Source: a virus. Taken from it: 37,085 nucleotides of DNA. The stretch lies in the IMG/VR virus record IMGVR_UViG_3300007511_000059, positions 1-37,085 of that record. One strand, given 5' to 3'. Of the stretch, positions 1 through 37,085 are shown piece after piece (the first letter of the stretch is position 1; each line of letters begins with the position of its first letter). The translations under genes were made by a program, and so were the position numbers. Under the pieces are notes generated by a model. That model was not told the DNA's origin, ran no database searches, and saw nothing but the letters and a program-made list of their open reading frames with translations.

Positions 1-119
1 GCAGCATTCAGAACTCCTGAGGCTAAAAGAAAATTCTTTGAAGGAGGGCAGAAGGATCGTGCTGGTATTATAGGACAGTTTGGTACTTTCAGAGAAGCAC
101 AAGAAGCTGAACGTCAAGT
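1..119. repeat. Left copy of the 119-bp terminal direct repeat
   Basis: Bases 1-119 are identical to 36967-37085. The repeat lies inside an open reading frame that continues in phase across the join, which is what a circular assembly with a k-mer-sized overlap looks like. The unique genome is then 36,966 bp. A true short terminal repeat of a linear genome is the alternative, but it would have to fall by chance in the middle of a gene. Confidence 0.95.
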
Positions 120-1635
120 AAGAGGTGCTGAGCGTGGTGCTAGAGGGTTAGTTCAACGCCCAGGTACAGCACCAGCAAGAGACGCAACGAGAGAGGCTGC
201 TTTAGGTGGTATTGCTAAATTAGTGACTCCTCCTCTATTGAGAGGTATTGGAGCTGCGAGAGAGGCATTACAACGTCCTAGAGTGCCTACATTTGGTGTT
301 CCTGAAACTTCAGAAGAAGCTATTAGGAGGAGTGTTGAAGAAGCTGTCGCTCCTGGGATAGAAGAAATAGGAAGACAAAGAGCGGAATTGTTAGAACCTG
401 AAGAAGAAAGAGCAGAACAATTAAGGCTTCAAAGAGAGCAAAGAGGAAGATTGCCTGAAATAGAAGAATTAGCTGAAAGACAACGAGCAGCTACACAGGC
501 AAGAATTCAAAGTCAATTAGCTGAATCTCAAGCACAAGCACAACGACAACAAGAACAAATAGCTACTAGATTTGCAGTAACTGGATTTGGTAGAAGTACA
601 GAACAAGTACAGGCACAAGCTGATTTAGCTCGATCAGTAGCTAATATACAAAATCAAATAAGACAACAAGGAGAGTTACAATTAGCTCGTATTGATGCTG
701 AAGAGAGAGGAGCAAGTGGAGATGAATTAGAAAGATTAGATACAGCTATAGCTGAACAACAAGAAAGAATATCAGGATTACAGGCACAGTTTGCAGAACA
801 AGAAGCTGGTTTAAGAACTGGTGCTATAGAAGCTGGTGAAGCAGGATTGGCTAGATTTGCTGAACAACAACAATTAAGAGAACAAACGTTTATAGAAGAA
901 CAAGCAGCACGAAGAGCACAACAAGCACAACAACAAAAAGCAAGAGCTGATTTCTTAGAAACTCAAGGATTAGTACAAGATCCTGATACAGGTGAATTAG
1001 TACAAGATATAAGAGCAAGAGCTGATTTGCTAGAACAACAATCACAAGTAGAATTAAGAAGAGCACAAGCACAAAGAGCATTAAGGCCAGAGGCTAGAAG
1101 ATTTATTCCTGGTACAGCAAGACAATTACCTGGAACATTTGATCCTACAACAGGGCAATTTATTCCAATGCCAGAAGCAGGAAGAGCCGCTGTTATTGGT
1201 AGAGCAGGGGCGGCAGTAGCAGCAACGCCTACTGAATTAGGATTTGATCCTAATAAAGCTGGTACATATAATCAAATATTATCAATAGCTGATAGAGAAG
1301 GAATAGAAACATCTGAGGCAGCTAAGAAATTAGGATTTACTAGAGAACAAGCTGTACAAGCTGGAATAGAATCTACTAATTTTGCTGTAGAAATTGAAAG
1401 ACAACAAGCTGCACAAGAAGCAGCTGCTGAGGCAGAACAAGAAGCTATTAGGGCACAAAGACCAATTACAAGAGCAGAAGCGATTGGTGAAGCAGCAAGA
1501 GGGGCTGTTCCTTCATTAAGACAAGTTCCTGCTGTTCCATTTGTACCAGGAGCTCCTACAATAGGAGAAGTTGGAGCAGGTATTGCAGGTGCAGGACGTG
1601 CAGGGCTAGGATTCTTGAGAGGTTTTTTTAGATAA
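1..1635 (+). CDS. Internal virion (ejection-type) coiled-coil protein, 3-prime part of a gene crossing the junction
   Basis: The frame is open from base 1 and in phase with the ATG at 36931, so the whole protein is 556 residues; a start inside this part (for example GTG at 223) is not needed. It is rich in Gln, Ala, Glu and Arg, and the middle reads as a long, probably coiled-coil helix with many EQQ/AQAQ repeats. The C-terminus is Ala/Gly/Pro-rich and ends GLGFLRGFFR, a possible membrane-active end. It sits after the tail fibre and before the 919-residue internal protein, where short-tailed phages keep proteins ejected with the DNA. That role is inferred from position and composition, since no catalytic motif is visible. 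The next gene starts 14 nt downstream. Confidence 0.8.
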   Translation, partial: AAFRTPEAKRKFFEGGQKDRAGIIGQFGTFREAQEAERQVRGAERGARGLVQRPGTAPARDATREAALGGIAKLVTPPLLRGIGAAREALQRPRVPTFGVPETSEEAIRRSVEEAVAPGIEEIGRQRAELLEPEEERAEQLRLQREQRGRLPEIEELAERQRAATQARIQSQLAESQAQAQRQQEQIATRFAVTGFGRSTEQVQAQADLARSVANIQNQIRQQGELQLARIDAEERGASGDELERLDTAIAEQQERISGLQAQFAEQEAGLRTGAIEAGEAGLARFAEQQQLREQTFIEEQAARRAQQAQQQKARADFLETQGLVQDPDTGELVQDIRARADLLEQQSQVELRRAQAQRALRPEARRFIPGTARQLPGTFDPTTGQFIPMPEAGRAAVIGRAGAAVAATPTELGFDPNKAGTYNQILSIADREGIETSEAAKKLGFTREQAVQAGIESTNFAVEIERQQAAQEAAAEAEQEAIRAQRPITRAEAIGEAARGAVPSLRQVPAVPFVPGAPTIGEVGAGIAGAGRAGLGFLRGFFR

Positions 1636-1649
1636 TATTATTAATAAAT

Positions 1650-4409
1650 ATGGCATTAACTAATGAACAAATAGCAAAATTTGCTAGAAGTCGTGGATTA
1701 GCTGGTAAGAAAAGAGAAGAAATATTTAGTGGAGGGACCTTATCTGATATTATAGATGTATTACAAGTACCTCAAACAGCTTTAACTGGATTAATTTCAG
1801 GTAAAGGAGCAATAACTGGTATTAAAGAAAGGGTTACACCTTCTAAGGAATTAGGATTAAAGGGTATTCCAGGATTCGCAGCAGATGTTATATTAGATCC
1901 AATAACTTTTACAGGGATAGGGGCTGCGGTTAAAGCTCCTAAAGCTGCTAAAGGTGTTAGTGCTGCAAGAAGAGCAGCTACTTTAGCTGAACAAGCAAAG
2001 AAAGGTGAACGAGCTTTAATCACTGCTTTTGGTAAACCTGTATTAAAAGGACAGAAAGTATTTGAAGGTTTAACTAAAGCTGGTGAAGTAATTAGAAGAA
2101 GTAAGGTTGGGCAAGGATTAAGAAGGGCTTTTGATATAAGGCCAGCTGCACCTAAGGGAGCTACATTAAAACAAGTAGAAGATTTAGCTGTTGATTTTAG
2201 GAAAATAAGAGAAGCAGGATTAAAGGCTAAAGCTGTAGAAAGAAAAGCATTAGGTGATGCTATTGATGTTGGTAGAATTATAGGTAAGAAATTAGATAAT
2301 TTAGAGAACACAAAAGTTATACAGAAAGGTGATAGAGCTGAGATATTAAGAGCTGTTGTTAATAAAATAAATAATATTAAACCTGTTAAGAAATTCCCTA
2401 AAGCTATTGATGAATTAATTAATACAATGGAGGAAACAGTAAAGAAACAACAGGGTATAAGAAAAGATTTGGGATTACCTGAATTGGAAGCTAAGGCTTT
2501 ACCTTTAATTCCAGTAGAAGAAAGTAAAGAATTCTTAAAATCACAGAAAGCTACAGGAGCATCAGCAAGAAAATTTGGTGGCACTGATCCATCAACATTA
2601 ATGGCAACACATTTTAAAGTAGGGGATAATGTAGTTAAAGGTAAAGATATAGCTGAAACAATAGTTGCTAAAGGACAACCAGCAAGGAAGTTCTTTAGAG
2701 TAGGAAATAATTATTTTGAGAAAACAGCAGCACTATCAAGTGAATCAGAAAAAATTATTAAACAAGTGAACAAAATAATTGATCAAGATATTATACCTAG
2801 AAAAATGCAAACAGTACAAGATTTAGAAAGTGCATTAGAGCAGAGAGGAATAGCATTAACTGATACTTCAAGAATACAATTAGGTAATTTAATGGTTAAT
2901 GCGTTAAGAAGAACAGCAGTACAAGCTGATGAAATAAATACTGTATTGAATAAAGCAGGTAAATCATTAAGATTCAGTGAAGATCCTACTGTGTTAGTAT
3001 CAGAATTAATTGCTAGAACTGGTAGAAGTTCAGCTAAGAAAAAGTTTGTTACTGAGGCTGGTTCAGTTGGTGTACCGATTCCTAAGGATGGCAAAATTCC
3101 TGAAGGGTTTAGAGAATCTACATTAAAAGAATTAAAGGGATTGATATTCCCTGATCCTTTAGTTGATCATATAGATGCTACACATAAAGCTTTTAGTAAT
3201 ATAGATGAGGTAAATGATTTTGTTAAGGTGTACGATAAAGTACAGAATACATGGAAAGGAATAGTTACATTTGTTAATCCTGCGTTTCATTCAAGAAACT
3301 TTGTTTCTAACTTATGGCAAGGATTTTTAGCTGGTGTTAAGAATCCTAAACGATATGTTGATGCTGGAATTATACAGAAGAAAGTAGCTAGAGCTATTAA
3401 GAAAGGAGATGATTTAGTTGATGTATTAAGTCCTGAAGAGCATAAGTTATGGACAGAGTTTACTGAACAAGGATTGGGTGGTACTGGTTGGATAGGAACA
3501 GATATAGAAAGAGAATTAAAAGCTAATAGAAATATTGTATTTGATAAGGCTGGTTCTGTGGGTAGTTATATTGAGGATAATGCTAAGCTTGGGGTGTTCA
3601 TGGATATGAAGAAAAAAGGATTAGCGACAGAAGAAGCAGCAGCAGAGGTAAGAAAATTTTTATTTGATTATAGTGATTTAACTGATTTTGAAAGGAATGT
3701 AATGAAAAGAATATTCCCGTTTTATACATGGTCAAGGAATAATATACCGTTACAGGTAGCAATGTTGATACAGCAACCAGGTAAATTTTCTGCTATAGGT
3801 AAGGCAAGAGATAATATTGAAAGATCAATAGAAGATGAACCAATGGATGAGAGGTTTATACCTGAATGGTTAAGGGAAGGTTATCCTATATTCTTTGGAA
3901 GAAATCAAAAGAATCTTGCTAGATATTTTAAATTAGAAGGATTCTTGCCTTCTGTTGATATAACCAACATAGGTGATCCAACAGAACTTGCAGTTAATTT
4001 AACTAGTCCTTTAATTAAAGCACCATTTGAATTAGCTGGTAATAGGAATTTATTCTTTAAAAGAGATATAGAAGAATTCCCAGGACAAGTAAAACCATTC
4101 CCATTATTTGGATTTAATGTATCAGCTAAGACGGAATATTTTGCTAGAAACATAAGACCATTAGTAGAAATGGATAAGTTGTTTGAAGAAGATTTGACAT
4201 TAGGTGAACGAGCAACTAAGTTTTTAACAGGTGCTAAGTTCCAAGAATTAGATGAAAGAAAACAAAGAAGGGTATTTGAATACCTTAAAGGATTAGAGAA
4301 AAGTAAAAGAAAAAAACAAATAGAACGAGAACGAAAAGAAGGTAGGGCGTTTAATATACCTGCTCTTCGTGAGGAATTGGGAAGGAGACAACGTGAGTTT
4401 AGGCTTTAA
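1650..4409 (+). CDS. Large internal virion / ejection protein (919 aa)
   Basis: This is the longest gene of the genome. The N-terminus has a short helix-rich segment and then a segment with FAADVILDPITFTG, a pattern I associate with large phage internal proteins. The C-terminal third carries FVNPAFHSRNFVSNLWQGF and the aromatic motif RIFPFYTWSRNNIPLQ, also recurrent in such proteins and perhaps membrane-interacting. Residues near the end are very basic and helical (KSRKRKK). It follows the coiled-coil protein by 14 nt and likely shares its transcript. No tape-measure gene exists, which fits a short-tailed phage that ejects proteins to extend its channel. Any enzymatic domain in the middle is not evident to me. 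Confidence 0.85.
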   Translation: MALTNEQIAKFARSRGLAGKKREEIFSGGTLSDIIDVLQVPQTALTGLISGKGAITGIKERVTPSKELGLKGIPGFAADVILDPITFTGIGAAVKAPKAAKGVSAARRAATLAEQAKKGERALITAFGKPVLKGQKVFEGLTKAGEVIRRSKVGQGLRRAFDIRPAAPKGATLKQVEDLAVDFRKIREAGLKAKAVERKALGDAIDVGRIIGKKLDNLENTKVIQKGDRAEILRAVVNKINNIKPVKKFPKAIDELINTMEETVKKQQGIRKDLGLPELEAKALPLIPVEESKEFLKSQKATGASARKFGGTDPSTLMATHFKVGDNVVKGKDIAETIVAKGQPARKFFRVGNNYFEKTAALSSESEKIIKQVNKIIDQDIIPRKMQTVQDLESALEQRGIALTDTSRIQLGNLMVNALRRTAVQADEINTVLNKAGKSLRFSEDPTVLVSELIARTGRSSAKKKFVTEAGSVGVPIPKDGKIPEGFRESTLKELKGLIFPDPLVDHIDATHKAFSNIDEVNDFVKVYDKVQNTWKGIVTFVNPAFHSRNFVSNLWQGFLAGVKNPKRYVDAGIIQKKVARAIKKGDDLVDVLSPEEHKLWTEFTEQGLGGTGWIGTDIERELKANRNIVFDKAGSVGSYIEDNAKLGVFMDMKKKGLATEEAAAEVRKFLFDYSDLTDFERNVMKRIFPFYTWSRNNIPLQVAMLIQQPGKFSAIGKARDNIERSIEDEPMDERFIPEWLREGYPIFFGRNQKNLARYFKLEGFLPSVDITNIGDPTELAVNLTSPLIKAPFELAGNRNLFFKRDIEEFPGQVKPFPLFGFNVSAKTEYFARNIRPLVEMDKLFEEDLTLGERATKFLTGAKFQELDERKQRRVFEYLKGLEKSKRKKQIERERKEGRAFNIPALREELGRRQREFRL

Positions 4410-4564
4410 GGAGTTGAGTCCCAAGAATTATTTTCGTATTGTTGATCTAATATAATCATGGGATTATTCCCATCATATCGTGTATTATTACCACCAAATA
4501 TTATTGCATAAGCATAAACTAAGGCAATAACAATAAAGATAGTAATACAGATTTTATCTTTCAT
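4406..4564 (-). CDS. Small membrane-anchored or secreted hypothetical protein (52 aa)
   Basis: The ATG at 4564 opens a 52-residue frame ending TAA at 4406, overlapping the 3-prime end of the internal virion gene by 4 nt tail to tail. Residues about 5-23 (ICITIFIVIALVYAYAIIF) form a signal peptide or membrane anchor, followed by a polar Asn-rich tail. The start is preceded by TTAACTTTATTATT, the same 14-nt spaced leader seen before many minus-strand genes here, which is the main reason to believe it. It lies alone on the minus strand between two plus-strand genes. Function is unknown; a small lysis-related or envelope protein is possible. Confidence 0.5.
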   Translation of the reverse strand: MKDKICITIFIVIALVYAYAIIFGGNNTRYDGNNPMIILDQQYENNSWDSTP

Positions 4565-4613
4565 AATAATAAAGTTAAGATATAAGGAGGATTTTATATT
4601 ATAATTTATTTAT

Positions 4614-5186
4614 ATGAATTCTAAAGAGTACATTATCATTCATCATTCAGCTGTTTCTAGGGATAAGAACAATGAACAGTTTGATGCAGTTAAGCGGTAT
4701 CATATCGGTAAAGGCTGGGGGAATATCGGGTATCATTGGTTCATAGAACCTGATGGAACAATAAAAAAAGGAAGGAAAGAAAACGAGATAGGTGCACATT
4801 GTAAGGAGAAATGGATGAACTATCGAAGTATCGGTATATGTTTAGCTGGTCATTTTGATTTAGAAGAACCAACAACTGAACAGCTAGAAGCGTTACAAGA
4901 GGTTATTCATAATCTCAAACTACAATATAAAATAGATCCTAAGAGTGTAAGGCAACACCATTTTTATGCTGGATATAAATCCTGTCCAGGTAAGAACTTA
5001 CCCATTGATGTTATCCAACAAATAGCTAAAGGTGAATATATCGCAGAGAAAGTATCACCATGGGCTAGGTTAGCAGTACAATTTTGCAAAGAACAAGGTA
5101 TCGCAAAGCGATGGGATTTGCCACAGAATCCTGTGACAAAAGAAGAGATGGCTGTTATGTTGTATAGATTGTACAAGATTAAATAA
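4614..5186 (+). CDS. N-acetylmuramoyl-L-alanine amidase (Amidase_2/PGRP fold) with SLH-like C-terminus
   Basis: Residues 5-130 match the zinc amidase fold that cuts between N-acetylmuramic acid and L-Ala of peptidoglycan. IIIHHSA (residues 7-13) holds the first zinc histidine, VRQHH (112-116) the second and SCPG (123-126) the cysteine ligand; SIGICLAGHF (72-81) is the usual core strand. Residues 148-188 (SPWARLAVQFCKEQGI then PVTKEEMAVMLYRL) resemble one S-layer-homology repeat, a cell-wall anchor. No signal peptide is seen, so export would need a holin or signal-anchor partner. An AAGGAGG lies about 23 nt upstream, too far to be an ordinary ribosome site. It is the probable endolysin, or a wall-degrading virion enzyme. 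Confidence 0.93.
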   Translation: MNSKEYIIIHHSAVSRDKNNEQFDAVKRYHIGKGWGNIGYHWFIEPDGTIKKGRKENEIGAHCKEKWMNYRSIGICLAGHFDLEEPTTEQLEALQEVIHNLKLQYKIDPKSVRQHHFYAGYKSCPGKNLPIDVIQQIAKGEYIAEKVSPWARLAVQFCKEQGIAKRWDLPQNPVTKEEMAVMLYRLYKIK

Positions 5187-5199
5187 CAGAAGCTCATTT

Positions 5200-5254
5200 A
5201 GCGCGTTTAAATTAGTTGGCTGGTACATTGTACCATTTTAAATCTAAACGCGCT
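5200..5254. terminator. Long inverted repeat between convergent genes, probable bidirectional terminator
   Basis: AGCGCGTTTA (5200-5209) pairs with TAAACGCGCT (5245-5254), and GGTAC/GTACC (5222-5226/5230-5234) forms an inner stem. Imperfect pairing continues outside both arms. The GC-rich core stands out in very AT-rich DNA and lies exactly where the rightward amidase transcript meets the leftward lysis-like transcript. There is no clean T-run, so RNA processing or a cruciform are alternatives. Confidence 0.6.
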
Positions 5255-5274
5255 TATATGAAGCCCCTATGAAC

Positions 5275-5427
5275 TTAAAGATATTGATTAAATTTTGTAA
5301 GTATTATTATTGTGAAGAATAATAAATACACCATTACTAGTCCTATTGCTATCCCTTCGATTGTTCTTGTTGCTAATAGAACTACTGTTATAATCAAGTA
5401 TGCTATAAATAATATAATTGTAGTCAT
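5275..5427 (-). CDS. Small two-helix membrane protein (50 aa), holin-like
   Basis: The ATG at 5427 gives a 50-residue, almost wholly hydrophobic protein with two membrane segments (about residues 3-19 and 27-43) joined by a short loop, RTIEG. It lies 20 nt downstream of the other holin-like gene on the same strand and is the last gene before the long inverted repeat. Size, topology and position next to a transglycosylase gene suggest a holin or antiholin, but this rests on topology alone. Confidence 0.55.
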   Translation of the reverse strand: MTTIILFIAYLIITVVLLATRTIEGIAIGLVMVYLLFFTIIILTKFNQYL

Positions 5428-5447
5428 AAATATTAATGTTAAGAAAT

Positions 5448-5675
5448 TTATCTTATTCTTTTTTCACCTGGTTTGGCTAGTAAAAGAATTAATAATATTA
5501 ATAATGTTGATACAAATATTACTAATCCATAAGATAATTCATAATAACTTGCAGCAACAAACAATGAAATCAAAAATACTACTAATGCACAAAAGGTTGA
5601 ATAGAATCTATTAAGAAATAATAGTATCAATATAACTGCTAGTAATAAATATATTTGGTTCATGATTAAATCCAT
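5448..5675 (-). CDS. Holin-like membrane protein (75 aa)
   Basis: The protein has three hydrophobic stretches (about residues 5-20, 28-45 and 49-66) and a basic tail, KPGEKRIR, a charge pattern usual for holins. The ATG at 5675 overlaps the end of the transglycosylase-like gene by 10 nt, implying translational coupling; a second in-frame ATG lies at 5663. Holins make membrane holes that release the wall enzyme and set lysis time. The neighbours support this, but small membrane proteins are easily misassigned. Confidence 0.65.
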   Translation of the reverse strand: MDLIMNQIYLLLAVILILLFLNRFYSTFCALVVFLISLFVAASYYELSYGLVIFVSTLLILLILLLAKPGEKRIR

Positions 5676-6475
5676 TTAAAATATTTTTTTACCTTCCATA
5701 TATTATTTCTTCCATAGAAGGTTGTTCCTCCTTTATATAATTCATAACATTTATTTAGTTGCCATTTCCAATCTGTGAAGAATCTTTTATCATTAACTAT
5801 TTTTGGGTGATAATAGTTTGAGACTCCACAGAATCCGAAATCATAATATTTTTTTCCTTTACGCCAGTAAGCTATTGAATGCCTTCTATCATGTGATATT
5901 AATCCATTCTCAGCCTTGAGGAGATAAATAAAAGTTTTATCTTTACTGATCTCCCAAGCGTATCTAATCTTTTCATTCTGTTCATTTGATCCACCGATCA
6001 TAACAGGATATTTTTCTTTATCTTTTTCTATTATTTGTGGTGGTATAAATATAGCTGGATCTTTTTTCTTTATTTTGACCCTTGGACTGCTTTGAACTTT
6101 TTTTGTTGGAGGTTTGCTCGTGCTTCTCTGTTCTTGTCCAATTCTAATGTCAGTGCTTGTAATTTCTTTTGAATGTCGAATGATAGATTCTTCAATTCGG
6201 AGTCTTCTTTCTCTAGCTGTTGTCTCTCTTTGAGAGCCTTTGATTGATCTAGCAATAAGGCATTCTCTAGCACTGAGAGATCCACAAGCTTCTCCGCTAA
6301 GTTGATTGTCTTTGCTGGCTTGTTTGCTATTTGATCCGAAGGAGTTGAAGATAACAAGACCAATGCAAAACCCAAAGCCAAGCCCAAGACAGCTATTATA
6401 CCATAATTTTTTATACTTTTCTTTTTGATTTTTTTTAGAGGATTTTCCCCTGGATAAAGATTTGTTTTCATACAT
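5666..6475 (-). CDS. Transglycosylase-like (SLT/lysozyme-type) protein; its N-terminal part overlaps another frame
   Basis: The frame gives 269 residues. Residues about 135-269 look like a lytic enzyme domain: FIYLLKAENGL with a candidate catalytic Glu, then DFGFCGVSNYYHPKIVND and a C-terminal NKCYELYKGGTTFYGRNN. Such proteins cut the glycan strand of peptidoglycan. The first 125 codons overlap a second frame (6471-6070) with a much better membrane-anchor plus coiled-coil sequence. The enzyme domain is therefore reached either from the ATG at 6475, or by -1 frameshifting from the 6471 frame at A AAA AAG (6103-6097), giving a 268-residue fusion. The ATG at 6475 follows TTAAC by about 13 nt, the usual leader spacing here. 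It overlaps the holin-like gene downstream. Confidence 0.75.
   Translation of the reverse strand: MYENKSLSRGKSSKKNQKEKYKKLWYNSCLGLGFGFCIGLVIFNSFGSNSKQASKDNQLSGEACGSLSARECLIARSIKGSQRETTARERRLRIEESIIRHSKEITSTDIRIGQEQRSTSKPPTKKVQSSPRVKIKKKDPAIFIPPQIIEKDKEKYPVMIGGSNEQNEKIRYAWEISKDKTFIYLLKAENGLISHDRRHSIAYWRKGKKYYDFGFCGVSNYYHPKIVNDKRFFTDWKWQLNKCYELYKGGTTFYGRNNIWKVKKYFKWI
6070..6471 (-). CDS. Membrane-anchored coiled-coil protein overlapping the transglycosylase frame (133 aa)
   Basis: Residues about 24-42 (GIIAVLGLALGFALVLL) form a single membrane anchor after a Lys-rich start. Residues 57-125 form a heptad-rich helix (LAEKLVDLSVLENALLL and following). The start ATGAAAAC at 6471 is only 4 nt inside the other frame's ATG at 6475. 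The frame stops eight codons after the heptamer A AAA AAG, whose -1 slip would enter the transglycosylase frame. So it could be a stand-alone spanin-like or anchor protein, or the N-terminal half of the enzyme. Protein-like composition favours this frame over the overlapping one in the shared 375 nt. Confidence 0.65.
   Translation of the reverse strand: MKTNLYPGENPLKKIKKKSIKNYGIIAVLGLALGFALVLLSSTPSDQIANKPAKTINLAEKLVDLSVLENALLLDQSKALKERQQLEKEDSELKNLSFDIQKKLQALTLELDKNREARANLQQKKFKAVQGSK
6097..6103 (-). promoter_or_regulatory. Candidate -1 frameshift site (A AAA AAG)
   Basis: On the minus strand the codons CAA AAA AAG of the 133-residue frame contain the classical slippery heptamer in the correct phase, at codons 123-125. 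Slipping back one base puts the ribosome in the transglycosylase frame, with GTT as the next codon. I see no convincing stimulatory stem-loop downstream. A sequencing or assembly error in this run of seven A is an alternative. Confidence 0.45.
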
Positions 6476-6513
6476 GTAATAAAGTTAAGAAATAAATTTA
6501 TATATTAAAGTTG

Positions 6514-6723
6514 TTATAATACAGGAGTGTCATGAATTAATAACAGAATAAAGTTAGCTACTGCATGATTAGCACCAACAAGAAATAAATAAATACCTAT
6601 TAATAACGTTGTAACGATAATAAGAAAACTGATTAACCAAGTAAGAATCGGGTGTTGACATACGAAGCATTCACATTCGATCTTGTCAGCATGTCGTTGA
6701 TAAAATTTTGTTTTTGTTTTCAT
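6514..6723 (-). CDS. Small membrane protein with CxC...C motif (69 aa)
   Basis: The protein has a polar N-terminus with IECECFVCQHP (three cysteines and a histidine, possibly metal-binding) and one long or two short membrane segments between about residues 28 and 63. The start at 6723 follows the conserved block TTATTTCTTAAC plus 9 nt. It lies upstream of the overlapping lysis-like genes and is probably on the same leftward transcript. I do not recognise the family. Confidence 0.65.
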   Translation of the reverse strand: MKTKTKFYQRHADKIECECFVCQHPILTWLISFLIIVTTLLIGIYLFLVGANHAVANFILLLIHDTPVL

Positions 6724-6744
6724 GGTATTTTAGTTAAGAAATAA

Positions 6745-6867
6745 TTAGTTTAAAAAAATCAAATTATAATTTCCATAAATGATTATAAACGTATAGATCG
6801 CGGCAATTAATGCACAGATTATTAGGATTGTCATTAAGTATTGCCAGTTTGGGAATTGATTGTTCAT
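6745..6867 (-). CDS. Very small single-pass membrane protein (40 aa)
   Basis: The ATG at 6867 opens MNNQFPNWQYLMTIL and then a continuous hydrophobic helix through about residue 30, with a short polar end. It starts 7 nt after the stop of the VRR-NUC gene on the same strand and fills an otherwise empty gap, which fits the tight gene packing. Function is unknown. It forms a run of small membrane genes with its downstream neighbours. Confidence 0.55.
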   Translation of the reverse strand: MNNQFPNWQYLMTILIICALIAAIYTFIIIYGNYNLIFLN

Positions 6868-6873
6868 GGTATA

Positions 6874-7206
6874 TTAATTAAATTTATATCCATATTCTTT
6901 AAAGGCAGCTTCAAGGCTTTCAATATCCCATGCTATTACTGCTACACCACCTTCTTCTTTTACATTAGATAGGAAATCTTTTTGATATTGCGTTACTCTG
7001 TTCTTAGTCTTTGGCGTTTTCACTTCTATGGCGACAAAGCGACCTTCTCCTTTTATAAACCCTATAATATCTGATGTTCCACATGGAGCTCCACGGAATA
7101 AAGTTCCATGATCACTCATAACTTGACCTGAGTTTATTCTTATAGCGTAGACCCCTTGACGATTTAGGAACCCTAATATCATGTTAACTATTTGTGACTC
7201 TTTCAT
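6874..7206 (-). CDS. VRR-NUC domain nuclease (110 aa)
   Basis: A compact PD-(D/E)XK-type nuclease of the VRR-NUC family. Visible residues are Glu4 at the start of the first helix, GTSDIIGF (43-50) with the catalytic Asp46, and FVAIEVKTPK (57-66) with the Glu61-x-Lys63 pair. A QxxYQKDFL-type helix (73-80) follows, as in the family. The length is normal for the phage stand-alone form. Such enzymes act on branched DNA, resolving junctions made during replication or packaging. It lies between an HNH gene and small membrane genes in the leftward operon. Confidence 0.9.
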   Translation of the reverse strand: MKESQIVNMILGFLNRQGVYAIRINSGQVMSDHGTLFRGAPCGTSDIIGFIKGEGRFVAIEVKTPKTKNRVTQYQKDFLSNVKEEGGVAVIAWDIESLEAAFKEYGYKFN

Positions 7207-7215
7207 TAAGTTATA

Positions 7216-7401
7216 TTAGTGATATTTAGAATGACAATGGCGACAAAGAGCTATTAAGTTTTCAGCTTCATCGGTTCCTCCTTGTGATCTTTTTATTACG
7301 TGATGGATATCCGTTGCAGTTCTATAACACTCCTCACATTCTATCCATTCTTGTCCTGTTAAACCTTTATGTTTTAAATAATTTTTAATGTATTTTTTCA
7401 T
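7216..7401 (-). CDS. Small HNH endonuclease-type protein (61 aa)
   Basis: It has the zinc-ribbon HNH signature: CEECYRTATDIHHVIKRSQGG, then the Asn of the DEAENLIALC segment, and CRHCHSKYH. The start is placed at 7401 (ATGAAAAAATAC, directly after the upstream gene's stop); an in-frame ATG at 7416 would add five residues and overlap that gene. HNH proteins of this size next to terminase or recombination genes often nick DNA during packaging or are free-standing homing enzymes. This one sits beside the VRR-NUC gene. Confidence 0.85.
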   Translation of the reverse strand: MKKYIKNYLKHKGLTGQEWIECEECYRTATDIHHVIKRSQGGTDEAENLIALCRHCHSKYH

Positions 7402-7402
7402 A

Positions 7403-7813
7403 TTAGTTTCCCTCATGGAATATGCCTTGGTTTATCTTAGATCTCTTTAAGGACATATGGCTTCTGGCTAGTTCATATCTGGCCTTAGCTGCCTCGTACA
7501 ATGCCCTGCACTTGATTTGATTCTTCCTTGCTTCTGCTCTAGCTTTATAAATTTCCTTGACATAATCTTGATATACGATTGTTGTTCTTGCTTTACGTTC
7601 TAATTCTGATTCAGATAATTTGGTTTTATTTTGTAATGCTATATTAGTTTTTAAATCAGCTAACTTATTCTCTCTTAGTTCTTTCGTAAGATCTTTTAAT
7701 TGTTCCCAATCACATTCAGCATTAGCCCAGTTAGTTCCTGCTATTCGTATATCTTGAATGATTTGTTCTATTTTAGAATCACCAGTAGCGTTACCATTCG
7801 TAACAGTATTCAT
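7403..7813 (-). CDS. Helical hypothetical early protein (136 aa) beginning with the shared TVTNGNATGDS peptide
   Basis: After a short N-terminus the protein is predominantly charged helix (WEQLKDLTKELRENKLADLK and more), with many Lys, Arg and Glu and a Tyr-rich C-terminal helix. Comparable helical proteins occur in phage early regions near recombination or SSB genes, but I cannot name the family. Residues 3-13 (TVTNGNATGDS) are encoded by a 33-base stretch identical to one in the scaffold gene. Its start overlaps the upstream gene's end (7791-7813) and its end overlaps the alternative HNH start, so translation is probably coupled. Confidence 0.8.
   Translation of the reverse strand: MNTVTNGNATGDSKIEQIIQDIRIAGTNWANAECDWEQLKDLTKELRENKLADLKTNIALQNKTKLSESELERKARTTIVYQDYVKEIYKARAEARKNQIKCRALYEAAKARYELARSHMSLKRSKINQGIFHEGN
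7775..7807 (-). repeat. 33-bp exact repeat, copy 1 (reverse complement of 20306-20338)
   Basis: These 33 bases on the minus strand are identical to 20306-20338 on the plus strand, in the same reading frame, and encode TVTNGNATGDS in both proteins. Identity ends abruptly at both edges. The two host proteins otherwise look unrelated. Confidence 0.95.
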
Positions 7814-8048
7814 GAGTTATATTATTATTATAAGTAAGTTTAACATCTATTATTTCATCCATTTTAAGTATTCGGTTTTTCATTAGTTTTAATAATTTCT
7901 TTGTAGGTTTTTTTGAAGTTGTTATTGTAAATTGTTTTTCATAGGCAATATTGGCTGTTTCTGGTAAAAGATCGCAGCCTTTTATAAAGTTATTTATTTT
8001 ACAATTTGTTGTTAAACAATTTGCTATTATTTTATATGTTTTATTCAT
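7791..8048 (-). CDS. Hypothetical early protein (85 aa)
   Basis: A small Lys/Ile/Asn-rich protein with an N-terminal half containing three cysteines (NCLTTNC and GCDLL) and a C-terminal half of alternating strand and helix character (ILKMDEIIDVKLTY). It overlaps the downstream gene by 23 nt and starts 3 nt after the upstream gene, consistent with one operon. I do not recognise a family. Confidence 0.65.
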   Translation of the reverse strand: MNKTYKIIANCLTTNCKINNFIKGCDLLPETANIAYEKQFTITTSKKPTKKLLKLMKNRILKMDEIIDVKLTYNNNITHEYCYEW

Positions 8049-8050
8049 GA

Positions 8051-8251
8051 TTAATTATATAATGTTATAAATTGTTTATAAGCTAGATCGATTAAAGCTT
8101 TGTGTTCTTCTAAACATTTCTTAGTAAACCTAGAGTTTTCCCTTCTTTGATTATCTATTGCTGATTTGAGTATATCTAATTCTATCTTTAAATGTTTAGC
8201 GTAGAACTTCTGTTTATCCTGAATTTCTGTTTTTGTTAATAAAGTTTTCAA
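8051..8251 (-). CDS. Hypothetical helical early protein (66 aa), TTG start
   Basis: The frame starts with TTG AAA ACT at 8251. That start is supported by the conserved block TTATTTCTTAAT ending 9 nt before it, the same block that precedes several ATGAAA starts here. The protein is almost all helix, rich in Lys, Glu and Leu (KHLKIELDILKSAI), with no membrane segment or motif. Function is unknown. Confidence 0.6.
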   Translation of the reverse strand: MKTLLTKTEIQDKQKFYAKHLKIELDILKSAIDNQRRENSRFTKKCLEEHKALIDLAYKQFITLYN

Positions 8252-8261
8252 ATTATTTTTA

Positions 8262-8661
8262 TTAAGAAATAAATTGTTTAATTTTACGATTTATGTTAGT
8301 GGCAAAATCATGACAAGGCCGACACAATTCTATAAAAGAAAATGGTAAGCTATGATCAGGGTGATGGCACTGCGTTGGCGATGTGTTGCAACACTCACAT
8401 ATATTTTTCTTTTTTATTTTGTTTAATTTAATAGCATTTCCTAATTTATATTTTGCTTTATATTTTTTTGGATTATTTTTTACATATCTCTCATTTAATT
8501 TTTTTCTTTTTATTGAAGAATTATATTTTTTTAAAATTCTTTTTCTTATATTTTTTCCATTTTCAGTTTTATAATATTCTTTTTTTTGTTTGATAGCAAG
8601 CTGAACACTTATTTAAAGCATGTATTTTTTTATCTTGTTTACATATTATACATTTAGTCAT
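8262..8661 (-). pseudogene. Zinc-binding HNH-like phage protein, frame broken in a run of eight A
   Basis: From ATG at 8661 the frame gives MTKCIICKQDKKIHALNKCSACYQ, a CxxC...CxxC zinc knuckle, and stops after 31 codons. One base later in phase the frame runs on without a stop to 8262 through a Lys/Tyr-rich helix, then NICECCNTSPTQCHHPDHSLP and LCRPCHDF, a Cys/His set like HNH or zinc-ribbon proteins. Both halves together make the known layout of a small phage zinc protein: N-terminal knuckle, basic helix, C-terminal CxxC/HH/CxxC. The break lies in the A8 run at 8578-8585. It may be a real mutation, a +1 frameshift site or a homopolymer sequencing error. Confidence 0.7.
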
Positions 8662-8809
8662 GTTTTATTAAATTAGTTTTTATTCTTTCTTTGCCACATT
8701 TATAGCAGTGACAATTAGTAATAATAATTTCGTGAGTGCCTAAATCATAATCACGAGTGAATGAATCTTTCCAATCATGTAGCCCTAGTTTGCAGAATAT
8801 ATTTTTCAT
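8654..8809 (-). CDS. Small zinc-ribbon protein resembling DUF1660 prophage proteins (51 aa)
   Basis: The ATG at 8809 gives MKNIFCKLGLHDWKDS and then NCHCYKCGKERI. The pattern CKLGLHDW plus a C-terminal CxCxxCG pair is the layout of the small DUF1660 prophage family. It overlaps the start of the zinc-binding pseudogene by 8 nt and follows the SSB-like gene by 18 nt. Function in the family is unknown. Confidence 0.7.
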   Translation of the reverse strand: MKNIFCKLGLHDWKDSFTRDYDLGTHEIIITNCHCYKCGKERIKTNLIKHD

Positions 8810-8827
8810 TTTAATTTAAGTTAATAA

Positions 8828-9361
8828 TTAAAAGGGGAGATCAGTGTCAGGTGTAGGAGGTTCAGGAAGTTTTTCTTCTTCACCTATTAACCATGGTTTC
8901 ATTACTTTATATAAATCTTTAGTTAGTTGTTTAACTACTAAAGGATCTTTTGTAGTTCCTGCTAATAAAGTACAAGTATTATTGAAACACATTCCCCTAA
9001 GTATTCGTTCTTGTGTATCAATAGGTGCTGGCTTAGGTGTTGGTGTTTTATATTTTGGTGTTGATATGTTCTGTGGTTGAGTTTGTATATCTCCTTGTGG
9101 TAAGTATTGATACCCTGGCCCTTTAGCTCCCTTAAACTTCTTAATAAAGAATGTAGCTGGTGCTTGTGTGATACCAAGTTTATCAAGTTGTGCTTTCATA
9201 TTAGAACTCATAGTCCACATCTTAGTTTGTCCGTTAACATTAACTTCAGCGTCCCATTGGTCACCGAATTGTCCTTGTACGGGTGTTGGATTGTATTTAA
9301 CTAGATCTATTTGTGTTGGTGTATCGTATTGTAGATCTGATACTTTGAAATAAACTGACAT
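8828..9361 (-). CDS. Single-stranded DNA-binding protein-like (177 aa)
   Basis: The last residues, PPTPDTDLPF, match the acidic tip by which bacterial SSB proteins recruit replication and repair partners (usual form DDDIPF). Residues 1-90 are compatible with an OB fold (VQGQFGDQWDAEVNV, TMSSNMKAQLDKLG, FFIKKFKG). A Pro/Gln/Thr linker (about 92-112) follows, then a helix. The start follows TTAAT by the usual 14 nt. It would coat single-stranded DNA made by the phage primase-helicase. The fold assignment is weaker than the tail motif. Confidence 0.78.
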   Translation of the reverse strand: MSVYFKVSDLQYDTPTQIDLVKYNPTPVQGQFGDQWDAEVNVNGQTKMWTMSSNMKAQLDKLGITQAPATFFIKKFKGAKGPGYQYLPQGDIQTQPQNISTPKYKTPTPKPAPIDTQERILRGMCFNNTCTLLAGTTKDPLVVKQLTKDLYKVMKPWLIGEEEKLPEPPTPDTDLPF

Positions 9362-9384
9362 GATAATTTAATTAAGTGATAAAT

Positions 9385-9741
9385 TTATTCTCTTATTAAA
9401 ACATATTTGTATCCTTTGTCGTTTTTTTGCTTTGTTAATCCTTCAGTAACTTCACCTTTTTTATTTATTTTAATAACTTTATTAGCTTCTTGTTTTATAA
9501 CTTTGCTGTTAGTTATTATATCTTTTGTATATACAGGATATTTATCAGGTAAGATTATTTCTCCTGTATCACGCCACTCTATTAATCCATTACCGTCATT
9601 ATAGGTTAATACTGATTTTGAAGTTGGGGCTGGTGGTATACCAGTTTTTTCTATGATTTTTTCAAGTAAGTTTTTTAAATCTTTTGATTCTTTTTCAAGT
9701 TCTAAAATAATTTTTTTATGTTTTGATTTTAATATAAACAT
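9385..9741 (-). CDS. Hypothetical protein with N-terminal coiled coil (118 aa)
   Basis: Residues 1-33 are a Lys/Glu/Leu coiled coil (KKIILELEKESKDLKNLLEK). The rest reads as beta-rich segments (VLTYNDGNGLIEWRDTGEII, KVIKINKKGEVTEG) and ends KYVLIRE. No catalytic motif is visible. It lies upstream of the SSB-like gene in the leftward operon with 23 nt between. Function is unknown. Confidence 0.65.
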   Translation of the reverse strand: MFILKSKHKKIILELEKESKDLKNLLEKIIEKTGIPPAPTSKSVLTYNDGNGLIEWRDTGEIILPDKYPVYTKDIITNSKVIKQEANKVIKINKKGEVTEGLTKQKNDKGYKYVLIRE

Positions 9742-9759
9742 AATAATATAAGGGTTAAA

Positions 9760-9969
9760 TTATAAATCGATACCTCTACATAATTCATCTATATAATCTA
9801 TCTCAGCACTCCATCTAGCTTCATCTGAATAACAAGCTGTATGGTCAGGTGCTTCTTCTTCGATCTCTTTCATATCATCAGGACTATAAATAGGTTTAAC
9901 TATTTTATCCTGTGCTTGAATTATGTTTTCAAGCAATTTAAATTGTTTGTTGAATTTGTTTGGTTTCAT
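9760..9969 (-). CDS. Hypothetical acidic protein (69 aa)
   Basis: A small protein with a basic helical N-terminus and a very acidic C-terminal half (DDMKEIEEEAPDH, SAEIDYIDELCRGIDL). The start follows TTATTTCTTAAT plus 9 nt, the conserved leader block. Acidic small early phage proteins are sometimes DNA mimics or host-enzyme inhibitors, but nothing specific supports that here. Confidence 0.6.
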   Translation of the reverse strand: MKPNKFNKQFKLLENIIQAQDKIVKPIYSPDDMKEIEEEAPDHTACYSDEARWSAEIDYIDELCRGIDL

Positions 9970-10000
9970 GGTAATAAAATTAAGAAATAAGAAATATATA

Positions 10001-10192
10001 TTAAGGTTGTATTAGTTCATCTATCTTATCATCAAGATAATTTTCTAACATTCTATTATAGTGTGGATTAATTCTACCTGTACGTTTAATCCTATACATA
10101 GAATCTTGAGGGATATCTAGGTCTTTAGCCATACGATACCAGCTAATTTCTAAAGCTTCTTTTTTTTCCAGAATGGATTTGTGGATTTGCAT
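10001..10192 (-). CDS. Small helix-turn-helix DNA-binding protein, Cro/CI-like (63 aa)
   Basis: Residues 13-40 (EALEISWYRMAKDLDIPQ then DSMYRIKRTG) have the layout of a Cro/C1-type helix-turn-helix: WYRMAKDLDI as the first helix and the following helix as the recognition helix. It would be a small dimeric regulator. It lies about 0.9 kb downstream of the divergent control region, which holds at least four promoters, so it is the best candidate for the early regulator of that switch. No dimerisation or cleavage domain is present. Confidence 0.65.
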   Translation of the reverse strand: MQIHKSILEKKEALEISWYRMAKDLDIPQDSMYRIKRTGRINPHYNRMLENYLDDKIDELIQP

Positions 10193-10213
10193 ATTATTTT
10201 TATTAATAAAATA

Positions 10214-10711
10214 TTATAATTTAATTGAATTAATATTATTTAATATTAATTTATAATTATTAGCTTCTTCAACTAAAAAATATTCTCTTTCATTTATTAA
10301 TTTATTAGATATTTGCAAAAGTTTTTTTAATGGAATTTGGTCTACAGGAATAATTTTTTCTTGTATTATTTCTCCTTTCCATAAAGAATATATTCTCTTG
10401 TTTTTTAAATTGGGTGTATTTAATTCTTTATAACTAATTAGTTCTTTAATATATAATGTTTTTTGAATAAGGTTACTTGATGCTAGATTATTTTGAATAT
10501 AATCATAATTATTATAATATAAATATTGTATTTCTTGCATTAATGGTCTTCCTTCTTTATCAGAAGGAACCATCATTATTGCTTTAGTGTTACTATATAA
10601 ATCAAATATTACAGGGATTTGATTATCTTTAATAAAATTATCATTAATAAAATAATCTATTAAAGCATCTCTTTTTATATTTTTTGTTATAATATCGCAA
10701 TAAGTATCCAT
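10214..10711 (-). CDS. Hypothetical early protein (165 aa)
   Basis: A soluble protein rich in Ile, Asn, Lys and Tyr with mixed strand and helix character. Visible segments are IPVIFDLYSNTKAIMMVPSD, a helical Tyr/Asn-rich middle, and EYFLVEEANNYKLILNNI at the end. No catalytic signature or membrane segment is recognised. The start lies after an A/T-rich run with no Shine-Dalgarno sequence, and the gene is packed between the helix-turn-helix gene and a coiled-coil gene. Confidence 0.6.
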   Translation of the reverse strand: MDTYCDIITKNIKRDALIDYFINDNFIKDNQIPVIFDLYSNTKAIMMVPSDKEGRPLMQEIQYLYYNNYDYIQNNLASSNLIQKTLYIKELISYKELNTPNLKNKRIYSLWKGEIIQEKIIPVDQIPLKKLLQISNKLINEREYFLVEEANNYKLILNNINSIKL

Positions 10712-10728
10712 TTTTTTTTATTAATAAA

Positions 10729-10926
10729 TTAAAATATCTCGATTTCTTTTAAAATAATTTTTAATTGTTTTTCCAATAAAGAAACATTTTTTTTAGATAA
10801 AACAATTTCTTCTAAAAGATCTTTTACTTTTACCTTAATCTCTTTTTCTTTTTCTAGTCTTAATTCTTTTTTTGCTGAATTAAGGATTTTTTTTGAAAGA
10901 TTGATTTTTTCTTTTAATTTTTTCAT
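10729..10926 (-). CDS. Small coiled-coil protein (65 aa)
   Basis: The whole protein is one charged helix of Lys, Glu, Leu and Ile with heptad spacing (EIVLSKKNVSLLEKQLKIIL). The start follows TTAACTTAAGTGCT, the 14-nt leader. It is one of the first genes of the leftward operon. Function is unknown; such proteins often bind a host factor. Confidence 0.55.
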   Translation of the reverse strand: MKKLKEKINLSKKILNSAKKELRLEKEKEIKVKVKDLLEEIVLSKKNVSLLEKQLKIILKEIEIF

Positions 10927-11002
10927 AGCACTTAAGTTAAATAATAAATTAAAAAAATATATAAAATTAAATTATTAAGAATTAGCCCACTCTAAATTTT
11001 CT

Positions 11003-11083
11003 TTATATATTGGAAGTAATACCTGCTTCTTTTGAACTTATCTTTGTAATCTTTGAACCAAATTTTGACGTGTAAGCTTTCAT
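11003..11083 (-). CDS. Possible first leftward ORF (26 codons)
   Basis: ATGAAAG at 11083 is preceded by ATATTTCTTAAT plus 9 nt, the leader block shared with several genes, and lies about 30 nt after the leftward promoter at 11120-11148. The frame gives only 26 residues (MKAYTSKFGSKITKISSKEA and six more). Other frames downstream also look protein-like (one ends LPIYKENLEWANS), so the gene may be broken by a frameshift. Low confidence. Confidence 0.3.
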   Translation of the reverse strand: MKAYTSKFGSKITKISSKEAGITSNI

Positions 11084-11119
11084 GATTAAAAAATTAAGAA
11101 ATATTTATTGTCTAACTCC

Positions 11120-11148
11120 AGCATAGCAAACCAAAACATACTTGTCAA
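11120..11148 (-). promoter_or_regulatory. Leftward early promoter
   Basis: On the minus strand TTGACA (11148-11143), a 17-nt spacer and TATGCT (11125-11120) with an extended -10 TGC just before it. Transcription should start near 11113 and run into the leftward operon. Confidence 0.7.
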
Positions 11149-11167
11149 TAGTAAATTAAACTTTTTG

Positions 11168-11195
11168 TTGACATGAATATTAATTAATATATAAT
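11168..11195 (+). promoter_or_regulatory. Rightward promoter for a short RNA
   Basis: TTGACA (11168-11173), a 16-nt spacer and TATAAT (11190-11195): a consensus sigma70-type promoter. The transcript would begin near 11202, immediately before a hairpin, and meet a terminator about 75 nt on. Confidence 0.7.
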
Positions 11196-11201
11196 AAGAT
11201 T

Positions 11202-11281
11202 GCACCAAGTATTATTAAGTTAATGCTTGGCGTTATAATACCATAGAAAATAGCCCGTAGAAATGCGGGCTGTTTTGTTAT
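11202..11281 (+). ncRNA. Candidate small RNA, about 80 nt, with intrinsic terminator
   Basis: Downstream of the consensus promoter the RNA would fold into CCAAGTATTA/TAATGCTTGG (11205-11214/11221-11230, with one U-G pair that favours the plus strand). It ends in AGCCCG/CGGGCT (11252-11257/11266-11271) followed by GTTTTGTT, a standard intrinsic terminator. No significant ORF is inside. It could be a regulatory or attenuated leader RNA of the control region. The fold was read by eye. Confidence 0.55.
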
Positions 11282-11284
11282 ATT

Positions 11285-11323
11285 AGCAAAAACCCCATGA
11301 ACACACGGCCTGGGGTGATTGCT
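11285..11323. promoter_or_regulatory. Strong hairpin in the divergent control region
   Basis: AGCAA (11285-11289) and ACCCCA (11292-11297) pair with TGGGGT (11311-11316) and TTGCT (11319-11323), leaving a symmetric AA/GA internal loop. The block that follows, ATTTCTTAAC plus CC before ATGAAAA at 11342, copies the gene-leader element but opens only an 8-codon ORF. On the minus strand the hairpin lies in the leader of transcripts from the 11390 promoter. Its role is not known. Confidence 0.5.
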
Positions 11324-11361
11324 ATTTCTTAACGGTGTCCCATGAAAAAAACACCATTTAT

Positions 11362-11390
11362 AATATAAAGCTTGTTAAAAGATCTGTCAA
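11362..11390 (-). promoter_or_regulatory. Second leftward promoter
   Basis: On the minus strand TTGACA (11390-11385), a 17-nt spacer and TATATT (11367-11362). Its transcript would cross the hairpins at 11323-11205 before reaching the leftward genes. Confidence 0.6.
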
Positions 11391-11408
11391 GAAAAAAGTA
11401 TTTAGGTA

Positions 11409-11437
11409 TTGACTTTTATATTTTGGTATGATATAGT
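11409..11437 (+). promoter_or_regulatory. Rightward promoter of the replication operon
   Basis: TTGACT (11409-11414), a 17-nt spacer and TATAGT (11432-11437) preceded by TGA as an extended -10. Transcription would start near 11444, giving a leader of about 130 nt before the replication initiator gene. This promoter is almost back to back with the leftward one at 11362-11390. Confidence 0.7.
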
Positions 11438-11459
11438 GGAGATACAAAAATATTTTAAT

Positions 11460-11555
11460 CGTCACACAATGAATTTTTCATTATCACCAATGAGCGGCAA
11501 TCAACAACTTTCAGAAAACTGTGACGGTTTTTATTTTTGTGCGTTGATTGTCGCT
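11460..11555 (+). promoter_or_regulatory. Interleaved terminator-like stems (attenuator or pseudoknot) ahead of the replication genes
   Basis: Stem I pairs CGTCACA (11460-11466) with TGTGACG (11520-11526), followed by GTTTTTATTTTT. Stem II pairs AGCGGCAATCAAC (11493-11505) with GTTGATTGTCGCT (11543-11555), 13 pairs including one G-U, followed by TTTTTG. The arms alternate (I, II, I, II), so the stems form a pseudoknot or compete, and each is followed by a T-run like an intrinsic terminator. A 32-codon ORF covers the same bases. Confidence 0.6.
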
Positions 11556-11567
11556 TTTTGTAATTAA
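11469..11567 (+). CDS. Candidate leader peptide (32 aa) covering the attenuator
   Basis: ATG at 11469 opens MNFSLSPMSGNQQLSENCDG and then a hydrophobic, Cys-rich end (FYFCALIVAFCN), stopping 6 nt before the initiator gene's ATG. It is preceded by TTAAT with 14 nt to the ATG, the usual start element here. A ribosome moving through it would open the stems and could relieve termination, and could also re-initiate on the next gene. It may also be only a chance ORF. Confidence 0.4.
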   Translation: MNFSLSPMSGNQQLSENCDGFYFCALIVAFCN

Positions 11568-11573
11568 TTAATT

Positions 11574-12308
11574 ATGGATAACGGATGGATAAAACTTCAC
11601 AGAGATCTTTTAGATAATGCTATAATTGAAAAACCTGAATATGCATGGCTTTGGTGTGTTTTACTTTTAAAAGCTAATCATAAAACAAAAACATTTATAT
11701 GGAATAATAATAAAACTGAATGCAAAGAAGGACAACTGTTGACAAGTAGGAAAAAACTTGCTGAAATAACATGTTTTTCAGAGAGTAAAATTGAAAGAAT
11801 TTTAAAATACCTCGAAATCGAACAGCAAATCGAACAACAAACAACCACTAAATATCGGCTTATAACAATAATTAATTGGGAAAAATACCAAGGCAACGGA
11901 CAGCAAAACGGACAACAAGTGAACAACAAACGAACAACAAACGGACACAAACAAGAATGTAAAGAATTAAAGAATAAAGAAAAAATATATAAAAAAGAAA
12001 AAGCTTTGGAAAAGAAAAGCTTTGGTGAGTTTGTATTGTTAACAGGTGATCAATATCAAAAGCTAATAACTAAGTTTGGTAAAAAATTGATAGATGAATA
12101 TATTGATAAGCTTAATTTGTATATAGGAACTAAGGGAAGAAAATATAAAAGTCATTATCATGTAATTCAAAGCTGGTTAAAAAAAGAAGAGGTAGATTTT
12201 TATAAAGAAATAAAATCTTTAGGAGCAATTAGTTTTTCAGAAAAACATGCTGATAAGTTTGCTAATGAAGAGGAATGTGATAAATTTATAAATAAATTTC
12301 TTAATTAA
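11574..12308 (+). CDS. DnaD-type replication initiator / replisome organiser (244 aa)
   Basis: The N-terminus (GWIKLHRDLLDNAIIEKPEY, then WLWCVLLLKAN and EGQLLTSRKKLAE) is the winged-helix start typical of phage replication initiators with a DnaD-like architecture, ending ITIINWEKYQ near residue 103. A Gln/Asn-rich linker follows (about 104-125), then a basic segment and a helical C-terminal half with YHVIQSWLKKEE that resembles the DnaD helicase-loading tail. It would bind the phage origin and load the helicase encoded next. It is the first gene of the rightward operon, and the 592-residue primase-helicase begins 5 nt later. An origin may lie in or near the gene; I cannot point to iterons. 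Confidence 0.82.
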   Translation: MDNGWIKLHRDLLDNAIIEKPEYAWLWCVLLLKANHKTKTFIWNNNKTECKEGQLLTSRKKLAEITCFSESKIERILKYLEIEQQIEQQTTTKYRLITIINWEKYQGNGQQNGQQVNNKRTTNGHKQECKELKNKEKIYKKEKALEKKSFGEFVLLTGDQYQKLITKFGKKLIDEYIDKLNLYIGTKGRKYKSHYHVIQSWLKKEEVDFYKEIKSLGAISFSEKHADKFANEEECDKFINKFLN

Positions 12309-12313
12309 TAATC

Positions 12314-14092
12314 ATGACTAAAAAATTTTTACAACATTTCGTTAGTCCAATCTTTCAAACATTCAAGGATAATCAAAAAGCTAATGGTTATGCAAAGGTG
12401 TTTGATGTAAAAGATGAAGCTGAATTTGAGAAACTAAATAAAGCTGGATGTGGAATATATTTTACACCGAATGGATTTAAAGGAGGAAGAAAGATAGATA
12501 ATCTTGTTAAGCTTAATGCAGTATATGCTGATTTAGATTTAGCAAAAGAAGGCAATGGTTCTGTAACAATTGAAGAGAAAAAACCTTTAGTTAAAGCTTT
12601 AAGGGATAAGTTTGATCCTAATTTTATTATTGATACAAAAAATGGTATTCAACCTATATGGCTTATTGATGAAGATAAAATAGATAAAGAAGTTCAAGAT
12701 AAATATCGTAATGTGATTAATGGTATAATTGAATGGAGTAAAACAAAAGGAGCTATGGGAGATAAGGTAAAAGATGTTACAAGGGTTTTGAGATTGCCTG
12801 GATATTATCATATGAAGAATAAACCGTATCTTTGTAAAGTTTTTACTGCTCATGATAGAAAAGTTAAGCTTGATGATTTGAAAGAAAAGTTCCCGTATGA
12901 AGAAGATAGAATAGAAATAAAGTATAATAATAATTTTAAGAGAGGGCTTGTTTTACATGAGATTGATATGATAAATTTTCAGGAATTAGTTGTTAGAGCT
13001 TTTGCTAATGTAGGGAGAACAGCTAGTTTTGATAAACAAAATAGATTAATACTTGATGGTAGATTAACTGGTACTTTTCAAGGAAAGAATGGTGATAGAA
13101 ATTATTTAGCTAGTACAAGTCATGAACCGTTTAATGGTAATAGAATAACAGTTGTTGCAGATATTCTTGGATGTACGAACAAAGAAGCTTTTTCATGGAT
13201 TAAAGAAGAGTATGGATTGAAAGAAGATAAGTTAAAAACAAAGAAGCTTGTTAAAGAAATTAAAGAAGTAAAACCTAAAGCTTTAGATAATTATTATACA
13301 TGGGGAACCGATGAGCTTACTTGGAATTTTGCACCGATAAAACGTGATACATATACTGTTTTGGTTGGAGAAACAGGTGATGGTAAAACAACTTTTAGTT
13401 ATGATATGGCGATAAAGAATGCAGCTAGAGGACATAAAGTGTTGTATATTAGTTTAGAGATGAACACTCAGGAGATATATGAGAATATAGCAAGAAGTTA
13501 TTCTAAGATAACAATCAAGGAAGAAGTAACAAAAAAAATACCTGAAAGTAAAAAAGAATTATATAATAAAAAAATGGAAGAATTAAATAATATAAAAAAT
13601 TTAAAAACAAAGGGGATTAGGGGAAATGTTGAGATTAATTGGGATTATGTGAAAACAATCCTTGATGAAGAAAAGGAATTAGATTTAGTTTTTATAGATA
13701 ATCTTGATTTGATTATTGGAAATGATGGAGAGAAAGATTATGATAGGCAGAGAAGAATAAGTAGAGAGATATTAGCTTATACAGCACAAAGGCAAGTGCC
13801 AATATTTTTATTACATCATTACAAAAAGAGAGGTAAAAGTGGTGACTTAAGAACACTTGATGATATTAGTGGATCAGCAAAAATAACACATGATGCACAT
13901 AGAATTGTTATGTTGTTTAGAAAAAAATTAGAAGAAGCAAGTATGAAAGATAAAGCAAGTTTAAAGCTTTTTTTGATGAAGGCTAGAGGATACAATCAGT
14001 GTATTAAAACAATTTATTTTGATAAAGGAAGTTTTTATGATGAGTTTGTTGAAAGAAAAAAGAATGAGGATTTTTGGTGGAATATAAAATAA
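12314..14092 (+). CDS. Bifunctional primase-helicase: AEP-type primase plus DnaB-family (SF4) helicase (592 aa)
   Basis: The N-terminal 200 residues carry VYADLDLAKEG with Asp73-x-Asp75, the metal-binding pair of archaeo-eukaryotic-type primases, and DVTRVLRLPGYYHMKN (154-169), usual in this superfamily. Residues 325-590 form a RecA-like helicase domain: Walker A GETGDGKT (352-359), LYISLEM (377-383), Walker B DLVFIDNLDL (457-466), and LLHHYKKRG (499-507) with the following DDISGSAKI. It would unwind DNA at the fork and make primers. The genome has no DNA polymerase gene, so host polymerase is needed. It starts 5 nt after the initiator gene. Confidence 0.92.
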   Translation: MTKKFLQHFVSPIFQTFKDNQKANGYAKVFDVKDEAEFEKLNKAGCGIYFTPNGFKGGRKIDNLVKLNAVYADLDLAKEGNGSVTIEEKKPLVKALRDKFDPNFIIDTKNGIQPIWLIDEDKIDKEVQDKYRNVINGIIEWSKTKGAMGDKVKDVTRVLRLPGYYHMKNKPYLCKVFTAHDRKVKLDDLKEKFPYEEDRIEIKYNNNFKRGLVLHEIDMINFQELVVRAFANVGRTASFDKQNRLILDGRLTGTFQGKNGDRNYLASTSHEPFNGNRITVVADILGCTNKEAFSWIKEEYGLKEDKLKTKKLVKEIKEVKPKALDNYYTWGTDELTWNFAPIKRDTYTVLVGETGDGKTTFSYDMAIKNAARGHKVLYISLEMNTQEIYENIARSYSKITIKEEVTKKIPESKKELYNKKMEELNNIKNLKTKGIRGNVEINWDYVKTILDEEKELDLVFIDNLDLIIGNDGEKDYDRQRRISREILAYTAQRQVPIFLLHHYKKRGKSGDLRTLDDISGSAKITHDAHRIVMLFRKKLEEASMKDKASLKLFLMKARGYNQCIKTIYFDKGSFYDEFVERKKNEDFWWNIK

Positions 14093-14111
14093 TATTATTT
14101 AATTTTTTAAT

Positions 14112-14306
14112 ATGAAAGTAAAACTACAGTTTTCGCAGAAGAAACATCTTAGGGGTTATAATATAACAACTCTTGAGAGGATAAAAGCGATGGAGGATAA
14201 TGGTAAATATATTAAATTTGCTCCACATAACAAGAATATGATTGAGCATTTAGAGAAAGTAGAAATTGATTTACCAAATTATGTGGATATAGATTCTAAA
14301 TTTTAA
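14112..14306 (+). CDS. Hypothetical protein (64 aa)
   Basis: A small basic-to-neutral protein, MKVKLQFSQKKHLRGYNITT onward, with strand-helix character and no recognised motif. It follows the helicase by 19 nt in the same operon and has the TTAAT leader. The segment TTLERIKAMEDNGKYI may be a helix. Function is unknown. Confidence 0.65.
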   Translation: MKVKLQFSQKKHLRGYNITTLERIKAMEDNGKYIKFAPHNKNMIEHLEKVEIDLPNYVDIDSKF

Positions 14307-14323
14307 TTCTTAATTATACAACT

Positions 14324-14497
14324 ATGAAATTCAAATTACTTTGTAAACAATGCGGGTATTCAAGGGTTAGCTCAACTGATAGTATGGTTGATTGTTCTAA
14401 ATGTGAAGGATTATTAGATGTAGTAAACATCTGGGTAGAGACAGAAGATGAAGCGCCTAGGGTAGAAGAGTTACAAGGATTGTATGGAATAGAATAA
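14324..14497 (+). CDS. Zinc-ribbon protein (57 aa)
   Basis: ATG at 14324 opens MKFKLLCKQCGYSRV, then VDCSKCEGLLD: two CxxC knuckles separated by about 14 residues, a zinc ribbon. The C-terminus is acidic. The start has the TTAAT-14-nt leader. It is the last gene before the late promoter region. Small zinc ribbons often contact nucleic acid or RNA polymerase, but the role here is unknown. Confidence 0.72.
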   Translation: MKFKLLCKQCGYSRVSSTDSMVDCSKCEGLLDVVNIWVETEDEAPRVEELQGLYGIE

Positions 14498-14505
14498 AAA
14501 AACAC

Positions 14506-14534
14506 TTGCAATTTTTACTAACCTGTGCTAGAAT
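14506..14534 (+). promoter_or_regulatory. Probable late-operon promoter
   Basis: TTGCAA (14506-14511), a 17-nt spacer and TAGAAT (14529-14534) with an extended -10 TGC. It lies 9 nt after the stop of the zinc-ribbon gene and about 30 nt before a highly structured RNA. Transcription would start near 14541, giving a leader of about 300 nt to the first late gene. Confidence 0.75.
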
Positions 14535-14563
14535 GTTAAGTGAATTAGGTTTTTGTTTTGGTC

Positions 14564-14704
14564 TTTGAATACTATATCGGGCGTTAAGCCATAAACAACT
14601 GGGCTTTAAACAAACCCTGCGGCAAGCATTTGGTTCAGACTGACTGTTAAGCTAGTAGGTGAGTTGTTGGGTCACGGGGCCGAACGCCCCGTTTAGTATT
14701 CAAA
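14564..14704 (+). ncRNA. Candidate structured RNA in the late leader (about 140 nt, with pseudoknot)
   Basis: TTTGAATACTA (14564-14574) pairs perfectly with TAGTATTCAAA (14694-14704), and GGGCGTT (14579-14585) with AACGCCC (14683-14689) extends the closing helix inward. Inside, AAGCC/GGCTT (14586-14590/14602-14606) forms a hairpin whose loop, AACAACT (14594-14600), is complementary to AGTTGTT (14662-14668), a pseudoknot. GGGGC/GCCCC (14676-14690) is a competing hairpin. The stretch is much richer in GC than its surroundings and holds no ORF. I match it to no known family. The rest of the gap (14705-14840) shows nothing clear. Confidence 0.6.
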
Positions 14705-14840
14705 ATTAAATAGCCTGAGATGTTCTAAGGTACATTTAAGAAGTTTATATATAGAAGTGGCACTTGACATCATTTCTAAAACAAACACCTCGAGGATCGC
14801 AATATTTTAACTCATAAAAATATTTAATAACAAATAAACT

Positions 14841-15155
14841 ATGTTTGAATGTGAAGAATGTGGAAAGATATGTAAGTCTAAGCTAGGATTGGCTGGACAT
14901 ATGCGAGTACACACGAAGGAGGGAAACCCTGGAGGAGCAAAGCTTGGAGTTAAGAAAGGGTATCAAGGTAAGCGACCTATCCCTGCACAACCTGTTAAGG
15001 TTGGTTTTGAGGTAGGAGATAAGGTACAACACAAGATCTTAGGTGATAAGTTTGTAGTTGTTGGGATCAATGATCTTGGGTTGATAGGACGCAAGGTAAA
15101 TAATCGTGATCCTTTAAAACTTTATCGGCCTACTGAGCTGATAAAAATAAACTAA
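14841..15155 (+). CDS. C2H2 zinc-finger protein, first late gene (104 aa)
   Basis: Residues 2-24 (FECEECGKICKSKLGLAGHM then RVH) form a classical single C2H2 zinc finger, C-x2-C-x12-H-x3-H. A Gly/Lys linker follows, then a small beta domain (VGDKVQHKILGDKFVVVGIN) that resembles an SH3/KOW-like barrel, then an end rich in polar residues. A nucleic-acid-binding role is likely, perhaps in late transcription or packaging. It is the first gene after the structured leader RNA, so it may act on that RNA or on antitermination; that is speculation. Confidence 0.75.
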   Translation: MFECEECGKICKSKLGLAGHMRVHTKEGNPGGAKLGVKKGYQGKRPIPAQPVKVGFEVGDKVQHKILGDKFVVVGINDLGLIGRKVNNRDPLKLYRPTELIKIN

Positions 15156-15173
15156 TAACTTAATTTTTTCATT

Positions 15174-15413
15174 ATGGCAAAAGAACCAAACACACTTGAG
15201 TTAATTGATCTCAAGTTAAACTATTTAATTTCTGAAACTTCGAAGTACAAAGATACTATTGCTAAGGATAAGGACGGGAAAGAGATAGCGATCAAGCAAT
15301 TTTATCCAGGAGAAGCTTTATTTAATATGTATGTTAATAGGCTTAATGAATTAAATAAACCTAAGGAGGAAAAGAAAGAAGAAAAAAAGAAAGAGGAACC
15401 TAAAAAGAAATAA
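15174..15413 (+). CDS. Hypothetical protein with Lys/Glu tail (79 aa)
   Basis: Residues 1-60 form a small alpha/beta protein; the last 20 residues are almost all Lys and Glu, a disordered tail. The start has TTAAT at 14 nt. It ends 3 nt before the glycosyltransferase gene, so it is translated with it. Position just before terminase genes is common for small accessory proteins. Function is unknown. Confidence 0.65.
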   Translation: MAKEPNTLELIDLKLNYLISETSKYKDTIAKDKDGKEIAIKQFYPGEALFNMYVNRLNELNKPKEEKKEEKKKEEPKKK

Positions 15414-15416
15414 ACT

Positions 15417-16052
15417 ATGAAAATATTAATTGGTATACCGAGTGGGAGTGGCTATATCCACAGTAAAGTAACAGCACGAATAGCTAATGTAGTTAAGGAA
15501 ACGGTAAAGGCAGGATATGATATAGAGATAGCAGTGGTTAACAGGAGTTTAATTGATCAAGCAAGGAATGAATTATTCAATGCTGCTATCCAAGTAGAAG
15601 CTGATTATATATTTTTTATTGATGATGATACTATTGTTCCTAAGGATTCGATAATTAAAATGATTGAACGAGATAAAGATATGGTAACAGGAGTTGTACC
15701 ATACAGGAACGGAACTAACACATTAATCCTAAGAGATTTAGAAGGTAATCCTATTCAAAAACCTGAGAAGTTTGAACAGATAGGAGTTAGTGGAATGGGA
15801 TGTATGTTAATTAAGAAAGAAGTTATAGAAGATTTATTTAATATTTACGGAGGAAGACCATTTGCATTTGGAACTTTAAGAGAGAAAGATAAAATAACTT
15901 TTTATTATGAAGATACCTTATTCCTCAAGAGAGCTAGACAAAATAAATATGAGTTATGGCTTGATCCTAATGTAAGTGCTATCCATATAGGAGGAGAATA
16001 CTGTTATCAATATGATCCTAAGGAAGGAGTTGTACAAGGTAAACTTAAATAA
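15417..16052 (+). CDS. Family 2-like glycosyltransferase (GT-A fold), 211 aa
   Basis: The start, MKILIGIPSGSGYIHSKV, is a nucleotide-binding first strand. YIFFIDDDTIVPKD (64-77) has the DxD-type motif that binds the metal and sugar nucleotide, and the C-terminal FYYEDTLFLKRARQNKYELW supplies the usual acidic ED residues. The whole GT-A core is present without membrane helices. It would transfer a sugar from a nucleotide donor to phage DNA, a virion protein or a host glycan; its location just before terminase is recurrent in metagenomic phages and suggests a virion or DNA target. The terminase small subunit ATG follows 1 nt after its stop. Confidence 0.85.
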   Translation: MKILIGIPSGSGYIHSKVTARIANVVKETVKAGYDIEIAVVNRSLIDQARNELFNAAIQVEADYIFFIDDDTIVPKDSIIKMIERDKDMVTGVVPYRNGTNTLILRDLEGNPIQKPEKFEQIGVSGMGCMLIKKEVIEDLFNIYGGRPFAFGTLREKDKITFYYEDTLFLKRARQNKYELWLDPNVSAIHIGGEYCYQYDPKEGVVQGKLK

Positions 16053-16053
16053 T

Positions 16054-16485
16054 ATGCCTACAATGAAGCAAAGGAAGTCATTAAAGAATTTGTCGGAAAA
16101 TGTCGGAAGTATTGGAAAGGCAATGAAGAAGGCAGGATATAGTGAATCAACATGTAAAACTCCTCAAAGATTAACAGAATCAAAAGGTTGGAAAGAATTA
16201 TTGGATGAGAATTTATCTGAATTAAGTTTAACACAAGAGCATAAGAAGGTTTTATTACAGGATAAAGATCTAGGAAATAAGATGAAAGCTGTTGATATAG
16301 GATATAAATTAAGAAAGAAATACGATGATAAAGGTGATATAAACATAAATTTAATTGGTAAGATATATGATCCAATACGAGCTAAACGAAGAAAAGTTGA
16401 TGAAGCTGATAAAGTTTTATCCACATCGGAATCAGTGGAATATCCTGGTTGGATTGAAGAGGTACACAGCGATAACAGCGGGTAG
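16054..16485 (+). CDS. terS: Terminase small subunit-like protein (143 aa)
   Basis: The start is placed at 16054 (MPTMKQRKSLKNLSEN), directly after the upstream stop; an in-frame ATG at 16012 would read back into the glycosyltransferase gene. The N-terminal half has a helix-turn-helix look (SIGKAMKKAGYSESTCKTPQ), typical of small terminases that recognise the packaging site, followed by a helical oligomerisation region and an acidic end. The last 131 nt overlap the large terminase frame. Assignment rests on the helix-turn-helix motif and the position next to terL. Confidence 0.78.
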   Translation: MPTMKQRKSLKNLSENVGSIGKAMKKAGYSESTCKTPQRLTESKGWKELLDENLSELSLTQEHKKVLLQDKDLGNKMKAVDIGYKLRKKYDDKGDININLIGKIYDPIRAKRRKVDEADKVLSTSESVEYPGWIEEVHSDNSG

Positions 16486-17689
16486 AAGATTCGGTAAAAC
16501 TATTTTAGCTTCTTATATAGCCTTGAAGTATTTGTTGTTAGAGAATAAAACTGTATGGATTGTGGCACCAACTTATGATCTAGCTAAGAAAACATGGAGT
16601 TATATTTATGGTTGGGTGTTAAGGGATTTCCCCATGTTTAAGATAAATCAATCAACCTTAAGTATTCAGAATCTAGATTTAAGATCTAAATTAGAGCTTA
16701 AAACAGCAGAGAATCCTGCTAGTTGTATAGGAGAAGGAGTTGATCTTTTAATTATTGACGAGGCTAGCAGGATAAAGAAACCTGTATGGCAGGAAGCTTT
16801 ATTCCCTACGCTATCAGATAAGCAAGGAAGTTGTATAATGATCTCAACACCTTTTGGCAAGAATTGGTTCTATGAGCTTTACCTTAAGGGATTAGATAAA
16901 GATCAAGAAGATTATGTTAGTTTTAGTTTTGAGACAAAAGATAACTTAGCTCTTAAACATTTAGTTGAAGAACAAGAGAAAGCAAAGAAAGCTTTACCTG
17001 AAGCTGCTTATAGGCAAGAGTATGAAGCTAAGTTCCTTGAAGATGCTGGTCAAGTATTCAGGAAGATTAACCGCTGTATTAAAGGAAAGTTTGAGGATTA
17101 TGATGAGAGCCATGATTATGTTATGGGCGTTGATCTAGCTAAGTATGAAGATTATACCGTGCTTACAGTTCTAGATTTAACCAGTTTTCATGTAGTACAA
17201 CACGAAAGATTCAACAAGATTGATTGGGAATATCAAAGAGAAAGGATAAAAACTATGGCAGATAAGTATAAATGTCCAATGGTAGTTGATGCAACAGGTG
17301 TTGGTGATCCTATAGCTGAGAGTTTAGAGCGAGATGGTTATGTAGTAGAACAGTTTAAGTATACAAACCAAACTAAGAAACATTTAATAGAGAATCTTGC
17401 TTTAAAGATCGAGAGGAATGAAATAACTTTTCCTGATATACCTGAGCTTATAAACGAATTAGAAAGTTTTGGATATGAATATACTCCTAGTGGTAATGTA
17501 AGATATAACGCTCCTGAAGGATTACATGATGATTGTGTTAACAGTTTGGCTCTAGCAGTTCATGGTGCAGGGCACTATTTGTATGATGATCATCCCATTA
17601 AACCTAGGTATCCTCAAGGATCATTCGGATATATCATGCAAGAAGAAACACTGAAAAGTGAACAAAAAGATCTTGAACATTTTATATAA
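16355..17689 (+). CDS. terL: Terminase large subunit: packaging ATPase and nuclease (444 aa)
   Basis: Walker A is AGRRFGKT (42-49) and Walker B LLIIDEAS (131-138). A MISTPFGKNWFYE segment (162-174) is the usual coupling motif. The RNase H-like nuclease starts at VMGVDLAKYEDY (256-267) with Asp260, then VVDATGVGDP (310-319) with Asp312, and LHDDCVNSLAL (390-400) with Asp392/393. The length is normal. It cuts concatemeric DNA and pumps it into the prohead through the portal. The first ATG (16355) lies well inside the terS frame; ATG at 16367 or 16400 are alternative starts that still keep the PHRNQ-type N-terminal motif. Confidence 0.96.
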   Translation: MVRYMIQYELNEEKLMKLIKFYPHRNQWNILVGLKRYTAITAGRRFGKTILASYIALKYLLLENKTVWIVAPTYDLAKKTWSYIYGWVLRDFPMFKINQSTLSIQNLDLRSKLELKTAENPASCIGEGVDLLIIDEASRIKKPVWQEALFPTLSDKQGSCIMISTPFGKNWFYELYLKGLDKDQEDYVSFSFETKDNLALKHLVEEQEKAKKALPEAAYRQEYEAKFLEDAGQVFRKINRCIKGKFEDYDESHDYVMGVDLAKYEDYTVLTVLDLTSFHVVQHERFNKIDWEYQRERIKTMADKYKCPMVVDATGVGDPIAESLERDGYVVEQFKYTNQTKKHLIENLALKIERNEITFPDIPELINELESFGYEYTPSGNVRYNAPEGLHDDCVNSLALAVHGAGHYLYDDHPIKPRYPQGSFGYIMQEETLKSEQKDLEHFI

Positions 17690-17732
17690 TTCATTTACAC
17701 TTCCGATGAGGGAGTAAAATAATAATAAAAAT

Positions 17733-18020
17733 ATGCAATTAAGTTTTAAAATTTGTTTTGATTTTAAATGTTCCAGAAATAAAATTAAAAACAATAAATA
17801 TGTTTGGGAATATATTAATCAGTTTAAAAAAGAATGTATGTTTTGTGGAAGTAAGGATTATTTAGAAATTCATCATAAAGATAAAAATAATGAAAATAAC
17901 AGGATAGATAATTTAGTTTTTGTTTGTCATAGTTGTCATGAAAAAGTTCATGGTAGAAAAATTCCTAATTTAAAAAAAATATATGCAAAAAAGATTATTA
18001 ACAAAAAAAGAAGCGAGTAG
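17733..18020 (+). CDS. HNH endonuclease (95 aa)
   Basis: The HNH core is CMFCGSKDYLEIHHKDKNNE, then NRIDNLVFVCHSCHEKVHG: two CxxC knuckles around the histidine pair and the Asn/His of the beta-beta-alpha-metal fold. The N-terminus is basic. It lies between terminase and portal; in many phages an HNH protein there assists terminase cutting, while free-standing homing endonucleases also insert at such sites. The short distance to terL favours the packaging role but does not prove it. Its end overlaps the next gene by 38 nt. Confidence 0.88.
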   Translation: MQLSFKICFDFKCSRNKIKNNKYVWEYINQFKKECMFCGSKDYLEIHHKDKNNENNRIDNLVFVCHSCHEKVHGRKIPNLKKIYAKKIINKKRSE

Positions 18021-18210
18021 AATTTTCGGGTTTACTCGACAAACTATTCATAATTGGATTAATCGTAGTTTGATTCCATTATATATCATTGGTCCTAAAA
18101 AAAGGACTTATGTTTGTTTTAACGATTTAGAAGAGTTTATAAAGAAGAGAGGTTCTGATTATGTGGTTAATAATTTCGGTGATGTTATTAAAAAATTATC
18201 AAATGAATAA
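17983..18210 (+). CDS. MerR/excisionase-type helix-turn-helix protein (75 aa)
   Basis: Residues 4-33 (RLLTKKEASRIFGFTRQTIH then NWINRSLIP) form the winged helix-turn-helix of the HTH_17/excisionase class: a helix-turn-helix ending in a Trp/Ile basic wing. A basic strand follows (LYIIGPKKRTYV), then a C-terminal helix. It would bind DNA as a small regulator. It overlaps the HNH gene's 3-prime end, so the two are coupled. With no integrase in the genome, a transcriptional role or a relic is likelier than excision. Confidence 0.72.
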   Translation: MQKRLLTKKEASRIFGFTRQTIHNWINRSLIPLYIIGPKKRTYVCFNDLEEFIKKRGSDYVVNNFGDVIKKLSNE

Positions 18211-18353
18211 TGAAAAAACTAAATGATTATTATCAGGAATGTTCTAAAGAATGGGGGCAGCAAGCTGGGCATATAGCAGTTAGTAGAATGTTAAATGATT
18301 TAGCTGTGAAGATTGAGAAATTAGAAGAAAAAATCTCTTTACTTAAACTTTAA
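18210..18353 (+). CDS. Small helical protein (47 aa)
   Basis: ATG at 18210 overlaps the upstream TAA by one base (TAATG), so translation is coupled. The product, MKKLNDYYQECSKEWGQQAG and onward, ends in a Lys/Glu/Leu coiled-coil helix (KIEKLEEKISLLKL). No family is recognised. Small coiled-coil proteins between terminase and portal are common but uncharacterised. Confidence 0.55.
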   Translation: MKKLNDYYQECSKEWGQQAGHIAVSRMLNDLAVKIEKLEEKISLLKL

Positions 18354-18356
18354 ACT

Positions 18357-18387
18357 AGTGTATCCTTATATATAGGATGAAGACACT
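18357..18387 (+). promoter_or_regulatory. Hairpin before the portal gene
   Basis: AGTGT (18357-18361) pairs with ACACT (18383-18387), and ATCCT/AGGAT (18362-18366/18374-18378) continues the stem. No T-run follows directly. It may protect or process the late mRNA before the portal start at 18410. Confidence 0.4.
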
Positions 18388-18409
18388 TTATAATTTTATA
18401 ATGTTATAA

Positions 18410-20089
18410 ATGGCTTTATTCTCTAAAACAAAGGAAAAGAAACAGAACAAAGATCTTCTTGAGAAACTTAAGAAGAAGCGTGATCTGGCTATTAAGTTTA
18501 GGAAAAATACTGATTGGGATGGTAGATATATTACTGGTATGAATTATTATCAGTTTGGTGTGGCAGAAAATTTAGTTGATCAAACTTTAAAGAAACGTAA
18601 AAGGCGTAAAGCTAATTACGTTTTTTCTAACATTGAAAGTATGGTTCCTAAGATCTTTGATAGATTGCCTAGCTTTCAAGTATTACCTAGAGGGAAAGAA
18701 GATAATGAAAAAGCTCCTATAGTTGAAGAAGTATTAAGATATAAGTTTCAACGTTTAGGAATTGAACAATTATTTGAAGATGTTATTAGGGATATGTTAA
18801 TTAAGAGTTTAGGTGTGATGAAGGTTACCTGGGAAACTAGATTAAAAAAAGATAATAAAGCTAAGGAAGAGGATAAGATCCAAGCAGTGATTAAAGATGA
18901 TATTCTTGTTGAGGTTATTGATCCATGGCATTTATGGATAACTGCTGGTGATAGAAGATTTGATGAAGCTGAAGGAGTATTCGAGAAAATGCTGGTACAT
19001 CCTAATGAAGCTGAAATTAAATACGGTAAAAAGTTTGAAGCTGATCATTCAGTTATCGATTCTAAACAAGATGATCCTGAAGATGTTTTGAAAGATGAAG
19101 TTGGTAGAGTGAGTATATGGCAGTATCACGGGATACTTGATGGTGATAAAAAAGTTTATACTTTTACTGATAAAGAATTGCTTTCTACTGATGAGTTTTC
19201 TGAGCATGGTAGATTCCCTTATATTATTCTACCTAATTATAGGCAATCACATGAATTTTATCCATGGAGTGAGGTTTATCAGATAGAACCATTACAACAA
19301 GAGCTAATTGAGATTGATAATCAATCAAGTGAATTTAGGAAACGAGCGATTAATCCTAAGAAAGTTGTTAAGAAAGGATCTATCGATGAGATTAATATGG
19401 CTAGATTAAAAGATCCAAGGATAAATGTTATCGAAACAAATGATATTAACGGTATACAATGGGAAAGTCCTAGCTTGATTGGTCAAGATATTTATAATAT
19501 GCGAGCGATAAAGAAAGAAGATATAGGGTTAATGACAGGACAGAATGAGTTGTCAAGGGGTGGAACTGAACGAACAGTAAAAACAGCTACAGGACAACAG
19601 ATATTATTTGATGCAGCACAAGGAAGGATTCGTCAAAAGGTTAGGATTCTTGAGGCTGCTATAAAAGAATTGTTGGTACAAATCCAAGGATTATTAGCTG
19701 AGAATCTTGATAAAGAAGAAGTTGTTAAGATAACGGAGAACGAAGAAGATCCGTTTGTTAATTATACTAAAGAAGATATACAAGGAAACTTTGATTATAT
19801 GATTGATATGGTAGAAACAATGCCTATCTTAAGGGAGAAACGTGGGCAATTAGCTTTACAAGCATTCCAATTATTTGCTAATGATCCAGATTTTGATCAA
19901 AGATTATTGAAACAGAAAGTTATTAAGTTAGCGTTTCAGGATATTAACGCAGAAGAATTAATGAAACCTGAAGAACAACAAGAAGAATTACCTATTGAAC
20001 AACAACCTATAGGGGGTGAACAATTACCTCCATTACCACAAGCTCCACCAGCAGGAGGAGCAGATGTTCTTTCACAATTAGGTCTGTAA
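18410..20089 (+). CDS. Portal protein (559 aa)
   Basis: It sits two small genes after terminase and before the scaffold and capsid genes, at a usual portal length. The N-terminus is Lys-rich and helical; the core has ANYVFSNIESMVPKIFDRLP (70-89) and WETRLKKDNKAKEED, and DPWHLWITAGDRRFDEAE, all as in short-tailed phage portals. EWSEVYQIEP-like and GQNELSRGGTERTVKTATG segments follow in the stem/clip region. The C-terminus is Gln/Pro/Gly-rich. It forms the dodecameric channel for DNA entry. Subfamily is not certain. Confidence 0.9.
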   Translation: MALFSKTKEKKQNKDLLEKLKKKRDLAIKFRKNTDWDGRYITGMNYYQFGVAENLVDQTLKKRKRRKANYVFSNIESMVPKIFDRLPSFQVLPRGKEDNEKAPIVEEVLRYKFQRLGIEQLFEDVIRDMLIKSLGVMKVTWETRLKKDNKAKEEDKIQAVIKDDILVEVIDPWHLWITAGDRRFDEAEGVFEKMLVHPNEAEIKYGKKFEADHSVIDSKQDDPEDVLKDEVGRVSIWQYHGILDGDKKVYTFTDKELLSTDEFSEHGRFPYIILPNYRQSHEFYPWSEVYQIEPLQQELIEIDNQSSEFRKRAINPKKVVKKGSIDEINMARLKDPRINVIETNDINGIQWESPSLIGQDIYNMRAIKKEDIGLMTGQNELSRGGTERTVKTATGQQILFDAAQGRIRQKVRILEAAIKELLVQIQGLLAENLDKEEVVKITENEEDPFVNYTKEDIQGNFDYMIDMVETMPILREKRGQLALQAFQLFANDPDFDQRLLKQKVIKLAFQDINAEELMKPEEQQEELPIEQQPIGGEQLPPLPQAPPAGGADVLSQLGL

Positions 20090-20196
20090 GGCTCTTATCT
20101 TGGTTTTCGATTTCCGTCTTTCATAGGAAAAGATTAAGGGATTTCTTGGCTTTTCGATGTCTTCATCCAACACGGGAAGCCAAGGTTAGGGCTTTA
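20087..20196 (+). promoter_or_regulatory. Structured RNA element between portal and scaffold genes
   Basis: The 141-nt gap begins with TAAGGCTCTTATCTTGG (20087-20103, starting at the portal stop) which pairs with CCAAGGTTAGGGCTTTA (20180-20196) at 16 of 17 positions, three of them G-U as expected for plus-strand RNA. An inner hairpin TTTCC/GGAAA (20111-20115/20126-20130) sits inside. CTTGGCTT/AAGCCAAG (20145-20152/20177-20184) competes for the same 3-prime arm. The stretches near 20098 and 20145 are near-identical (CTTGG-TTTTCGAT and CTTGGCTTTTCGAT). It may set mRNA stability or relative output of portal and scaffold. Confidence 0.5.
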
Positions 20197-20230
20197 CTTC
20201 TTAGAAATTTTATTATTTAATTTTTTTATT

Positions 20231-21052
20231 ATGACAGAATCTACTACAGATTCAGTTCAAACTTCTGAAGTCTCAGGAGAACAAACACCAATGGTTACTG
20301 ATGAAACTGTTACGAATGGTAACGCTACTGGTGATTCTCAGGAACAAACTAAAGAAGAAGGTGCTGAACAAGCTGATAGTGAGAGTTCAGAGACGGTCTC
20401 TCCCGAACTATCAAAGATAAATCCTGACGATTTATCTGATGAATTGAAAGCTGTTTACAAGAACATGCAAGCAGCATTCACAAAAGACCGACAAGGTTTT
20501 AAGGAATTAGAAAAGAAAGCTAATCTGTATGAACAGTTGCAGCAAGAACAATTGGTTAAATCCAAATTCCCAGAGCAACCACAGAAAACAGCTCCTGAAA
20601 CTACTGATTATTTAACAGAAGCTTTAGGTGTTGACGCTAAATCACTTGATGACAATCAACGTGCTCAGGTTGAACAGTTGGCTAAGATTGTTGATGCGGC
20701 AGTAAATAAACGTGTAGCTGAAAATATTCAGCCAATACAACACGATTTATTGATGCGAGATTATCAACAAGAACTAGCTGGTGTTAGAGAAAAGTATGCT
20801 GATTTTAATGATTATCATAGTGATGTTAAAGATTTAGTTGCCCAGAATCCACAGATGTCGTATGAACAAGCTTATATGGTAGCCTCATTCGAGAATCAGG
20901 GGAAGAAGGGACGTACAGAAGCGCTTAAGAATCTTGAAAATAAAGAACAAAGAAGTACACCTAAAACTACGAAGACAGCTAAGGAAGGTGAGAATCCTAA
21001 AGGGTTCGATAACATCTTCAAGTGGGCTGTCAAGCAACATAATAATTCTTAA
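20231..21052 (+). CDS. Scaffolding protein-like (273 aa)
   Basis: Directly upstream of the major capsid gene (12 nt) and downstream of portal. The N-terminal 60 residues are acidic, Thr/Ser/Glu-rich and disordered, and contain TVTNGNATGDS (residues 26-36), shared exactly with an early protein. A helical centre (KDRQGFKELEKKANLYEQL and following) and a basic, Lys-rich C-terminus follow; a basic end commonly binds the capsid protein. The product would build the prohead and be lost before or during DNA filling. No protease signature is visible. Confidence 0.8.
   Translation: MTESTTDSVQTSEVSGEQTPMVTDETVTNGNATGDSQEQTKEEGAEQADSESSETVSPELSKINPDDLSDELKAVYKNMQAAFTKDRQGFKELEKKANLYEQLQQEQLVKSKFPEQPQKTAPETTDYLTEALGVDAKSLDDNQRAQVEQLAKIVDAAVNKRVAENIQPIQHDLLMRDYQQELAGVREKYADFNDYHSDVKDLVAQNPQMSYEQAYMVASFENQGKKGRTEALKNLENKEQRSTPKTTKTAKEGENPKGFDNIFKWAVKQHNNS
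20306..20338 (+). repeat. 33-bp exact repeat, copy 2 (reverse complement of 7775-7807)
   Basis: Encodes TVTNGNATGDS in the scaffold-like protein, with the same 33 bases as the minus-strand copy at 7775-7807 and in the same codon phase. Flanking sequence is not similar. Confidence 0.95.
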
Positions 21053-21064
21053 TATTAATTAATT

Positions 21065-22006
21065 ATGGCTGGAAATACAAATTATACAATTGATCTTGCT
21101 ACAACTACATACAAGAAGTATGCAGAAAAAGAATTAAGAGATAATATTTTTACTTCTAATGCGTTATTATTCATGATGCAGAAAGGAGGTAATATTGTAC
21201 CTTATGATGGTGGTGAGACAATCTTAGAACCAGTGATGTTTGCAGAAAAAACTGGGGCTGCTGCTTTCAGCGGTTATGATCTATTAAACACTTCTGCTAA
21301 CCAAATTTCTACTAATGCTGAGTTTACTTCAAGACAATATTCTGCTCCTATAGTAATTAGTGGAAGAGAGAAAGCTGCTAATATGGGCGAAGTAGCTGTT
21401 ATTAACATGCTTAAATCTCGAATGATGAATGCTGAAGAAACTCTTAAAGGGTTACTTAACTCTCATCTTTACAACACTGCTGTTGGTGGATCTGATAGTA
21501 AATCTTTAGATGGTATCGGTATCGCTATTGATAGTGCTGGAACTTATGGTAACATTAATCCTACTAACGAAACTTGGTGGGTTGCAACTGAAGCTGCTTA
21601 TAGTTCTGCTTTAGTTGATGAAATGGATACACAATATTTCACAGTTTCTAAAGGATCAACTGATAAACCTGATTTAGGTATTACAACTCAAACAGTTTAC
21701 GAAAAACTATTACACGAAATCGATCCTACGCTAAGACTTAGTTCAACTACTCTTGGTGATGTAGGCTTTGAATCAATCAAGTTTAGAGGAATGGACGTAG
21801 TTTATGATGAAGACGCAACTTCTGGAGTATTCTATTTTATTAATACTAAATACTTCAAACTACGACATCACAAAGATTTCAATTTCAAGGTAACTGGATT
21901 TCAACAACCGGTTAACCAAGATGCTGACGTAGCTCATATTTTATGGTATGGTGCATTAACCTGTTCTGCACGTCTTAGACAAGCTAAGTTAACAGGTATA
22001 TCTTAA
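21065..22006 (+). CDS. Major capsid protein, HK97 fold (313 aa)
   Basis: Follows the scaffold gene by 12 nt with no Shine-Dalgarno sequence but a TTAAT leader. The N-arm (NYTIDLATTTYKKYAEKELR), the E-loop region (GGETILEPVMFAE), the A-domain segments (ISGREKAANMGEVAVINML) and C-terminal SARLRQAKL fit the HK97-fold capsid family of short-tailed phages; HKDFNFKVTGFQQP and DADVAHILWYGALTCSARL near the end are usual. The length is on the short side of the family. It forms the icosahedral head lattice. Confidence 0.92.
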   Translation: MAGNTNYTIDLATTTYKKYAEKELRDNIFTSNALLFMMQKGGNIVPYDGGETILEPVMFAEKTGAAAFSGYDLLNTSANQISTNAEFTSRQYSAPIVISGREKAANMGEVAVINMLKSRMMNAEETLKGLLNSHLYNTAVGGSDSKSLDGIGIAIDSAGTYGNINPTNETWWVATEAAYSSALVDEMDTQYFTVSKGSTDKPDLGITTQTVYEKLLHEIDPTLRLSSTTLGDVGFESIKFRGMDVVYDEDATSGVFYFINTKYFKLRHHKDFNFKVTGFQQPVNQDADVAHILWYGALTCSARLRQAKLTGIS

Positions 22007-22028
22007 TATTATTTAACTTATTTATATT

Positions 22029-22817
22029 ATGGCTATTACAAGAAAACTTGATGATTATAATGTAGCTGTACGTCGTGGAGCATCGTTAGGTAATATTGAA
22101 ATAGATGATCTTGATCAGATAAATGATTCTAATGGAAACGAAATATTAGAGTTTGATCAAGTCGCTAGTGCCGTTAACCATATCGGTGTTGTCAACGCGG
22201 CAACAGGTAATAATCCTCAAATACAAGCAAAGGGTGAATCCGATACAGGTATCACTTTTGCAACTGATGACGATGAAGAGATTTTAATTCTTAATGGAAC
22301 AGCGGGAGCAGTGAATGAAGTTACTATTACTTCAGCTGCGGCTAATGCTGCACCTTCAATCGCTGCTACTGGTGGTGATACTAATATCGATCTTACGCTT
22401 ACTGCAAAAGGAACAGGTGGGATATTGTATAGGGATAAAACTGAAACAGTAGCTGCTACTAATTCTATTAATGCTTCTGAATCTGGTTCTGTATTCTTCT
22501 TGAATCATTCAACAGAGTTTGCTTCAACGCTTCCTGCTGAAGCTGCTGGTCTTCATTTTACTTTTATAGTGACTGCTGCTCCATCTGGTGCGAGTTATAC
22601 AATCGTACCTGATGCTGGTACTACTATCCATGGACATTCAGTATCATCTGCTGACGCTGGTGGTTCTGCTGATTCCACTGCTGGTACAGGAGTAGGAACA
22701 ATTACATTTGTAGATGGGCAAGCTGCTGTAGGTGACATGGTTCAAATTTGGTGTGATGGAACTAACTGGTTTGCTTTAGCAACAATGGGGGATGAAGACG
22801 CGATTACATTTAGTTAA
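22029..22817 (+). CDS. Structural protein, probable head decoration or fibre (262 aa)
   Basis: A Gly/Ala/Thr/Ser-rich, beta-rich protein: a short N-terminal capsid-facing part, then repeated strand segments (VNEVTITSAAANAAPSIAAT, GTGGILYRDKTETVAATNSI) and an Ig-like or beta-sandwich end (TFIVTAAPSGASYTIVPDAG, GDMVQIWCDGTNWFAL). The last motif resembles the knob of phage fibre and decoration proteins. It lies 22 nt after the capsid gene, where decoration genes usually are. Exact role is unknown. Confidence 0.7.
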   Translation: MAITRKLDDYNVAVRRGASLGNIEIDDLDQINDSNGNEILEFDQVASAVNHIGVVNAATGNNPQIQAKGESDTGITFATDDDEEILILNGTAGAVNEVTITSAAANAAPSIAATGGDTNIDLTLTAKGTGGILYRDKTETVAATNSINASESGSVFFLNHSTEFASTLPAEAAGLHFTFIVTAAPSGASYTIVPDAGTTIHGHSVSSADAGGSADSTAGTGVGTITFVDGQAAVGDMVQIWCDGTNWFALATMGDEDAITFS

Positions 22818-22862
22818 TTTTAAGTCCTTTTAGGACAATTTATTATTTAATTTCAATTTATT

Positions 22863-23333
22863 ATGGCAATATTAACAGGATACGCAGGAGCGTTTGATGG
22901 AGATACATCAACTATTGATACTTCTGCACAACATGTAGTAGGAACTAGAGCTTTAGATAGGGATGGTAACGAATATATGTATATGAGAGGTGTAGCTTCT
23001 GGTGCTGCTGGCGTATGGGTAAGCTTTGATGAAGATCATGTAACTACTCTTCTAGCTGCTAATGCAGTTGGTCGTGTAGGAATCATGATGGCAACTCTCG
23101 ATGCAACTACTGATTTTGGTTGGTTTCAAATCTATGGTAAAAATACCATTGCTTCAACTGATACAGTAGCTGCTGATGCACAGCTTTATATTGATGGTAC
23201 AGCTGGTCGTGCTGATGATGCTGATGTAGCTGGTGATGCAATTATTGGTGCAATTTCTCGATCTTCTGATACAAGTAACGTTGCTACAGTGGAAATTAAT
23301 TATCCATTTGTATGTGATGCAGCTCTTGACTAA
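22863..23333 (+). CDS. Small beta-rich decoration-type structural protein (156 aa)
   Basis: The layout, DGNEYMYMRGVASGAAGVWV then VTTLLAANAVGRVGIMMATL, WFQIYGKNTIAS and GRADDADVAGDAIIGAISRS, resembles small head-decoration proteins that trimerise on the capsid (the size and the alternating loop-strand pattern are similar to DUF2190-type proteins). It ends before a hairpin. Its place two genes after the capsid supports this. The assignment is by pattern, not by an identified family. Confidence 0.68.
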   Translation: MAILTGYAGAFDGDTSTIDTSAQHVVGTRALDRDGNEYMYMRGVASGAAGVWVSFDEDHVTTLLAANAVGRVGIMMATLDATTDFGWFQIYGKNTIASTDTVAADAQLYIDGTAGRADDADVAGDAIIGAISRSSDTSNVATVEINYPFVCDAALD

Positions 23334-23347
23334 TCTTGACAGTTTTT

Positions 23348-23377
23348 AGGTGGTTTCTGTTTAATAAAAAACCACCT
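23348..23377. terminator. Hairpin after the decoration genes
   Basis: AGGTGGTTT (23348-23356) pairs with AAACCACCT (23369-23377) with a 12-nt loop. The tail, TCTAAAATT, has no clear T-run, so it may be a weak terminator, or a processing or stability hairpin that lowers expression after the capsid genes. Confidence 0.5.
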
Positions 23378-23400
23378 TCTAAAATTATTAATTTATCTTT

Positions 23401-23694
23401 ATGTTTCAATTTAATGCTAATACTTCTAATTGTAGGAAGGAATCAATGAAATCGAAGGAGACAAAATACTTAAAAGGAATCTTTGGAGAGAACTGGAGAG
23501 AAGGAGCGAGAAGAGATAAGACAGTAGATCGTGTAACTGAAAGTGATTTAAACCGTACAAGAGAGCGAAGATCTATGGAGTCTGAACAAAAAACTAGATC
23601 AATAATGAAGGATAGTATAATTGAAATGAATAAACGAGGAGCTATATCTGGGCAGAAACGTGATCGATTGATCAACATTGCTGAGCAGATATAA
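23401..23694 (+). CDS. Small basic protein (97 aa, or 82 aa from an internal start)
   Basis: A strongly charged protein, rich in Arg, Lys and Glu (RERRSMESEQKTRSIMKDSI). ATG at 23446 (KESMKSKET; AGGAAGG lies 6 nt before it) is a good alternative start with a Shine-Dalgarno sequence, giving 82 residues; ATG at 23401 matches the local non-SD style. It lies between decoration genes and the repeat protein. Function is unknown. Confidence 0.65.
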   Translation: MFQFNANTSNCRKESMKSKETKYLKGIFGENWREGARRDKTVDRVTESDLNRTRERRSMESEQKTRSIMKDSIIEMNKRGAISGQKRDRLINIAEQI

Positions 23695-23705
23695 TTCAAT
23701 GTCGA

Positions 23706-23732
23706 GGTGGTGTGCATGGTATGGTCGCCACC
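23706..23732. promoter_or_regulatory. Hairpin before the repeat-protein gene
   Basis: GGTGG (23706-23710) pairs with CCACC (23728-23732) around a 17-nt loop that itself is GC-richer than its surroundings. It lies in the 73-nt gap before the repeat-protein start. Role unknown. Confidence 0.35.
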
Positions 23733-23767
23733 AAAACTAAATATTTAAAATTTAACCTTATAATAAA

Positions 23768-25735
23768 ATGGCTTTACCTAGCGGTCGAAGTGACCGAGAA
23801 TATAAAAAATTCGTTGAAGATGCAGCAGGAGGTGTTGCGATAAGAGTAGTTGCAACTGATGCTTCTGGTGCTGATATGTTAAAAGTAGAAGATACCGCTC
23901 ATGCAAGTGGTGATACTGGTATCCAAATGTTAGCAGTTAGAAATGATACCTTAGCCGCTTTAGCTGGGACAGATGGTGATTATGCTCCTATTCAAGTAAA
24001 TGCTAGTGGTGCTTTATTTGTTGATTCAAGCTCCAGTGATGCTACACATGATAGTGCTGTTATAGCTACTGGGCCACAAGTAATGGCAGAAGCTAAAACA
24101 TTTGATGGGTCTGATTTACCTAATGCTGTGGCTGAAGGTGATGCTGTAAGAAATGCTGGTACTTTACGAGGTGTACAATATACGATGCCTGTAAATCAAA
24201 CTGGTAGTGCTTCTCCTGTAGTTTCACATGATACCGCTATTGCTGGTGGTAAAGGGAATGCAATTATGATGGCAGGTGCTGAAGCTAAAGCACTTGATGG
24301 TTCAGTGTTACCAAATGCTGTTGCTGAAGGAGATGGTGTTCGTATAGCAGCTTCTTTGCAGGGTGTACAATTTACAACACTTGTTAATGATAATGGTGCA
24401 GCAAGTCCAATAGCAGATCATGATGAAGCAATAGGCAGTGGAAATGGAACAGCAGTTGTAATACAAGGTGCTGAAGCAAAAGATTTTGATGGAGGAGCTT
24501 TACCTAATAATGTTGCTCAGGGAGATGCAATTAGATTAGCAGCATCTGAATACGGTGTTCAGTATACAATGCTTACAAGTGAGTTAGGGGATTCATCTCC
24601 TATTATTCCACACGATACAGCGATTGGAACAGGATTAGGAGTATCATTAATGATGGCAGGGGGGGAAGCTAAAGATTTCGATGGAAGCGCATTGCCTAAC
24701 GCGGTAGCAGAAGGGGATGCTATTAGATTGGCTTCAACATTGAGTGGTATTCAATATAATATGTTAGTAAATGAAGATGGTTCTAAAGAATTAGCATTAG
24801 CTGAAGATGCTGCACATACTTCAGGAGATTTAGGTATACAATCATTAGCTGTTCGTAATGATACCTTGGCAACATTGGCTGATACTGATGGTGATTATGC
24901 TCCCTTACAGGTTGATGCTAGTGGCGCATTGTATACATTAGATTCTAATTCAGCAGCTATTAAAACAGCAGTTGAAATAATGGACGATTGGGATGCTGTA
25001 CATGATTCAGCAGTGGGTTCTGATGGTCCACAAATAATGGCTGAGGCCAAGGATTTTGATGGAAGTTCTTTGCCAAATGCAGTAGCGGAAGGTGATGCTA
25101 CTAGAATAGCTTCTTCGTTAAATGGTGTACAATATGTTATGCTGGTTAATGAAGATGGTGCTAGATCGCCTTTATCAACAGACGATTCAGCTCTTATAGC
25201 TAGCCCAGAAATGTTAAATGTAGGTGGTGAATATAGAGCAGCTGATACAACTTATGCTGATGGTGATGCGACAATCTTACAATCTGATAAAAATGGATAT
25301 TTAAAAACAGCAGGAAAAGCTTACGATTCAGTAAGTGATTCAGATAAAACTACTAGACAAAACCCTGAATATGGACAACATGTAGAAGAAACTTTAGCTG
25401 ATGTAACCAATGAAACAAGTGCAACTAATTATTATTATCTTGATATGGACGGATATAGATATTTCAGTATAGATATTGATACTTCAGGAGCAACTCCTGT
25501 TGATACTTTAACTATGACAATTGAGGCTGGTAATCAAGATGATGGTACTGCACAAGCAAGTATATTTTATACAGATGTAACTAATTCATGGTTTAATGTT
25601 GCTAGTGTTGTTGATGCTGATGTTAGATGGGAAAAGGATACACCTGTTATCGCTAAATATGTCAGAATCAAAACAGTTACCGCTGGAGGTAATAATGATG
25701 CTGATTATAAGATTTACGCTAAGCGTATGGCTTAA
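23768..25735 (+). CDS. Repeat-rich structural protein, probable head or tail fibre (655 aa)
   Basis: Four tandem repeats with a period of 64 residues start near residues 107, 171, 235 and 299, each opening EAKxFDGSxLPNAVAEGDA and containing a Gly-rich strand; a fifth partial copy starts near 425. A different module (EDTAHASGDTGIQMLAVRND and GTDGDYAPIQVNASG) appears at about 41-86 and again at 346-391. The C-terminal 170 residues are a non-repeated beta-rich domain (GYRYFSIDIDTSG). Repeats like these are common in uncultured phages' fibres. It likely projects from head or tail and may bind the host. Repeat number could vary by recombination. Confidence 0.75.
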   Translation: MALPSGRSDREYKKFVEDAAGGVAIRVVATDASGADMLKVEDTAHASGDTGIQMLAVRNDTLAALAGTDGDYAPIQVNASGALFVDSSSSDATHDSAVIATGPQVMAEAKTFDGSDLPNAVAEGDAVRNAGTLRGVQYTMPVNQTGSASPVVSHDTAIAGGKGNAIMMAGAEAKALDGSVLPNAVAEGDGVRIAASLQGVQFTTLVNDNGAASPIADHDEAIGSGNGTAVVIQGAEAKDFDGGALPNNVAQGDAIRLAASEYGVQYTMLTSELGDSSPIIPHDTAIGTGLGVSLMMAGGEAKDFDGSALPNAVAEGDAIRLASTLSGIQYNMLVNEDGSKELALAEDAAHTSGDLGIQSLAVRNDTLATLADTDGDYAPLQVDASGALYTLDSNSAAIKTAVEIMDDWDAVHDSAVGSDGPQIMAEAKDFDGSSLPNAVAEGDATRIASSLNGVQYVMLVNEDGARSPLSTDDSALIASPEMLNVGGEYRAADTTYADGDATILQSDKNGYLKTAGKAYDSVSDSDKTTRQNPEYGQHVEETLADVTNETSATNYYYLDMDGYRYFSIDIDTSGATPVDTLTMTIEAGNQDDGTAQASIFYTDVTNSWFNVASVVDADVRWEKDTPVIAKYVRIKTVTAGGNNDADYKIYAKRMA

Positions 25736-25759
25736 TTATTAATACTTAATTTATTTATT

Positions 25760-26194
25760 ATGGCAAACTATAGAACATCCAGTGATGGCTGGGATGGATT
25801 ACTAGAATTTAGTGCAACAAAAGCACAAACATATTCAAATGATACTGGAACATTAACTTTATTTACAGTGACAGGAGATGTGGTAGTAAAAGTAATTCCA
25901 ATTTGTAAAACCAACTTAACATCAGCAGGTGCATGTAACGTGGAACTTGGTGTAAGTGGTGATGTTAATGCGATGATCGCTGCAACTGATGTAACAACTA
26001 TTGATGCTAATGAGATATGGCATGATGCAAGTCCTGATTCAAATATTGAAGCATTTAGCGTTGCTAGGGAATATATTATCTCAAATGGTGATGATATTAT
26101 AGAAACTTTATCAGCACAAATTGATGCAGGAGCAATAACTTATTATTGTTTTTGGACACCATTAAGTGCTGGAGCTACAGTTGTAGCAGCTTAG
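25760..26194 (+). CDS. Hypothetical beta-rich structural protein (144 aa)
   Basis: A Gly/Ala/Thr-rich protein with strand-like repeats (TGTLTLFTVTGDVVVKVIPI, SAGACNVELGVSGDVNAM) and a hydrophobic end (YYCFWTPLSAGATVVAA). No motif. It follows the repeat protein by 24 nt with a TTAAT-14-nt leader, and is likely a virion protein of the same block. Function is unknown. Confidence 0.65.
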   Translation: MANYRTSSDGWDGLLEFSATKAQTYSNDTGTLTLFTVTGDVVVKVIPICKTNLTSAGACNVELGVSGDVNAMIAATDVTTIDANEIWHDASPDSNIEAFSVAREYIISNGDDIIETLSAQIDAGAITYYCFWTPLSAGATVVAA

Positions 26195-26226
26195 ATTTAC
26201 TTTATTAATAACTAATTTACTTTATT

Positions 26227-26511
26227 ATGAAAAATTTATCCGCAGTCTTAACAGACAAAACGTTGGAAGATTTAATACCAGCAGAAACTACAGGTTCAGT
26301 TTCAAATTTATTAGAACCTACAAAAATAGAAATCCAGAAAATAATGGATGCTTTAAAAGCAGGTAAATCTCATAAAGAGATTAAGCAAACAATTCGTAGA
26401 AATGCTTGTGGTGCTAAACCTGGTTTCAGTTATGGCCAAATCAAAGAAATTGAATTGGCTATACAAGCTAAGGTGACTGAATTAACACCTGAACCAGAAG
26501 AAACTATTTAA
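26227..26511 (+). CDS. Hypothetical helical protein (94 aa)
   Basis: Mostly helical, with a hinge (LLEPTKIEIQKIMDALKAGK) and RRNACGAKPGFSYGQIKEIE in the middle; it ends in an acidic Pro/Glu tail (PEPEETI). Small proteins of this kind sit between fibre genes as assembly or connector factors, but I cannot assign one. It is 32 nt after its neighbour. Confidence 0.6.
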   Translation: MKNLSAVLTDKTLEDLIPAETTGSVSNLLEPTKIEIQKIMDALKAGKSHKEIKQTIRRNACGAKPGFSYGQIKEIELAIQAKVTELTPEPEETI

Positions 26512-26524
26512 TAACTTTATAACT

Positions 26525-26725
26525 ATGTCAACTTTACAACCAAAAGAAAAAGTTTTAAAAGATGAACTTACTGATGCTGAAAAGCAAGCAGTTAAAAATC
26601 TTATCGCTTCTATCGTAACAGAAGAAAAAGATTCAGCTGATGTACTAGCTGAACTTAAAAAAACTTACGATAACTATTCAGATACTGCTTTAAATGCAGT
26701 TATAACTGAATGGGCTTCTGAATAA
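26525..26725 (+). CDS. Hypothetical acidic helical protein (66 aa)
   Basis: A short helical protein rich in Lys, Asp, Glu and Ala (LTDAEKQAVKNLIASIVTEE). No motif is recognised. It is 13 nt after the previous gene and 58 nt before the HNH gene. Function is unknown. Confidence 0.6.
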   Translation: MSTLQPKEKVLKDELTDAEKQAVKNLIASIVTEEKDSADVLAELKKTYDNYSDTALNAVITEWASE

Positions 26726-26727
26726 TA

Positions 26728-26756
26728 TTGTATAATTTAAAATAATATGGTATAAT
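26728..26756 (+). promoter_or_regulatory. Promoter of the HNH gene inside the late operon
   Basis: TTGTAT (26728-26733), a 17-nt spacer and a perfect TATAAT (26751-26756) preceded by TGG, an extended -10. It lies directly upstream of the HNH gene at 26784, so that gene can be expressed apart from the late operon. Confidence 0.65.
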
Positions 26757-26783
26757 ATAGGCAATAATTAATAATCATTATAT

Positions 26784-27302
26784 ATGCCTAAAGCATTAAA
26801 TTTAGAAGGTAAAATATTTGGAAGATTAAAAGTATTAAGGTTTAAAGGATCTGATAAACGTGGAAGAATGTGGGAATGTAAATGTGAATGTGGAAATATA
26901 ATAGAAGCTTATGCTGGAGCATTGAATCATGGTGGTGCTAAAAGTTGTGGTTGTTACAAAGGAAGTAGGAAACCACCAGGAATATCGGCTTTAAATAGTA
27001 TAAATTGTGAATATAAAAGATCGGCTAGGAGAAGAAATATAGAATTTACATTAAGTGAAAAAGAGTTTAAAAAATTAATAAAAGATAACTGTTATTTCTG
27101 TGGTCAATCTCCAATTAATTTAATGCGATCAAAAGGAGGAAATATGCTTTATAACGGCATAGACCGTATAGATAATTCTAAAGGATATATAATAGATAAT
27201 TGTGTTACGTGTTGTAAGGTTTGTAATTTAGCAAAAGGAACAACAGATATAGAAAGTTTTAAGTCTTGGATAGTGCGAGTTTATAATCATTTAATAATAT
27301 AA
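26784..27302 (+). CDS. HNH homing-type endonuclease with zinc N-domain (172 aa)
   Basis: Residues 1-60 carry GKIFGRLKVLRF and WECKCECGNIIEAYAGALN with SCGC, a known phage zinc-ribbon module. The C-terminal half has CYFCGQSP, YNGIDRIDNSKGYIIDN and CKVCNLAK, an HNH nuclease with a DRID-type metal site. The protein has its own promoter and interrupts a run of structural genes, features of a free-standing homing endonuclease. It begins 58 nt after its neighbour and ends 4 nt before the LamG gene. The usual action is to cut a related phage DNA lacking the gene. Confidence 0.85.
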   Translation: MPKALNLEGKIFGRLKVLRFKGSDKRGRMWECKCECGNIIEAYAGALNHGGAKSCGCYKGSRKPPGISALNSINCEYKRSARRRNIEFTLSEKEFKKLIKDNCYFCGQSPINLMRSKGGNMLYNGIDRIDNSKGYIIDNCVTCCKVCNLAKGTTDIESFKSWIVRVYNHLII

Positions 27303-27306
27303 TAAT

Positions 27307-28683
27307 ATGAGTAGTCTAAAAGGTGTTCTCAATTCGGTAATTTTTGAAGCCACGTTCGAAAATATGGATGAAATTTCTAAAGGAGGAGCAACAGTTGTTG
27401 GTAATCCTACGATTGCAAACGATGAAAGTGTTTTTACTGGTGGAATCGAATTTGATGGGACTAACGACTATCTTACTTATAATGCGGCGAGTTTGTTTAA
27501 TGGTAAAACAAGTGTGTCCATAGAAATTTTCTTTAAGCCAGATTTTAATTATGATGTAGACAGTACAGTACAAATATTTTATACTACACTGAATGAAACT
27601 TATAGAATAACAAAAGCTAGTAATGCAGGAAATAATACTCTTGATCTTGAATTGGGTGATACTACTATAGCATCGATTGCATCTGCAACATATAGTGCTT
27701 ATTGGAATCAGAATGCAATGAACCATATGGTTATTGCAGCTACATCGGGAAATACAGATGTTTATTTGAATAATAATCAAATCTTAACAGCGGATAACAC
27801 AGCATGGACTCCTGTTGCACCTGCTACATTGACCATTGGTGCTACTGGTGCAGGTGGCAATAAATTTGACGGAACATTTTATACAACCCGCATCTACAAC
27901 AAAAAACTCACAGCTGATGATGTTGCAAACTTGTATAATTCTGGCTTGGGCAAAGGAACATTATTTGGTGATTTAAGTAATGATAAGTTATTAATGCATA
28001 TGCCTTGTATATCTGATTATGATGATAGTGGTACTAGACGACCTTTATTAAATCAGAACTATGACTATCCAGCTTCTTATACTCCTACAATGGGGGATGG
28101 AAGTACAGGAACAACTTTTCCTACAGTATTAAATGGTAAAGGAGGATATAGTTTTGATGGAGGTGATTATATAACATTTGGAAATACTCCTGCTAATATT
28201 GATTTTGAATACAATCAACCGTTTTCAGTTTCATTTTGGTATAACCCTGATTTGGCAGAGGGAAAATCAATAATATCTAAGAGGGATAGTGGAGGATTAA
28301 ATGAAGGTTGGGAAATAAATTCATTTTCAGACACAAAATTAGATATTGTTATGGCGAATGCAACTCAAGTAATAAATGTAAGATCCGATGTTGGTACTTT
28401 AGTCCCAGGAATATGGAGACATATCTTGTTTACATATGACGGATCAGGGGTCTATACGGGAATAAATGTATATTATGATTCAATTAAATCTGCCATTGCA
28501 GGGCTTGATACTGATACCATAACTTCAACATGGAAAGGGGCTTGGCCTTTTACGATAGGTGCAAGAGGTACGGGTAGAAATATAAGTGGAGATCTTAAAG
28601 ATATTAGAATTTATAATTATGAAGGCTCTCAGCTTCAAGCAGAAAGACTTTTCTTAAGTAGTCCTAACAATATTAATTTATAA
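27307..28683 (+). CDS. Tail or head adhesin with two LamG (concanavalin-like) domains (458 aa)
   Basis: Two LamG-like jelly rolls: residues about 45-215 (GIEFDGTNDYLTYNAASLFN, then SVSIEIFFKPDF, TRIYNKKLTADDV) and about 275-450 (YSFDGGDYITFGNTPANI, PFSVSFWYNPDLAEG, KDIRIYNYEGSQL). The WI/IYN-type end strands are typical. Such domains bind glycans, probably host surface sugars. It lies 2 nt before a second LamG protein, implying a common adhesion structure. It shares the lectin fold with its neighbour but not the same sequence. Confidence 0.85.
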   Translation: MSSLKGVLNSVIFEATFENMDEISKGGATVVGNPTIANDESVFTGGIEFDGTNDYLTYNAASLFNGKTSVSIEIFFKPDFNYDVDSTVQIFYTTLNETYRITKASNAGNNTLDLELGDTTIASIASATYSAYWNQNAMNHMVIAATSGNTDVYLNNNQILTADNTAWTPVAPATLTIGATGAGGNKFDGTFYTTRIYNKKLTADDVANLYNSGLGKGTLFGDLSNDKLLMHMPCISDYDDSGTRRPLLNQNYDYPASYTPTMGDGSTGTTFPTVLNGKGGYSFDGGDYITFGNTPANIDFEYNQPFSVSFWYNPDLAEGKSIISKRDSGGLNEGWEINSFSDTKLDIVMANATQVINVRSDVGTLVPGIWRHILFTYDGSGVYTGINVYYDSIKSAIAGLDTDTITSTWKGAWPFTIGARGTGRNISGDLKDIRIYNYEGSQLQAERLFLSSPNNINL

Positions 28684-28685
28684 TT

Positions 28686-30584
28686 ATGAGTAATATATAT
28701 AACGAACTTTTACCGAATATAGTAAGCTACTGGGATTTTAGATCTGGTGGTATTAACGATCGAATTGGTAGTAATCATTTAAGTTTTAATAGTACTCCTG
28801 TATTTCAAAACAAAAATGGTTTAAGCCTTGATGGAACTGACGATTATGTAACAGAAACAATTGCTAATTATCAAAGCAGTGATTCTACTGGTTCGGTTGT
28901 TGCATTGGTTAAAACAGAAGACGTTTCAGTTTCTCAAACAATTTTTCATTCAGGTGATACTGCTACAAATAATTATTATACAAGACTTACATTAGATACA
29001 TTGGGTCGTATAAACTGGGCACAAAAGAACAATGATACTGCTGATGAAATTAGGGGACAAACAGATATTTCTGGTAACGAATACCGTCTTGTTACATTAA
29101 CAAGTAGTGGAACAGCTTATACAATATATCTAGACAATGCTTCTGAAACAATTTCTGTTGATGGTGGTAGTAATAGCGGTGATTGGTTTGCTGACACAGA
29201 CAATAGAGATAATATTAATATTGGTGTTCAAAAAAACTCAACTGTTAATTGGTATTGGAATGGAAATATTAAATTTGTAATGCTGCTTGATAAGGCTCTT
29301 ACAGGGCAAGAAGTGGCAGAACTTTATGAAGCAAGTAAACAAGAATACGGTAACAAAGAACAAAAACAAAATTTCTTTTTACCAGAATCAGTTGATAATA
29401 GCGATTCAAGTCTTGTGGCAGGTTATAATATGGAAAGTGTTGCTGGTAAAGTACAAGATGTTACTGGAACATATCCTGGAACAATAGGAGGTAAAGTTAC
29501 ACAAACAAAAGGTATATTTGGGAATGGAGTACAATTTACGGGAACTGATGGTGATGAGATTGACGCAGGGGCGACCGACTTTGTTAGTACTGGTAATATA
29601 ACAGTATCAGGATTAATATTTTTAGATAGTTTTGGTGGTGGCAATGATGGTCATTTATTACATAATGGTAAAACAATAATGACTATTAATAATAGTGGTA
29701 TAATAAGAGTATCATCAGATGGTGGTGGTAATTATGCTGAATCAAATGGGGTAGTAGCATTAGGAGAGTGGAAACATTTAGTAGTTACTAGAACGTCAGC
29801 AGGTGTAGTTACACATTATCTTGATAGTGTTAGTGTGTCCAACACAACAGATTCTGGAACTCCTGTTGCTGGAAATCAAAATGTACGTATGGGAAATAAT
29901 AGTGCTGGTACTAGAGCATTTGACGGAATAATAGATAACTTCAGAGTATATAACGAAATCAAAGACGCTACCTGGGTAACCAATGATTACGCCAAATTCG
30001 CTGAAACATTAAATTTTAGAGATAGTTTAAAGGATGCTACAGTATCGCGTGCAAACGTTACTGCGGGACAACTTGAAAATACTGATTGGCAAGTTGATAG
30101 TGGAGCATGGCAAGTTAAATATGATAGCTCGGAAGACTTCAGGTACTACTCTTGTGAGACATTAGGAATAATTTATATGCCTAGTGATTGGGTATACGGA
30201 ACAGTTGAATTTAAATTAAAGAAAACCGAAACTACAGTTCCAAGAATTTTATTTGTTGCTGATGTTATTGGTAGTGAGGGGGCAACAGGACAAGATTCTT
30301 ATCAGATTGTTATACAGGCTGATGAGTCAATATTTTTAAGAAAATCAATAAATGGTACTGATACATCAATTGCTAATACGGCTGCTAGTACTGCTACTGT
30401 TGATACATGGCAAACATATAAGATAACTCGAAGATATGATGGACAATTTAATGTTTATTTAGATGAAGTTAATATAATAAGTAATCAAACTGAAAATACA
30501 ACGACAGCGTCTAAATACTTTTTATTAGATTTAGATGCAGGAGATCAAGTTACTGATATAATACAATACAGAGGAATAATATAA
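28686..30584 (+). CDS. Adhesin with LamG-type domains (632 aa)
   Basis: Two clear LamG-like domains at about 45-215 (GLSLDGTDDYVTETIANYQS, IKFVMLLDKALTGQEV) and about 245-425 (GVQFTGTDGDEIDAGATDFV, WKHLVVTRTSAGVVTHYLDS, IDNFRVYNE), and a third beta-sandwich at 455-630 with a similar concanavalin-like rhythm (YGTVEFKLKKTE, YKITRRYDGQFNVYLDEVNI). It is translated just after its LamG neighbour and likely forms host-binding spikes with it. No catalytic pair is visible, so binding rather than cleavage is favoured. Confidence 0.82.
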   Translation: MSNIYNELLPNIVSYWDFRSGGINDRIGSNHLSFNSTPVFQNKNGLSLDGTDDYVTETIANYQSSDSTGSVVALVKTEDVSVSQTIFHSGDTATNNYYTRLTLDTLGRINWAQKNNDTADEIRGQTDISGNEYRLVTLTSSGTAYTIYLDNASETISVDGGSNSGDWFADTDNRDNINIGVQKNSTVNWYWNGNIKFVMLLDKALTGQEVAELYEASKQEYGNKEQKQNFFLPESVDNSDSSLVAGYNMESVAGKVQDVTGTYPGTIGGKVTQTKGIFGNGVQFTGTDGDEIDAGATDFVSTGNITVSGLIFLDSFGGGNDGHLLHNGKTIMTINNSGIIRVSSDGGGNYAESNGVVALGEWKHLVVTRTSAGVVTHYLDSVSVSNTTDSGTPVAGNQNVRMGNNSAGTRAFDGIIDNFRVYNEIKDATWVTNDYAKFAETLNFRDSLKDATVSRANVTAGQLENTDWQVDSGAWQVKYDSSEDFRYYSCETLGIIYMPSDWVYGTVEFKLKKTETTVPRILFVADVIGSEGATGQDSYQIVIQADESIFLRKSINGTDTSIANTAASTATVDTWQTYKITRRYDGQFNVYLDEVNIISNQTENTTTASKYFLLDLDAGDQVTDIIQYRGII

Positions 30585-30600
30585 TTTAACTTAATATAAT

Positions 30601-30813
30601 ATGACTAATACAAGTAAGAAATACAATTTAAACACAACTGATCTAAAGAAGATCGGTGTCGGTGCGTTAATGGCGATTATAGGGGCGTTGTTAACTTTTC
30701 TGACTGAAACCCTTGGTGAGATCGATCTAGGCCAATGGACGCCTATAATCGTTTCTGGGTGGTCAGTGTTCGCTAACCTTATCAGGAAGTTCATTTCTGA
30801 TTATAGCAGCTAG
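30601..30813 (+). CDS. Small membrane protein, holin-like (70 aa)
   Basis: Two membrane segments (about residues 18-35, GVGALMAIIGALLTFL, and 47-62, TPIIVSGWSVFANLI) separated by an acidic loop, with a basic tail: a class II holin layout. It ends the block of adhesion genes and precedes several small genes. The minus-strand group near 5.4 kb also has holin-like proteins, so only one may be the real holin. Confidence 0.62.
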   Translation: MTNTSKKYNLNTTDLKKIGVGALMAIIGALLTFLTETLGEIDLGQWTPIIVSGWSVFANLIRKFISDYSS

Positions 30814-30820
30814 TATTTGC

Positions 30821-31097
30821 TGGAGAAGGTTCTTTGATAATTAGGAGGTGTCTCATGCCACGAAGTTTTGAATTATATGTTAAACATTTATTGTACAATA
30901 CTGTTTATGATTATGCTAAGGAAAGTAGAATGTTCTTTTATCATACTTGTGCTAATCATGTTTATATTAAAGCGATATTAAAGCAATGTTATAAAACAGG
31001 CTTTAAGAAAACTGAAATGGAGCAGCTTATAATTGATGCTATAAAGTGCGCAAAACGAGACGCTCTCAGATAAATAATAACAAACCAACCTTCTCCA
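30821..31097. repeat. Inverted repeat flanking a small gene (11 bp)
   Basis: TGGAGAAGGTT (30821-30831) has its exact complement AACCTTCTCCA at 31087-31097; with one mismatch the match extends to about 15 bases. The arms flank the 72-residue gene at 30855. As RNA they could form a long-range stem enclosing the gene; as DNA they could mark a transferred cassette. Confidence 0.7.
30855..31073 (+). CDS. Hypothetical protein with strong Shine-Dalgarno site (72 aa)
   Basis: The start is ATG at 30855, chosen because AGGAGGTG (30843-30850) stands 4 nt before it; a TTG at 30834 in the same frame is rejected. A canonical Shine-Dalgarno is exceptional in this genome, which suggests a different origin from the neighbours. 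The protein is basic and Cys/His/Tyr-rich (FFYHTCANHVYIK, KQCYKTGFKKTE), perhaps metal-binding, with a C-terminal helix. It lies inside an 11-bp inverted repeat. No family is recognised. Confidence 0.65.
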   Translation: MPRSFELYVKHLLYNTVYDYAKESRMFFYHTCANHVYIKAILKQCYKTGFKKTEMEQLIIDAIKCAKRDALR

Positions 31098-31128
31098 CCA
31101 AGTACAAAAAAGGAGGATATGTTTTAAT

Positions 31129-31463
31129 AAGAAGAGGAAAATTTATATGGAGGATAAACAAATGATAAGAGATAATGATTATTCGTTAGCTAATATTTTG
31201 AATATAAATAAACAGCTTGATAAAGCTAGAAATAAAAAACAGCTTAAAAAAGAATTAAAAGAAAACTTAATAGAAGCATTTACTGATAAAGATAAACTAT
31301 CGTTGCATGTAGCCGCATCGGATCCAGCTATATCAGCGACAATAGAACAATGTAGAAATGTAATGTTTAGACATGAGATTGTAGATTTTATGATTGATAC
31401 AATGTATAAAGATATATTTCAAACGAGATTCTCAACTATTTAACTTTTAATTTTCCTCTTCTT
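31129..31463. repeat. 15-bp perfect inverted repeat enclosing a small gene
   Basis: AAGAAGAGGAAAATT (31129-31143) is exactly complementary to AATTTTCCTCTTCTT (31449-31463). The left arm contains the AGAGG that serves as the weak ribosome site of the gene starting at 31147; the right arm starts 6 nt after its stop. A second nested pair, AAGGAGGA (31110-31117) and TCCTCCTT (31529-31536), lies outside it. As RNA, these could hide or expose ribosome sites. Confidence 0.75.
31147..31443 (+). CDS. Hypothetical basic protein inside nested inverted repeats (98 aa)
   Basis: A helical, Lys/Asp/Ile-rich protein with a basic helix (DKARNKKQLKKELKENLIEA) and a second half SATIEQCRNVMFRHEIVDFM. The ATG at 31147 has AGAGG 9 nt upstream, inside the left arm of a 15-bp inverted repeat whose other arm lies just after the stop. 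No family is recognised. The setting, a small gene bounded by matching arms, resembles a self-contained or transferred unit. Confidence 0.62.
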   Translation: MEDKQMIRDNDYSLANILNINKQLDKARNKKQLKKELKENLIEAFTDKDKLSLHVAASDPAISATIEQCRNVMFRHEIVDFMIDTMYKDIFQTRFSTI

Positions 31464-31562
31464 CATCCTTAAAGAAAGAAAATTTAAATATTAAAACAGA
31501 ATATTTTCAATTAAACTAATTAAATCTCTCCTCCTTAACCCTTATTACATAACAAAACTAAT

Positions 31563-31826
31563 ATGCAAAAAAATTTTATAAAATCAGCTCTTCATGAATA
31601 CTTTGAAGAAAGAAAGAATTGTTCAGGTAATGAAGTTATCATTGAAAGATTAGATAATTTAATTGAATCAAATAGTAAATCACATGGTAAGTTCTATGAA
31701 TGTTTAGAAAAATTATCTATTCGTGTAAGTAATAATGAGTTATTTAATTCAAAAATTAAAGTTTATCTTTCGTTAGCAGGATTAGCTTTAGTATCATTTA
31801 TAACTATATTTATTAACAAATTATAA
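31563..31826 (+). CDS. Tail-anchored coiled-coil protein, XhlA-like topology (87 aa)
   Basis: Residues 1-65 are helical (ERLDNLIESNSKSHGKFYEC, then EKLSIRVSNNELFN) and the last 20 residues are a membrane anchor (YLSLAGLALVSFITIFINKL). This is the layout of XhlA-type phage lysis-accessory proteins, a cytoplasmic coiled coil held by a C-terminal helix. It follows the holin-like gene by two small genes, which fits a lysis role. The sequence itself is not recognised. Confidence 0.62.
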   Translation: MQKNFIKSALHEYFEERKNCSGNEVIIERLDNLIESNSKSHGKFYECLEKLSIRVSNNELFNSKIKVYLSLAGLALVSFITIFINKL

Positions 31827-31828
31827 TC

Positions 31829-31966
31829 ATGCCTATATCAGTTAAAAAAGGTGAATCACAAAAACAATTCGTAGCACGTTGTATGAAGGTCGAAGCTTTA
31901 AGTGATAGGCCTAGTAAACAATCTTTAGCAATCTGTTTCGATACGTTTAGAAAACGTAAAAAATAA
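31829..31966 (+). CDS. Small protein with phage GES-Q...RC motif (45 aa)
   Basis: ATG at 31829 opens MPISVKKGESQKQFVARCMK and ends PSKQSLAICFDTFRKRKK. The pattern KKGES-x-QxF-x-RC, then QSxAIC, is one I recall as a recurrent small phage motif that often accompanies late genes, including ones fused to prohead proteases; the function is not established. It begins 2 nt after the previous stop. Confidence 0.65.
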   Translation: MPISVKKGESQKQFVARCMKVEALSDRPSKQSLAICFDTFRKRKK

Positions 31967-31984
31967 TATTTAATATAATTTATA

Positions 31985-32431
31985 ATGGCTACAGTCGGTA
32001 GGAAAATAAAACATGGATATTCTAAAAGAAATAAAAGACATAATTTGTATTATGTTTGGGCAGGAATGAAGCAACGATGTATTAATAAAAACCATCCTAG
32101 ATATAAAGATTATGGTGGTAGAGGAATAAATATTTGTAAACAATGGAATGAATTTGAAAACTTTTTAAAAGATATGGGGGAATCTTATAAAAAGGGTTTA
32201 ACATTAGATCGTATAAATAATAATGGAGATTATTGTAAATCAAATTGTAAATGGAGTACTCCTTTAGAACAAAACAATAATTCAAGAAAAAATAAATATT
32301 TCACATATAATGGTTTAACAAAAACATTATATCAATGGGCTAAATATTTAAATGTAAATCGTAGTACTTTAGCGCAAAGATATTATGTTTATAAATGGCC
32401 TATAGAAAAAGTTTTATCTTATAACATTTAA
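31985..32431 (+). CDS. HNH/AP2-type homing endonuclease-like protein (148 aa)
   Basis: Typical layout of a phage AP2-HNH protein: YYVWAGMKQRCINKNHPRYK then YGGRGINICKQWNEFENF, LTLDRINNNGDYCKSNCKWS with TPLEQNNN, and a C-terminal helix-turn-helix (LYQWAKYLNVNRSTLAQR). The LDRIxNNGxYxxxNCxW strand is the nuclease core. It lies between a small gene and the adaptor gene, as a free-standing homing gene would, and was probably acquired by transfer. No separate promoter is clear. Confidence 0.82.
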   Translation: MATVGRKIKHGYSKRNKRHNLYYVWAGMKQRCINKNHPRYKDYGGRGINICKQWNEFENFLKDMGESYKKGLTLDRINNNGDYCKSNCKWSTPLEQNNNSRKNKYFTYNGLTKTLYQWAKYLNVNRSTLAQRYYVYKWPIEKVLSYNI

Positions 32432-32435
32432 TATA

Positions 32436-33122
32436 ATGAGTACTGTAAGTACACAACTATCACAATTACGTACAAGATTTAAAAAAGATCCTAACGCTAA
32501 GGTTATTTCTGATGCACAATTATTAGTGTTTCTTAATGAAGCACAGGATATGATTGAAACACAGGTTGTTCTTCCTGCTATGCAAACTAATTCAACTATT
32601 ACTTTAGTTGCTGATCAGCAAGAATATTCTTTAGATTCTAGTATGTTTAAACCTGTTTTGTTTAGATATACAGCTAATGATCTTGTTCTTAAACAACAAT
32701 CATTCTTATCTATACAAAAGAGATTTAATGATTCTACTGGTACACCTGAAGAATATTATATCTTTGGTAATAAGATAGGGTTTTATCCTACACCGACAGC
32801 TAACGAAGCTGATGGTGTTAAATATTGGTATTTAAAAACATTAGATACTTTAGTTGAATCAGGAGCTGGATCAGGTGAAGCAACTACTTCTGAGATCCCA
32901 GTTAATTATCATTGGGTATTAGAACGTGGTGCTGAAATGTTAGCGTTCCAAATGATAGGTGATTTTGATCGAGCACAACAAGCTGAAATAAAATATAATC
33001 AAGGGATACAATCAATGATAGATCGTTATGCTATGCATTCAGATAATTATGATAGTACTTTATTTACTTTAGATGAAATGGAAGGTGAACGAGATAGGCT
33101 TTGGAATCCCTACGCGACTTAA
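32436..33122 (+). CDS. Head-tail adaptor-like protein (228 aa)
   Basis: The N-terminal half has helical SDAQLLVFLNEAQDMIETQV, then a beta region with SLDSSMFKPVLFRYTANDLV and a YYIFGNKIGFYPTPTANEAD motif common in phage adaptor proteins that bind the portal. The C-terminal half is helical (AEMLAFQMIGDFDRAQQAEI). The position, before the nozzle-like protein, agrees. It would dock on the portal and join the short tail. The subfamily is uncertain. Confidence 0.75.
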   Translation: MSTVSTQLSQLRTRFKKDPNAKVISDAQLLVFLNEAQDMIETQVVLPAMQTNSTITLVADQQEYSLDSSMFKPVLFRYTANDLVLKQQSFLSIQKRFNDSTGTPEEYYIFGNKIGFYPTPTANEADGVKYWYLKTLDTLVESGAGSGEATTSEIPVNYHWVLERGAEMLAFQMIGDFDRAQQAEIKYNQGIQSMIDRYAMHSDNYDSTLFTLDEMEGERDRLWNPYAT

Positions 33123-33139
33123 TAATTAATTAAACTTAA

Positions 33140-34687
33140 ATGGCAAAAGTAAAACCAATTACAATTAATAATATGGCTGGTCTAAACTTTGATCATCCTA
33201 CTCTTATAGCTGATAATGAATGGGCTGATTCTCAGAATATGATTCAAGGAAGGGACGGCCTTTGGGAAAACAGACAAGGAATTAAAACTTTTGATAATAC
33301 TGTTGGATCAAGTTCTAAGGTACATTCATTAAAATTTTGGGAATCAGAAGATGGAACCAGAAGATTAACTGCTGGTAGTGGTACAGCTTTATATTCTTAT
33401 GCTGAAGGAAGTTCTTATAATGACGGTACTTTTACTTCAAGACAAACAGGGTTTACTGATGCTGATAAATTTTCTTTTGCACAATATGGTGATAATTTAA
33501 TCGCTAGTAATGGTACAGAAAATATGTATTCTACTACTGATAATAGTACTTGGACTGAAAGATCAGGGGCTAATACTAGAGTAGCTAATTATATTCATTT
33601 CGCTAATGATACAGGATTTGCAGCTGATGTTAGTGGTGCTAGAAGTGTTGTTTATTATACTGCTTCTGTTCCTGGTAGTCCTTGGTTATTCCCTAATTCA
33701 GTTGCTATTGAAACTGATAATGGACAAGTATTAACAGGATTAACTAATTTAGGTCCTGTAATAATAGCTGGTAAAGAACGGAGTATTTATAGTGTTGATA
33801 TTGCTACACCTACCAGAGAACAATTAGATTATGGTGAAGGTATAAGTTCACATAGATCAATAGTTAAAGCATTAAATGCTGTTTATTTTTCTTCTGATGA
33901 AGGGATATTTACTTTAGGACAACGTACAGGAACAACAGGAAGTTTAGCTGCTACTGCTTTAAGTGAACCTATACAAGCATTATGGGAAAGATTAATTAAT
34001 AAAGATCAAATAGTAGGAACTTATTGGCCTGATAAAAGGGTTGTTCTATGGACAGTTGAGACAGCTGAACAATTATTTACTATAGTTTATAATATTAAAT
34101 TTGGTACATGGAGTTATTTTGTTGGTGTTAATGCACTTGATTATACTATTTATGAAGATTCAGCTGGTGATGAGCATTTAATTTATGGTGATGCTAATAT
34201 AGATAAAGTATCAGAATTGTTTCATCCTAACCGAGATGATGATGGAGGACCTATTAATTCAGTATTAACAACTAAAGCTTTTAATTTTGGTACTGATGCA
34301 CTTAAGAGAATTGATTTTATTGATATATCAGGATACGGATCAGAGTTAATGTCACTTGATATAGAATTATTTTTTGATGATGAAGAGATAGCTTCATTTA
34401 AAACTACAGTAACAAAAAGTAATTTTGTATCAGATTCTATTCCTAGTGGAGCACCATTAGCTGGTAGCCCATTAGCAGGTAGTGGCTTAACAGGATTTGT
34501 TAGAGCAGCTGATGATTTAGAAGTTAAGTATTGGATTACTAGAATCCCATTAGAAAAATTTAATTTCAGAACTTTACAAATAAAAATGTCTAACGGTCAA
34601 GCTGGTGTAAGATGGAGGTTTAGGAATATGGTAGCTAATGTAAGCGGACAACCAATAGATTTATTTGAAGAAGCATTAATTACATAA
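33140..34687 (+). CDS. Tail nozzle or hub-like beta-propeller protein (515 aa)
   Basis: Beta-rich with repeated blades: TRRLTAGSGTALYSYAEGSS, FAQYGDNLIASNGTENMYST, RSGANTRVANYIHFANDT and KERSIYSVDIATP, followed by an Arg/Phe-rich region (AVYFSSDEGIFTLG). The size and propeller-like repeats match the nozzle or stopper proteins of short-tailed phages that follow the adaptor. It would extend the portal channel. A TTAAT leader precedes its ATG at 14 nt. Confidence 0.75.
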   Translation: MAKVKPITINNMAGLNFDHPTLIADNEWADSQNMIQGRDGLWENRQGIKTFDNTVGSSSKVHSLKFWESEDGTRRLTAGSGTALYSYAEGSSYNDGTFTSRQTGFTDADKFSFAQYGDNLIASNGTENMYSTTDNSTWTERSGANTRVANYIHFANDTGFAADVSGARSVVYYTASVPGSPWLFPNSVAIETDNGQVLTGLTNLGPVIIAGKERSIYSVDIATPTREQLDYGEGISSHRSIVKALNAVYFSSDEGIFTLGQRTGTTGSLAATALSEPIQALWERLINKDQIVGTYWPDKRVVLWTVETAEQLFTIVYNIKFGTWSYFVGVNALDYTIYEDSAGDEHLIYGDANIDKVSELFHPNRDDDGGPINSVLTTKAFNFGTDALKRIDFIDISGYGSELMSLDIELFFDDEEIASFKTTVTKSNFVSDSIPSGAPLAGSPLAGSGLTGFVRAADDLEVKYWITRIPLEKFNFRTLQIKMSNGQAGVRWRFRNMVANVSGQPIDLFEEALIT

Positions 34688-34711
34688 CATTTAATTTTTA
34701 ATTTTTTAAAT

Positions 34712-36904
34712 ATGAGTGATTTTCCCAATAGAGCTAGAATAAATAATTTCGAGGAAGTATTATCTTCCCCGATAGATTCAAGCCAAACAACAGGAATAAT
34801 CTTATCTGATGTACCAGATTATACACCAGGTGAAACTGTACAATTTACTATTCTTGATCCACAAGGAATCGAGCATATATCAGCTACAGGATGGAGTACA
34901 ACTACTAATACTTTAAGTGGAGTAACAAGAGGATTAGCTGCTTATACTGGTGGCTCAAGTACAGCAGTAGCTCATGGTGCTGGTGTTAAAGTAGTTGCTG
35001 GTGTTTCATTCCAGAATTTAGATGATATTAATACAGGATTAGAATCAAAGGTAGATTTAACTGGTGATTCAATGACTGGTGATTTAGACTGGAGTTCAAC
35101 AACTAAACAAGGATTAGTTCTTAATAGTTTAACAACAACACAACGTGATGCTTTAGGAACAGCCACAGATGGAGCATTAATTTATAATTCAACTACTGGA
35201 ACTTTTCAAGGAAGAGATGGTGGTGCATGGGTTAATATTGATACAGGTGCTGCTTCAGTATCAAATGCTAGTACAACAGTAGCAGGTATAGTTGAAATAG
35301 CTACACAAACAGAAGCTAATGCTGGTACTGACGCTGGAGGAACAGGTGCACAATTAACCGTAGGGCCACCTGAATTAGCAGTAGCTATCCAGAATAGTAC
35401 ATATAATTTTGCTGCTGATGCAGAAGCTTCTGATACTTATGCTATTACTTTAGCTCCTGCTCCTGCTGCTTATGCTACAGGACAGAAATTTAGATTTAGT
35501 GCTAATACGGCTAATACAGGAGCTGCAACATTAAATGTTAATGCTTTAGGTGCTAAAACAATTAAGAAGTTTAATGATCAAGATTTAGCTACTGATGATA
35601 TTGAATCCGGTAGTATAATTGAAGTAATTTATGATGGTACTAATTTCCAATTACAAACACCGGTAGCATCAGAAAGTATCAACAATCCTACTAAAAGCTT
35701 TACTGCAGGAGAAAGTATTACTGCTGCTGATGCGGTTTGTTTAAAAGCAAATGAGGTAGAATATTTTGCACAATTAACAGAAGCTGATTTAGCTTTAGGT
35801 GATAGTAACGTAAGACGAAGATATGCTATTAAAGTAATACCTTCTGAAACAACATCAACATTAACAACAATGCTGTTTAGAGGTAAAGAGGCAGCAACAT
35901 CAACAATGACCTTAACTATTTCAATACAAGGAGATAGTTCAGGGGAACCTGATGGATCAGCAATAACTAATGGTACAGCAAATGCAATTGATACTAGTGG
36001 ATGGGGAGCAAGTTATGCTAACAGAACAGCGACATGGGCTGCTGCTCCTACATTAACAGCAGGAACAACTTATTGGATAGTATTTGAAGTAGATACAACT
36101 GATGCTGTTAATTATATTGATATAGGTGTTAATAGTTCATATGATACTAATTATTTAAATTTTACTAGATTGACTTATGATTTAGATGCAGGTACATGGG
36201 GAGGTTCAGTAACTAATGCAACACCGTTCTTCTGGTTTAATAGTCAAGTAAAATTATTGGGTATGAAAGTAGCTGTATGTGATGCTACTGATGGTGGTAA
36301 GACATGGGAGTTTATTGGATTCGCTAAAACAACAGTTGCAGCTGATGCTTCTGTAGATGTTTATTATGATCTTATTCCTGATTTAGGTAGTTTAAATCCA
36401 GGTGAAGATTATTATTTAAGTGAAACAGCAGGAGAAATTGTAACAACTGCACCTAGTAGTGAATATATAAATGGGACAGCTCCTACAAAATTTACTTATA
36501 AAATTGGTAGAGCTGTTTCTACTACTGAATTAAAAATTGAATTAGGCCAAAAACGTGTACTTGTTAGAGAATCATCTAGTTTTTCGGCAACAACCACACG
36601 TCAATATATTATTTGGTTTAAACCTGAGTTTATAAATGTTTATGGTGTTGGTGGTGCAGGCAATGATGCTGCATTTTCTTATGGATATGTACCATCAGAC
36701 GGAACTGATAAAGCAGTAGGTGTTAATGCAGACGCTGGTGGTGTCCATACAAGAAGTGCAAGCACTACTGAATCTTTAAAAGTAGTTATGAGTGCTGAAA
36801 ATTTTTCTGGTGCAGCTTCAAGTTTAGGAGGTGCTGGATTTACATATACATATACTGAAACTGGTAATGCTACAATGCAAGCTTTATTAGAAGCTCTTAA
36901 ATAA
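34712..36904 (+). CDS. Tail fibre or tail spike-like protein (730 aa)
   Basis: The N-terminus (PNRARINNFEEVLSSPIDSS, TTTNTLSGVTRGLAAYTG) resembles the attachment end of phage fibres, with SKVDLTGDSMTGDLDWSS being the usual collagen-like fibre signature. A Gly/Ser/Thr-rich shaft (TTVAGIVEIATQTEANAGT) and beta-rich heads follow. The C-terminus has a long Gly/Ala-rich beta domain. It precedes the two ejection proteins. It likely binds the host; no catalytic site is evident. Confidence 0.85.
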   Translation: MSDFPNRARINNFEEVLSSPIDSSQTTGIILSDVPDYTPGETVQFTILDPQGIEHISATGWSTTTNTLSGVTRGLAAYTGGSSTAVAHGAGVKVVAGVSFQNLDDINTGLESKVDLTGDSMTGDLDWSSTTKQGLVLNSLTTTQRDALGTATDGALIYNSTTGTFQGRDGGAWVNIDTGAASVSNASTTVAGIVEIATQTEANAGTDAGGTGAQLTVGPPELAVAIQNSTYNFAADAEASDTYAITLAPAPAAYATGQKFRFSANTANTGAATLNVNALGAKTIKKFNDQDLATDDIESGSIIEVIYDGTNFQLQTPVASESINNPTKSFTAGESITAADAVCLKANEVEYFAQLTEADLALGDSNVRRRYAIKVIPSETTSTLTTMLFRGKEAATSTMTLTISIQGDSSGEPDGSAITNGTANAIDTSGWGASYANRTATWAAAPTLTAGTTYWIVFEVDTTDAVNYIDIGVNSSYDTNYLNFTRLTYDLDAGTWGGSVTNATPFFWFNSQVKLLGMKVAVCDATDGGKTWEFIGFAKTTVAADASVDVYYDLIPDLGSLNPGEDYYLSETAGEIVTTAPSSEYINGTAPTKFTYKIGRAVSTTELKIELGQKRVLVRESSSFSATTTRQYIIWFKPEFINVYGVGGAGNDAAFSYGYVPSDGTDKAVGVNADAGGVHTRSASTTESLKVVMSAENFSGAASSLGGAGFTYTYTETGNATMQALLEALK

Positions 36905-36930
36905 TATATATTAATTAATTTATAATAATC

Positions 36931-37085
36931 ATGGCAAATAATGTTTTAGACAGAAGTAAACGTTTTGCAGCATTCAGAACTCCTGAGGCTAAAAGAAAAT
37001 TCTTTGAAGGAGGGCAGAAGGATCGTGCTGGTATTATAGGACAGTTTGGTACTTTCAGAGAAGCACAAGAAGCTGAACGTCAAGT
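36931..37085 (+). CDS. 5-prime end of the ejection-type coiled-coil protein (continues at base 1)
   Basis: ATG at 36931 begins MANNVLDRSKRFAAFRTPEA and reads in phase to the window end, then on from base 1; the whole protein has 556 residues. The start has TTAAT about 16 nt upstream, matching the genome's leader style. It lies 26 nt after the tail fibre gene. The N-terminus is basic and polar, perhaps binding DNA or the portal channel. Confidence 0.85.
   Translation, partial: MANNVLDRSKRFAAFRTPEAKRKFFEGGQKDRAGIIGQFGTFREAQEAERQ
36967..37085. repeat. Right copy of the 119-bp terminal repeat
   Basis: Identical to bases 1-119, and internal to the ejection-protein gene. See the left copy for interpretation. 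Confidence 0.95.

Follow-up and report, generated by a model that had tools for sequence, protein, structure and literature searches.

A leader RNA encoded directly ahead of the replication genes of a virus recorded in IMG/VR is, as we read it, fairly probably a cis-acting transcription attenuator that gates these genes, with a loop-loop contact as part of the switch. The whole record, 37,085 bases in length, was analysed and is referred to as the window. The leader contains two pairs of complementary arms in alternating order; their arrangement is not random, many other phages have it ahead of the same gene, and in the best-sampled family of such leaders all helices covary. From this layout we infer termination itself, the direction in which the contact would act, and a signal to which it would respond, be it a ribosome, a protein or another RNA. 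The features concerned are listed in Table 1. The first gene of the operon under the putative control, at first labelled an initiator gene, encodes a DnaD-like helicase loader instead, and is followed by the gene for the replicative helicase. Iteron-like repeats (GAACAACAA type) are present within the loader gene at 11815-11952, as well as at 1372-1521 of the locus L024, within the gene for a loader with 60% identity from a Clostridiales MAG, and likely mark a lambda-O-like origin within the gene. Elsewhere in the window, positions 4614-5186 encode an N-acetylmuramoyl-L-alanine amidase with a C-terminal tail that looks S-layer-homology-like by eye, which is a possible hint to the host envelope.

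Table 1. Positions in the window of the leader elements, the promoter and the controlled genes
Feature	Position	Strand	Basis
Promoter P2, extended -10 (TTGACT-17-TATAGT, TG before second hexamer)	11409-11437	+	Consensus scan
Alternative extended stem I (11444-11466/11520-11540)	11444-11540	+	Prefix folding, prediction only
Weak 5' hairpin P0 (AAAAAT 11446-11451/ATTTTT 11473-11478), arm I5' in its loop	11446-11478	+	Sequence; position as P0 of the family; alone p = 0.22
Arm I5' (CGTCACA)	11460-11466	+	Sequence; its partner is the only other copy in the window, both strands
Open reading frame of 32 codons across the arms, start element TTAAT 11455-11459	11469-11567	+	Good start element; poor codon content; no conservation among covarying leaders
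Arm II5', 5' side of terminator stem	11493-11505	+	Sequence, shuffle scan
Inner helix P2b (GAAAAC 11514-11519/GTTTTT 11527-11532) around arm I3'	11514-11532	+	Minimum free energy pairs; counterpart helix covaries in the family
Arm I3' (TGTGACG), 7-nt apical loop of terminator hairpin	11520-11526	+	Closed exactly by the 6-bp inner helix, p = 0.007
Arm II3', 3' side of terminator stem, then T-run 11555-11559	11543-11555	+	Sequence, shuffle scan
DnaD-like helicase loader gene, first of the operon	11574-12308	+	phrog_2514, E 2.6e-32
Replicative helicase gene (DnaB-like C-terminal domain), second of the operon	12314-14092	+	Pfam DnaB_C, E 7.7e-19; phrog_19, phrog_239

Stem I consists of seven Watson-Crick pairs and is followed by a T-run at 11528-11538, and stem II consists of 13 pairs, one of which is G-U; the alternating arms, the T-run behind each stem and the location of both stems between the promoter and the replication genes agree with the preliminary description in every coordinate. 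The stem loops exceed those of textbook terminators in length. Exactly one interleaved pair of T-tailed stems occurs on the plus strand of the window and none on the minus strand, and such a pair was found in none of 60 dinucleotide shuffles of the whole window and in none of 1000 shuffles of 10927-11573. Scanning with a strict descriptor that combines stems I and II, the inner helix and the T-run also returned a single cluster in the window, namely the leader; 40 shuffles gave none. With arms I and II taken as given, an inner helix of at least 5 bp anywhere has a p-value of 0.38, to be compared with that of exact closure on arm I3' (Table 1), and P0 is formed by six A-T pairs only. The predicted fold of the leader has a free energy of -30.4 kcal/mol, which was reached by none of 1000 shuffles.

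It had been proposed that the two stems exclude each other save as a pseudoknot. The topology is as proposed, and the covariation in related leaders described below points more exactly to kissing loops. As for the exclusion, it applies to the extended form of stem I, which is predicted to exclude stem II and to bury part of the leader start element, but not to the 7-bp core of stem I, which can coexist with stem II because arm I3' is exactly the apical loop of the inner helix. When the growing transcript was folded, the probability of stem I was about 1 up to position 11548 and 0.01 at 11555, from which point stem II was formed. Refolding alone was rejected as a specific sign, since 51 of 4000 sliding windows, most of them in other parts of the genome, switch in a similar way, although none of 1000 shuffles of the leader does.

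The strong promoter reported ahead of the stems was recovered by the consensus scan, and its transcript would start near 11444. P2 shares its spacer and the downstream sequence, as far as the TTAAT start element, with a leftward promoter at 11148-11120 (joint pattern, no match in 100 shuffles; alignment score 52 versus at most 40 in 1000 shuffles), which makes it probable that P2 is a genuine early promoter and has a divergent twin. The leader of the twin is unstructured (z +1.8), and the stems are therefore specific to the replication side. This result also bears on a role like that of the put RNAs of phage HK022, which the preliminary description had brought up and in which the RNA would bind the RNA polymerase and suppress downstream termination. 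The leader resembles putL and putR in being a structured RNA directly after an early phage promoter; however, the put RNAs are two adjacent hairpins common to both early transcripts (PMC9378689). They carry no T-run, whereas here the hairpin is followed by a T-run and is found in the rightward transcript only, so that the comparison is not supported and we regard a put-like function as very improbable.

The TTAAT start element is a real signal in this phage: TTAAY begins 12-18 nt ahead of the ATG in 23 of the 31 genes of the window, compared with 6% of all ATGs, and takes the place of the Shine-Dalgarno sequence, which is almost absent from these genes. The twin promoter also precedes a short reading frame, of 26 codons, at 11083-11003 on the minus strand, which has the start element at exactly 14 nt and is free of RNA structure. 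Upstream of P2, the plus strand carries at 11168-11280 a perfect sigma-70 promoter (TTGACA-16-TATAAT) followed by a two-hairpin RNA of ~75 nt with an intrinsic terminator end (z -6.7), which is likely an independent small RNA or a first attenuator ahead of P2. On the minus strand (11390-11250), a strong promoter (TTGACA-17-TATATT) reads leftward into hairpins and terminators at 11308-11285 and 11271-11252; the resulting transcript converges with the plus-strand small RNA, and the promoter possibly drives a second small RNA. Pairing of these upstream small RNAs with the leader, as predicted by RNA-RNA folding, was not above that of shuffles, and a search for the shared promoter motif in viral contigs returned one match, which was unrelated.

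Relatives of the loader were first collected by single-sequence search, and most of them were without such stems under the initial criteria. Searches with loader alignments yielded about 115 loci, in each of which the operon was followed upstream to its first gene and interleaved arms were scored. The order I5'-II5'-I3'-II3'-T-run-ATG was found in a large share of the 99 unique leaders, among them L059, copies of which (L009 and L010) had been present in the first search. Dozens of unrelated uncultured phages, the promoters being mostly of the Bacteroidota type, have such a leader in front of the loader gene or of its immediate upstream neighbour, and the loaders tested all match phrog_2514. 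The sequences of the arms vary yet remain complementary, with 17 distinct pairs in 29 leaders, and the spacing to the first gene is nearly constant in the family (I5' at about -105 to -98, II5' at -72 to -63, I3' at -52 to -45 and II3' at -36 to -25); the corresponding positions in the window are -114 to -108, -81 to -69, -54 to -48 and -31 to -19. In most leaders the terminator ends 16-28 nt ahead of the first gene, which leaves too little room for an intervening promoter, and the Bacteroidota -7 element TAnnTTTG lies directly upstream in 37 of the 41 leaders of the R1 family, versus 4% in the background. Leaders L045, L053 and L059 and the R1 leader L128 were sought in cultured phages, and none was found there.

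The association with loader genes is seen in two further counts. Of 53 phage genes with free upstream sequence, five have a T-tailed stem no more than 45 nt from their start; three of the five encode loaders, and another is the immediate upstream neighbour of a loader gene. In 1.75 Mb of loci, the strict descriptor returned 44 clusters, 32 of which were assigned automatically to a loader leader and ten more by inspection (about 42 in total), the latter in loci where the first gene had been assigned differently or not at all, while two lie elsewhere; since the loci had been retrieved through their loaders and are in some cases overlapping, the counts describe placement within such loci rather than frequency among phages at large. 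At L050 (1398-1484) and upstream of position 2498 in L076, the loader leader holds a single long nested T-tailed hairpin and not interleaved arms, and terminators before loaders thus have more than one form.

The structure of the family was assessed in a MAFFT alignment of 29 leaders, in which four helices were scored. In this alignment, 90.8% of the cells are paired and 25 of the 27 pairs have changed on both sides, although some of the leaders are near-duplicates and the cells overstate the number of independent events. The four-helix covariation score is 0.702, versus 0.233 for shuffled alignments (none of 500 reached it) and at most 0.123 for slid controls. All four helices covary, including the inner helix, and G-U pairs are among the changes. 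For helix I alone, eight of eight pairs have changed on both sides and the score is 0.647 versus 0.241. This helix pairs the loop of the 5' hairpin with that at the tip of the terminator hairpin, and is, as judged from the alignment, a kissing loop between the two. Because the arms had been found by complementarity in part of the set, we also made a hold-out, for which the covariance model R1 was built without helix I. The model detected 14 further loci with E below 1e-11, plus several weaker ones, and a loop-loop match of at least 8 nt is present in 15 of 17 held-out hits with E down to 0.7; in one of them, L080, the 8-nt match uses G-U pairs and is off the usual place. Taken singly the held-out matches are modest (shuffle P 0.04 to 0.36), and their weight comes from the agreement of positions with differing sequences. 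Covariation of the arms in related phages, which the preliminary description had named as its own check, is thus strongly positive at the level of the architecture. When Rfam 15 was searched at the gathering score, the window gave no match and 30 loci with or near leaders gave tRNAs only, and permissive scans gave matches at chance level only.

These data also speak to the reading of the inverted repeats as a DNA element, that is, a replication origin or a protein site adjoining the replication genes. G-U pairs are allowed by RNA only and their presence among the covarying changes argues against such an element; moreover, promoter and T-runs are on one strand only, and the iteron-like repeats sit inside the loader gene instead, making a DNA element the least credible of the explanations considered.

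The leader of the window itself belongs to this class by layout and position, but not by sequence profile. Its interleaved arms end in a T-run within 50 nt of the loader operon, and the inner helix of its terminator has arm I3' as the apical loop. On the other hand, the Bacteroidota-type R1 model has no match at this leader (its best hit in the window, with E of 1.7, is elsewhere, at 11210-11279), and the leader is therefore either a divergent or a convergent member. If convergent, its stems would make up a separate double terminator or a site for RNase III, with a mechanism unrelated to that of the phage family. The promoter of the window is of a different type from that of the family, and its inner helix and P0 are individually weak, as convergence would have it; but the gene, the order and spacing of the arms and the identity of the loop are all as in the family, and descriptor hits elsewhere amount to only about two per 1.75 Mb. 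We consider convergence unlikely, though it deserves to be kept in mind, and the leader of the window a probable divergent member of a class of kissing-loop leaders before DnaD-like loaders. The divergent leaders L045, L053, L059, L064, L075 and L125 bridge the gap in layout between the window and the R1 family. An interleaved leader is absent from the nearest loader relatives by sequence, L002 (45%) and L024 (60%); blastn found no direct homologue of the leader in phages or plasmids, and a pattern search with the exact arms gave two matches in coding DNA, both due to chance. Queries with the helicase and the portal protein found no relatives, and the terminase relatives are without a recognisable loader or helicase and without an R1 match.

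According to the attenuator reading, transcription from P2 would produce a leader of about 130 nt, the 3' part of which would fold into an intrinsic terminator hairpin, made of stem II, the inner helix and the T-run, immediately upstream of the helicase-loader gene. I3', which is the apical loop of this hairpin, would find its complement in I5', an upstream segment held in the loop of the 5' hairpin, so that loop and terminator would be tied by a kissing contact or, in the window, by a competing longer stem. The polymerase reaches I3' earlier than II3', so the contact can arise while the terminator is still open, and an early contact would bias the choice between stopping and reading into the replication genes. 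Since the kissing contact and the terminator can coexist, the effect of the former on termination is not obvious.

Alternatively, the loops may serve recognition in trans: a prematurely ended leader RNA, carrying both loops, would pair with the nascent leaders of other genome copies and enforce termination on them, which, if true, would mean control of copy number or immunity to superinfection. The 17 distinct arm pairs among 29 leaders resemble incompatibility specificities, and neither arm of stem I has a second copy elsewhere on either strand of the window, so that the partner in trans would be the leader itself. There is precedent in plasmid rep genes, which are under the control of kissing RNAs and of attenuation, and in which single loop changes alter the specificity (PMC10724649). 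However, pairing in cis explains compensatory change equally well, and no convincing antisense promoter was found within the leader, where the scan returned only a weak minus-strand promoter-like site (9/12) at 11481-11452. We regard pairing in trans as doubtful. Equally speculative is the wider idea of a widespread class of phage RNAs, in which an attenuated leader knows its own kind through a diversified loop-loop pair; if true, RNA-encoded 'incompatibility groups' would gate the transcription of replication genes without a separate antisense gene.

The preliminary description had favoured attenuation by a ribosome that translates a leader peptide. The 32-codon reading frame exists, with 6 nt between its end and the loader ATG at 11574, and a structured, attenuator-like leader gating the replication genes is supported; the peptide as its defining feature is not, as an ATG reading frame spanning the arms occurs in 7 of 41 covarying leaders, versus 7.9 expected from shuffles. 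The nearest model for ribosome control is the pyrBI attenuator of E. coli, with its UTP-dependent coupling of ribosome and RNA polymerase: a ribosome trailing the polymerase through the reading frame would unfold both stems, the T-run past stem I would provide a pause for the ribosome to catch up, and both stems would terminate when translation fails. Terminators in the first 100 bp of a reading frame normally escape the ribosome unless pausing couples it to the polymerase, as in pyrBI (PMC4824070); in the window, polymerase might pause in this way at the T-run that follows stem I. In sequence layout alone, the window shares with pyrBI a reading frame that crosses an intrinsic terminator directly ahead of the first gene and a T-rich pause upstream. 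Here the start element is at the consensus distance of 14 nt, a distance found at only about 1-2% of ATGs, and the predicted extended stem I buries part of it. Furthermore, spanning ATG reading frames are present in six of eight divergent leaders including the window, versus 2.1 expected, in a set that was hand-picked partly after the reading frames had been seen. Against this, the codon content is non-gene-like, similar to that of wrong frames (some short genes of the phage score similarly low), an open frame of this length has a chance of 0.23, and the leader peptide has no run of identical codons of the trp or his type. A search for homologues of the peptide gave a single match, in a DNA polymerase gene, by chance. 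In addition, pyrBI has no loop-loop pairing and is defined by its reading frame, which here is not conserved across the family. Ribosome-controlled attenuation thus appears rather unlikely as the general explanation; translation may modulate some leaders but is not the common mechanism.

Attenuators and pseudoknot leaders of replication genes are known kinds of control. The rep leaders of IncI, IncB and IncL/M plasmids, such as the repYZ pseudoknot of ColIb-P9, have a short leader reading frame and a pairing between a loop and a downstream segment before the replication gene, as the window does; in those plasmids, however, translation is switched on by the pseudoknot and control comes from a separate antisense RNA, whereas the paired loop of the leader is part of an intrinsic terminator. 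The attenuators of pT181 and pIP501 are alike in placing transcription attenuation ahead of a replication gene, but use an antisense RNA, and their pre-emptor pairs with the 5' arm of the terminator and not with its loop. Phage examples are the CI RNA of P4 and c4 of P1, which act by premature termination and have leader reading frames near the target; there, a separate RNA is processed from elsewhere in the transcript, and neither c4 nor any other Rfam family matches the leader. Among open-licence papers, we found no description of leaders to phage helicase-loader genes whose intrinsic terminator makes a kissing contact, through its apical loop, with a 5' hairpin.

The onset of phage replication is usually explained by protein repressors and antiterminators. 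The kissing-loop terminator leader has the look of an RNA-based control of phage replication that has so far gone undescribed: the RNA is structured, covaries strongly, stands ahead of the same helicase-loader gene throughout dozens of uncultured phages and is absent from Rfam 15. If so, the leader RNA would provide a handle on how replication is timed in phages whose hosts are uncultured Bacteroidota or other bacteria and, possibly, on immunity mediated by RNA.

Follow-up and report, generated by a model that had tools for sequence, protein, structure and literature searches.

The leader of the late genes in this viral DNA contains a terminator-like hairpin (T) and two stacked helices (P1 and P2) which compete for the same bases. 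By computation both folds exist, both are significant and they are mutually exclusive, and the leader may serve as a conditional transcription terminator/antiterminator, a reading that we favour tentatively and hold at somewhat less than an even chance. The leader RNA is a real, non-random fold that is unfamiliar to Rfam.

The window analysed here is the whole of a 37,085-base virus record with 32.6% GC. Minus-strand genes lie at 5666-10926, and the plus strand then carries, at 11574-14092, genes for a DnaD-like helicase loader and for the helicase DnaB, followed 3' of the DnaB gene by two small plus-strand genes and a gap at 14498-14840. The final gene of this upstream replication operon (rep, dnaB and the small genes) stops at 14497; it encodes a 57-aa zinc-ribbon-like protein (14324..14497, plus strand; PF23455, E=6.3e-4, under the cut-off), which lies directly upstream of the putative late promoter and is a candidate regulator by position only. 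The first gene 3' of the leader (14841..15155, plus strand) encodes a 104-aa protein, earlier suggested as a possible partner of the element, with an N-terminal C2H2-like zinc finger (PF00096; E=1.2e-4, score 22.7 bits where 25.2 is the cut-off), and it is followed by genes for a glycosyltransferase, terminase, portal and capsid, so the element sits between the replication genes and the packaging genes. The untranslated leader covers 14541..14840 on the plus strand, from the putative transcription start, placed by the -10 box, to the first late gene. A preliminary description of this DNA had reported a GC-rich stretch without ORF in AT-rich surroundings, and both points hold: ORFs that lie wholly within the gap reach at most 31 aa on either strand, and 14615-14704 has 52% GC, a value reached or exceeded by 0.2% of 90-nt windows.

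The putative late promoter, TTGCAA-17-TGcTAGAAT with an extended -10, is located at 14506..14534 on the plus strand, with a likely start near 14541. It had been called strong; a plausible site is indeed present, but it agrees with the consensus at only 9/12 positions and the word "strong" could not be upheld. Promoter-like sites are not enriched in the region (33 seen vs 46.5 expected), nor are extended -10 sites with at most one mismatch (3 seen vs 3.75 expected). The late promoter at 14506 is plausible and statistically weak, and by count alone it is not above chance.

An 11-bp closing helix extended by a 7-bp inner helix had been proposed from the letters, and every pair of both is Watson-Crick. 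P1 (11/11) is formed by 14564..14574 and 14694..14704, and P2 (7/7) by 14579..14585 and 14683..14689, all on the plus strand, with an internal loop of 4-nt sides between them. Helices of 11 bp are at chance level in the window (5 positions; shuffle mean 5.7). The 11+7 composite, in which P1 is stacked on P2, occurs only here in the window, in none of 200 whole-window shuffles and in 1 of 5000 shuffled leaders, and is thus beyond chance. P1 spans 141 nt, and P1/P2 enclose a folded core of roughly 90 nt, in which a central irregular stem-loop (14616..14659, plus strand) is present in the minimum free energy (MFE) structure and in the forced alternatives.

The MFE of 14562-14705 is -51.4 kcal/mol (z -4.25), while the lowest among 1028 grid windows (72-base grid, both strands) is -46.5, in a comparison where the ends of the element were chosen and those of the grid windows were not. 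The z-score of -4.25 is unexceptional here, with at least 14 of the 1028 windows more extreme, and the idea that the element is a whole-window outlier in folding z-score was rejected for this reason. Moreover, z for this stretch is -4.33 on the minus strand; because both strands fold equally well, folding energy cannot tell which strand acts, and the acting strand was taken from context.

Hairpin T, absent from the preliminary description, is found at 14674..14692 on the plus strand (ACGGGGC-CGAAC-GCCCCGT; 7 bp, 6 of them G-C, loop CGAAC, -12.8 kcal/mol), is followed by TTAGTATT and competes with P2. All sites composed of a hairpin and a T-tract were scored on both strands with the d'Aubenton Carafa formula (terminator score d). 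In 37 kb and on both strands, only two loci have d>=15, namely 11250-11273 and 14675-14691 (T); both are on the plus strand and both are in operon leaders, the former in that of the replication operon. The score of T is 17.5, which was equalled or exceeded in 9 of 200 shuffled windows (one strand), and the leader holding T makes up 1% of the window. T with TTAGTATT is a good candidate for an intrinsic terminator. Its T-tract is broken (TTTAGTATTC), and T may terminate poorly because of this interruption.

Bases 14683-14689 are common to T and P2. The two folds exclude each other because the 3' strand of P2 lies in the 3' arm of T and the 3' strand of P1 in the tail that follows T. Features of terminator/antiterminator leaders are therefore present in this leader: a terminator-like hairpin with an (interrupted) T-tract in the leader of an operon, and an alternative helix which excludes this hairpin. 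Growing transcripts were folded stepwise at equilibrium from the inferred start at 14541, with Vienna energies that include neither pseudoknots nor kinetics nor host temperature. P2 is dominant (0.91-0.99) in transcripts ending at 14688-14690, T is dominant (0.87-0.91) in those ending at 14692-14696, and P1+P2 are dominant from 14699 onward; in the full-length RNA, P(T) is 0.003. When T was kept fixed and the upstream 133 nt were shuffled, the median P(T) was 0.999, a P(T) below 0.05 was found in 21 of 1000 shuffles and the real value of 0.003 was reached in 5 of 1000. Since so few upstream shuffles suppress P(T), the upstream strand is placed to dismantle T beyond chance. T and P2 are not two independent signals, as both use one GC-rich strand.

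From these folds the following mechanism could be proposed. The promoter at 14506-14534 would set the start of RNA polymerase near 14541. Where T prevails during synthesis of the tail, the transcript would end after about 155-160 nt and the late genes would be off; where the shared strand is instead kept by P2, with 14579..14585 as the antiterminator strand, and by P1, polymerase would read on into the structural genes (about 22 kb) and, should the genome be circular or permuted, might continue into the lysis region. Candidates for setting the balance are a phage antitermination protein, a factor that binds the core, or the speed of transcription. In this scheme we infer the use of the 14506 promoter, real termination at T and the action of any regulator. 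T may seldom form unaided, because P2 at equilibrium already holds the strand at transcript ends 14688-14690, and the folded P1/P2 form is favoured in the calculation without any ligand; together with the interrupted T-tract, this means that the default could be readthrough.

A pseudoknot had also been proposed, between the loop of a hairpin at 14586..14606 (AAGCC/GGCTT) and a downstream strand. The pairing itself stands, since 14594..14600 in the loop matches 14662..14668 at 7/7 positions (all on the plus strand), but it is barely above chance: shuffles match it in 1.3% of cases for the core and in 2.8% for the 144 nt. The hairpin that the pseudoknot requires occupies about 5% of the nested-only ensemble, in which competing nested pairs dominate. 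A pseudoknot in the leader is weakly supported.

The element had been matched to no known family by eye, and the covariance models of Rfam 15 (tmRNA, introns, riboswitches and others) agree: none matches at the gathering threshold, and matches at E up to 10 are at chance level only. Neither a tmRNA nor an intron was recognised in this search, and ARAGORN finds no tRNA or tmRNA in the leader. A resemblance to E. coli tmRNA at 14621-14652 (CAAGC..AGACTGACT..AAGC) was within chance and was rejected by Rfam; the pattern matches E. coli-type tmRNA in prophages and also many unrelated places, which is why the resemblance looks like chance. The earlier picture of a structured, Rfam-negative, untranslated leader before the late genes is thus supported by the fold, by the statistics of P1+P2 and by the Rfam search.

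Searches of phage, plasmid and viral sequences by proteins, DNA patterns, blastn and a single-sequence covariance model yielded no homologue of the leader. With the zinc-finger protein and DnaB as protein queries, no homologous locus was obtained. Alignments of capsid and terminase gave at least 80 loci each from viral contigs and 70 from genomes, with the closest terminase among the matches listed at up to about 49% and the closest capsid at up to 36%, and the RNA covariance model found no element at these loci among the matches listed. Searches by blastn of phages and plasmids, and by three viral sequence patterns (one terminase motif, two for the RNA), returned no relative; five matches to one viral pattern were discarded, as the similarity does not continue beyond the pattern. 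MW202803.1, which is alike in capsid and portal, was also rejected: its late-side divergent gap has no significant fold (z -0.8), and it gave no covariance-model match above chance. Within the window, no motif common to the late and replication leaders was found. This failure to find homologues is weak evidence of absence.

Several other segments were recorded in the course of this survey. Eight other viral contigs (L172:575-610, L181, L187, L190, L217, L227, L240 and L243) share a conserved and apparently non-coding intergenic segment, GGCC..CAAGCATGTGTGACATGCAGACTGACTGCC..AAGC, which looks like another structured RNA. In the window, the leader of the replication operon (11160-11573) is strongly folded (z -6.9), has promoters at 11168 (plus strand, 12/12) and 11390 (minus strand, 11/12) and includes the best terminator hairpin of the window (11250-11273); two short convergent RNAs (~11203-11276 on the plus strand and ~11355-11288 on the minus strand) could control rep. 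At 11459-11560, just 5' of rep, two stems with long loops overlap: CGTCACA..TGTGACG with GTTTTTATTTTT after it, and GCGGCAATCAAC..GTTGATTGTCGC with TTTTT after it. They are interlocked in the manner of a pseudoknot or of alternative terminators. The helicase-loader gene carries, at 11895-11952, 4-5 copies of a direct repeat of about 11 bp (AACGGACAAC/AACGAACAAC), probably origin iterons. The minus strand has a very stable hairpin at 5187-5330 (AGCGCGTTTAAATTAG..CTAAACGCGCT, z -7.3), in the interval that separates the amidase gene from the convergent early genes; it is probably a bidirectional terminator. A gap of 576 bp at 8252-8827 (23% GC) has no assignable ORF on the strand that encodes the early genes. 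The stop codons of 49 chosen ORFs are TAA (45) and TAG (4), with no TGA; in the host, TGA may be missing or recoded. Most ORF starts have no Shine-Dalgarno sequence, and a TTAAyTT-like motif stands about 14 nt upstream of many of them.

Four roles had been suggested for the element, of which cis control of transcription fits best; we prefer a conditional terminator to a demonstrated antitermination element because T and P2 are mutually exclusive. T could also do no more than terminate the replication operon upstream of it, with the 14506 promoter spurious or unrelated and P1/P2 a structure of the 3' end: the last gene of that operon stops at 14497, T is the first good terminator beyond it, and the promoter has a 9/12 match only. 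However, a plain terminator needs no upstream strand that dismantles it, and no better late promoter is listed on the plus strand between 14705 and 14841, and we regard this reading as unlikely. Cis-acting antitermination RNAs (put) are described for early operons. The leader could be an RNA of this kind, binding polymerase during elongation and letting it ignore the terminators of the late operon, and it resembles the put RNA of HK022 in being a structured phage leader just 3' of a promoter and before a long operon. The put RNAs of HK022 are about 70 nt, fold into two stem-loops, are similar in sequence among put sites, act in early operons and work without a phage protein (PMC9378689), whereas the RNA here is longer (141 nt across P1), has another fold, precedes late genes, lacks the defining features of put and has no Rfam match. 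Moreover, the late genes contain few terminator-like sites and none with a high score among the intrinsic sites scored; with T as the sole high scorer of the late operon, processive antitermination lacks an intrinsic terminator as its target. On these intrinsic sites, the earlier suggestion was rejected in this processive sense, across internal terminators, and a put-like RNA seems to us quite unlikely.

An independent small RNA of about 140-165 nt, running from the 14506 promoter to T or to a cut at P1 and having a trans-acting or packaging role, would account for the long closing helix, the compact fold and the terminator-like end of its own, and other short promoter-terminator units apparently lie around 11168-11390; P1, on the other side, requires bases past the terminator tail, and neither a homologue nor an Rfam match was found, so that we consider it doubtful that the RNA acts in this way. 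The stretch might instead be a DNA element, such as a MITE-like small inverted-repeat insertion or a recombination or packaging site, with the RNA fold incidental. Both strands fold equally well, the GC content is unlike that of the genome and there are 27-nt inverted repeats (81%), but there is no second copy in the window, no matching flanking duplication by eye and no match in the phage or plasmid collections, and we judge such an element improbable. That the leader is only a 5' stability structure guarding the late mRNA, with no switch, agrees with a very stable fold near the 5' end; this reading leaves the overlap of T and P2 unexplained, about 20 nt lie 5' of P1, and it is highly improbable.

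In phage 21, the late promoter is followed by the terminator tR', within a test fragment from -148 to +214 (PMC6606751). The order of late promoter, short leader, terminator and late genes in our window appears to match this lambdoid pR'-tR' layout, with phage 21 as the nearest case, and the small zinc-ribbon gene directly upstream of the promoter adds a likeness in position only. The lambdoid late switches known to us work via proteins (Q) at the late promoter. Unlike in the Q system, the leader here itself contains the antiterminator fold; the proteins encoded at 14112, 14324 and 14841 gave no Pfam or PHROGs match to the Q family, and a diverged Q is possible. As in riboswitches and attenuators, the closing helix of the core shares a strand with the terminator hairpin, but there is no known ligand, leader peptide, conserved aptamer or Rfam match, and the folded form is favoured without ligand in the calculation. 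In the Bacillus LoaP/dfn leader, an RNA element and then a promoter-proximal terminator precede a long operon (PMC12691694); the decisive terminator lies in the leader in dfn, as proposed here, while dfn depends on a NusG paralogue together with a UNCG hairpin, and neither of these was seen here. It would go further to suppose that late transcription is decided by a sensing core with a pseudoknot, which P1/P2 close, acting alone or together with a small zinc protein of the phage, in place of the Q-type protein-only switch. A new class of leader in that sense has, in our estimate, a low probability.

If T merely terminates the preceding operon, the arrangement is an ordinary one. If the conditional-terminator reading is true, the phage would have a late switch that is simple and unusual, with the late terminator and an antiterminator against it in one leader, and because the strands are mutually exclusive, this switch would be testable by point mutations in a plasmid reporter.
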